A stretch of 41,067 bases of DNA from Methanobacteriota archaeon (GTDB lineage: Archaea; Thermoplasmatota; Thermoplasmata; RBG-16-68-12), in assembly GCA_005878985.1 (NCBI GenBank), contig VBMA01000126.1, positions 1 through 41,067 on the forward strand, written 5' to 3'. Numbering within the stretch: position 1 is the stretch's first letter; each line of letters starts with the position of its first letter. Shown here one piece after another: positions 1 to 41,067 of the stretch. A program made the position numbers and the translations under genes. The notes beneath the pieces were generated by a model. It ran no database searches. It saw nothing but the letters and a program-made list of their open reading frames with translations, and was not told the origin of the DNA.

Positions 1-283
1 GGTTGGGAAAGTCTCCGAAATTTGGGTCCACGGAGGCTTGGTCACGCAACTGCGGGAAGTCGGGGACCGGGACCCATAGCTCAGCGCTCGCCCCCGGGTT
101 GCGCATGCGGACAAAGAGATTGAAGATATACGCTTCGCTGGTTACTCGGGCGTTCCCTCCCGTGATGGCTAGGACAAACAGCAATCCGCCGAGGGCGAGG
201 ATGACTAGCCCCGCCACGAGGATGACGAGTCCCCGCTTCACAGGCGGAAAGGTCGGCCTCGGTTGGGGAGGCAAGCCGATCAA
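1..283 (-). CDS. Single-span membrane protein, N-terminal part (paralogue of next gene)
   Basis: Only the first 94 codons lie in the window; the 3' end is cut off at base 1. A TTG start is chosen at 283, preceded by GGGAGG about 10 bases upstream, because it lines up with the start of the complete paralogue at 392-1099 (LIG against MIG). A basic cytoplasmic head (residues 1-19) is followed by one hydrophobic helix (about 20-42), then the shared features GGN-A/S-R, LFVxMRNPG and ASAELWVPVPDF. The two proteins are clearly tandem duplicates. By topology the region after the helix should be outside the cell. I recognise no family and propose no function. Confidence 0.75.
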   Translation of the reverse strand, partial: MIGLPPQPRPTFPPVKRGLVILVAGLVILALGGLLFVLAITGGNARVTSEAYIFNLFVRMRNPGASAELWVPVPDFPQLRDQASVDPNFGDFPN

Positions 284-391
284 TCCTTCCGCCTCCCGGG
301 GATCACTGCGTTTCCCTCCCTGCCCCCGTCAAGGGATAACGTAGGTCTTTCAGATCGCAACGAGGGTCGGCGTCCCGTGACGTCAGCCGCA

Positions 392-1099
392 TTAATCACA
401 CGACTCAGCGAAACCCCCGTCGACCAAAGGATACCGTGACCACCCTCCCGACAGGACCGTGTACCCCTCACCGTCGTAAGCCATCCTGTACACGGCACCG
501 CATGGAAGAAGCGACGCTGCCTCAGGGCCTCCGCGCGGGTCTACGGTACCCACGAAAAATATCTGAGTGTCGGATAGGAGCCCATGGACCTGGGCGACTT
601 CATAATAAAGAATGATGGACACCTGGTTGTCCGGAGTGATGTTCGCAAGGTTGATCCAAACGTCGTTCGAAACCTGGCTGCTGAAGGTCAACGTGCCATT
701 TGCCGAACCGGGAGCCGCCCTCATGGTCCCCCATACCGCAAACGACTCGGAGAAAACGAATCGGAACATCGTGCTGTGGGCCGACTCCTGGATTGACTGG
801 GTCACATTCCGACTCGGGAATGGGCTGTTCACGAAAGTTTCGTTGACGAACGTTCTGTCCCGGAGCTCCGTGAAGTCGGGCACCGGGACCCAGAGCTCGG
901 CGCTCGTCCCGGGGTTCCGCATGAGAACGAAGAGATGGTAATTGTACACCTCAAGCGTAGCACGCGAGTTCCCTCCCGCGAGGGCAAGGAAAAGAATCAA
1001 TCCCGCGAAAGCGAGCACGACCAATCCCGCGACGAGGATGACGAGGGCCTGCTTCGTGGACGGAAAAGTCGACCTAGCGTGCTCAGTCGGGCCAATCAC
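392..1099 (-). CDS. Membrane-anchored extracellular protein of unknown function
   Basis: This encodes 235 residues beginning with GTG at 1099 and an AGAGGAG ribosome-binding sequence about 8 bases upstream. A short head (1-19), one strongly hydrophobic helix (about 20-42) and a long polar region rich in beta-prone residues suggest an N-terminally anchored protein facing outside. The region around residues 55-72 (MRNPG, SAELWVPVPDF) is nearly identical to the truncated gene at 1-283. I cannot see catalytic or metal-binding motifs. Only one cysteine pair (in LLPCGAV and the C-terminal ESCD) is present, possibly a disulfide. Function unknown. Confidence 0.75.
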   Translation of the reverse strand: MIGPTEHARSTFPSTKQALVILVAGLVVLAFAGLILFLALAGGNSRATLEVYNYHLFVLMRNPGTSAELWVPVPDFTELRDRTFVNETFVNSPFPSRNVTQSIQESAHSTMFRFVFSESFAVWGTMRAAPGSANGTLTFSSQVSNDVWINLANITPDNQVSIILYYEVAQVHGLLSDTQIFFVGTVDPRGGPEAASLLPCGAVYRMAYDGEGYTVLSGGWSRYPLVDGGFAESCD

Positions 1100-1426
1100 T
1101 TTCTTTGGACTCCTCTAGATTGCTGCTTTGCTCGAAACCAGCCTGCCCGGACGATCCCTCCGAAGCAAAACGCGAGATTTGCTCCCTACGCCCCAGCCCG
1201 TATAAGGACTCGTCGTGTCCTGGTGCATTCTGAAGCCGCGGTTCGCATACCAAAGTGCAGAGCGCCGGAGGTTCACATGATAGTTCGGTTCTCCATCCTG
1301 GCCGGGGATGGTTCGTCTGCGCATCCGGGGGCGAAGCTGGAGATCCGCAGGGGGAATTGATTCGAAGACAAATTCAAGAGGCGGCGGGCAGTTTAGCGGC
1401 CCGGGAACTCCCAAGGAGCTACCGAC
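1100..1426. other. Intergenic region, 327 bases, no convincing gene
   Basis: This lies between a minus-strand and a plus-strand gene, so it holds divergent promoters. A TATA-like GTATAAGG lies near 1200 and a weaker AGTTTAGC near 1390. A 27-codon frame (1277-1360, plus) has GGAGG five bases before its ATG but no similarity I recognise and unremarkable codon use; it is noted, not called. Long frames on both strands here are extensions or shadows of the neighbours. Confidence 0.5.
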
Positions 1427-1951
1427 ATGCCGCAGAAGAGGAAGAGACCGCCACGCGAGATCGAGACCGCCGTGAAGACCATCATCGCGTGCCTCTGGTT
1501 CGACCGGCAAGCGGAGGAGGCCGCAAGGTTCTACGTATCCCTGTTCCCGGATTCGCATCTCGACAAGGTCGTCGAAGCGCCTGCGGACTTCCCGAGCGGG
1601 AAGAAGGGAGACGTCCTGTCCGTCGACTTCACCCTGATGGGCCGGAAGTTCAGCGGCCTGAATGGGGGACCGTACTTCAAGTTCAACGAAGCCGTCTCCT
1701 TCACCGTCCCATGCGAGAGCCAGGCCGAGGTGGACCGATACTGGAACGCCCTGTCGGCGGTTCCCGAGGCCGAGCAGTGCGGCTGGGTGAAGGACCGGTA
1801 CGGTCTCTCGTGGCAAATCGTGCCGACGATGCTGTACGGACTCCTGGCCGACCCGGATCGCAAGAAGGCCGGGCGCGTGATGGAAGTCATGCTCAAAATG
1901 AAGAAGCTTGACATCAAGACGCTGCAAGAAGCCTACGAGCACGCCAAGTGA
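1427..1951 (+). CDS. VOC-superfamily (PhnB-like) protein
   Basis: This encodes 174 residues and starts at an ATG preceded by CAAGGAG eight bases upstream. The sequence matches the PhnB/'3-demethylubiquinone-9 3-methyltransferase' branch of the vicinal-oxygen-chelate fold. It has the opening strand with CLWFDRQAEEAARFYVSLFPDS (about residues 23-44; only landmarks given), the central GRKFSGLNGGP, and the closing strand DRYGLSWQIVP. Family members are small dimeric metal-binding or ligand-binding proteins, and despite the name most are not methyltransferases. The extra N-terminal basic stretch (residues 1-15) is not typical. It stands alone, convergent with the tRNA-Thr gene. The exact substrate cannot be read from the sequence. 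Confidence 0.9.
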   Translation: MPQKRKRPPREIETAVKTIIACLWFDRQAEEAARFYVSLFPDSHLDKVVEAPADFPSGKKGDVLSVDFTLMGRKFSGLNGGPYFKFNEAVSFTVPCESQAEVDRYWNALSAVPEAEQCGWVKDRYGLSWQIVPTMLYGLLADPDRKKAGRVMEVMLKMKKLDIKTLQEAYEHAK

Positions 1952-2042
1952 CCTCTCGAACCCTTCGCAAAGTGGAATGCCATAGGTCCACCCTGTCGGG
2001 CGGGGATGCCGCGGCGCTATCGGAAGACAAGCCCGCAAGCAG

Positions 2043-2114
2043 AGCCGCAGGGGGGAATTGAACCCCCGACCTGCGCCTTACCAAGGCGCCGCTCTACCCC
2101 TAAGCCACTGCGGC
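2043..2114 (-). tRNA. tRNA-Thr (anticodon GGT)
   Basis: Read on the minus strand it folds as a standard class I tRNA. The 7-bp acceptor stem is GCCGCAG/CTGCGGC and the D arm is GCTT...GAGC. The 5-bp anticodon stem GCGCC/GGCGC encloses TTGGTAA (anticodon GGT, reading ACC and ACT). The T arm is GGGGG-TTCAATT-CCCCC. The discriminator base is T and CCA is not encoded. There is no intron. A TATA-like CTAAGTAAG lies about 30-35 bases upstream of the mature 5' end. Confidence 0.97.
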
Positions 2115-2170
2115 AGCGAGCCGGACCAAAGGATGGAACTTACTTAGGATTATCGGGCCGCGGACCAATC

Positions 2171-2180
2171 ATTAAGTAAA
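2171..2180 (+). promoter_or_regulatory. TATA-like element before rqcH
   Basis: ATTAAGTAA is centred about 30 bases before the ATG at 2205. The archaeal TATA-to-start distance of about 26 bases puts transcription start only a few bases before the codon, so the message would be almost leaderless. Inferred from sequence only. Confidence 0.45.
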
Positions 2181-2204
2181 GCACGGGTCTTCGCTTCGAG
2201 GAAA

Positions 2205-4085
2205 ATGAAGACCGCCCTTTCCTCCTTCGATCTCCGGGCCCTCGTTGCCGAGTGGCAGGAGCTGATCGGCGGTCATGTCGACAAGGCGTACCAGAAGGCA
2301 GACGAAGTCATCCTTCGGATCAATGCACCTGCACGCGGCAAGGTCGAATTGTTCTACCAGGCGGGGCAATGGCTGTGCCTCCACGACGTCGAGAACAAGC
2401 CGGAATCCCCGCCGCCGTTCGCGCAGAGTCTGCGGCGGCTCCTCGACAACGCCCGCATCCAGGGCATCGAGCAACGCGGGTTCGACAGGATTGCGGTCTT
2501 CCATCTCGAGCGCGGAGGCGAACCAATCGACCTCATTTTCGAGGTATTCGGCAAAGGGAATATCGTCGTCGCGAAGAAGGACACGATCGCCGCGGCCCTC
2601 TTTCCGCAGACGTTCAAAGACCGAGCGGTTCAAATCGGCGAGGAGTATCGGTTCCCGGAAGCAGGGCTGGACCCGCTCGAGCTTGACCGAAGCGCTTTCA
2701 CGACCGCACTGCGGACAGCCAAGGGTCAGGTCGTTCGGGTCCTCGCGAGCGTCCTGAACCTAGGCGGCACATACGCCGAGGAAATCTGCCTGCGGGCCGA
2801 GGTCGAGAAACAAACGAAAGTGAAAGAGCTCAGCGATGCGCAAGTGGACGGACTCTTCACCGCTCTCAACAACCTCGCGGTGGCCGTCGACCAGGAACCA
2901 CACCCTCGGGTGGTCTTCCAAATCGGCCGCGCAATCGACGCGACGCCCATCGAGCTCGCTCAATACCGCGACTTCGAATCGCGAGAGTTTTCGACATTCA
3001 ACGAGGCCCTTTCCCACTACGTGACCGTCGCGGAGCCGCAAACGGCGATGGCGGAAAACGTCGCGGCGAAATTCGAACGGCGAATCGCACAGCAGCGGGA
3101 GTCGATGGAGGCCTTGCGGGACGAGGCGATGGGGCTCGAAGCCCAGGCGGTCTTTCTCTATGGCCACTATGCGGTCTTCGACGAGCTCCTGAAAGCGATC
3201 CGGGAGGGCCGCACCCCGCCGGAACATGCGCAGATCAAAGCGATCGACCGGAAGGAACATGCGGTCACGCTCGCCATCGGCGACTTCGATGCGATCACGC
3301 TGGACTACGAAAAGGACGTGACCGCGAACGCCCAGGCCCTTTACGACCGCCGCAAAGACGCGTTGGCCAAAGCCCAACGGGTCGACGAAGCGACCACCGC
3401 CACTCGGGCGGAAAGGGAAGCCGCTCAAGCGAAGGCGGTCAAGGTCGCAAAACGGCCACGAATCAAGTCGACGAAGTCGATGTGGTTCGAGGCCTACCGA
3501 TGGACGATCGCCTCGGAAGGGTTCCTCATCCTCGGCGGTCGAGACGCCCGCACGAACGACCAACTCGTGAAGAAGCACCTGAAAGAAGGGGATCGGTACG
3601 CCCATGCCGACGTCCACGGAGCGCCCTCCACCGTGGTCAAGGACGGTGCTCGGGCTTCCGACGTAACCCTAGGGGAGGCATGCGAGTTCGCGCTCGTGTA
3701 CAGCAAGGCGTGGTCCGCGGGTCTGGCGAGTGGCAGCGCGTACTGGGTCCTGCCGGAGCAGGTGTCGAAGCAGGCGGAGTCTGGCGAGTTCCTGCCGCGG
3801 GGCGCGTTCGTCATCCGCGGAAAACGAAACTACATCCACGACCTGCCCGTCCGGATGGCGGTCGGCGAGGTCGAGGTCGAGGGCCACCGAAAGATTATGG
3901 GCGGGCCCGTCACCGCGGTCGCGGCCCGCTCCGCGCGATACGCCGTCCTGGCCCCGGGGAAGGGAGATCGCGAGGCGATCACGAGGAAACTCGCAGCGGT
4001 CTTCGTCGTACCGATCGAGGAGATCGCTCGCGCGATGCCTCCCGGCAGCGTTGAAATCGTCGAGTCACACGGCATCGAGGCCTGA
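2205..4085 (+). CDS. rqcH: RqcH/NFACT-family ribosome quality-control protein
   Basis: This encodes 626 residues, full length for the archaeal/eukaryotic Tae2/Rqc2/RqcH/FbpA family. The NFACT-N fold occupies about 1-200 (start MKTALSSFDLRALVAEW, then strand-rich segments ending EEYRFPE). A helical middle with a long charged coiled coil spans about 270-415. The NFACT-R (DUF814) domain runs from about residue 423 and includes MWFEAYRW, GGRDARTNDQLVKKHL, YAHADVHGAPSTVVK and RGKRNYIHDLPV. Family members bind the large ribosomal subunit with peptidyl-tRNA after stalling and recruit Ala-tRNA for C-terminal tailing. Activity here is inferred from family. The gene is divergent from tRNA-Thr, and no obvious RqcP-like neighbour is present. 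Confidence 0.95.
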   Translation: MKTALSSFDLRALVAEWQELIGGHVDKAYQKADEVILRINAPARGKVELFYQAGQWLCLHDVENKPESPPPFAQSLRRLLDNARIQGIEQRGFDRIAVFHLERGGEPIDLIFEVFGKGNIVVAKKDTIAAALFPQTFKDRAVQIGEEYRFPEAGLDPLELDRSAFTTALRTAKGQVVRVLASVLNLGGTYAEEICLRAEVEKQTKVKELSDAQVDGLFTALNNLAVAVDQEPHPRVVFQIGRAIDATPIELAQYRDFESREFSTFNEALSHYVTVAEPQTAMAENVAAKFERRIAQQRESMEALRDEAMGLEAQAVFLYGHYAVFDELLKAIREGRTPPEHAQIKAIDRKEHAVTLAIGDFDAITLDYEKDVTANAQALYDRRKDALAKAQRVDEATTATRAEREAAQAKAVKVAKRPRIKSTKSMWFEAYRWTIASEGFLILGGRDARTNDQLVKKHLKEGDRYAHADVHGAPSTVVKDGARASDVTLGEACEFALVYSKAWSAGLASGSAYWVLPEQVSKQAESGEFLPRGAFVIRGKRNYIHDLPVRMAVGEVEVEGHRKIMGGPVTAVAARSARYAVLAPGKGDREAITRKLAAVFVVPIEEIARAMPPGSVEIVESHGIEA

Positions 4086-4111
4086 ACGTGCGACGACTTG
4101 CAGCGACAAGC

Positions 4112-4120
4112 CCTATACAT
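4112..4120 (+). promoter_or_regulatory. TATA-like element before trpB2
   Basis: CTATACAT is centred about 43 bases before the ATG at 4159. This predicts transcription start near 4142 and a short leader carrying GGGGGCC just before the start codon. Confidence 0.4.
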
Positions 4121-4158
4121 CCGAGCGCCATTACGCACCGGCGGGTTTTGGGGGCCTG

Positions 4159-5457
4159 ATGTCTCAAGCCGACGCATTCGTCGTGCAGCTCCCGGACGAT
4201 GAGCGGCCGACGAAGTGGTACAACATTCAGGCGGACCTTCCGGAGCCGCTCCCGCCCCCGAAGGATCCCGCGACCGGCCCTTCGCGAATCAAGGCGCTCC
4301 CGGACCTGTTGGTCGGCGAATGCTTGCGTCAAGAGAACTCGACGCAGCGATGGATCGACATTCCTCCGGAGATTCAGGACCTGTACCGCCAGGCGGGTCG
4401 ACCGAGGCCGCTGATCCGTGCACGCCGCCTCGAGGAACGACTCGGGACTCCCGCGCATCTGTACTACAAGACGGAATTCTACAGCCCCACCGGCAGCCAC
4501 AAGGTGAATACTGCGCTCGCGCAGGCCTGGTACGCCAAGCAGGAGGGATACGAACGCCTCACCACGGAGACCGGGGCAGGGCAGTGGGGCACGGCCCTCG
4601 CGTACGCGGCGAGCCTCGTCGGCCTGAAGACGACGGTCTTCTGGGTCCGCGCGGTCCACGATTGGAAGACGCAACGCCGGCAATTCATGCGGCTGTACGG
4701 CGCGACGGTCCACGCCTCTCCCAGTCCGGAGACGGCGACCGGACGGGCCCTGCTCGAGAAAGACCCGCATCATCCGGGCTCCCTCGGCATCGCCGTGTCA
4801 GAAGGCCTCGAGGACGCGGGCCGCGATGAGAAGGCGATCTACTGCCTGGGGTCGGTCCTCAACCATGTCCTCCTCCACCAAACGGTCATCGGCCTCGAGA
4901 CCCAACGGCAGTTCGAGCAGATCGGCGAATATCCGGACCTGATGGTCTCTAGCCTCGGCGGCGGCTCGAATTTCGGCGGATTCACCCTTCCGTTCTTCGC
5001 GGACGCGCTCCGCGGCAAGGCGATCCGCTTCCTCGCGGCCCAGAGCGCGGCGGCCCCGAACCTCCAGGGGGAGTACCGATACGACTTCGCGGACCATGCC
5101 GAGCTCACGCCGATGCTGAAGATGTACACCCTCGGCCACCGCACGGAGATGAAACCGGTCCGCGGGGATGGCCTGAGGTATCACGGGTGCTCCCCGATCC
5201 TCTCGCTCTTGCGCCACCGCGGATTGATCGACACGATCGCCTACCCCACCGACGAGCGACACGTCTTCGAGCGGGCGCGCATGTTCGTCCAGGCCGAGGG
5301 CTTCCTGCCGGCCCCGGAGAGCGCATACAGCATCGCATGCGCGATGGACGAGGCCCTCAAAGCGAAGGAAAGCGGGGAACGAAGCGTGATCGCCTTCAAC
5401 GTGAGCGGCCACGGATTCATGGACATGGAAGGCTACGCGGACGTCTTGGGCCTCTGA
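4159..5457 (+). CDS. trpB2: Tryptophan synthase beta chain, TrpB2 type
   Basis: This encodes 432 residues. The open frame continues upstream, but the ATG at 4159 gives the normal TrpB2 N-terminus (MSQADAFVVQLPDDERPTKW) and sits after GGGGG. PLP fold-type II signatures are intact: Schiff-base lysine K115 in SPTGSHKVN, catalytic E136 in ETGAGQWG and the phosphate-binding GGGSNFGG. The length above 400 and the N-terminal WYN region separate TrpB2 from TrpB1. The enzyme condenses indole with serine (or phosphoserine in some archaea). No trpA or other trp gene is adjacent, which is usual for TrpB2, thought to salvage indole independently of TrpA. Confidence 0.95.
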   Translation: MSQADAFVVQLPDDERPTKWYNIQADLPEPLPPPKDPATGPSRIKALPDLLVGECLRQENSTQRWIDIPPEIQDLYRQAGRPRPLIRARRLEERLGTPAHLYYKTEFYSPTGSHKVNTALAQAWYAKQEGYERLTTETGAGQWGTALAYAASLVGLKTTVFWVRAVHDWKTQRRQFMRLYGATVHASPSPETATGRALLEKDPHHPGSLGIAVSEGLEDAGRDEKAIYCLGSVLNHVLLHQTVIGLETQRQFEQIGEYPDLMVSSLGGGSNFGGFTLPFFADALRGKAIRFLAAQSAAAPNLQGEYRYDFADHAELTPMLKMYTLGHRTEMKPVRGDGLRYHGCSPILSLLRHRGLIDTIAYPTDERHVFERARMFVQAEGFLPAPESAYSIACAMDEALKAKESGERSVIAFNVSGHGFMDMEGYADVLGL

Positions 5458-5536
5458 GCTCGGCGGCCTTCCCGCAGCAAGTTGATTAAGGACGTCCGAG
5501 TGCTGAGGCGATGCCACTCAGTGGGGTGGGGAGTCC

Positions 5537-6421
5537 ATGGGAGCGTACCTGCGCACCTTCGCCCTCTTCGTGTTGCTCACCGGCATCTTCGTCCTCTTCG
5601 GCTACGCGATCGGGAGCGTGTGGCTTGGGAACGCGGTCGGCGGAATCGTGGCGTTCCTCCTTCTCGCGGGCGCGATGAACGCGATCGCCTACTTCGCCTC
5701 GGACCGCATCGTGTTGTGGTCCTACCGGGCCAAGCTCGTGACGGAAGCAGAGGCCCCAAAGCTGTATTGGATTGTTCGTGAGGTGACGCAGCAGGCGAAC
5801 CTACCGATGCCCAAGGTGGCCATCATCCCCACCCAGACGCCGAATGCGATGGCGACCGGCCGGAATCCGAAGCATGCGGTCGTCGCGGTGACCCAGGGGA
5901 TCCTGACCCTTCTTACGGAAGACGAGCTTCGTGGAGTCTTGGCCCACGAAATCTCGCACGTCCGGAACCGCGACATCCTGGTCATGTCAGTGGCTGCGAC
6001 CCTCGCCGGGGCGATCTCGTTCATGGCCCGGATGTTCGGCTGGAACATGCTGTTCGGGGGCGGCTCCCGGGATCGGAACGGGAACGCGGGCACGCTCATC
6101 CTGGCGCTCGTCGGGATGATCCTCGCGCCTATTGCCGCGATCCTCGTCCAGCTCGCGATCTCCCGGAGCCGAGAGTACAAGGCCGACTACAGCGGCGCGA
6201 AGACAATCGGACAGCCGCTCGCCCTCGCCTCGGCGCTCGAGAAGCTCGAGGCGGCGAACAAGCGGAGACCCTTTACGTTCGGCAGTCCCGCGTCCCAGAG
6301 CCTGTTCATCGTGAACCCGTTCGCTGCCGGGGCGTTCGTGCGGATGTTCAGCACGCACCCGCCGATTCACGAGCGGATCGCGCGCCTGAAGGCTCTCGCC
6401 CAAGGCGTCGACAAGTACTGA
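5537..6421 (+). CDS. htpX: HtpX-like membrane zinc metalloprotease (M48)
   Basis: This encodes 294 residues starting with an ATG preceded by GGGGTGGGGAG. Two hydrophobic helices (about 7-27 and 33-53) precede the catalytic domain. The zinc site HEISH is at 137-141 and the third ligand E213 is in SREYKAD. Two more hydrophobic segments flank residues 150-165 and 187-209, and the C-terminus carries the typical STHPPIHERIARL. HtpX degrades misfolded membrane proteins with the active site on the cytosolic face. It stands alone, convergent with the next gene, with a TATA-like TTGATTAAG near 5486. Confidence 0.95.
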   Translation: MGAYLRTFALFVLLTGIFVLFGYAIGSVWLGNAVGGIVAFLLLAGAMNAIAYFASDRIVLWSYRAKLVTEAEAPKLYWIVREVTQQANLPMPKVAIIPTQTPNAMATGRNPKHAVVAVTQGILTLLTEDELRGVLAHEISHVRNRDILVMSVAATLAGAISFMARMFGWNMLFGGGSRDRNGNAGTLILALVGMILAPIAAILVQLAISRSREYKADYSGAKTIGQPLALASALEKLEAANKRRPFTFGSPASQSLFIVNPFAAGAFVRMFSTHPPIHERIARLKALAQGVDKY

Positions 6422-6425
6422 CGCC

Positions 6426-6803
6426 TCACCCGAACTCGTGCCCGACGTGCCGACCGTGGCGGGCGTCCAGATCGCGAATCTTGTCCCGGACCTTCGGGTT
6501 CGGTTCGAGGATCTCGTACTCCTCGAGGTAATTCCGGTCTTTGTAGACGACCGTCGTCCGTCCGTCTTTCACGGTCCGGATCACCAAGTTCAGGTCGGCC
6601 CCGCCCTCGGGGCCCTCGTACAGCGTGTAGAAGCCCAGAAAGTGACCAATCATCTCCTCGAAACCGGAGTGGGGATAGTAGAAGCGGAAACGCACCCGGT
6701 CCCCCGGGAAAATGTCCATCTTCTCGAGGAGCGTCTCGTCGAGGATCCCCGCCTCCTTGAGGATGCGACGCTCCTCATTGATGTCGTCCTTGAGCTCCGC
6801 CAT
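6426..6803 (-). CDS. Conserved protein of unknown function
   Basis: This encodes 125 residues. The frame opens at a GTG at 6854, but the ATG at 6803 is preferred because a TATA-like TTTAAG at 6832-6837 is centred about 31 bases upstream, placing the transcript end close to it; no clear ribosome-binding sequence is present. The N-terminus is a charged helix (AELKDDINEERRILKEAG). It is followed by a beta-rich core with FPGDRVRFRFYYPHSG and VVYKDRNYLEEYEIL, and a basic histidine-containing tail. It looks like a small soluble cytoplasmic protein. I recognise no family, and convergence with htpX gives no functional clue. Confidence 0.7.
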   Translation of the reverse strand: MAELKDDINEERRILKEAGILDETLLEKMDIFPGDRVRFRFYYPHSGFEEMIGHFLGFYTLYEGPEGGADLNLVIRTVKDGRTTVVYKDRNYLEEYEILEPNPKVRDKIRDLDARHGRHVGHEFG

Positions 6804-6831
6804 GGTGCCCAGCGAGAGAGCCGCCGTTCGT

Positions 6832-6837
6832 CTTAAA
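6832..6837 (-). promoter_or_regulatory. TATA-like element for the gene at 6426-6803
   Basis: TTTAAG on the minus strand is about 31 bases upstream of the ATG at 6803. It supports a near-leaderless transcript and the internal start. Confidence 0.4.
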
Positions 6838-6882
6838 CCAGCGCCTCGCGTCACTCCTACGCGTGCGATGGTCGCCGCGTGA

Positions 6883-7428
6883 TCAAGCGGCGCTCCGAAT
6901 CTCCGAGACTTTCTTCCATGCAGGCCACCGCCTCTCGATGGCGTAGTCCAGAGACCATCGGCTCGGGCCGAAGGCGGCGTTGATGATCATGAGGAGGAGG
7001 AACACGAAGGCGTAGATGATCCCGGTCCCGATGTCCGTGGAACTCGGGCCATAGGGACCTCCGAACCCCTCGGGAACCGACCAGATGACGAGACTGAGGA
7101 AGATGCCCGCCGTGTACGCCACCTTCCGCATGAATCCCAGGAGGAGCGCGAAACCCAGGGCCAACTCCAGCGCGCCGATCGTCGTGACGAAGAAGCTGGG
7201 ATTCGCGCTCACGGTTTGGCTCCAGAAACCGAACCACGGCTGCAGCCAGCTCGGCTGGCCCTGGCCCGCGTCGGAAATCATCTGAGCCAAGGAGTCGGCG
7301 AAGCCCGCTTGGAACTTGAATGCCCCATCAATGATCCAGACGACGCCGAAGATCACTCGCATCGTGGTCTTCAGGGAAGCCAAGTGCCGCACGAACCAGT
7401 TGTCGAGGAAGACCTGAACGGATGCCAT
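6883..7428 (-). CDS. DoxX/DoxD-like integral membrane protein
   Basis: This encodes 181 residues from the ATG at 7428 (GAGG about nine bases upstream). The open frame extends much further upstream, but that part is antisense to glnA and is rejected. Hydrophobic helices lie at about 22-37, 73-93, 100-118 and 128-147, giving the four-helix layout of DoxX/TQO-small-subunit-like proteins, with the family-like MRVIFGVVWIIDGAFKF and LELALGFALLLGF. In Acidianus, DoxD is a subunit of thiosulfate:quinone oxidoreductase, but most DoxX homologues have unknown roles. There is no DoxA partner here, so a TQO role is not supported. Confidence 0.8.
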   Translation of the reverse strand: MASVQVFLDNWFVRHLASLKTTMRVIFGVVWIIDGAFKFQAGFADSLAQMISDAGQGQPSWLQPWFGFWSQTVSANPSFFVTTIGALELALGFALLLGFMRKVAYTAGIFLSLVIWSVPEGFGGPYGPSSTDIGTGIIYAFVFLLLMIINAAFGPSRWSLDYAIERRWPAWKKVSEIRSAA

Positions 7429-7592
7429 GGATGCTCGCCTCACGAGGCCACCTTCCGGGGCGGTATTTGAGGGCTGGACACGTACAGACCGTACTCGCGC
7501 GGTTGGAACTCGACTCCACCATCGACTCCGGCATTGGCCATCGGACGACCGAGGTCGGCTGCGGAGTGTGAGGGACCCAAGGCCCGGCTGGT

Positions 7593-9067
7593 TCAGGCGT
7601 CCATGTACCGGTAGAACTCGTACGGGGAGGGCCGCAGCGAGGTCTGGAGGTGCTCGTCGAGCTTCAGCTCCTCGTACTTCTCGAGGAGGTCCTGCGGGAA
7701 GACCGTCTTGAGGAACATGTAGTCGGTTTGCAGGTGCTCGATGGACTCCTTCAGGGATCCCGGCAACTCGCGGACGCCGTACTCCTTGCGCTTGCTCGCG
7801 CTGAGATGGTACAGGTCCTCGTCGACGGGGTTGCCCGGATCGATCTTCTTCTTCACGCCGTCGAGGCCCGCGCACAGCATTGCGGCGAAGGACAGGTACG
7901 GGTTGCAGGCCGGGTCCGGCGTCCGATATTCGATCCGTTTCGCGGCTTCGATGCCCTGGTAGTACATCGGAATCCGGATGTTCGCGCTCCGGTTCCGCTT
8001 GGACCAGGCAATGAACACGGGCGCCTCGTAGCCCGGGACGAGCCGGCGGTAGGAGTTCGTCGTCGGGTTTGTGAACGCACACAGGCTGCGGGCGTGCTCC
8101 ATCAACCCGCCGATGTAGTACCGGCACGTCTGGCTGATCTCCGCGTACTCGTCCTTCGGGTCGTACATCATGTTCTTGCCTTTCGTCCAGAGGCTCTGGT
8201 GCACGTGCATCCCGCTCGCGTTGTCGCCGAAGATCGGCTTCGGCATGAACGTCGCCATCATGCCCATCTTGTGGGCGACCATCTTCATGACGTAGCGGTA
8301 CGTGACGACGTTGTCCGCCATGGGCACGAGCTCATCGTAGCGCATGTCGATCTCGCACTGCCCGGCCGTGGCGACCTCGTGATGGTGCGCATCGAGGGTG
8401 AGCCCGAAGGATTCGATGAGCACACGACACGCCTCGTTGCGGAAGTCTTGCAAGCTGTCGACGGGCGGCGCGGGATAGTAGCCTTCCTTGAACCGGATCG
8501 GGAAGTTCTTGCCGTTGGTGTCCTGCCAGGCGCCTCCCGCGACATGATCTCGTACCCAGCACCAGACCAAGGGTTACGGGCCGCGTCCGCGGTCGGGACC
8601 ATCCTGATGCCGTCGAACACGAAGAACTCGATCTCCGGACCCCAGTATGTCGTGTCGTAGCCTTGATCGGCCGCGAACTGGACGGCGCGCTGGGCCATAT
8701 AGCGGGAGTCGCGGGTGAACCGCTCGTGGCTGCCGCCCTCGTATACGTCAACGAGGAATCGCGCCGTCTTGTGGGCGCTCTCATACCATGGGAGCACGGC
8801 GAAGGTGGACGGGTCGGGGTCCATCACCATGTCGGACTCGTGGATCTCCTTGAATCCCTTGATCGAGGAGCCGTCCAGCTTGCCCACGCCCCGCTTGAAC
8901 TCCTCCGGTCCGAGCGACGTCGACGGAATCGTGATGTGCTGGAGCGCGCCGAGCACGTCGACGAACTGAAGGTCGATCCATCGGATCCCCTCGGTCTCGA
9001 TCCGCTTCAGCACCGACGCCATGGTCATCTTCTTCGACTTTGCCGGGCTACTCGCAGAAATCGCCAT
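7593..9067 (-). CDS. glnA: Glutamine synthetase type I, interrupted by one frameshift
   Basis: Two overlapping minus-strand frames together make one complete type I glutamine synthetase. The N-terminal part (from ATG 9067) carries [19 protein letters not shown] and [10 protein letters not shown] (metal-binding glutamates). The C-terminal part (to 7593) carries [30 protein letters not shown] and [13 protein letters not shown]. The reading frame breaks at about 8529-8530, where the expected codon between GCG (Ala) and TGG (Trp) has only two bases, CC; adding one base restores ...[13 protein letters not shown]. There is no other damage, so a sequencing or assembly error is as likely as a true mutation. 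The enzyme makes glutamine from glutamate, ammonia and ATP. It is divergent from an Lrp/AsnC regulator and has a strong TATA box 60 bases upstream. Confidence 0.93.
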
Positions 9068-9126
9068 CGCCTTCCCGCCTGGACGGAGCCACCGTTCCGT
9101 CCGTTGCCTCGGCAGAAATTTGAACA

Positions 9127-9134
9127 TATATAAA
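9127..9134 (-). promoter_or_regulatory. TATA box for glnA
   Basis: TTTATATA on the minus strand (TATATAAA on plus) is centred at about 9131. This predicts a glnA transcription start near 9105 and a leader of about 38 bases. The element is nearly symmetric, so it could also serve the divergent Lrp/AsnC gene, although another TATA-like ATATTGATA near 9172 lies closer to that gene. Confidence 0.6.
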
Positions 9135-9255
9135 CTGTTCCGAGGTGAAATCGTACGAATGGCCGGAATATTGATACGGAACGAAACAATGTTCGATGGA
9201 CCCCCAAGGCCGTCGTACACTTCGAGCACCGCGACGGTGGGGCGAGGCGATTCGG

Positions 9256-9714
9256 ATGGCAGAACCGACGACTCTCGATGAACTCGATGTCAAGATCCTG
9301 CGGCTGTTGAATTCGGACGCACGAAAATCGTATCGCGACATCGCCAAGGCAACCGATGCGAGCATCAGCACCGTCTCCAGCCGGGTCCGAAAGCTCGAGG
9401 ACCTCGGGGTCATTACCGGATACGTCCCCGTCTTGAACGAGGCCCGACTCGGCTATGACGTCCTCGCGGTCGTCGGCGTGAAGATCCACAAGGGCAAGCT
9501 CCTCGAGGTCCAGCGTCGGATTGCGAAGGACGACCGCGTCACGCATGTCTACGACGTCACGGGGGAATGGGACTCGATCGTCGTCGTCCGCCTGAAGAAC
9601 ACGCGGGAGCTCGATGCGTTCATCAAGCGCCTCGGCTCGATGGAGTACGTCGAGAACACGTACACGCAGGTGGTCCTCAACGTGGTGAAGGAGGAGCGAC
9701 GCGTCCTTCTCTAG
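9256..9714 (+). CDS. Lrp/AsnC-family transcriptional regulator
   Basis: This encodes 152 residues from the ATG at 9256 (GAGG ten bases upstream). An upstream in-frame ATG at 9196 adds 20 residues and sits 24 bases after a TATA-like ATATTGATA, so it cannot be excluded. The N-terminal winged helix is at about 8-60 (LDELDVKILRLLNSDAR, then ASISTVSSRVRKLEDLGVI). A RAM/AsnC effector domain covers about 65-150 with the typical DVTGEWDSIVVVRLKN. Such proteins form octamers that sense amino acids. The head-to-head position beside glnA makes control of glutamine synthesis plausible; this is inference from context. Confidence 0.93.
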   Translation: MAEPTTLDELDVKILRLLNSDARKSYRDIAKATDASISTVSSRVRKLEDLGVITGYVPVLNEARLGYDVLAVVGVKIHKGKLLEVQRRIAKDDRVTHVYDVTGEWDSIVVVRLKNTRELDAFIKRLGSMEYVENTYTQVVLNVVKEERRVLL

Positions 9715-9729
9715 GCCGAACGGCCGGGC

Positions 9730-9966
9730 CTAGAGGTTCATCACGACGACGTCTTTCACGGCCCGCATGCCCTGGAACGGCAAGATCAGCCGGCCCTCAG
9801 GGTCTGTCTTCATGCTCTTCGTCGCCACGTTCTCGGCCGGCAGCACGAGGACGTCGGACAGCTTCCCGCTCTTCGTGTTCACGATGAAGTTCTCGATGGT
9901 CCCCAGGATCTGACCGTCGTTCGTCATCACGGTCTTGCCCCGAAGCTCGGTGGCAAACTTCTTCAT
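9730..9966 (-). CDS. PRC-barrel domain protein
   Basis: This encodes 78 residues from the ATG at 9966, which has GGTGATGG directly upstream; a longer frame to 10020 adds an unlikely tail. The whole protein is one PRC-barrel: KKFATELRGKTVMTNDGQ, IGxIENFIVNTKSGKLSDVLV and a C-terminal GRLILPFQGMRAVKDVVVM. Single-domain PRC-barrel proteins are widespread in archaea; in haloarchaea related small proteins (CdpB) act in the cell-division apparatus, while in bacteria the domain occurs in RimM and photosynthetic reaction centres. The role here is not determined. It ends close to the Lrp/AsnC gene in convergent arrangement. Confidence 0.85.
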   Translation of the reverse strand: MKKFATELRGKTVMTNDGQILGTIENFIVNTKSGKLSDVLVLPAENVATKSMKTDPEGRLILPFQGMRAVKDVVVMNL

Positions 9967-10081
9967 CCCATCACCCGCATCGGTGAGGGTCCCCCGCGGC
10001 ACCGCCGCGATGGATCCCATCCCTTTGTCTGACAGACATCTGACGCGCTCTATATGAAGATTCCGCCGCGATGGATTTGAC

Positions 10082-10753
10082 TCAGGAAGAGGGACGCCAT
10101 CCCGGCGGCGGAGACGGAATCATCGCGCGGACGCTCTTGACGTACGGGAAGACGGCGCCGGCGGTCCCCAAGATCACGGCGAGGAGCAGGATCCACCATC
10201 CGAGCCCCGGTCCCCACGACCAACCGGTCGGCGGGGCCGAAGTGCTCGCGGATCCCCAGAAGCCGCCGATCGTGAACGCGCCGACGTCTTCGGTCGCGGC
10301 ACCCGGGATCGCGACGATCGGATAAAAGAGGGCGAACAACGCCACCCCGAGGACGATGAGGCTGAGGATCAGCAGGCTGAGCGTCGGCATCGCGCGACCG
10401 TACTCCATCGAGAAGAGGCCGAGGACGACGGCGAGGACGACGAGGAATACGAGGTCGAGCAAGTACGCGGTCCCGAGGACGCTCGCCACCGCGCGGTAGG
10501 GCGACACGGTCGACGAGTACGGGAGAATCACGGTCCCGTCCCAGGCCCCGCCGACGTAGCGGTCCGTGGTGAACGTCGTCCAGGAGAACGAACTGATGTT
10601 TTGGTCCGTGCCCATGGCCTCGGAGAGCGACCAGAACGGGAGGGCGAGGGACACCAAGACCAAGACGATCGCGAGGCCGAGCGCGATCCGCGACGGCCCC
10701 AGCGCGAGCACGCGGGTGATCCCCGTTCGCCAGGGTGAGCCCGGACGGAGCAT
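10082..10753 (-). CDS. Multi-span membrane protein of unknown function
   Basis: This encodes 223 residues from ATG 10753, with GAGGGAATCC before the start and a TATA-like TTATTTAT at 10780-10787. Hydrophobic helices lie at about 22-43, 93-113, 122-145 and 185-206. A loop of about 50 residues after the first helix is rich in Ser, Thr and aromatic residues, and another loop (150-180) is rich in Gly, Ser and Trp. The C-terminus is short, basic and proline-rich. No motif identifies a family. It lies downstream of cdc48 on the same strand but has its own promoter-like sequence. Confidence 0.75.
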   Translation of the reverse strand: MLRPGSPWRTGITRVLALGPSRIALGLAIVLVLVSLALPFWSLSEAMGTDQNISSFSWTTFTTDRYVGGAWDGTVILPYSSTVSPYRAVASVLGTAYLLDLVFLVVLAVVLGLFSMEYGRAMPTLSLLILSLIVLGVALFALFYPIVAIPGAATEDVGAFTIGGFWGSASTSAPPTGWSWGPGLGWWILLLAVILGTAGAVFPYVKSVRAMIPSPPPGWRPSS

Positions 10754-10779
10754 CGGATTCCCTCAAGGAGCGAGGTGGA

Positions 10780-10787
10780 TAAATAAC
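10780..10787 (-). promoter_or_regulatory. TATA-like element before the membrane protein gene
   Basis: TTATTTAT on the minus strand is about 30 bases before the ATG at 10753. It is placed for a nearly leaderless transcript, in competition with the GAGGGA sequence seen just before the start. Confidence 0.45.
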
Positions 10788-10804
10788 GTCCGCTGAGGGA
10801 TCGC

Positions 10805-13021
10805 TCAGCGATAAAGGATGTTCTCTTCCCGGCGACCCCGGTCGATGCCCTTCTTGAACTTCTTGTCGAATTCCTCGTAGAACTTGATCGTGTCCGCGTC
10901 GATGCTCGGGCGGACGACCTTCATCGCTTCCTGGAAGTGGGCCGTCGTGACCTTCTTCGCATGCTTCGCCTCGCGCAACGCGATCATCGCGGCCTCCCGG
11001 CACAGGCCCTCGATGTCCGCCCCGGAGTAGCTGTCGAGGTCCACCGCGAGCTCTTCGAGGTCGACCCCTTCGAGAGGCATCGTGCGCGTGTGGACCTTCA
11101 GAATCGCGAGCCGTGCATCCTTGTTCGGCGTCGGCACGAGGAGGATCCGATCGAAACGGCCCGTTCGTAGCATCGCCGGATCGAGCCGGTCCGGCCGGTT
11201 CGTCGCGCCGATGACGCAGACGCCTTCGAGGGCCTCGAGTCCGTCCATCGAGGTCAGGAGCTGATTCACCACGCGCTCGCTCACCCCGCTGTCCGTGTCG
11301 AAGCCGCGTACGTGCGCGATCGCGTCGAGCTCGTCGAGGAAGACGATGCACGGCGCGACCTGCTTCGCCTTCTTGAAGATCATGCGGACGGCCTTCTCGG
11401 ATTCCCCGACCCACTTCGACATGACCTCGGGTCCCTTGATCGAGATGAAGTTCGCCTCGGATTCCGTTGCGACGGCCTTCGCGAGCAGCGTCTTCCCGGA
11501 GCCGGGCGGGCCGTACAGCAAGATGCCCCGCGGCGGGCGGATGCCCATCCGCTTGAACGCCTCCGGATCCTTCAGCGGCATCTCGACGGCCTCGCGCAGT
11601 TTCATCTTGACGTCTTCGAGGCCGCCGACGTCGGACCAGTTCACGCGGGGCACCTCGACGAGGACCTCGCGCATCGCGCTCGGCTCGATTTCCTTCAGGG
11701 CCTGCTTGAAGTCGTCGGCCAGGACGCGCATCTTCTCGAGGGTCTCCGCAGGAATGGGCTTGTCGAGGTCGATGTCGGGGAGATAGCGGCGGAGCGTCTT
11801 CATCGCGGCTTCGCGGGCGAGCGCCGCGAGGTCCGCCCCGACGAAGCCGTGGCAGACATCCGCGAGTTCGGAGAGGAGCCGGTCGCGTTCTTCCTCGACG
11901 CCTTCGATCGGCATGCCGCGCGTGTGGATCTGCAGGATCTCCTTCCGTCCGCTCCGGTCCGGGACGCCGATCTCGATCTCGCGGTCGAACCGACCGGGTC
12001 GGCGCAACGCGGGATCGATCGCCTCGTCTCGGTTCGTTGCGCCGATCACGATGACCTGGCCGCGGCCCGACAGGCCGTCCATCAGCGTGAGGAGCTGCGC
12101 GACGACGCGTCGCTCGACCTCTCCGGTCACCTCTTCTCGCTTGGGGGCGATCGAGTCGAGCTCATCGATGAAGAGGACGCTCGGAGCGTTCTTCTGGGCC
12201 TCCTCGAACTTCTCGCGGAGGCGCTCCTCGCTCTGACCGTAATATTTCGACATGATTTCCGGGCCCTGGATGGAATAGAAGTTCGCGCCGGCTTCATTGG
12301 CCACCGCCTTCGCGATGAGCGTCTTGCCGGTGCCGGGCGGACCATAGAGGAGAACCCCTTTCGGCGGATCGATCCCGAGGCGCTCGAACAGTTCCGCGTG
12401 TTTGAGGGGGAGCTCGATCATCTCGCGGACCTTCATCAGCTCCTCCTTGAGTCCGCCGATGTCCTCGTACGTGACCGTGGGCGTGAGGACCTCGCCCTCG
12501 CGGACGGGCTCCTCTTTCATCTCGATGATCGTGTCGTCCTGGATCTGGACGACGCCCTTCGGAGCCGTGCTGATGACCATGAACGGCAACGCACCGCCCA
12601 TGAGGGCGATTCCGGGGACGATGACGACGTCGCCCTTGTTGAGCGGGCGTTTCAGCAGGCCCCGCTTGACGAAGTTCTCAATTCCCTGGCCGAACGAGAT
12701 CTTGTGGCCCTCGCTGATGATCGGCGCGATCGTGATCCGCTCCGCGGGGAGGACTTCGGCCTTGCGGACCTCGACCTTGTCCCCGAGGCTCACGCCGACG
12801 TTTCGGCGGACGAGACCGTCGATGCGGATGATGCCTTTGCCTTCGTCCTCTTGCATGACCCGGAAGAGCTTCGCGGCGGTGGACTTCTTGCCCAAAATCT
12901 GGATGATCTCGCCGACGTCCACTCCGAGCGCGACACGGGTCTTCGTGTCGACGCGTGCCCGACCCAAACCGACGTCCGACTGGGGCGCTTCGGCCACCTT
13001 GAGGACAATCCGCTCAGGCAC
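10805..13021 (-). CDS. Cdc48/VAT-type AAA ATPase
   Basis: This encodes 738 residues with a GTG start at 13021. It has a double-psi barrel and second N-domain part (about 1-175) and two AAA modules. D1 has Walker A GPPGTGKT at 227-234 and Walker B FIDELD near 284-289. D2 has GPPGSGKT at 504-511 and FLDELDAI. The arginine-finger/sensor regions RRPGRFDRE and RTGRFDRI are intact. The last residues, ILYR, form a hydrophobic-Tyr-X tail, the motif that docks AAA rings on the archaeal 20S proteasome. The protein unfolds substrates for degradation or remodels complexes. A TATA-like element lies about 25 bases upstream. Confidence 0.97.
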
Positions 13022-13041
13022 GCCTATTCGAACTCCCCCGG

Positions 13042-13049
13042 CTTATATC
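13042..13049 (-). promoter_or_regulatory. TATA box for the Cdc48-type gene
   Basis: GATATAAG on the minus strand is centred 24-25 bases upstream of the GTG at 13021, so the transcript may be leaderless. A GGGGGAG sequence in between could act as a ribosome-binding site if transcription begins earlier. Confidence 0.5.
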
Positions 13050-13091
13050 AAGGTTCCGGGACGATAATCGTCGTCGGACAAAGTTGACAAA

Positions 13092-14015
13092 TCAGGATGG
13101 GGTCCGACGCTCGCGGACCTCGCTCGACGAGTGAACGACGAGCTCCTTCGCCTCGACGACGTCAATATGGCAGTGGGGCCCGATGCGGACCTCCTCGCCC
13201 TTGACGAACGCGGCGGTCGTCGCCTCGAGCTCGATCTCCTCGCCCTCGATGCGGTCCGCGGTCAGCTCCCCGCGGATGCGGAAAAAACCGCCCGTGGCCT
13301 TCACTCGAATCTCCTCGGCCTCGATCGTCGAAATCTTCGATGTGCCGCCCAGATCGATTGCGACTTCCTCGGCCTTCAGCCCGCCGTCGATGCGAACGGA
13401 TCCGCTCGATCGAAATTCCTCGGCGGCGACTCGCCCTTTGACGGTCAGCGAACCACTCGAGGAAATCTCCTCGGCCTCGATGGAGCCGTCGACCTGGAGC
13501 GCGCCGCTCGTCTCGACCTCTTCGGCCTTCAGACTCCCGGCGATTCGCGTCGAGCCCGCAGACCGGAATTCCTCCACATGCACATCGGCCTCGAAGATGC
13601 AGGACCCGGCGATGCGCGCGGTCTCGGCCTCCAGGGCACCTTGGACCCGCGCACTGCCCGCCGACTTGAACTCGACCGTCTTGACCGGGTTCCCGCTCAC
13701 GACGCCGCTGCCGAGGATCTTGATCGACTCCTCGCTCAGCTGCGTCCCGATTCCCGAGAAATCGACCGCACGCATCGCTTCGCCGACGATGTGACCCGCA
13801 TGCTCCGCATGGCGGCCCGCCTCGGCCGTTGCCTGCGCGACCACGGCCCCGATCGCCTCGCCGAGGTCCGGCATCGTCGGCGGGGACGGTTCCGACTCCT
13901 CCGGTTCCTCCGGTTCCGAATCGTAGCGGGCTTTGATCTCCAGGTACGTCTTCTCGTTGATCTCGCCCCGCGCGAGCCGTTCTTCAAGCTTTCGGAGGAT
14001 GTCCTTCCGTTTCAT
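13092..14015 (-). CDS. SHOCT-like plus beta-helical (bactofilin/DUF4097-like) repeat protein
   Basis: This encodes 307 residues from ATG 14015. The first 30 residues (DILRKLEERLARGEINEKTY) form a SHOCT-like short helical pair, followed by an acidic Glu/Pro linker (about 35-47). From about residue 100 to the end runs a repetitive strand-turn pattern of roughly 20 residues, for example EEFRSAGSTRIAGSLKAEEV and EEFRSSGSVRIDGGLKAEEV. The pattern resembles a right-handed beta-helix as in polymer-forming bactofilins or DUF4097 proteins. No transmembrane helix is seen. It may form a filament or cytoplasmic scaffold; that is inference. The regulator-like gene opposite also carries a SHOCT-like segment. 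Confidence 0.8.
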   Translation of the reverse strand: MKRKDILRKLEERLARGEINEKTYLEIKARYDSEPEEPEESEPSPPTMPDLGEAIGAVVAQATAEAGRHAEHAGHIVGEAMRAVDFSGIGTQLSEESIKILGSGVVSGNPVKTVEFKSAGSARVQGALEAETARIAGSCIFEADVHVEEFRSAGSTRIAGSLKAEEVETSGALQVDGSIEAEEISSSGSLTVKGRVAAEEFRSSGSVRIDGGLKAEEVAIDLGGTSKISTIEAEEIRVKATGGFFRIRGELTADRIEGEEIELEATTAAFVKGEEVRIGPHCHIDVVEAKELVVHSSSEVRERRTPS

Positions 14016-14197
14016 TGGTTCCACCGGAAAGTGGAGGCCACAGCGAAATAGATTTCCTTCCGAGCGACAGCCTCGATCGGCGTCTTCGTCGTCCACGCCT
14101 CGGTCCTTTGGCCGGTCCGCTTCGACTTCGCCGCGTCCTCGTGTGCTTGGGAGCGCAGCCTCGTCTCCTGCAGCCCGACCTCCTTGTGTCCGAACAT
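14012..14197 (-). CDS. Possible small leaderless protein, 61 residues
   Basis: The frame from ATG 14197 encodes 61 polar, basic residues (start MFGHKEVGLQ, end FRWNQ). A TATA-like GCATAAATAAA (14218-14228) is centred 26 bases upstream, exactly where a leaderless start should be. The stop overlaps the ATG of the beta-helix protein by ATGA, a typical coupled arrangement. Third codon positions are mostly G or C, as in neighbouring genes. There is no recognisable domain. The alternative is that this is simply the untranslated leader of the downstream gene, so confidence is limited. Confidence 0.4.
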   Translation of the reverse strand: MFGHKEVGLQETRLRSQAHEDAAKSKRTGQRTEAWTTKTPIEAVARKEIYFAVASTFRWNQ

Positions 14198-14217
14198 GCA
14201 GAGTCGATGGGACCCGG

Positions 14218-14228
14218 TTTATTTATGC
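14218..14228 (-). promoter_or_regulatory. TATA box upstream of the 14197 start
   Basis: GCATAAATAAA on the minus strand is 26 bases upstream of ATG 14197. It would drive the small ORF and the coupled beta-helix gene. The rest of the divergent gap up to 14350 holds an AT-rich patch (ATAATAATGATACC near 14245) that may serve the opposite gene. Nothing else is seen there. Confidence 0.5.
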
Positions 14229-14350
14229 AAGCCTCGCGGATAATAATGATACCTTCCGCCGCTGTCCCGACATCATCTCCCTCCGGGGAGACGACGTTCG
14301 ATGCGAAGCGGAAGAACGTTGAAGTAGGCTGACACGACTCGCCAGCCGGG

Positions 14351-14764
14351 ATGCCGGAACCGCTGGAGCTAATCCGGATTGCGGGTTCGGAGACGCGCCG
14401 CCAAATCCTCCGCTTGCTCCAGCAAGGGTTCGATCATCCGGAGGATCTCGCGAAGAAACTGAAGATCCGCCGGACCTCCGTGGACAAGCAACTCGTCGAG
14501 CTGTTCGCGTGGGGCCTCGTGGATCGTGCCGCGATTTTCCCGCCGAACGGTCGGCCGCGAATCGTGTACCAGGTGACACAACGGGGAAAGGATCTGTTGG
14601 ACCTCCTCGAACGCGTCGTGAAAGAGTACACGTCGTCCTTCAGATCGGACTTCGCCCGCGAACTCGAGGCGCTGGAGGCAAAGCTCGCCGCCGGTGAGAT
14701 CGCGGAGGAGATGTACTTCAAGCGCCGCAAGGAGCTCGAGGCGCGATACAGCCTAGCCCTGTGA
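14351..14764 (+). CDS. Winged-helix (ArsR-like) regulator with SHOCT-like tail
   Basis: This encodes 137 residues. A winged helix occupies about 5-80 (ELIRIAGSETRRQILRLLQQ, recognition helix around IRRTSVDKQLVEL, wing PNGRPRIVYQVT). A helical linker follows (about 82-105), and then a C-terminal helical pair EALEAKLAAGEIAEEMYFKR matches the short SHOCT-like module also found at the start of the divergent beta-helix protein. Such regulators are typically dimeric DNA-binding proteins. Control of the divergent gene is plausible from position. It overlaps the next gene tail to tail by 12 bases. Confidence 0.87.
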   Translation: MPEPLELIRIAGSETRRQILRLLQQGFDHPEDLAKKLKIRRTSVDKQLVELFAWGLVDRAAIFPPNGRPRIVYQVTQRGKDLLDLLERVVKEYTSSFRSDFARELEALEAKLAAGEIAEEMYFKRRKELEARYSLAL

Positions 14765-15511
14765 CTGCCGTTCCTTGCGCCGCGCGCGGGCAATCGCTTC
14801 CTCCAGGGAGAGGTCGCCGCGGGCCACCGCCCCGGCGAGCTCGGACGAGATCGTGACGACGCCCCCGCTGTCGAGGCGCGACCGGCGCTGAATCTCGCGC
14901 ACTTCTCCGGGCGTGGGTCGAATCTCGACCGGCGGTTCCACCCGGCGTCCGGAGGACTTCGCAATGTCAATCGCTGCGTCGACGTCTGGCTGCGCGGTCC
15001 GGTGTGTCGTCCCCGCTTCGTCGACGACTTCCACGCGGAGCTGGTCCCTCGCGAGCGCCTTCAGGATCCGATCCCGGTTCGTCGGATCGCCGTGACCGAT
15101 TCGCACCCGGATGTCCCTCGCTGGGAACGTGCGGAGCGCCTGGCGGACGTGGAACGCGACCGCCTCCGGGCTCGCCGCGATTCGGGTGTCGACCACCTCG
15201 CCATCCCCGATGATCGCGACGCCCGGCTCCCGCCCCGGATCGACGCCGATCCGCAGCTCCTCCCATTCCGACTTGCCGCGCAACAGTTGGAGGGCCTTTG
15301 CGATCGACGAGTCGATGTCATCGACGGGTACGACGTTCCGAAGGTGGACGCGGCTCGCTTCCGCGGGGGACGTCAGGATCGCGCCGACGGCGTCCGGCAC
15401 GCGGCGGGCGAACGACAGGCTCGTGAACGGAAGGTCGCGTGCCTTCAGCGCGGCAACGAGGTCGTGGTAGAGCCGGAAGTCTTCGGTGAGAATGCCCAGG
15501 ACCTTTCGCAT
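14753..15511 (-). CDS. Archaeal protein with RNase H-fold/RuvC-like motif
   Basis: This encodes 252 residues from ATG 15511. The N-terminal part (1-78) resembles a small alpha/beta domain. The central part begins with LRIGVDPGREPGVAII (D91-P-G), the classic first strand of RuvC/YqgF-type RNase H-fold proteins. Further acidic residues stand where that fold would use them: D164-E165 (VVDEAGTTH) and D178/D182 (DVDAAIDIAKSSG). The C-terminus has a helical tail with a SHOCT-like look (GAVARGDLSLEEAIARARR). It may be a nuclease or an inactive nucleic-acid-binding relative; this is inferred from motifs only. A TATA-like GGATTATG is 30 bases before the start. Confidence 0.7.
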   Translation of the reverse strand: MRKVLGILTEDFRLYHDLVAALKARDLPFTSLSFARRVPDAVGAILTSPAEASRVHLRNVVPVDDIDSSIAKALQLLRGKSEWEELRIGVDPGREPGVAIIGDGEVVDTRIAASPEAVAFHVRQALRTFPARDIRVRIGHGDPTNRDRILKALARDQLRVEVVDEAGTTHRTAQPDVDAAIDIAKSSGRRVEPPVEIRPTPGEVREIQRRSRLDSGGVVTISSELAGAVARGDLSLEEAIARARRKERQSQG

Positions 15512-15649
15512 CCGACGACGAAACCGGGGCGAGACTCATAATCCTTCTCCGATTCCGACGTTACCAGGAATGATTCACATCTCTGATTTCCGTGGCGGAA
15601 ACGATTCATACCGACCTCCGGCATAATCGCCAGGGAGGAGATACATATC

Positions 15650-15811
15650 CTGCAGGATCAGGTTGCTCCGACTCAGATCGGAACGGAACTCGACGCGAAG
15701 GGCTTGCTTCTTCGGGACGCGCTGGCAATCGTGACCGTCGTAGGGGCACTCGTAGCCTTCTACGGAATGATCAAGCTCGTGTCCTATCTGGCGGGAATCC
15801 CGTCGCCTTAG
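15650..15811 (+). CDS. Possible 53-residue membrane protein with non-ATG start
   Basis: The frame ending in TAG at 15811 encodes about 53 residues. A polar head ([17 protein letters not shown]) is followed by a clear hydrophobic helix ([19 protein letters not shown]) and a short tail. The codons in this part are GC-biased at third positions like real genes here. No ATG, GTG or TTG lies between the upstream stop (about 15585) and the protein-like region. The best candidates are CTG at 15650 or ATC at 15647, following a strong GGGAGGAG at 15633-15640. Its stop overlaps that of dnaJ by four bases. A sequence error at the start is an alternative. Confidence 0.4.
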
Positions 15812-16980
15812 GGTCGCCGAAACCGATCGAACGCCCCCCGGTGGCCGGGCTCATCCCGTAGCCCCCGGAGTTGCTCGAAGAGACGACGCTCCTCCGCCGA
15901 CAACCGACTCGGCGTCTGCACGATCACGCGGACCAACTGGTCTCCCCGACCCGATTCTTGGAACCGCGGGAGGCCCTTTCCCCGGAGGCGGAGGATCGTG
16001 CCGCTCTGGATCCCCGCAGGGATCCGCAGGCGGCTCGTGCCGTCCAGAGTCGGCACCTCGACCTCCGCGCCCAGGGCCGCTTGAGTGAAGGAGATTGGCA
16101 GTTCGAACAGGATGTCGTCGCCTTCGCGGGCGAAGCGCTCGTGCGGCCGGACACGGACCGCCACGTAGAGGTCGCCGGGCGGCGCCCCGGCGTCTCCCGC
16201 GAGACCGCGGCCGGGGACCCGGAGCTGGACGCCGTCCGGGACGCCGGGCGGGATCTCCACGGCGATCGTCCGCGTTTCCGCGATCCGGCCCTCCCCGTGG
16301 CACCGCGGACACGGTCGCTCCGGCCATTGGCCGCGACCGTTGCACTTCGGGCACGTCGTGATCGTGATGAACTGACTGTAGCCCCGCCGCTGGGAGGCGC
16401 TCACCTGGCCCCGGCCGTTGCACGTCGGACAGGTGACGAGGCGCTCCCCTTCGGCCCCCGTACCCCGGCACGCCGGGCAGGTCATGGGGTAATGGACCGT
16501 GACCTCCTTCCGTCCGCCTCGAGCGACCTCCTCGAGACCCAGCTCGACCTCGACGCGCGCGTCTTGGCCGGGCGCCGGGCCGCGACGTCGGGCGACCGAC
16601 CCACCGCCGAAGAACTGCTCGAACAGGGAGCCACCGAGCCCCCCGCTCTGACCGAAGAACGACGCGAACAGGTCCCGGCCGAAGATGTCCTCGACATCCC
16701 CGGCATGGGTGAACCGGGACCAGTCGAAGCCTTCGCCGCCCCAGACCTGCTGCTTGAGGCCGTCCGCGCCGAACTGGTCGTAGATGCGACGCTTCTCGTC
16801 GTCCGCGAGGACCTCGTAGGCCTCGGAGATCTGCTTGAACTTCTCTTCCGCGGCCTTCGGGTTGTCCTTGTTCAGGTCCGGATGGTGTTTCTTCGCGAGC
16901 CGGCGGTACGCCCGCTTGATCTCGTCCTGGGACGCCCCGCGAGGGACGCCGAGCCTCTCATAGTAGTCTTCGTCGGCCAT
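15808..16980 (-). CDS. dnaJ: Chaperone DnaJ (Hsp40, type I)
   Basis: This encodes 390 residues. The J domain is at 1-70 with HPD at 33-35. A Gly/Phe-rich stretch (about 110-125) is followed by four zinc-finger repeats [24 protein letters not shown] and CPRCHGEG (about 165-235), then the C-terminal substrate-binding domains. It stimulates DnaK ATPase and delivers unfolded clients. It is the last gene of the thermosome-hsp20-grpE-dnaK-dnaJ run, 30 bases after dnaK. The set resembles bacterial homologues, consistent with the accepted view that archaeal DnaK systems were acquired from bacteria. Confidence 0.97.
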
Positions 16981-17010
16981 GTGGCGCTTCTTCCCGCGGG
17001 ACGGCCCCGC

Positions 17011-18849
17011 TCACTTCTTGTCCACGTCCTCGAAGTCCGCGTCCACGACGCCCGGGTCCGATGATCCGCCCGAGTCGCCGGCGCCCGGCGGCGGGGCTTC
17101 CGCCGGTCCGCCTTTTCCGTACATCTCGACGCCGATCTTCTGCGCCTCCTGGTTCAGGGAGTCGATCGCGGCGCGGAGCACCGAGATGTCGTCCGTCGTC
17201 AGGACCTTCCGGAGGGCCTCGAGCTTCTCCTCGACGGCCTTGCGGGTCCCTTCCGAGATGGCGGAGCCGTGCTCCTTCAGGAGCTTCTCCGTCGCGTAGA
17301 CGAGTTGGTCGGCATGGTTCCGAAGCTCCACGAACTCGCGGCGACGCCGGTCCTCCTCCGCGTGGCTCTCCGCATCCCGGACCGCGGAGTCGATCTTTCC
17401 CTTGTCCATCCGCTGGGGGGCCACGATCGTGAGCTTCTCCGTCTTGCCGGTCGCCATGTCCTTCGCGGAGACGTTCAGGATTCCGTTCGCGTCGATGTCG
17501 AAGGTGACCTCGATTTTCGGGACGCCTGCGGGGGCCGGCGGAATGCCCGTGAGATAGAACCGACCCAGGCTCACGTTGTCCCCGGCCATGGCGCGTTCGC
17601 CTTGGAGCACGTGGACCTCGACGCTCGTCTGACCATCCGCCGCGGTCGTGAAGATCTCGCTTTTCCGCGTCGGGATCGTCGTGTTCCGCTCGATCAGCTT
17701 CGTGAAGATACCGCCCTTCGTCTCGACGCCGAGGCTCAGGGGGGTCACATCGAGCAAGAGGATGTCCTTCACCTCGCCGCTGAGGACCGCGGCCTGGATC
17801 GCCGCGCCGAGCGCGACGCACTGCATCGGGTCGACCGTCCGCTCCGCAGGCCGACCGAGGATCTTCTCGAATCGGGATTGGACGGCCGGCATGCGCGTCG
17901 GCCCTCCGACCAGGATAACGTGATTGACGTCCCGGTACTGCCACTCGGCGTCCTTGAATGCTTGGCGAATCGGGGCGTCGAGACGATTCAGCACGGGCTC
18001 GATCAGTTGTTCGAGCTTCGCGCGGGTGACCTTTTTCTCCAGGTGCACCGGCTGCCCGGCCTTCTGGGCGATGAACGGCAAGTTGATCGTCGTCTCGGTC
18101 GCGCTCGTCAACTCGATCTTGGCCTTTTCGCCCGCGTCGCGGAGCCGCTGCATCGCCTGCTTGTCGCTCGAGATGTCCACGCCGTGCTCGGCGCGGAACT
18201 CGGCCACGAGCCACTGGACGATGGCGTTGTCCATGTCCATGCCGCCGAGCTGGGTGTCCCCTGCCGTCGCGATGACCTCGAAGACGCCCTCGCCCATCTC
18301 CATCAGCGTCACGTCGAAGGTGCCGCCGCCAAGGTCCAGGACCGCGATCTTGCCTTCTCCCTTCTTGTCGAGGCCGTACGCCAAGGCGGCCGCCGTCGGC
18401 TCGTTGACGAGACGGAGGACGTCCAGGCCGGCGATCTTGCCCGCATCCTTTGTGGCCTGCCGCTGGTTGTCGTTGAAGTAGGCCGGCACCGTGATCACCG
18501 CCTGGTTGATGGGCTGGCCGAGGAACGCCTCCGCGTCCGTCTTGATCTTCCGAAGGATCATCGCGGAGATCTCCTGCGGCGTGTAATCCTTCCCGTCGAT
18601 CCGGACCTTGTGGTCCGTCCCCATCTTCCGCTTGATCTGCATCACGGTCCGATCGGGGTTCAGGACCGCCTGGCGCTTCGCCGGTTCACCGACGAGGATC
18701 CCATCTTTCGTAAAGGCCACGACGGACGGGAACATCTTCCCTCCGTACGCGCTGCCCTCCGCGCTCGGGATGATTCGCGGCGTTCCCCCTTCCATGTACG
18801 CGGCCTCGGAGTTGGTCGTGCCGAGGTCGATTCCAATGATCTTAGCCAT
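17011..18849 (-). CDS. dnaK: Chaperone DnaK (Hsp70)
   Basis: This encodes 612 residues from ATG 18849. A GTG nine bases upstream in the same frame lies inside the ribosome-binding sequence GAGGTGA and is rejected. The nucleotide-binding domain starts [13 protein letters not shown] and includes [26 protein letters not shown] and [11 protein letters not shown]. The linker [13 protein letters not shown] leads to the substrate-binding beta domain and a helical lid. The tail ends in a Gly/Pro-rich segment and [11 protein letters not shown], as in bacterial DnaK. Its start overlaps the grpE stop by eight bases, indicating coupled translation. Confidence 0.98.
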
Positions 18850-19378
18850 TTGTTTCACCTCTGTTCTTGACGACGATGACTTGAGCGGGACGCAAGACGC
18901 GATCGTGGAGTCGGAAGCCCTTCCGCACGACCGCCTTCACGGTGCCGTCCTTCAGCTCGGGATCGGGCACTTGCTCGATGCAGTCCATCTCGTACGGGTC
19001 GAAGACCCGCCCCTTCGCCGGAATCTCCTGGAGGCCGACTTCCTGGAGGATTTTCACCAGGTTGTCACGGACCATCCGGACGCCGTCCCCGGCCTCGCCG
19101 TCGAGCGCCGCGACCGCCGCGTCCATTTCGTCGACGACCGGCAGGAGGCGCGAAAGCAGCAGTTCATGAGCGAACTTCACGACCGTCGCGGCGTCCCGGT
19201 CGACCCGCTTGCGGTAGTTCTCGAACTCCGCCTGGAGATACTTCAGTTTCGTCAGCAGTTCCTCGTTTTGGCGGCGCAGCTCTGCGAGTTCGTCCCTCGG
19301 AGGGGCGCCGGTCGATTCCGGAACCCTGGCGTCCTGCGCCTCGTCTTCGTCCTGCAGCGCGGGAGACTTCTCGTTCAT
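18842..19378 (-). CDS. grpE: GrpE nucleotide-exchange factor
   Basis: This encodes 178 residues. An acidic, disordered N-terminus (1-27) is followed by a long coiled coil (about 28-75, containing [18 protein letters not shown]) and the C-terminal beta domain with [17 protein letters not shown] and [26 protein letters not shown], which are standard GrpE signatures. It forms a dimer that releases ADP from DnaK. It begins one base after the hsp20 stop and overlaps dnaK by eight bases. Confidence 0.97.
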
Positions 19379-19379
19379 C

Positions 19380-19826
19380 TCAGGTACCTCGCTTGAATCG
19401 GGTGCGATGGGCGCGGACCCGACGGAGGGTCACGTCGAGGACGCCGTTCCGGTACGTGACGTTGACCCCGTCCGGCTCGACCGGCTGGGGCAGTTCGATC
19501 TCGCGATGGAATACCCGTCCTTCCGCGTCCAGGGCGTGCACCGTGAGGCGATGCTGGGTCGTGGTGACTTCCAAGGTCTCGCTGGACGCGCCGCGGAGTT
19601 CGAGGGTGACGTAGATCGAGGACGGGTCCACGACGACTTCCGAGACGGGCTCCCGGGTCAGATGGCTCTCGTCCGCGACGGGCGAGGGAGGCCCCAACGC
19701 GGCCGGGCTCGTCGCTCCCACCGCGGGGAGGCTCCGGTGAGCGCCGAGGCGCCCGACGATGCGGTCGATGGCGTTGGGGGAGGGACGCTCCCCCTCGCCG
19801 GACGGTTCCGAGACCATGGGGACCAC
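19380..19826 (-). CDS. Small heat-shock protein Hsp20 (alpha-crystallin family)
   Basis: This encodes 148 residues from GTG 19826; an ATG three codons later (19817) is an equally possible start. The first 60 residues are low-complexity. From about 62 the alpha-crystallin beta sandwich follows: SEVVVDPSSIYVTLELRG, a middle strand set, HREIELPQPVEPDGVNVTY and the family hallmark RNGVLDVTL near the end. It lacks a clear I-x-I tail, ending in basic KRGT. Members hold unfolded proteins without ATP. It lies 21 bases after the thermosome stop, with a GC hairpin in between. Confidence 0.9.
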   Translation of the reverse strand: MVPMVSEPSGEGERPSPNAIDRIVGRLGAHRSLPAVGATSPAALGPPSPVADESHLTREPVSEVVVDPSSIYVTLELRGASSETLEVTTTQHRLTVHALDAEGRVFHREIELPQPVEPDGVNVTYRNGVLDVTLRRVRAHRTRFKRGT

Positions 19827-19829
19827 CGA

Positions 19830-19845
19830 GGCCCCGCAAGGGGCC
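19830..19845. promoter_or_regulatory. GC-rich hairpin between thermosome gene and hsp20
   Basis: GGCCCC-GCAA-GGGGCC forms a perfect 6-bp stem with a four-base loop, in the 21-base gap between the thermosome stop and the hsp20 start. There is no T-run, so it does not look like a terminator. It may be a processing or expression-tuning element, or chance in GC-rich DNA. Confidence 0.35.
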
Positions 19846-19847
19846 CC

Positions 19848-21497
19848 TCAGAACTCCTCGCCTTCGCCCCCGTCGCCGCCTTCGCCGCCCTTGCCGCCGC
19901 CCGGGGCTCCGCCGCCGCCGGACTTGGCTGCGATGACGTCGTCGATTCGAAGCACCATGACCGCGGCGTCCGTCGCCGAGGAGATGGCCTGGCTCCCGAC
20001 GCGGATCGGCTCGATCACGTTCTCCTTCTTCATGTCGGAGACTTTGCCGCTGAAGACGTTAATCCCCGCGGTCTTGGTCCCCTTCTTGTGCTGCTGGCGC
20101 AGTTCGATCAGGATGTCGATCGGGTCCAAGCCTGCGTTCTCGGCGAGGGTCCGCGGGATGACCTCGACGGCGTCCGCGAACGCTTCGATGGCAATCTGCT
20201 CGCGCCCACCCACGGTCGATGCGAAGTCTCGAAGGGCCAAGGCAATCTCCATTGCACTCGAACCGCCGCCCGTGATGACCTTGCCGTCCTCGATCGCGAC
20301 CGCGACAACGCTCGTCGCGTCCTCGAGGGACCGCTCGAGCTCGTCGACGACGTGCTCGGTACCTCCGCGCAGGAGAATCGAAACGGCCTTCGGGTTCTTG
20401 CAGCCCGTCACGAAGGTCATCTGGTCATCGCCGATCTTCTTCTCGTAGACCTGCTTGGCGAAACCCAGGTCGTCCTTCGCCAGCTCGTCGAGCTTCGTCA
20501 CGACCTTCCCACCGGTCGCCTTCGCGAGCTTCTCCATGTCCGACTTCTTGACCCGGCGCACCGCGTAGATCTCCTGCTTCGCAAGGTAGTGCTGTGCGAG
20601 GTCGTCGATCCCCTTCTGGCAGAAGATCACGGTCGCGCCGCTCTTCCTCACGATCTCGACCATGCGCTTGAGCATCGACTCTTCCTCGTTCAGGAAGGCT
20701 TGGAGTTGGGTCGGGTCCGTGATCTCGATCTTCGCGTCGATCTCCGTCTTCTTGACCTCGAGGGCCGCGTCCACGAGGGCGATCTTTGCGTCCTTCACTT
20801 CGCTCGGCATGCCGGGGTGCACGCGTTCCTTGTCGACGATAATGCCGTCGACCAGCTGCGTGTCCGCGATCGAACCGCCCTGCTTCTTCACAATCTGGAT
20901 GTTGTCATCGTCCACGAAGTACGATCCGTCGGCTCGCTGCTCCGCGACCGTCGTCACCGCCTTCACGGCGATGTCCGCCAGGAGCTCCTTGTGGCCGCTC
21001 GCGGACTTGGACGACATCGAAGTCATCCCGACCTTCTTCAGGACATCAAGGTCCTTGATGGAAATCTTCGTCGCGACCTTCTCGAGGACCTCGCGGGCCT
21101 TCTCCGAGGCCTGGCGGTACCCGGCCGCGATCACGGTCGGATGGATGTTCTGGTCGATCAGGTCCTCCGCTTTCTTGAGTAGCTCCCCGGCCAAGATGAC
21201 GGCCGTCGTGGTGCCGTCCCCGGCTTCCTCGTCTTGGGTCTTCGCGACCTCGACGAGCATCTTCGCCGCGGGGTGTTCAATGTCGATCTCCTTGAGGATC
21301 GTGACGCCATCGTTTGTGATGACGACGTCCCCGAGGCTGTCCACGAGCATCTTGTCCATTCCGCGGGGGCCCAAAGTCGAGCGCACCGCATCGGCAACCG
21401 CCTTCGCGGCGGCGATGTTGTTGAACTGCGCTCCCTTGCCGCGCTCGCGGCGCGTCCCCTCCTTCAGAACCAATATCGGCGTTCCTGCTGGCATCAT
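19848..21497 (-). CDS. ths: Thermosome subunit (group II chaperonin)
   Basis: This encodes 549 residues. Two adjacent ATGs (21497 and 21494) follow GGAGAG at 21504-21509. ATP-site motifs are LGPRGMDKM (42-50), NDGVTILKE and [14 protein letters not shown] (93-106). The apical and lower domains end with the conserved [15 protein letters not shown]. The C-terminus is the usual Gly/Glu-rich tail that projects into the cavity. The complex folds proteins in an ATP-driven closed chamber. It is the first gene of the chaperone run and the only thermosome subunit seen in this window. Confidence 0.98.
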
Positions 21498-21547
21498 GTA
21501 AATCTCTCCGAATACGGAATTCGGGATTCTGCCTATGTTGGTACTTC

Positions 21548-21555
21548 TATATAAT
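21548..21555 (-). promoter_or_regulatory. TATA box of the chaperone operon
   Basis: ATTATATA on the minus strand is centred at about 21552. It predicts transcription start near 21526, about 29 bases before the thermosome ATG, giving a leader long enough to contain the GGAGAG ribosome-binding site. I do not recognise a known heat-shock operator around it. Confidence 0.6.
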
Positions 21556-21671
21556 CATAGCGATGACCGCCAGCTCGATAACACTCCGACTTGGCTCCTC
21601 GGATCGCGGCCCTGGCTCGCCGGAAATCCGTCGGAACATTGATGGTGCCTCCTCGACCTTTCTCCTAGAGA

Positions 21672-22190
21672 TTGAGCACAACGCGGTTGATTACGGCCGT
21701 CCAAATCGTCTCGGTCAACCTGTACCTCGCGGGACTTCTTACTGTCGCAGTTTATGTCCGGAATTGGATAATGCTCGCCATCTGGTTAGGGCTCCTTCTT
21801 GGCGGGTTCCTTGCATTGTTCGTGGGGTCGAAGTGGCGAAAGTTCGCTCCATTCTTATTCATAGGCGGGGCCACCTTGTTCTTTGCTTCCGTCATCGTCG
21901 GCGGAAAGACGCTTTATACCGGATATCTCGGGATGATGATCGCGTTTGCGAACTTCTGGACCTACGATCGCCATCGACCCCCGCCTGCCCCCGTTCGACC
22001 CGAAGACCTCGCTTTCAAGGATCCGGTTTTCACGGCCGCAGCGATCGGACTTGTCGTGTCTGGAATCACCGTCCTCCTGATCCTCGCGAACGTCATTACG
22101 GCCGCGTGGCAGGGCCCGGTCTGTGGCGCCTGCGGGTTTGCCTTCGCCATTCTCGTCCTCGCCATGGCCCGTTGGGAAATTGCGCGCTGA
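21672..22190 (+). CDS. Multi-span membrane protein of unknown function
   Basis: This encodes about 172 residues. The start is uncertain: TTG at 21672 is the longest option and another TTG occurs at 21687; no strong ribosome-binding site is seen. About five hydrophobic helices are present (residues about 10-28, 33-52, 60-78, 82-95 and 118-140, plus a last one near 150-168). A Pro-rich cytoplasmic or external loop (DRHRPPPAPVRPEDL) lies in the middle, and a CGACGF pair in the last helix. No family is recognised. It is divergent from the chaperone operon. Confidence 0.65.
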   Translation: MSTTRLITAVQIVSVNLYLAGLLTVAVYVRNWIMLAIWLGLLLGGFLALFVGSKWRKFAPFLFIGGATLFFASVIVGGKTLYTGYLGMMIAFANFWTYDRHRPPPAPVRPEDLAFKDPVFTAAAIGLVVSGITVLLILANVITAAWQGPVCGACGFAFAILVLAMARWEIAR

Positions 22191-22246
22191 GTCTTCGCGT
22201 CCCTGGAGGACTCGCAATCGCGCCTTCGCTCTCGGCCTGGCCATAA

Positions 22247-22256
22247 TTCTATATGA
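22247..22256 (+). promoter_or_regulatory. TATA box before the IMPase/NAD kinase/JAMM genes
   Basis: TTCTATATGA is centred 26 bases before the ATG at 22278. This is the distance expected for a leaderless transcript of the phosphatase-NAD kinase-JAMM run. Confidence 0.5.
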
Positions 22257-22277
22257 AGAAAGGCGGTAGGTCGCCCG

Positions 22278-23045
22278 ATGAAGGGACTCCTCTTGGAACT
22301 CGCGGACGCCGTTCAGCACGCGGTCGAAGCGTTTCGGGGGGATCCCGCCGAAGTCGTGGGCCGCGGGGCCGATAGCGCGCCGAGCGCGCGCATCGACCGA
22401 CTCGCGGAGGAAACGGTCTTGCAAGTACTCGACTACGAAGGGGCAGCGCTGAACGTTCTGAGCGAGGAAGCCGGTTACATCGAACGCGGTGGAAAGGCCA
22501 CGCTCGTGCTCGATCCGATCGACGGAACCCACAATGCGATCCGCGGCGTCCCGGCGTACTCCGTCTCGTTGGCAATCGGACACGAGCGGCTTTCGGACGT
22601 CCAAGAGGCCCTCGTCCGAGACCTCGTCTCCGGCGCGACGTACTACGCGGCGAAGGGGGGCGGGGCGTTCCTGAACGCCCGGTCGATCCGAGTCCGTCCC
22701 GTCGATTTGGACGACCTCATCTTCAGCGTCTACCTCGGTACGCAGGCGGCGCCCGATGCCGCGCGGGTCGCGAGCCAAGCCCGCCGAGTCCGGGTCCTCG
22801 GAGCCGCCTCGCTGGATCTGTGCCTCGTCGCCCGCGGGGCGGTCGACCTGTACTACATGCACTCCAAACTCCCCGAGACGAAACTTCGCGCGGTCGATAT
22901 CGCCGGAGGCGTGCTCATCGTCCGCGAGGCTGGCGGGCTCGTCCTCGATCTCAAGGGCAACGAACTCGACATGCCCCTCACTTCGACGGCACGCACAGAC
23001 CTCGCCGCCGTAGGAGACCGCCGGACCTGGGAGGCCCTTGCATGA
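22278..23045 (+). CDS. Inositol-monophosphatase-family phosphatase (IMPase/FBPase-like)
   Basis: This encodes 255 residues. Mg-binding motifs of the Li-sensitive phosphatase superfamily are intact: EE at about 63-64 (LSEEAGYIE), DPIDGT at 79-84 and D207 in VDIAGG. Archaeal members hydrolyse inositol phosphate and/or fructose-1,6-bisphosphate. Its stop overlaps the start of the NAD kinase gene (ATGA). In Methanocaldococcus jannaschii the same two domains are fused (MJ0917), where the phosphatase half acts on NADP. A role as NADP(H) phosphatase is therefore a serious alternative to FBPase. Confidence 0.92.
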   Translation: MKGLLLELADAVQHAVEAFRGDPAEVVGRGADSAPSARIDRLAEETVLQVLDYEGAALNVLSEEAGYIERGGKATLVLDPIDGTHNAIRGVPAYSVSLAIGHERLSDVQEALVRDLVSGATYYAAKGGGAFLNARSIRVRPVDLDDLIFSVYLGTQAAPDAARVASQARRVRVLGAASLDLCLVARGAVDLYYMHSKLPETKLRAVDIAGGVLIVREAGGLVLDLKGNELDMPLTSTARTDLAAVGDRRTWEALA

Positions 23046-23848
23046 AGTTCGGGATCACGGCGAACCCGCACATCCCCAGCGCGATGGAGTGCGCGACACG
23101 GGTCCTGGCCAAGCTGGAGTCACACCAGGAAGTACTGCTCGAGTCGGACCTGGCACGCGCTTTGGGTCGGAAAGGGATCCCACTCGCACACATGAAAGCG
23201 GACGTGATGCTGGCGATTGGAGGGGACGGGACGATCTTGCGAGCCTTGCAACTCTCGGAGTCGAGAGTGCTCGGAATCAACTCCGGGTCCCTCGGCTTCC
23301 TCGCGGAGGTCTACGCAGAGGAGGTCGACGAATACCTGGACCGAATCGCGCGCGGGAACTACAAGGTTGAAGAGCGAATGCGGCTCAAGGTCACCGTGGA
23401 CGGCGAGCGGATGTTCGACTGCACGAACGAAGCGGTCGTCCATACCGCTCAGGTCGCGAAGATCCGCCACTTCGAGATTCGCCTTGACGACGAGTTGGTG
23501 GAGCGGGTGCGCGCGGACGGCGTGATTGTCGCGACCCCGACCGGATCCACGTCCTACTCGATGTCCGCAGGCGGGCCGATCGTGGACCCGCAGGTCGAAG
23601 CGATCATCGTGACCGCGATCGCGCCGTTCAAGCCGGCGTCGCGTCCGCATGTGTTCCCCGCTTCGGGCTCGGTTCACATCCGGCTGAGGAAGCCGAAAGA
23701 ATGCCTCCTGGTGATGGACGGACAGCATGAGTCCACCATGAAAGGGACGGAAGACGTCGTCCTGACCGGCTCGGAGCGTCGCGCCAAGTTCATCCGTTTT
23801 CGGGACGATTTCTACCGACGCATCGAGGAAAAGCTGTCCCGGCAGTGA
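23042..23848 (+). CDS. nadK: NAD kinase
   Basis: This encodes 268 residues. The ATG at 23042 overlaps the upstream stop (ATGA); the longer open frame back to 22820 lies inside the phosphatase gene and is rejected. Signatures are GGDGT (60-64), NSGSLGFLAEV (80-90), CTNEAVVH and the ATP/NAD loop ATPTGSTSYSMSAGGPIV. The enzyme phosphorylates NAD to NADP. Coupling to the phosphatase gene suggests joint control of the NAD/NADP ratio. Confidence 0.96.
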   Translation: MKFGITANPHIPSAMECATRVLAKLESHQEVLLESDLARALGRKGIPLAHMKADVMLAIGGDGTILRALQLSESRVLGINSGSLGFLAEVYAEEVDEYLDRIARGNYKVEERMRLKVTVDGERMFDCTNEAVVHTAQVAKIRHFEIRLDDELVERVRADGVIVATPTGSTSYSMSAGGPIVDPQVEAIIVTAIAPFKPASRPHVFPASGSVHIRLRKPKECLLVMDGQHESTMKGTEDVVLTGSERRAKFIRFRDDFYRRIEEKLSRQ

Positions 23849-23857
23849 GGACGTCCG

Positions 23858-24232
23858 ATGAAGCGTGTGACGGCCATCGCCCGCAAGACCTTGCGGATGA
23901 TCTTGGAGGCGTCCCGCGACATGTATCCCCGCGAGTTCGGCGCGATCCTTCGGGCCGAGGAAGGCACGATCACGGAACTCATCCTGGTCCCGGGGACGGT
24001 CAGCGGGAAGCGCCACGCGATCTTCCAGCTCCACACCCTCCCTGCTGATTTCTCGGTCGTCGGCACGGTCCACTCCCATCCCAGCGGCGTCTATGAGCCG
24101 TCCGACGAGGACCGGGCCCTGTTCAACAAGTTCGGCGGCATCCACCTGATCACCGGCTACCCGTACACCGAGGATTCGTGGGCCGCGTGGACGAACAAGG
24201 GGCAGCGGACGGCGCTCAAGGTCGTAACGTAG
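23858..24232 (+). CDS. JAMM/MPN+ metalloprotease (deSAMPylase-like)
   Basis: This encodes 124 residues, essentially one MPN+ domain. The full JAMM motif is present: E26 (REFGAIL), H72-S-H74, S82 and D85 (HSHPSGVYEPSDED), which bind zinc and catalyse isopeptide cleavage. Archaeal relatives such as HvJAMM1 remove ubiquitin-like SAMP modifiers from proteins. No SAMP or E1-like gene is seen nearby. It starts nine bases after the NAD kinase stop and overlaps the opposing glycosyltransferase gene by 17 bases at the 3' end. Confidence 0.93.
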   Translation: MKRVTAIARKTLRMILEASRDMYPREFGAILRAEEGTITELILVPGTVSGKRHAIFQLHTLPADFSVVGTVHSHPSGVYEPSDEDRALFNKFGGIHLITGYPYTEDSWAAWTNKGQRTALKVVT

Positions 24233-25370
24233 GGGCGGTCCGTCGGCCGAGGGCGGTCCGATAAACGCTCTCGATCTGGTCCGTCACCCGCTCGATGCCG
24301 AACGAAGCGAGGACTTTCTCCCGGCCGCGCTCGCCCATCACCCGGCGGGCCTCCGGGTCCCCGAGGAGCCGCCGGATCTTTTCCGCGAGGTCCCGCGCAT
24401 TCATCGGGTCCGCGTGGAGCCCCTCCCGACCGTCCTGGATCACCTCACGGACCCCGGGGATGTCGGCGACGATGACCGGTTTAGCGGTGGCCATCGCCTC
24501 GAGCGCGACAATCCCGAACGCCTCGAGCCGCGACACGCTCGGGAGCACGAAGACGTCGCACGCCGCGTAGACCTTCGGGAGGTTTTCGTCGGAGACGCGT
24601 CCGAGGAAGCGGACTCGATCGGCCACGCCCATCGTCCCGGCGAAGCGTTTCATCGCCTCGAGGAGGGAACCTTCACCGACGACCAGGAACCGGGCGTCCG
24701 GCACGAACCGCGCGGCTTCGATGAAGTGCTCGACTCCCTTGTGCGGGACGATCCGACCGACGAGGAGCGCGACGGGCGCCTCGCGCGGGATGTTCAGACG
24801 CTCGCGAATGGCACTCCCGTCGACGTCCGGACGAAACCGGCGGTGATCGACCGCGTTGGGCACGACGACCGGGTTGTACCGCCAGACTGCCCGGCTCGTC
24901 GCACCATACGTCCGGGTCGTGACGATGACCTGGGCCGCGTTCCGGAGGGTGGATTCGCCGAGGCTCCGTCGGTAGATGGACTCGGCCAGGGTCCCCAACG
25001 CGGAAGGCAGCTCGACGTCGCAATGGTACGTGACGATGTACGGTGTGCCTCGCTCTCCGGCGACGGCGCCGGCATAGTAGGAGGCGAGCGGCGGCGGGGA
25101 ATGGGCGTGGACGACGTCGACCGGAAGGCTGCGCAGGTTCGCGCGCATTTTCGGCGTGATCGGGGTGCGCATGACGACCAGTCGCGGCTTGACGCGGACG
25201 ACCCGGAACCCGTCAAGGTTCTCCTCCGACGGGAGGGATGGGTCGTGGCGCGATGTGACGACCGTCACCTGATGGCCACGGGCCGCGAGTTCCCGCGACA
25301 CCGAGCGCACGTGGCTCTCGACGCCGCCAAGGTGCGGGAAGAACCACGGTGAGACCTGGGCAATCTTCAC
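24216..25370 (-). CDS. Glycosyltransferase family 4 (GT-B fold)
   Basis: This encodes 384 residues from GTG 25370, with GAGGTG six bases upstream. The N-terminal acceptor domain begins MKIAQVSPWFFPHLGGVESH. The C-terminal donor domain holds LLVGRIVPHKGVEHFIEA and the E-x7-E motif EAFGIVALE (around residue 290). It is typical of PIG-A-like retaining enzymes using a nucleotide sugar. It follows the nucleotidylyltransferase and mutase genes with a short gap, suggesting use of the activated sugar they make. Likely roles are surface glycan or glycolipid assembly; acceptor unknown. Confidence 0.94.
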   Translation of the reverse strand: MKIAQVSPWFFPHLGGVESHVRSVSRELAARGHQVTVVTSRHDPSLPSEENLDGFRVVRVKPRLVVMRTPITPKMRANLRSLPVDVVHAHSPPPLASYYAGAVAGERGTPYIVTYHCDVELPSALGTLAESIYRRSLGESTLRNAAQVIVTTRTYGATSRAVWRYNPVVVPNAVDHRRFRPDVDGSAIRERLNIPREAPVALLVGRIVPHKGVEHFIEAARFVPDARFLVVGEGSLLEAMKRFAGTMGVADRVRFLGRVSDENLPKVYAACDVFVLPSVSRLEAFGIVALEAMATAKPVIVADIPGVREVIQDGREGLHADPMNARDLAEKIRRLLGDPEARRVMGERGREKVLASFGIERVTDQIESVYRTALGRRTAPTLRP

Positions 25371-25379
25371 CCCCGCACC

Positions 25380-26606
25380 TCAGAAAATCCGGCTTCGGGG
25401 CGCGATATTCCCGCGGGCGTGGGAGCCCGGACCGAGGAACGATTCCTCCCCGATGATCGTGCCCGCGTCGATCGACGCGTTGATGCCGACCTTCACGTCG
25501 TCCCCCATGATCACGCCGAGCTTCCGGAGTCCCGTGTCGACTTCGGATCCCCTCCACACGACGCGGATCGGCGCCTCGTCGAGCCGGAGGTTCGCGACCT
25601 TCGTCCCCGCGCCGAGATTGCAGCGCTCTCCGAGGATGCTATCGCCGACGTAGTTCTGATGGGGGACGTGGGTGCCCGCCATCAGGATGGAATTCTTCAC
25701 TTCGCACGCGTTTCCCACTTTCGCCTTCGCGCCGATGGACGTCGACGGCCGGATGTAGCAGTTCGGGCCGATCTCCGCGCCCGGGCCAATGACGGTGGGG
25801 CCCTCGATGTACGCGCCCCGTCGGACCCGCGCGCCCGCCTCGACGAGGACCTCGCCGACCAAGGTCGCGCCTCCGTCGACGTCGGCATGGTTCGCCCCCT
25901 TCAGCGGGGCGAGGAGCGCCGCATTCGCGCGCAGGAGGTCCCACGGCCGACCGACATCGATCCATTCGCCCGGGAGGCGGAATCCGTAGACGTCCCGGGT
26001 CTCCATCAGCGCACGAATCGTGTCGGTGATCTCGTACTCGCCGCGAGGGGACTTCGGGGTCTTGTCGATCAGAGGGAAGATGTCCTCGTCGAACGCGTAG
26101 ATGCCCGCGTTGATCAGGTTCGACTTCGGCCGACGCGGTTTCTCCTCGAGGTCGGTCACCTTTCCGTCGTTCACCTCGACCACGCCGAACGCCCCGGGAT
26201 TGGGGACCTCCGCCAGCGCAATCACAGGAGCGCGGACCTTCCGGTGGTAGGCGATCATCGCGGCGAGGGCCTCCCCCGAAACCACCACGTCGCCGTTCAC
26301 GCTCAAGAACGGGCCGTCCGCGTGAGACCGCATGCATCCGATCGCATGGGCGGTCCCGAGCCGCTCCGTCTGCTCCTCGTACGCAATCGAGAGGCCCAAG
26401 GCCTCGCCGTCTCCGAGGCTCTCGCGGATCCGGTGGCCTTGCCAGCCGATGAGGACGGCCACCTGCGTGATGCCCGCGGAGCGGAGCGCCTCCAACGTGT
26501 GCCGGAGAAACGGCTTTCCGGCCACCGGGAGAAGGGGCTTCGGAAGATTGGCCGTGAGGGGACGCATCCGGGTGCCCTCTCCGGCCGCGAGGACCACGGC
26601 CTTCAT
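25380..26606 (-). CDS. GlmU-like sugar-1-phosphate nucleotidylyltransferase with acyltransferase-type domain
   Basis: This encodes 408 residues from ATG 26606, which overlaps the mutase stop (ATGA); the upstream extension is rejected. The N-terminal nucleotidylyltransferase has AAGEGTRMRPLTANLPKPLL (about 7-26), NGDVVV and GEWIDVGRPWDLL. The C-terminal left-handed beta-helix of hexapeptide repeats (about 240-400) includes GAEIGPNCYIRPSTSIG, NAGIYAFDED upstream, and NLGAGTKVANLR, as in archaeal GlmU/Sulfolobus ST0452-type enzymes. Probable function is making UDP-GlcNAc or another NDP-sugar from sugar-1-phosphate, perhaps with an acetylation step. Confidence 0.93.
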   Translation of the reverse strand: MKAVVLAAGEGTRMRPLTANLPKPLLPVAGKPFLRHTLEALRSAGITQVAVLIGWQGHRIRESLGDGEALGLSIAYEEQTERLGTAHAIGCMRSHADGPFLSVNGDVVVSGEALAAMIAYHRKVRAPVIALAEVPNPGAFGVVEVNDGKVTDLEEKPRRPKSNLINAGIYAFDEDIFPLIDKTPKSPRGEYEITDTIRALMETRDVYGFRLPGEWIDVGRPWDLLRANAALLAPLKGANHADVDGGATLVGEVLVEAGARVRRGAYIEGPTVIGPGAEIGPNCYIRPSTSIGAKAKVGNACEVKNSILMAGTHVPHQNYVGDSILGERCNLGAGTKVANLRLDEAPIRVVWRGSEVDTGLRKLGVIMGDDVKVGINASIDAGTIIGEESFLGPGSHARGNIAPRSRIF

Positions 26607-27883
26607 TCGGTGGCGCCTTTCGCGCTCGATAGGACCGTGGAATATATCTCGTTTGCTCTGGCCGCGTCCCGGGACTCGGCGGTCAGTCGAATCTTCGGCT
26701 CGGTCCCCGAGAAACGCTGGAGCCGCCATCCATCGACGGTGCTCACTTCGCCACCGAGCGCACGCAAGACGACGTCGAGACGGGATTCGATCCGTTCGCG
26801 TTTCGATGGATCGTACGAGACCGATCCGCGAAGCACCGGATAGCGAGGGACGTCTCGCACCATCGCGTCGAGCGGACGGTGGGCGACCATCGCGACGAGC
26901 CGCGCTGCGGCGTACACGCCATCGGGGCACAGGGTCGCCTTCGGGAAAATCCACGTCCCGGAGGGTTCGCCTCCGAAATCGGCCCCGCGACGCTTGAGCT
27001 CCGCGGCCACGTAGACGTCGCCGACCCGTGTGCGCCAGATCTTCGCTTTCGGGAGGAGATCGTCGAGGACCATCGACGCATCCACGGGCACGACGAGACC
27101 GCGTCGGACTTCCTCGCGGGCGAAGAGCGCCAGGAGCGCGTCCCCGCCGACGAATCGACCCTCGCGGTCAACGGCCACCATGCGATCCCCGTCGCCGTCA
27201 TGGGCGATACCGAGGTCTGCGTGGACCGCACGAACGGTCGACGAGAGGACGGCGAGATTCTCTTCGAGCGGCTCGGGATCACGACCCGGGAAGTGTCCGT
27301 CCGCCTGCGCGTTGATGGCGATCACATCGCATCCCATCTGCCGCAGGAGGAACGGCGTGATCGTGGCTGTCGCACCGCACGCGCAGTCGACGACGACACG
27401 AAGCTTTGCCGTCCCCACATCCTTCAGGATTGACTCGACGTGCTGCTCGACCAAGTCGGGACGAGACATCACCGAACCGAAGTGGTCCCAGGAGGGCGTC
27501 GGGAAATGGCCTCGATCGAGCGCCGCCTCAATCTCGCGCTGCTGGTCCTCATCGAAGGCCATCCCGTCTGGATTCCACAACTTGATTCCGTTGTACGGAG
27601 CGGGGTTGTGGGATGCCGTGACGACCGCCCCGCACGCGAATGCACGGGCTCCTCGGGCCAAGGTCGGCGTCGAGACGAGACCCGCTTCGACCGCGGACGC
27701 GCCCGAGGAGAGGAGTCCCGCGGTGAGCGCCTCGACGAGCATCGGCCCGGTGACGCGCGGATCGTGTCCGACAATCGTGCCTCCGTACGCTTCTCCGAGA
27801 ATCATCCCGACATGGAGCGCGAGGTCGGGGGTCACGTCGACGTTGCCCAGTCCCCGGATCCCGGATGAACCGAACCGCGGCAC
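26603..27883 (-). CDS. Phosphoglucosamine/phosphomannomutase (GlmM-like)
   Basis: This encodes 426 residues from GTG 27883 (TTG at 27886 also possible); the upstream frame continues but contains no other start near the promoter. The N-terminus PRFGSSGIRG, phosphoserine loop TASHNP with S91, metal loop DGDGDR, sugar loop GEPSGTW and phosphate loop FSGTEPKIRL are all present. Members move phosphate between C6 and C1 of glucosamine, mannose or glucose. The coupled downstream GlmU-like gene favours phosphoglucosamine. TTATATAG lies upstream and is shared with the divergent gene. Confidence 0.94.
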   Translation of the reverse strand: MPRFGSSGIRGLGNVDVTPDLALHVGMILGEAYGGTIVGHDPRVTGPMLVEALTAGLLSSGASAVEAGLVSTPTLARGARAFACGAVVTASHNPAPYNGIKLWNPDGMAFDEDQQREIEAALDRGHFPTPSWDHFGSVMSRPDLVEQHVESILKDVGTAKLRVVVDCACGATATITPFLLRQMGCDVIAINAQADGHFPGRDPEPLEENLAVLSSTVRAVHADLGIAHDGDGDRMVAVDREGRFVGGDALLALFAREEVRRGLVVPVDASMVLDDLLPKAKIWRTRVGDVYVAAELKRRGADFGGEPSGTWIFPKATLCPDGVYAAARLVAMVAHRPLDAMVRDVPRYPVLRGSVSYDPSKRERIESRLDVVLRALGGEVSTVDGWRLQRFSGTEPKIRLTAESRDAARANEIYSTVLSSAKGATE

Positions 27884-27950
27884 CAATCGACATACGACGG
27901 GTGCGTTAGAAAGTCTTCTGGCGCGACCGACCGCCTCCCTGAAACAACCA

Positions 27951-27958
27951 TTATATAG
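27951..27958. promoter_or_regulatory. TATA box between divergent genes
   Basis: TTATATAG (CTATATAA on the other strand) is the only TATA-like element between the mutase gene and the 74-residue gene at 28010. A single element, read both ways, would give a 46-base leader on one side and about 29 bases on the other, the latter containing GAGGAGGG. Confidence 0.5.
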
Positions 27959-28009
27959 CGACGCCCGGATGCAAACGCGCGCGAGTCGGACCCGTCGAGG
28001 AGGGATCGG

Positions 28010-28234
28010 ATGGTCATGGAACCCGTGAGCATCGAGGAGGCCATCGAGAAGGCAAAGAAGAAGGGATTGAGGCCCGGCCGAGTCAAAGGGACCGATGGCA
28101 TTCAATTCACGAAAGGTCGGAATAACCGGATCGAAGTCATCACGTGGGATGACTTCCGGTCTACGCTCGCGGATCGACAGCTCGAAGTCTTCGACTCGAA
28201 TGGCTTCATGAAAATCATGAAACGGCACCGGTGA
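28010..28234 (+). CDS. Small basic protein of unknown function
   Basis: This encodes 74 residues from ATG 28010, preceded by GAGGAGGG; a second ATG lies two codons later. The sequence is highly charged: a helix with EEAIEKAKKKGLRPGRVK, a strand region (GIQFTKGRNNRIEVITWDDF) and a basic C-terminal helix. It looks like a small soluble protein, perhaps nucleic-acid binding, but I recognise no family. It is convergent with the zinc-ribbon gene. Confidence 0.7.
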   Translation: MVMEPVSIEEAIEKAKKKGLRPGRVKGTDGIQFTKGRNNRIEVITWDDFRSTLADRQLEVFDSNGFMKIMKRHR

Positions 28235-28259
28235 GACATCGATCGCCACCGCAGTCCGC

Positions 28260-28751
28260 TCAGTCTCGGGTTCGTCCGCAGTAGGGGCACACTTTCCAGT
28301 CCGGGAGAAGCGCAGCACCACAGCCCGTGCATTTCGCCGGCATCGCGGATGTCGGTCTGTCCGTCGCGGCTCCGGACGGCACGGAGAGGAATTGCCAGAA
28401 GGCGACGATCAAGGTCTGAGCGTCCGTCTCGTATTCCGAATAGGACACCGCACCACCCAGCACCGCGACCGGAAGGAGGAACACCGCGGCGACGGCACCG
28501 GCGATGAGGCCTTCATCCGTAATCTGCGCTCTGAACGTCAGGTCGACGTTCAATCCGCCCGAGACGTCGTCCAAGATCAAGTCGAATTCGCGGCGCAATC
28601 CGATCCGCGCGTAATGGGAGGACCCGTGGAACCGGTATGGTCCCGTCTTCGCGAGATGGAATCCTTGGCGCCCCCACCAGTCCCAAGCCTTCCCCCACGC
28701 GTCATCGCGGCGCAACCCCGGGAAGAGTCGCGCTTCACGTCTTTCGAGCAC
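28260..28751 (-). CDS. Membrane-linked zinc-ribbon protein
   Basis: This encodes about 163 residues from GTG 28751 (start uncertain; GAGGAG is very close upstream). A polar N-terminal domain (1-80, containing FHLAKTGPYRFHGSSHYAR and REFDLILDD) is followed by a hydrophobic helix (about 82-102, LIAGAVAAVFLLPVAVLGGA) and a C-terminal zinc ribbon with CTGCG and CPYCGRTRD. The gene lies just before tRNA-Leu on the opposite strand. Function unknown. Confidence 0.65.
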   Translation of the reverse strand: MLERREARLFPGLRRDDAWGKAWDWWGRQGFHLAKTGPYRFHGSSHYARIGLRREFDLILDDVSGGLNVDLTFRAQITDEGLIAGAVAAVFLLPVAVLGGAVSYSEYETDAQTLIVAFWQFLSVPSGAATDRPTSAMPAKCTGCGAALLPDWKVCPYCGRTRD

Positions 28752-28847
28752 GTCTCCTCAGGATAGGCGGAGACCGCTTAGAACCTGCTCCCGGCGTCCC
28801 ACCGCAAGATTATTACGAGCCCGCGAAATCGCCTCCGGCTACGCCGT

Positions 28848-28932
28848 GCGTGGGTGGCCCAGCTTGGTCAAAGGCGCAGGGCTCAGAATCCTGTCCCGTA
28901 GGGGTTCGCAGGTTCAAATCCTGCCCCACGCA
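28848..28932 (+). tRNA. tRNA-Leu (anticodon CAG)
   Basis: This is an 85-base class II tRNA. Acceptor stem GCGTGGG/CCCACGC with discriminator A; the D arm starts GCC; anticodon stem CAGGG/TCCTG encloses CTCAGAA (anticodon CAG, reading CUG). A long variable arm of about 14 bases and the T arm GCAGG-TTCAAAT-CCTGC follow. There is no encoded CCA and no intron. A TATA-like GATTATTACG lies about 35-40 bases upstream. Confidence 0.96.
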
Positions 28933-29397
28933 TCAAGTCAAGTCTCACGGCGGTTGCTATGAGGGGCCGCGCTGGTCGCTGGTCCGTGGCCTCCGTTGGG
29001 CGTTGGCCGGCCCCCTCGATTCCATGAACGGAGCGAGTCGTCGAATTCCCCTGATCCCGGAAGGACAGAAATGGACATTCGAGTGGAACCGGGCGGGTGC
29101 CACCGAGGGTCCATAATGGCTTCCGACGGACCGCTTTGTACCGCCGCCTTATGAACTGCATCTTCGTCGAGCTTGGACCAGAGCCCGACGTCGGTCGTGC
29201 CCTTGGATAGCTTCCGACTATACTTTTCTATTCTTTCACATTTGATATACAAAGCGCGAACTGTGCGCGAAAGCTTTTCATATTTCCAGACGCCTTTTAG
29301 GAATGCCCAAGTGAACCGGGATTCTCAGGTCTTCGGCGACCTCGAATCCCGTGCGTCGGCGGTCGCGCCGACCTTGTTTTCACTTGGAGGTGATCCG
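28933..29397. other. Intergenic region, 465 bases, AT-richer, unexplained
   Basis: This is the longest gap in the window. It contains a T-rich tract (TTTTCTATTCTTTC near 29226) that could end tRNA transcription, followed by TATA-like TTTGATATAC and TTTTAGG elements that may serve the aminomutase gene. Open frames exist on both strands, for example a 104-codon minus frame from 29252 to 28938, but their base use is unlike neighbouring genes and I see no known family. No second copy of the tRNA 3' end was found, so an integration scar is not shown. Confidence 0.45.
29386..29395 (+). promoter_or_regulatory. Strong Shine-Dalgarno that fixes a TTG start
   Basis: GGAGGTGATC is the full complement of the 16S rRNA 3' end, an unusually perfect ribosome-binding site for this window. 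It stands just before TTG 29398 and is the main reason for preferring that start over a much longer open frame. Confidence 0.7.
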
Positions 29398-30852
29398 TTG
29401 CCGTCCCAGAAGTTCAGCCGGAAGTATCTGACGCGACACAAGAAGAGCGGGCAGCTCTGGCGGCGCGCCGTTCGGATCACGCCTGGCGGCGTCGAGAGCA
29501 ATGTCCGGTACTTCAAGCCGCATCCGTTCCTCGCCGACTACGGCGACGGCGGCTACATCTACGACGTCGACGGCAACAAGATCCTCGATCTCATGATGGG
29601 CTTCGGCGCCCTGCTCCTCGGCCACAACAACCGGGACATCGCCCTCGAAGTGATCAAGCAGCTCGAGTCCGGATCGATGCTCGGGGTGACGAGCGAGCTC
29701 TACATCGACTACATCCAAGCAGTGCGGAAGGCCGTGCCGTCGATGAAGAAAGTGCGGCTGTGCAACAGCGGCACCGAGGCGACGATGCATGCGCTTCGAA
29801 CCGCGCGGGCGTACACGGGCCGCGACAAGATCGCGAAAGCCGAAGGGGCGTACCACGGAGCCCACGACTACGTGTTGCAGAGCCTCGACATGGACAGCCG
29901 CACCGCGAGTCGCATGAACGGCTACCGCGCCATCCCGTACGGCCGTGGGATCCCGAAGGCCGTCTCCGACCTGGTCGTGATCTTCCCGTACAACGACATC
30001 GAGGCCACCGCGGCGATCCTCGAAGAGAACGAGGACGAGGTCGGCGCGCTGATCATCGAGCCCGTGCTCTGCGGCCCCGGGGTCATTGCGCCCAAGGCCA
30101 ATTACCTCAAGCGCCTGCGACAGCTCACGCGGAAGAAGGGCATCGTCCTGATCTTCGACGAGGTCCTTACCGGCTTCCGCCTCGCCTACGGAGGCGCACA
30201 GGAGTACTACGACATCCGCCCGGACATGACGACGTTCGGCAAGATCGCCGGCGGCGGGTTCCAGCTCGCAGGCTTCGGGGGCGAGGCCCAGATCATGAAC
30301 GTCCTCGAACCGGGCCGCGGCTGGAAGTACGCCACGTTCCACGCGGGGACGTACAACGGCCATCCGATCAGCGTCGCCGCGGGCCTCAAGGGGCTCGAGA
30401 TCCTCGGAGAGCATCCGGAATACTACAATCACATCAACGGCCTCGGTCGGCAGCTCTACAGTGGGCTTCAGGATCTCGCGGACGACCGCCGCATCCCGGC
30501 CTGGGTCGAGTACGTCGGGTCCATCGGGAACGTCTACTTCACGACGAAAGACGAGATCCGAAACTTCCGGGACACGCTGAGTGCGAACACGCGGCGATGG
30601 TGGAACTGGTTCATCCACTGCCTCGGGAACAACGTCCTCTTCGGCATCCCAAATACGGGCGAGCGCGCGTTCATCTGCACGGAGCACACGGAGGAGGACA
30701 TCGAATGGGCCCTTGAGGTCGCCGACAACGCGTTCGCGGCGATCGGGAAGGAAGCCGGGCGGCACAAGGAAAAGGCGCCGACGGTCCAACTCCAGGCCGT
30801 CGGGGAGCAGGCGGCCGTCTACGGCGAGACCCCGACGCCACCGAGCGTGTAG
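29398..30852 (+). CDS. GSA-aminomutase-family PLP enzyme (HemL-like)
   Basis: This encodes 484 residues from TTG 29398. It is fold-type I class III aminotransferase-like. Landmarks are RITPGGVESNVRYF, CNSGTEATMHALRTAR, YHGAHDY, the cofactor aspartate D254 (FDEVLTGFR) and the Schiff-base lysine K282 in TTFGKIAGGGF. These match glutamate-1-semialdehyde 2,1-aminomutase, which makes 5-aminolevulinate, but it is about 50 residues longer than usual HemL and lies away from haem genes. Related family members act on other amino acids or in secondary metabolism. Function as HemL is possible but not proved. Confidence 0.88.
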   Translation: MPSQKFSRKYLTRHKKSGQLWRRAVRITPGGVESNVRYFKPHPFLADYGDGGYIYDVDGNKILDLMMGFGALLLGHNNRDIALEVIKQLESGSMLGVTSELYIDYIQAVRKAVPSMKKVRLCNSGTEATMHALRTARAYTGRDKIAKAEGAYHGAHDYVLQSLDMDSRTASRMNGYRAIPYGRGIPKAVSDLVVIFPYNDIEATAAILEENEDEVGALIIEPVLCGPGVIAPKANYLKRLRQLTRKKGIVLIFDEVLTGFRLAYGGAQEYYDIRPDMTTFGKIAGGGFQLAGFGGEAQIMNVLEPGRGWKYATFHAGTYNGHPISVAAGLKGLEILGEHPEYYNHINGLGRQLYSGLQDLADDRRIPAWVEYVGSIGNVYFTTKDEIRNFRDTLSANTRRWWNWFIHCLGNNVLFGIPNTGERAFICTEHTEEDIEWALEVADNAFAAIGKEAGRHKEKAPTVQLQAVGEQAAVYGETPTPPSV

Positions 30853-30887
30853 AGAGCGTCCCGAACCCGCCTGAGAACGGATTCGGA

Positions 30888-32102
30888 TCAGTTGAGGGCC
30901 CGGGTGCCCTCCGCGTACTCGACGATCTGGATGCCTCGGCCTCGAGCCGAGAGCTCCTTAAAGTATGGCAACGGATCGAACGCGACCTCGGGCGGAATGA
31001 CGCCCTTCCGCTTGACCAAGCCGTTCACCATCCATTGGGCAGCAATCGAGGGTGGGACGCCCGTGTCGACGACACCCCCGCCGATGTTCCATTTCTTATG
31101 GGGCCAGGTGATCGCTTCGTAGCGCATCGTCATCGGATTCCCATCTTTCTTGCCCACGAGGACACAACGCTGGATGTCGACGTCGAGTTCGGGCTCCCTC
31201 GGCTTCGGCAGTCCATCAATCACGCTTGAGGTGACATCGTACGGGCGGACCTTCGTCCCCTCGACGACGATTTCCTCGCGGCTCGCGAGGCCCAAACGGA
31301 CGAGGGTCGCGACCGTCTCGCGGAATGGGGGCGGGAAGGCGACGATGAAGTCCATCTCCCGAACTCCCTTCGCAATCGTCTTCGGCATCGTCGCGAGTTC
31401 GGAATGGATCGTGTAGTATCCTTCGACGACCCCGACCGGGGGCATGAACTCGGACCGTTCAAGGCCCGACAGGGCAGGCACGAACCGGATCTTCCCCTTC
31501 CGAAGGATCGGCGCATCGAGGGAGAACTCGTCGAAGATTGTACGGATTGCGTAGGGTGGAACAAATTTTCCAGGCTCTCCGCCGGCCACCACGGCGCCGC
31601 TGCTCCGAAGTTGCACCTTGGACACTGTGTCGAGCTTGCTCGCGCCGTACATGCCCATGACGTTCATCGTGCCGGGCGTCGAGCCGATTCCGAGGACGCA
31701 CGTGACGCCGGCGTCCCTCGCGCGCGCATCCAGTTTCAGCTGCCGAAGCGTCTGGTGATACAGACCTCCGAGATCGCAATAGTGAATCCCCGCCGCGATC
31801 GCCGCTTCCGTGATCGGGACGTTGAGATCGTACCAGGTGCTATTGACCACACAATCCCAGTGCTTGAGCTCCCGCACGAGGTCGGCCGAATCGCGGGCGT
31901 CGACCGAGACCGCGGTCGCACGGTCATCCCGTTGCGAAGCCGCGAAAGCCTTCGCCTTCGAGGCGTTCCGTCCGGCGATGCCGACCCGCTCGACCCCGGG
32001 ACTCGAGAGCAGATCCGGGACCGTCGACTGGGCCATCGCGCCGTATCCGCCCAGGATGAGGACCTTCACCGCGCGCCGGGCCGCCGGAAGTCGGGTCCTC
32101 AT
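30888..32102 (-). CDS. Saccharopine-dehydrogenase-like reductase
   Basis: This encodes 404 residues from ATG 32102, which overlaps the stop of the transporter gene (ATGA); a GTG at 32066 just before the Rossmann strand is the alternative. The nucleotide-binding start KVLILGGYGAMAQST is followed by RNASKAKAFA and the CDLGG and GIGSTPGTMNVMG turns typical of LYS9/saccharopine dehydrogenase-like proteins. The rest of the sequence is family-like without identifying a substrate. Coupling to an MFS transporter suggests the product may be exported. It could make an opine-type amino acid conjugate; inference. Confidence 0.87.
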   Translation of the reverse strand: MRTRLPAARRAVKVLILGGYGAMAQSTVPDLLSSPGVERVGIAGRNASKAKAFAASQRDDRATAVSVDARDSADLVRELKHWDCVVNSTWYDLNVPITEAAIAAGIHYCDLGGLYHQTLRQLKLDARARDAGVTCVLGIGSTPGTMNVMGMYGASKLDTVSKVQLRSSGAVVAGGEPGKFVPPYAIRTIFDEFSLDAPILRKGKIRFVPALSGLERSEFMPPVGVVEGYYTIHSELATMPKTIAKGVREMDFIVAFPPPFRETVATLVRLGLASREEIVVEGTKVRPYDVTSSVIDGLPKPREPELDVDIQRCVLVGKKDGNPMTMRYEAITWPHKKWNIGGGVVDTGVPPSIAAQWMVNGLVKRKGVIPPEVAFDPLPYFKELSARGRGIQIVEYAEGTRALN

Positions 32103-33400
32103 TTACGGTTTTCGCTGAGCGCTCCGATCTCCGACAGGCGCGTGGCCGCAAGAATCGCGCAGCCGCCGAGGATGAGGGCCACGCTCGTGCCGAACGCCAT
32201 CGCGTATCCGAGGTATTGCGCGGCGAATCCCCCGAGGAGGGGCCCGAGGATCGACCCGAAACCCTGGACCGCGTTGTAGGTCCCGAACGCCTCCGCTCGG
32301 CCATTCTCGGGCGCGAGTCGTGACACGAGCATCGAGCCCGCGACGTTGATCAGGGCCCAGCAGAGTCCCACGCCAGCGTGAAGCGCGATGGCCGCGCCGA
32401 GACGCGCACCGTACGGCAGTGCCGCGATCCCGACGAGCAGGAACGACGGGAACAGCATCGATCGGCCCACGGCCGCATACAACTGCGTCGACCGATCCCC
32501 GCGAGCCGAGACCCAACGGCCGACGCGCGGATACACGGCGATCGAGGTCGCCTGGCTCGCGATGTATACCGCGAAGATCTCGGGACTCCCGAGTCCGTAC
32601 GACTGCTTCAGGAAGATCGGGAAGAACCCGTAGAACGCGGTGAATCCGCCGAACAAGAGGAAGACGCAGACGAGATACATGCGCAGCGCGTGCGGAAGTC
32701 GCACCTTCCTTCGCCAGTCGAGCGGGTTGATGTAGTGAAGGATGCGGATCGGCAGATATCGACCGCGCTCGATGCGGGCATGGACGTCGGTGAGGTGCAC
32801 GTCCCGGCGATCCACGCGGACCGCCGGTTCCCGCGTCCAGACTTGGACGAGGAGACCGGACAGCAGCCCGAGCGCGGCGCCGATCACGAAGAGCGCGCGC
32901 ATCGACGACAGCTCCGCGCTGAGCAGTCCCGGTCCGATGGCGAGCCATGCGACCCCCATGCCCAATCCCGCGACCCACCCGATCGCTCCGATCCGACTCA
33001 CGAGGGCGAGCCGCGCGGGCCATTCCGTCCGCTTCGATGTCTCCATGAGGAGGACCGTCCCGGCGGGGCCGCTCGCGGCGCCCAAGAAACCCGCGAGGAG
33101 ATTCGCGAGGTAGAACTGGGACATGGTCCCGCAGAGGGCCATCGCAAAGAGGGCGAGCCCGCTCCCGAGGAAACCGATCAGGAGGAAGATCTTGCGGCGC
33201 GCGGTGCGATCGGAGAGCGATCCCCATAGGATGAAGGCGGGGACCGACGCGAGGCTCGTGGCGGCCGCGATGATCCCGACCGTGAGGAGCGATCCTCCGA
33301 GTGCGTACGCGAACAGCGGAATCAAGGTCGACGTCGCGCCGCCGGCGACGCCTTGCGGGAGGTACGAGTAGAACCAATGAGACCCGTCCGTCCGGTCCAT
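32099..33400 (-). CDS. Major facilitator superfamily transporter
   Basis: This encodes 433 residues with about twelve hydrophobic helices in two halves. The A-motif-like loop GSLSDRTARRKIFL lies between helices 2 and 3, and a long basic central loop (about 205-235) separates the halves. It resembles drug- or metabolite-exporting MFS families; substrate not readable. Its stop overlaps the start of the saccharopine-dehydrogenase-like gene by four bases, indicating one transcript and linked roles. Confidence 0.92.
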   Translation of the reverse strand: MDRTDGSHWFYSYLPQGVAGGATSTLIPLFAYALGGSLLTVGIIAAATSLASVPAFILWGSLSDRTARRKIFLLIGFLGSGLALFAMALCGTMSQFYLANLLAGFLGAASGPAGTVLLMETSKRTEWPARLALVSRIGAIGWVAGLGMGVAWLAIGPGLLSAELSSMRALFVIGAALGLLSGLLVQVWTREPAVRVDRRDVHLTDVHARIERGRYLPIRILHYINPLDWRRKVRLPHALRMYLVCVFLLFGGFTAFYGFFPIFLKQSYGLGSPEIFAVYIASQATSIAVYPRVGRWVSARGDRSTQLYAAVGRSMLFPSFLLVGIAALPYGARLGAAIALHAGVGLCWALINVAGSMLVSRLAPENGRAEAFGTYNAVQGFGSILGPLLGGFAAQYLGYAMAFGTSVALILGGCAILAATRLSEIGALSENRK

Positions 33401-33464
33401 CCCATCCCTTCGGCTCAGGCGAGGCGGCGCACCCGCGGCGACGTATAAGGCCTTTCCTCCGCAA

Positions 33465-34271
33465 TCACAGAAGGTCGAAGACGAGCTTCGCAGCGGCGAT
33501 GAACAAGACGATGATGAAGAGCAGCGCGACGGATCGAGTCCTCAACTTCTCGAGGCCCCACCGCGATCCGAGGTACGCGCCGACGAAGACGACCGGCATC
33601 AAGATCGGGATCAGGACGAACTCCGCGGGCCAAGCGAAGCCCCCGGGGCGGAGTGCCAGGTCGACCACGTACGCGGCGAAGCCGACCGCCGCCGTCGGGA
33701 TGATCAACAGCGACGACGTCCCGATCGCCTTCCGAGTTTTTCGGCCGAGGACGTAGACGAGAAGGGGTACGTTCAGCAAGCCGCCGCCGATCCCCATGCT
33801 CCCGGACAGGAAGCCGGACCCCGCCGTCGCGGCCGCCGTGCCGCCGATCCGGGGCGGCGTCAGCGCGGAGTCATCGTCCTCGTCGACGGAGCGGGCGTTC
33901 TTCACCCAGTCTCGGACCATGTACAGTCCGAAGACGATCAGCACCGCGGCGAAGAACGCCTCGAACGTTTCCTGATTCAGCACCTTCAGTGTGAAGACGG
34001 TCCCCACGACGGCTCCAATGAGAGCGCCCGTCAGGAGGACGCGGCCGAGGCGGAAGTCCACGAGTCCGCGCCGGTGATGGTTAATGACGGACGATGTCGC
34101 CGTCGCAATTGTCAGGGTGAGGGAGATCGGCACCGCCAAATCCTTGTCGGGCACGCCGGTGGACAGGAGGATCGGCACGAACAAGAGGCCACCGCCGAGG
34201 CCCAGGTTCGCGTAGATGAACGCCACGCCGAAAATGAGGCCGGCCTGAATCAAGAGCAGGACCGTGTCCAC
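33465..34271 (-). CDS. TSUP-family (TauE/SafE) permease
   Basis: This encodes 268 residues from GTG 34271. Two similar halves each begin with a hydrophobic helix and a Gly-rich GLGGGLLFVPIL or GIGGGLLNVPLL signature (about residues 24-36 and 155-166), the hallmark of TauE/SafE sulfite, sulfoacetate or organosulfur exporters. About eight helices are present. A charged acidic loop (VDEDDDS) separates the halves. Start position agrees with the symmetric TATA element at 34293-34301 (26 bases). Substrate unknown. Confidence 0.92.
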   Translation of the reverse strand: MDTVLLLIQAGLIFGVAFIYANLGLGGGLLFVPILLSTGVPDKDLAVPISLTLTIATATSSVINHHRRGLVDFRLGRVLLTGALIGAVVGTVFTLKVLNQETFEAFFAAVLIVFGLYMVRDWVKNARSVDEDDDSALTPPRIGGTAAATAGSGFLSGSMGIGGGLLNVPLLVYVLGRKTRKAIGTSSLLIIPTAAVGFAAYVVDLALRPGGFAWPAEFVLIPILMPVVFVGAYLGSRWGLEKLRTRSVALLFIIVLFIAAAKLVFDLL

Positions 34272-34292
34272 GCGACGCGAAAGTCGGTGCCG

Positions 34293-34301
34293 TATTAATT
34301 A
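34293..34301. promoter_or_regulatory. Symmetric TATA element driving two divergent leaderless genes
   Basis: TATTAATTA, with palindromic core TAATTA, is centred at 34297. The minus-strand GTG start (34271) is 26 bases to the left and the plus-strand TTG start (34322) is 25 bases to the right, both the expected TATA-to-start distance. One element could therefore direct both leaderless transcripts. Confidence 0.6.
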
Positions 34302-34321
34302 CTGACGAGAAATATCGGGAC

Positions 34322-35200
34322 TTGGACGGTGCGACCGGATTGGTCCTGCTCGTGCGATTTGGGGAAATTGCGTTGAAGAGCCGGTTCGTACGCCGCCAGC
34401 TCCGCGACCGGCTCGTCGCGAACATTCAGGATCTCTTCGCGGCCGAAGGCGTCGAGTGCATCACGGACTCCGACGAGGCGCGCGTCTATGTCTACGCGGA
34501 CGACGTGGCCCGAGCGCGCTCGATCCTCACGCGGGTGTTCGGCGTCGTCTCAATCAGCCCCGCCGCGGAGACGCATGCCGACCTCGCATCGCTGCGGCAC
34601 GTCGTCCTCTCCGAGGCGAAGTGGTCCCTCGCGGCCGGGAAGACGTTCGCGCTTCGGACGCGGCGCGTAGGTACCCATCCGTTCACGAGCCAAGACCTGG
34701 CCCGCGACCTCGGCGATGTCGTGCGTCTCGCCCATCCAGGGGTGCGCGTGAATCTGTCCCACCCCGATATCGAAATCCACATCGAAGTGCGCCAGAATCG
34801 CGCGTTCGTGTTCCGGGAGATCTGGCCCGGACCCGGCGGGCTCCCCCTCGGAAGCCAGGGCCGCGGCCTCGCGGTAGTCAAGAATCGCGACGGCATGGTC
34901 GCGGCGTGGATGGGGATGAAGCGCGGCTGTCGAATTGCCGTCGCGACGGCGCCAGGCGAACCGCTCGTCGAGCCCCTCCGCCGGTGGGACGTCCGTCTGA
35001 AGGTCCTCGACTTGCCGCCCGACGGACGCCTCGCGGAGCTGGTGAAAATCACCCGGGCGGACGCGGTGTTCCTCGGGACCCGATGGGCCTCGTTCAATCC
35101 CGGAGGGCGCGTGGGCCTCGACGTTCCTTTGTTCGAGCCGGTCATCGGACTTTCGGACGAGGAGGTCGGACGCCTCGCGGCCCAGATCGAATCGGCGTGA
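34322..35200 (+). CDS. ThiI-like THUMP protein with degenerate PP-loop
   Basis: This encodes 292 residues from TTG 34322. The N-terminal ferredoxin-like and THUMP domains (about 1-165, with LLVRFGEIALKSRFVRRQL) are those of ThiI, which binds tRNA. The next segment keeps ThiI landmarks GPGGLPLGSQGRGL and AAWMGMKRGC, but the ATP-binding PP-loop SGG-x-D-S between them is replaced by KNRDG (residues 187-191). The protein then continues as a shortened Rossmann-like half and lacks a rhodanese domain. Adenylation of U8 is therefore unlikely; an RNA-binding role without catalysis is inferred. Transcript probably leaderless. Confidence 0.85.
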   Translation: MDGATGLVLLVRFGEIALKSRFVRRQLRDRLVANIQDLFAAEGVECITDSDEARVYVYADDVARARSILTRVFGVVSISPAAETHADLASLRHVVLSEAKWSLAAGKTFALRTRRVGTHPFTSQDLARDLGDVVRLAHPGVRVNLSHPDIEIHIEVRQNRAFVFREIWPGPGGLPLGSQGRGLAVVKNRDGMVAAWMGMKRGCRIAVATAPGEPLVEPLRRWDVRLKVLDLPPDGRLAELVKITRADAVFLGTRWASFNPGGRVGLDVPLFEPVIGLSDEEVGRLAAQIESA

Positions 35201-35203
35201 CGT

Positions 35204-35869
35204 TCACTTGCCGGTGCGATCGTGCGAGCCAATGCTGGGCCGGATCTTCTCGGCTCCTTTGCCCTTGTACAAGAGCCCGCGGCCCTTCTTCCCCGCGGAC
35301 GTCAGGCCCCGGAAGACGCGCCCGCGGTTCGCGGGATTGGTGATCCAATTGATCTTCGGGTCACTCCGGATCGCGGGATGGTTCGGGTCGACGAGGATGA
35401 CCTCGTAGTACTTGTGCATCCCGTCCTCGCCGACCCAGTACGAGTTCAGGACCTCCATGTTCGGATAGTGCTTGGCGGTCCGCTCCTCCGCGATCCGCTG
35501 AATCGACTTCGCCATCGTGATCTTGACGAGCCCGCGGCGTTTCGGGTGTCGACCGCCCATCGGCCGTGGCCTTCGCCGGCCTCCTCGCCGGACCCTTGCA
35601 CGGACGACGACGTACCCTTGCTTTGCGCGATAACCGAGTTCGCGTGCGCGATCGATCCTCGTCGGCCGCTCCACGCGGACGAACGCGTTACCGCGGCGCC
35701 ACTCGACCATCCGTTGAAAATGAGTCTCCTTGACCACACCGGTCCCAGGATTTTTCCACGCCTGCTTGACGAACGTGTATAGGTTTCGCGGACGAGCCGG
35801 CGGCTTCGCCTCTGCGTCCGGGGCAATGCTCAGCTCCGGTTCCGGAGCCTTTGGGGTTTCGTCGGCCAT
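35204..35869 (-). CDS. rpl15e: Ribosomal protein L15e with N-terminal extension
   Basis: This encodes 221 residues from ATG 35869 (GGGGGTTGGG upstream). From residue 30 the sequence is L15e: [33 protein letters not shown], the basic [41 protein letters not shown] and the C-terminal [23 protein letters not shown] (key parts only). It is a structural protein of the large subunit. The first 29 residues are acidic and Ala/Pro-rich ([14 protein letters not shown] start) and are additional to the usual family start; they may be a lineage feature. It ends three bases from the ThiI-like gene, convergent. Confidence 0.97.
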
Positions 35870-36064
35870 TTCCCAACCCCCTGGATTTACGGATTCGCCC
35901 GAAGGTACAACTCCCGACCAGGGACGTCGAAAGCGCCGCGCCAATGGGGCGAGACTATTAAGCCCTTTCTTCCATGCGGCGGCCCGCTCTCCTGGAGACA
36001 CGCACGTCCCGGAGGGCCTCCCACCACGGCGAACAGGAATCCCCGAATGTTCGGTGGGCACAAA

Positions 36065-36074
36065 TTGGATATTT
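36065..36074 (+). promoter_or_regulatory. TATA-like element before the gene at 36100
   Basis: TTGGATATTT is centred about 30 bases before ATG 36100. It supports that internal start (near-leaderless) over an upstream ATG at 35974. Confidence 0.4.
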
Positions 36075-36099
36075 GGGGGACGCCATCATTCCGTCGACC

Positions 36100-36897
36100 A
36101 TGTTCGTGGATTCTGCGCCTGGTCCATCCATATGGTTCGACACTCCCACGTTCGGCGTGGTCCGGACTGGAATCGCCAGAGCGTTTCGGTGGCTATCTGT
36201 TGCGTTGGCGGTGTATGCCGGCTCCGCGGCGATGGCGAGCGCGTCCGTGGGGTTATGGCTGCTTGCGTTGGAGACGTCGAACCGCGCGGATCCGATCTCA
36301 GGCGTCTTCAATCTAGCCGGAGGGATTACCACTCTCGCCGCGGCATTTCTGGCCCTTGCGGCGTTAGTCCTCCTGCTGATCGCATGCGACAAGTTGCGAC
36401 CCTCCGCGCAGGTCGTCCTCGGAACGACGGCTCCGGTCTTGCAGTGGTATCGAACGGCGCTGGTTTTTGCCTTCACGCTCGCCTTGCTCACCTCGCTCTC
36501 CGTTGTGGGTTGGATGTTTTCTCGGGGTCCGTCGATCTTCGGGCCCGTCACTCTGGCGCTAAGCGGGGCGACCGCGATCGCGTTCCTCGCCGCTGTGCTC
36601 CTGCCCTTGCATTCCCTCGTCCCGCAGAACCGGAGGGCTGGCCTCTGGGTCGTCGCAGCCCTCTCGATCGCGGCAATCATCGCGGAGGCCATCGTCCCGA
36701 TGGGCGCGATGTCCGGACACCCTCCGGCCACGAATTGGATGACCCTCGGCGGCTTCCCACTCCTGAACTGGCATCTCGTGTTCGGGGCCATTGTAGCTGC
36801 GTGTAGCGCCTTCCTCGCATGGAGCTACTGGGGCGTTGCCGTCGAGCTCGCCGCCCGCCCGCGCCGCCCCTTCACGAGACCGGAACGCGTTGCCTGA
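36100..36897 (+). CDS. Multi-span membrane protein of unknown function
   Basis: This encodes 265 residues from ATG 36100; the open frame reaches back to 35974, but the extra N-terminus is polar and basic, and a TATA-like element lies inside it. Six or seven hydrophobic helices follow (about residues 30-50, 67-90, 115-138, 147-168, 178-198 and 220-245). The C-terminus is basic (RPRRPFTRPERVA). No family is recognised. It is divergent from L15e and overlaps the DUF5655-like gene tail to tail by 26 bases. Confidence 0.72.
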   Translation: MFVDSAPGPSIWFDTPTFGVVRTGIARAFRWLSVALAVYAGSAAMASASVGLWLLALETSNRADPISGVFNLAGGITTLAAAFLALAALVLLLIACDKLRPSAQVVLGTTAPVLQWYRTALVFAFTLALLTSLSVVGWMFSRGPSIFGPVTLALSGATAIAFLAAVLLPLHSLVPQNRRAGLWVVAALSIAAIIAEAIVPMGAMSGHPPATNWMTLGGFPLLNWHLVFGAIVAACSAFLAWSYWGVAVELAARPRRPFTRPERVA

Positions 36898-37288
36898 GTC
36901 GGCGAGGTTTGCGCCCGTTTGGCTCGAGCCCGTGCAGATAGGACTGATGAATTAGCGCGGCGGCCGCTGCGACCTGGTGGATGGACCGCACCTCGACTCG
37001 CGTCCGGAACCAACCCCAACCTTGAGTCGGCGGCGCGCGTTTCGCGAGACCGGAACCGTCTCGGAGTTCTCGAGGGGACGGCAGGAGAAAGATCTGAACA
37101 CGTTCTCCGAGGGGGCGTATCTCAGCGAATATTCGACTCCCCTTGCGACTTCGCCATGAGATCCAATGCTCGCTTACACGCTCGTCGATCCGGTCATCTC
37201 GCCGCGCAGCTGCGATTTGCAGTCGATTCCGCAGCCTGAGCACGATCTCCCTCGACAATTCGCTCGTCCGTTCGAGTGCCGTTCCCAA
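36872..37288 (-). CDS. DUF5655-like protein
   Basis: This encodes 138 residues from TTG 37288, three bases after the stop of the methylase gene and preceded by GGGAGGT. A helical N-terminus (about 1-40) is followed by a strand/helix core (EHWISWRSRKGSRIFAEIRP, QIFLLPSP, GWGWFRTRVEVRSIHQV, ALIHQSYLHGL). The order resembles the small DUF5655 fold that is often found in or beside nucleases and restriction systems; the match is by eye. The C-terminal tail is basic. Function unknown. Confidence 0.65.
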   Translation of the reverse strand: MGTALERTSELSREIVLRLRNRLQIAAARRDDRIDERVSEHWISWRSRKGSRIFAEIRPLGERVQIFLLPSPRELRDGSGLAKRAPPTQGWGWFRTRVEVRSIHQVAAAAALIHQSYLHGLEPNGRKPRRLRQRVPVS

Positions 37289-37291
37289 GTT

Positions 37292-38041
37292 TCAACCTCC
37301 CGATTCTCCAGCCTGTCTCCGCAGGATGAAGAGGAACTTGAAACCGCGGAGGAAGAAGTTGAACCGCCGGGCCCGATGCTCCCACATCGGGGAGGCAGAC
37401 CGATCATGGTGGCGAACCAGGACAATCGTGTCGATGGGCTCGAAGTGGCGCTCGAGTAAGCTGAGAAGCCGAAAACCTACCGCCGTGTACACGCCACCGC
37501 GGTACTCATCTGCGATAATCCAACCGAGGACGCCGCCGGGGCGGAGGACCCGATGCGCTTCCGAGACGACCTTTTCCATCTCGTCGTAGAAACGCGGGTC
37601 GCGGCACGAGATTCGACCAAGACAGCGGGGGTCCGCGCTGTATGCGACGTTGTCCGAATACGGGGAGTCGATTACCGCCAGCGCGGCGGTCTTCGTCGGG
37701 ACAGGCCAGGCACGGGCATCCGCGCGGAGGATGTGGGGCCGTCGCGGCACGAGATCGAACGAGACCGCCCGTCGACCGAGGGCCCGGGCCACATCGCCGA
37801 TCGTCCCCGATCCGGCCATCGGATCTACCACGAGGTCGCCGGGACCCGAATACCGACGGACCAGGTTCGCCGCGCACCCCGCGGGGGTCACGCCGTTGAA
37901 CGATGCGTCGCCCGCATCCGGATGGCCGGCGGCCTGCGACGGGAAGTCCCACGACGTGTAGGCCTCCAGATCGGTGCGGCCCAGCATCTCCCACGCCTCC
38001 GCCGGAACCACGGATTGCGCGAGCGAAGCGGTCGGGGCCAT
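37292..38041 (-). CDS. DNA methylase-like protein (amino-MTase fold)
   Basis: This encodes 249 residues from ATG 38041. The open frame continues far upstream but only antisense to the pfkB gene. SAM-binding motif I is DPMAGSGT (73-80). The catalytic motif usually written (D/N/S)PP(Y/W) appears as DSPY (125-128), with serine in place of the first proline. Later strands include VLRPGGVLGWII. The target (N4-C, N6-A or RNA) is unclear. No restriction enzyme is next to it. A CATATGAA element (38064-38071) is centred 26 bases upstream, suggesting leaderless transcription. Confidence 0.83.
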   Translation of the reverse strand: MAPTASLAQSVVPAEAWEMLGRTDLEAYTSWDFPSQAAGHPDAGDASFNGVTPAGCAANLVRRYSGPGDLVVDPMAGSGTIGDVARALGRRAVSFDLVPRRPHILRADARAWPVPTKTAALAVIDSPYSDNVAYSADPRCLGRISCRDPRFYDEMEKVVSEAHRVLRPGGVLGWIIADEYRGGVYTAVGFRLLSLLERHFEPIDTIVLVRHHDRSASPMWEHRARRFNFFLRGFKFLFILRRQAGESGG

Positions 38042-38063
38042 GGTAGATGGTACACCGCCGGGC

Positions 38064-38071
38064 CATATGAA
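38064..38071 (-). promoter_or_regulatory. TATA-like element of the methylase gene
   Basis: TTCATATG on the minus strand is centred 26 bases before ATG 38041. It supports a leaderless start and separates this gene from the pfkB gene upstream. Confidence 0.5.
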
Positions 38072-38111
38072 CGGCGTCCGCAGAGGGAGATATGTGAAAG
38101 TGAAAATCTGC

Positions 38112-39062
38112 CTAGGGTGGGGCGAATCGTCGAAGGAAGCGGCGGACCTCCCCGCGGGTCGGGTACGGCCGTCGTCGATCCCGCAAGTGAAGGGCGGCGG
38201 CGGCATTCGCGAAGCGCAGCGATTCGCCGACGGACGGCCGCGCCAATTTAGCGTACGCATACGCTGCGTTGAACACGTCCCCGCATCCCGTCGGATTGTC
38301 GATCGCCACATCGAACGCGGGACTCCGGACGACCCCGGAGGGCGTGATGAGGGTCGCCCCGCGCTCCCCCTGATGGATGACGACTTCGCCGGCCCCCAAC
38401 GAGCGAAGCCGCTTTCCCGCTCGAATCGGCGACTTGTCGCCGGCCACTGCACAAATCTCGGTCTCGTTCCCGAAGAACACGTCGACGTGAGGGAGGCAGA
38501 TGCGGACCGCCTGAATGCGGTCCGCGGGCCACCCCTGGGGATCCGTCGACACGTCCAGCGAGGTCGTCGCCCCGAGCCGTCGGGCGCGGGCGAGGAGCGT
38601 CGCGGTCGGCTTCCCGACGAGGCCGCTCGTCCACCAGAACCCGGATCGATGCACATGATGGGCGCCTCGAATGGCCCGAAGCGGGACGTCCGAGAGCCGC
38701 AGCCTCGCGTTCGCGCCCGGATTCGTGACGAGTGCGCGCCTCCCGGTGGACCAGGTCAAGGCCATCGTGCTCCCGGTGGGTCGGCTTGGATCGATACGGA
38801 GACGCGCGCGGACTCCGTACTCCCGATACCGGTCGCGCAGGAGCTTCGCGTTCGAATCCGATCCCACGGCCCCGATGAAGGTCGTCGAGGCGCCCAGGCT
38901 CGACATCTGGAGCGCGAAGTTGGTCGCGTTCCCCCCCGGCAACGGATCGAACCGGGGAACCTCCGCCTGCACATCGCCCGGCGCGAAATCCTCCATCGGG
39001 GGTGTGACCAAGTCGACAATTCCGTCGCCGATCGCGACGACGCGCGGCGGTCGCGAACCCAT
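38112..39062 (-). CDS. PfkB/ribokinase-family sugar kinase
   Basis: This encodes 316 residues from ATG 39062. Ribokinase fold signatures are the GIVDLV start, GGNATNFALQMSSLG (about 43-57) and the C-terminal DNPTGCGDVFNAAY with catalytic D262 (family consensus GAGD, here GCGD). NETE at 199-202 is the usual metal/phosphate-site motif. Members phosphorylate sugars, nucleosides or other small alcohols; substrate cannot be assigned. It starts three bases after the zinc-ribbon gene, likely one transcript. Confidence 0.93.
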   Translation of the reverse strand: MGSRPPRVVAIGDGIVDLVTPPMEDFAPGDVQAEVPRFDPLPGGNATNFALQMSSLGASTTFIGAVGSDSNAKLLRDRYREYGVRARLRIDPSRPTGSTMALTWSTGRRALVTNPGANARLRLSDVPLRAIRGAHHVHRSGFWWTSGLVGKPTATLLARARRLGATTSLDVSTDPQGWPADRIQAVRICLPHVDVFFGNETEICAVAGDKSPIRAGKRLRSLGAGEVVIHQGERGATLITPSGVVRSPAFDVAIDNPTGCGDVFNAAYAYAKLARPSVGESLRFANAAAALHLRDRRRPYPTRGEVRRFLRRFAPP

Positions 39063-39065
39063 CCG

Positions 39066-39224
39066 TCACGCCCGCCAAAGTCCTTGCCGCTTCAACTCCT
39101 CGACGACGAGCTTGTAGTCCGCCGGCCGACCGCATCGCGGGCAGAACAGACTTCCGTGCGCATCTCGGACCGGGTCGGGTCCTTCCCACCCGCAGTAGCG
39201 GCACAGCGCGTCCGTCGCCGACAT
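39066..39224 (-). CDS. Small zinc-ribbon protein
   Basis: This encodes 52 residues from ATG 39224, nine bases after the PolB stop. Four cysteines form a rubredoxin/zinc-ribbon knuckle pair, C8-x2-C11 and C28-x2-C31 (CRYCGWEG and CPRCGRPAD). A helix VVEELKRQGLW follows. It is too small for an enzyme; perhaps an accessory protein for the neighbouring polymerase. The longer open frame upstream overlaps PolB and is rejected. Confidence 0.75.
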   Translation of the reverse strand: MSATDALCRYCGWEGPDPVRDAHGSLFCPRCGRPADYKLVVEELKRQGLWRA

Positions 39225-39232
39225 CGTCTCCC

Positions 39233-41067
39233 TCAGAAGAAATCCTCGAGCGTGAGCTTCTTGTCGGCCCGGCGAGGCGATTCCGCCGGTAGGGCCTCGT
39301 TGAAATCGTCGCTGGACAGCGACTTCTGCTGCGACCGCTTGCCCGTGAGGAGGGCCTTCTCGTCCCAGCCGTAGACCTCGGTTACATAGGCGAGGGTCTG
39401 CGCGACGCGACGCGCATAGTACTCCCAGTCCGGCCGCTTCTCGAACTTCGCACCGGAGAGGTACGGCTCGACCTGCATCGGCGATTCCTTGTGGTCCGTC
39501 ACGATCCACGAGACCTTCATCCCGGGCATGAACTCCTCGCCCATCTGTTCGAGCTTGCGCGCGGCGATGACGTTACTCATCGAGTCCGGGTTCACGTATT
39601 GGTTCTCCTCTTTCACGGTGCGGGAAATCACCAGCATCTCGATCGGATCTTTCTCCGGGTTCGTGAGCGGCGGGTGCCCGTCGCGGACCTCCGCGACGAT
39701 CCGCCTTGCGAGTTCGATCGCTCCGTCCGGGTCGTTGTCGAGGATCTTGTCGAACACGAGGAGCTGGGCTTCGCTCTGGAGGTCGAACGCGTCGGTCCGG
39801 CGGATCTCGTACCCTCGGACCATGATCTCGCCTTCCGTGGGCCAGGCGACCTTCCCGGCGTACCGCTTCTTCCGCCCGTGGCTGAACAGGCTCCGGTACA
39901 CCTTGTCCACTTCCATGCTGATTCGCCCGCGCGAGAAGCGCTCCGCGGTCTTCCGTGCAAACTCCAGGGAAGGTTCCAAACCGGGCGTGGGCGACTGGAA
40001 GAACACGGAGTCCGTGTCGGCGTACACCACCTTGACGCCATCGGCCTCGAGTTCCGAGATGATCCCTTTGATACGTTCCCTCGCGAACGCGGTAATTGAG
40101 GCCCCGACCTTCGGGTCGTTGAACCGATAGAAGGACGAAGCGAGGACGCCGTAGAATGCGTTCATGAGGACCTTGATCGCCGCCTGGAGGCCGTCGTAGA
40201 ACTCCCGCATCTCGGGGTCCGTGGCCTCGCGCATCTTCGTCCGCACGTCTTGGCGGTCCTTCATGAGGCTCGCCAGGATCACGGGGAGAAGCCCTTTCTT
40301 CACGTCGGCGGAGAGGAACTTCGCCCCGGTCGGGCTCTCAATCGTCCCCTGCGGTGAGACGGTCGTGAAGCAGATGTTGTTCTCGATGATCAGGGACGGA
40401 TACATCGCCCGGAAGTCGAGCGAGATCACCCACTCATACAGGCCGGGCTGCAGGCTGTGCACATAGCCGCCTTCGATTTGTTCGACCCGGCCTCCACGCA
40501 TCTTCATCATCGGGACCGCGACGAGGGCGCGGTCTGCGGCACGAATGAGGATCGAGTCGATCAGATTCGACGTACGCCCATGCAGCACGTCCTCCAGGGG
40601 GAGCTTGCTCACGGCCGCGAGGTCCAACGTCTTCTCGATCCGGCCGATCTTCTCGAGGATCCGGAGCGAGAGGTCCGCGTCGTTTAGACAATACCGGATG
40701 ACCTTTTCGCGGTCCCTCGCCCATTCTTCGTCGATATGACGCCGCGAGAGCTCGTGTTTTCCTTCGCCGAGCAGTTGCCGTCCCACATAGTCGAGCGTCT
40801 CCTGCTTCATGTGCAAGCTCAAGCGCTCCGCCCGCACGGCCCACCAGACGTCCGTCAGGATGCGGCCGTCGACGCGCCAGAACCGTTCGCCGAGGTGGAA
40901 GAAGTCCGAGAAGTCGCGCGCGAGCTGGAGCCTCGGAATCCCGTTCTTGGCGGCGCGATCGATGAGGACGGGCAGGTCGTAGCCGTCGATGTTGTATCCG
41001 GAGATGATGTCCGGGTCGAGTTCGTGGACGAGCTTGACGAACCCCTCGACGATCTCCCGCTCGCTCC
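39233..41067 (-). CDS. polB: DNA polymerase family B (5' end outside window)
   Basis: About 611 C-terminal codons are present; the N-terminus lies beyond base 41067. The proofreading exonuclease region is seen in EL-DPDIISGYNIDGYDLPVL (near 40990) and YCLNDADLSLRILEK. Polymerase motif A reads DFRAMYPSLI, motif B KVLMNAFYGVLASS and motif C YADTDSVF. The final residues KLTLEDFF resemble a PCNA-interacting peptide, with Lys where Gln is usual. It is a replicative-type polymerase. It heads a minus-strand run ending at the DUF5655-like gene. Confidence 0.96.
   Translation of the reverse strand, partial: SEREIVEGFVKLVHELDPDIISGYNIDGYDLPVLIDRAAKNGIPRLQLARDFSDFFHLGERFWRVDGRILTDVWWAVRAERLSLHMKQETLDYVGRQLLGEGKHELSRRHIDEEWARDREKVIRYCLNDADLSLRILEKIGRIEKTLDLAAVSKLPLEDVLHGRTSNLIDSILIRAADRALVAVPMMKMRGGRVEQIEGGYVHSLQPGLYEWVISLDFRAMYPSLIIENNICFTTVSPQGTIESPTGAKFLSADVKKGLLPVILASLMKDRQDVRTKMREATDPEMREFYDGLQAAIKVLMNAFYGVLASSFYRFNDPKVGASITAFARERIKGIISELEADGVKVVYADTDSVFFQSPTPGLEPSLEFARKTAERFSRGRISMEVDKVYRSLFSHGRKKRYAGKVAWPTEGEIMVRGYEIRRTDAFDLQSEAQLLVFDKILDNDPDGAIELARRIVAEVRDGHPPLTNPEKDPIEMLVISRTVKEENQYVNPDSMSNVIAARKLEQMGEEFMPGMKVSWIVTDHKESPMQVEPYLSGAKFEKRPDWEYYARRVAQTLAYVTEVYGWDEKALLTGKRSQQKSLSSDDFNEALPAESPRRADKKLTLEDFF

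Follow-up and report, generated by a model that had tools for sequence, protein, structure and literature searches.

A ThiI-like protein without a PP-loop as the proposed tRNA-binding half of a two-gene tRNA 4-thiouridine synthase in Thermoplasmatota

In ThiI the THUMP domain binds the CCA end of tRNA. The full-length enzyme, tRNA uracil 4-sulfurtransferase (TIGR00342; PDB structures 2C5S and 4KR6), is encoded by one gene and unites an N-terminal ferredoxin-like domain (NFLD), the THUMP domain and the PP-loop (PPase) domain. Related to parts of it are PH1313 from Pyrococcus horikoshii (PDB 1VBK, "ThiI-like protein", 307 aa), which according to a 2023 review lacks conserved ThiI residues and is of unconfirmed activity (PMC9957541), and the standalone PP-loop family NF006222/PRK08349 ("hypothetical protein", 198 aa), to which NCBIfam gives no function. 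No report of a split ThiI was found in our literature searches, the coverage of which did not extend to He et al. 2022 on the archaeal Fe-S ThiI.

The gene described here is located in a 41,067-nt stretch of DNA (the window; contig VBMA01000126.1, assembly GCA_005878985.1) from a member of the Thermoplasmatota, and we regard it as likely to encode the subunit that binds tRNA in a tRNA U8 4-thiouridine synthase split over two genes, the catalytic partner being separate. The features of the locus, hereafter the THUMP gene and its surroundings, are as follows.

33465–34271, reverse strand: TauE/SafE permease, divergent neighbour of the THUMP gene, as in much of the order
34293–34303, forward strand: TATTAATTACT, TATA-like element between the divergent TauE and THUMP genes, invariant in seven relatives
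34322–35200, forward strand: called ORF of 292 aa, proposed THUMP subunit of a split ThiI
34343–34558, forward strand: N-terminal ferredoxin-like domain (Pfam PF22025, ThiI_fer)
34631–34813, forward strand: THUMP domain (Pfam PF02926), some positions conserved
34835–35197, forward strand: pseudo-PP-loop (relic PPase) domain with the motifs GGLPLGSQG and AAWMGMKRGC and the late remnant VPLFEPVIGL
34880–34894, forward strand: KNRDG at the site of the PP-loop SGGxDS, residues 187–191
35204–36061, reverse strand: ribosomal protein L15e (rpl15e), convergent neighbour of the THUMP gene, an adjacency seen in many families of the class

An earlier note, made from the sequence of the window, had described this ORF as an NFLD/THUMP protein with ThiI landmarks in which KNRDG replaces SGGxDS, and both statements were borne out by profile searches and alignment. 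The 292-aa protein matches ThiI_fer at residues 8–79 (3.7e-12) and THUMP at residues 104–164 (8.6e-14), both over the Pfam cut-off, as well as positions 1–203 of the 373 of the ThiI model TIGR00342 (134 bits; curated cut-off 264.5 bits), and only the first 35 of the 197 positions of the ThiI PP-loop domain PF02568 (20.2 bits, just under the cut-off of 20.5). GGLPLGSQG and AAWMGMKRGC flank KNRDG on either side, where the ThiI proteins of B. anthracis and T. maritima possess SGGIDS. Compared to full-length ThiI the PPase domain is shortened, and the GE(N/S)LGQVxSQT loop and RPLxGxDK are represented by the remnants FLGTRWASF and FEPVIGLSDEE, neither motif being intact. In an AlphaFold2 model of the protein (mean pLDDT 80, pTM 0.59) the relic domain consists of alternating strands and helices, and nothing pointed to a new active site. 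The cysteine following the pseudo-loop (C203, window positions 34928–34930, in MKRGC) is common in the split proteins; the matching residue is Ser, Ala or Met in the fused proteins of families f19 and f22, and Cys in one fused protein of family f28.

The true start of the THUMP gene is probably TTG 34340 (286 aa), since relatives begin at the matching codon, which is ATG in four of them and GTG in one. As for the well-placed promoter proposed earlier, the invariance of TATTAATTACT speaks for it, but the element has a divergent gene on either side and could act for the two of them.

Searched with PF02568, the genome of the window yielded one strong match (157.5 bits), a standalone 239-aa protein encoded on another contig (G000:C195:4134-4850), with the motifs SGGFDSP, GENLGQVSSQT and RPLIGFDK intact. 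It matches TIGR00342 at positions 173–367 of 373 with 159 bits, so that together with the THUMP half, which covers positions 1–203, the two proteins tile the model, the cut-off of which is reached by neither half alone. Searches of this assembly, which is 91% complete, found no full-length ThiI, no ThiI_fer (NFLD) domain besides that of the window and no second copy of the window protein. It is conceivable that a gene was missed from such an assembly in the case of this one genome; the same pattern recurs phylum-wide.

The orthologue collection drew on 100 class genomes and 145 phylum genomes, and most archaea of the phylum appear, judging by gene content, to make the enzyme for the tRNA position 8 sulfur as two proteins. 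Among 51 class genomes with a completeness of 90% or more and a contamination of no more than 5%, both split genes are present in 40 and a fused ThiI in seven, leaving one with the THUMP gene only, two with the PP-loop gene only and one with neither; the less complete assemblies have more gaps, and these were rechecked with profiles. In families f40 and f48 both genes are present in 12 genomes and both absent from 18, with one genome having the PP-loop gene only and none the THUMP gene only (Fisher p = 9e-8, a value that overstates independence as the genomes are related). Within genus g66 alone, five genomes carry both genes and four carry neither. Genome G204 encodes two THUMP and two PP-loop proteins, one pair of genes being adjacent and divergent (L260, G204:C1:1066500-1070000). 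Two related f5 genomes (84–85% complete) have the THUMP gene, and no partner was found in them, profile search included.

Families f40 and f48 are probably marine, judging by their genome size and rhodopsin content, and the ThiI pair has been jointly lost in many of their genomes. Light-exposed life, with rhodopsin as its proxy, was considered as the cause of this loss and not adopted, the leaning of the loss towards rhodopsin-bearing genomes being a non-significant trend (p = 0.14). Since s4U is a near-UV chromophore, a larger test of the link between light and ThiI loss is worthwhile.

The THUMP and PP-loop genes are mostly unlinked and their conserved neighbours differ. The PP-loop gene is commonly located after a gene for an E1 (MoeB/ThiF-like) protein and before a small gene whose product has about 95 aa, forming a conserved row of E1, PP-loop ThiI half and the ~95-aa protein (for example, L002:408-2450), the last of which has no Pfam or NCBIfam match. 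Archaeal neighbourhoods of E1 and ThiI have been noted earlier (PMC2948915). The genome of the window contains four matches to the ThiS family, and a ubiquitin-like protein may thus serve as sulfur carrier.

Fe-S dependent archaeal ThiI was described to use a CxxC motif and a third cysteine as ligands (PMC5372739), and these are kept in the standalone partners of most families. In family f1, to which the window belongs, F..T/S replaces CxxC in the partner, with one cysteine kept in most members; CxxC is gone from the partners of f1, f4, f6 and f14 and from the fused proteins of f22 (see L002:1450-2169). As the loss of CxxC occurs in split and fused families alike, the split is independent of the sulfur chemistry. 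An adjacent E1 gene does not explain the loss of the Fe-S cysteines, for E1 adjoins genes with and without them.

Three other explanations of the locus deserve attention. The earlier note had named a local sequence error as the reading that close homologues with an intact motif would support, and an unusual loop, with nothing else, is what favours an error of sequence or assembly, or else a normal ThiI gene decaying into a pseudogene. However, SGGxDS is absent from all 73 aligned split-form orthologues, which come from many genera of Thermoplasmatota, and a motif scan of a wider set found the PP-loop in none of 134 split-form ORFs, a number in which some loci figure twice, while 15 of 15 fused ThiI ORFs keep SGGxDS itself or a near form of it (for example, SSGIDS). 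The partition is thus strict within the phylum: the motif is missing from the split THUMP proteins and present in fused ThiI. Moreover, dN/dS between the window gene and six relatives (Nei-Gojobori) is 0.02–0.15 in the RNA-binding part and 0.12–0.28 in the relic domain as a whole, the latter range meaning that the relic is still under purifying selection. The gene had looked intact in the note, and error or pseudogenization is rejected.

Plain fission of a single gene, with the THUMP half left carrying the start of the PPase domain as a tail without a docking role, would account for the PP-loop half beginning just before SGG in many members and for the occurrence of both fused and split forms in family f28. 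The relic nevertheless spans the whole PPase length including the late motifs (LFEPVIGL against RPLIGFDK in the partner), so the same region is present in both genes, and the tail is under purifying selection. In addition, decay is graded: the longer THUMP proteins of other families retain a larger share of the ancestral PPase domain alongside a separate partner that is itself intact. This pattern agrees better with duplication and complementary loss than with fission, which we hold unlikely. It might also be supposed that the THUMP protein has taken on a task unrelated to U8 thiolation, be it that of an RNA chaperone, of a regulator that binds tRNA or of a different enzyme, the PP-loop protein acting otherwise or alone; the unconfirmed activity of PH1313 (PMC9957541) and the location of the THUMP gene beside rpl15e, with no sulfur-gene neighbour except TauE, are compatible with this. 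Against it stand the joint presence and joint loss of the two genes, the lack of any other NFLD among the search results for the genome, the conservation of RNA-binding-domain positions in the orthologue comparison and the missing signs of a new active site, and we consider such repurposing quite improbable.

The preferred reading is therefore that of a split ThiI, in which the two subunits probably work as a heteromer. The ferredoxin-like and THUMP domains would hold the acceptor stem and CCA end of the tRNA, and the relic PPase domain, having lost ATP binding, would be retained as a docking surface for the catalytic PP-loop protein. The partner encoded at G000:C195 would then adenylate U8 and subsequently add sulfur, giving s4U, so that the relic preserves the interface and the partner supplies the catalysis. 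The homodimer geometry of ThiI (PMC4041423) was counted in favour of a two-gene enzyme. The non-catalytic RNA-binding role offered in the earlier note is thus well supported in the form of tRNA binding, although the partner gene had been missed there, and the new activity offered as an alternative is unneeded, the missing activity being assigned to the standalone PP-loop protein, which this genome shares with others throughout the phylum.

As to the origin of the pair, a full ThiI was probably duplicated, with one copy losing catalysis and the other RNA binding. In the NFLD/THUMP tree the fused forms make up one weakly supported group (support 0.21) and one outlier, and in the PP tree they fall into three separate clades; the trees do not fix the order of events. 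In its broadest form, towards which we lean slightly, the proposal is that these phylum-wide archaeal tRNA thiolases are obligate pseudoenzyme–enzyme heteromers derived from homodimeric ThiI by duplication and complementary degeneration, the formerly catalytic domain having become purely docking or allosteric.

Surveys which want THUMP and PP-loop in one protein, a kind of criterion described in PMC11417400, would probably list these archaea as having no ThiI. If the proposal is true, the pair gives a likely function to two orphans, PH1313, with a crystal structure from 2005, and PRK08349, and the presence of s4U in Thermoplasmatota, gut methanogens included, becomes a testable prediction. The split pair would also provide a clean test of the passage from a homodimer with cross-subunit action to a pseudoenzyme–enzyme heteromer.

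With regard to known systems, full-length ThiI shares its NFLD and THUMP domains with the window protein and its PP-loop domain with the partner, and differs in being one gene instead of two and in possessing the SGGxDS and GE(N/S)LGQVxSQT motifs which the THUMP protein is without. PH1313 resembles the THUMP protein in domain order, length and the missing PP-loop (ILHDELSALAIF), and differs in its origin from Thermococcales. The THUMP family profile matches 1VBK end to end (7–291 to 1–304; 208 bits, 3.3e-60), above the 143 and 127 bits obtained with true ThiI structures, and 1VBK is the top fold match of the THUMP-protein model, the global TM-score being merely 0.55 because the domain orientation differs. 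On the grounds of this full-length homology and of the replaced PP-loop, the THUMP protein is assigned to the PH1313-like family of ThiI-like proteins without a PP-loop. PRK08349 (NF006222) matches the standalone partners over nearly the full length (9.2e-39 for the partner in this genome and 4.7e-62 in another family), its curated cut-off of 251 bits being unreached by the Thermoplasmatota proteins scanned. The tRNA deaminase ADAT2/ADAT3 (Tad2/Tad3) has an unrelated catalytic fold, is eukaryotic and acts on another tRNA position, but it is alike in principle, being a heterodimer that combines a catalytic subunit with an inactive homologous one which carries an RNA-binding ferredoxin-like domain, while the related bacterial enzyme is homodimeric (PMC8216470).
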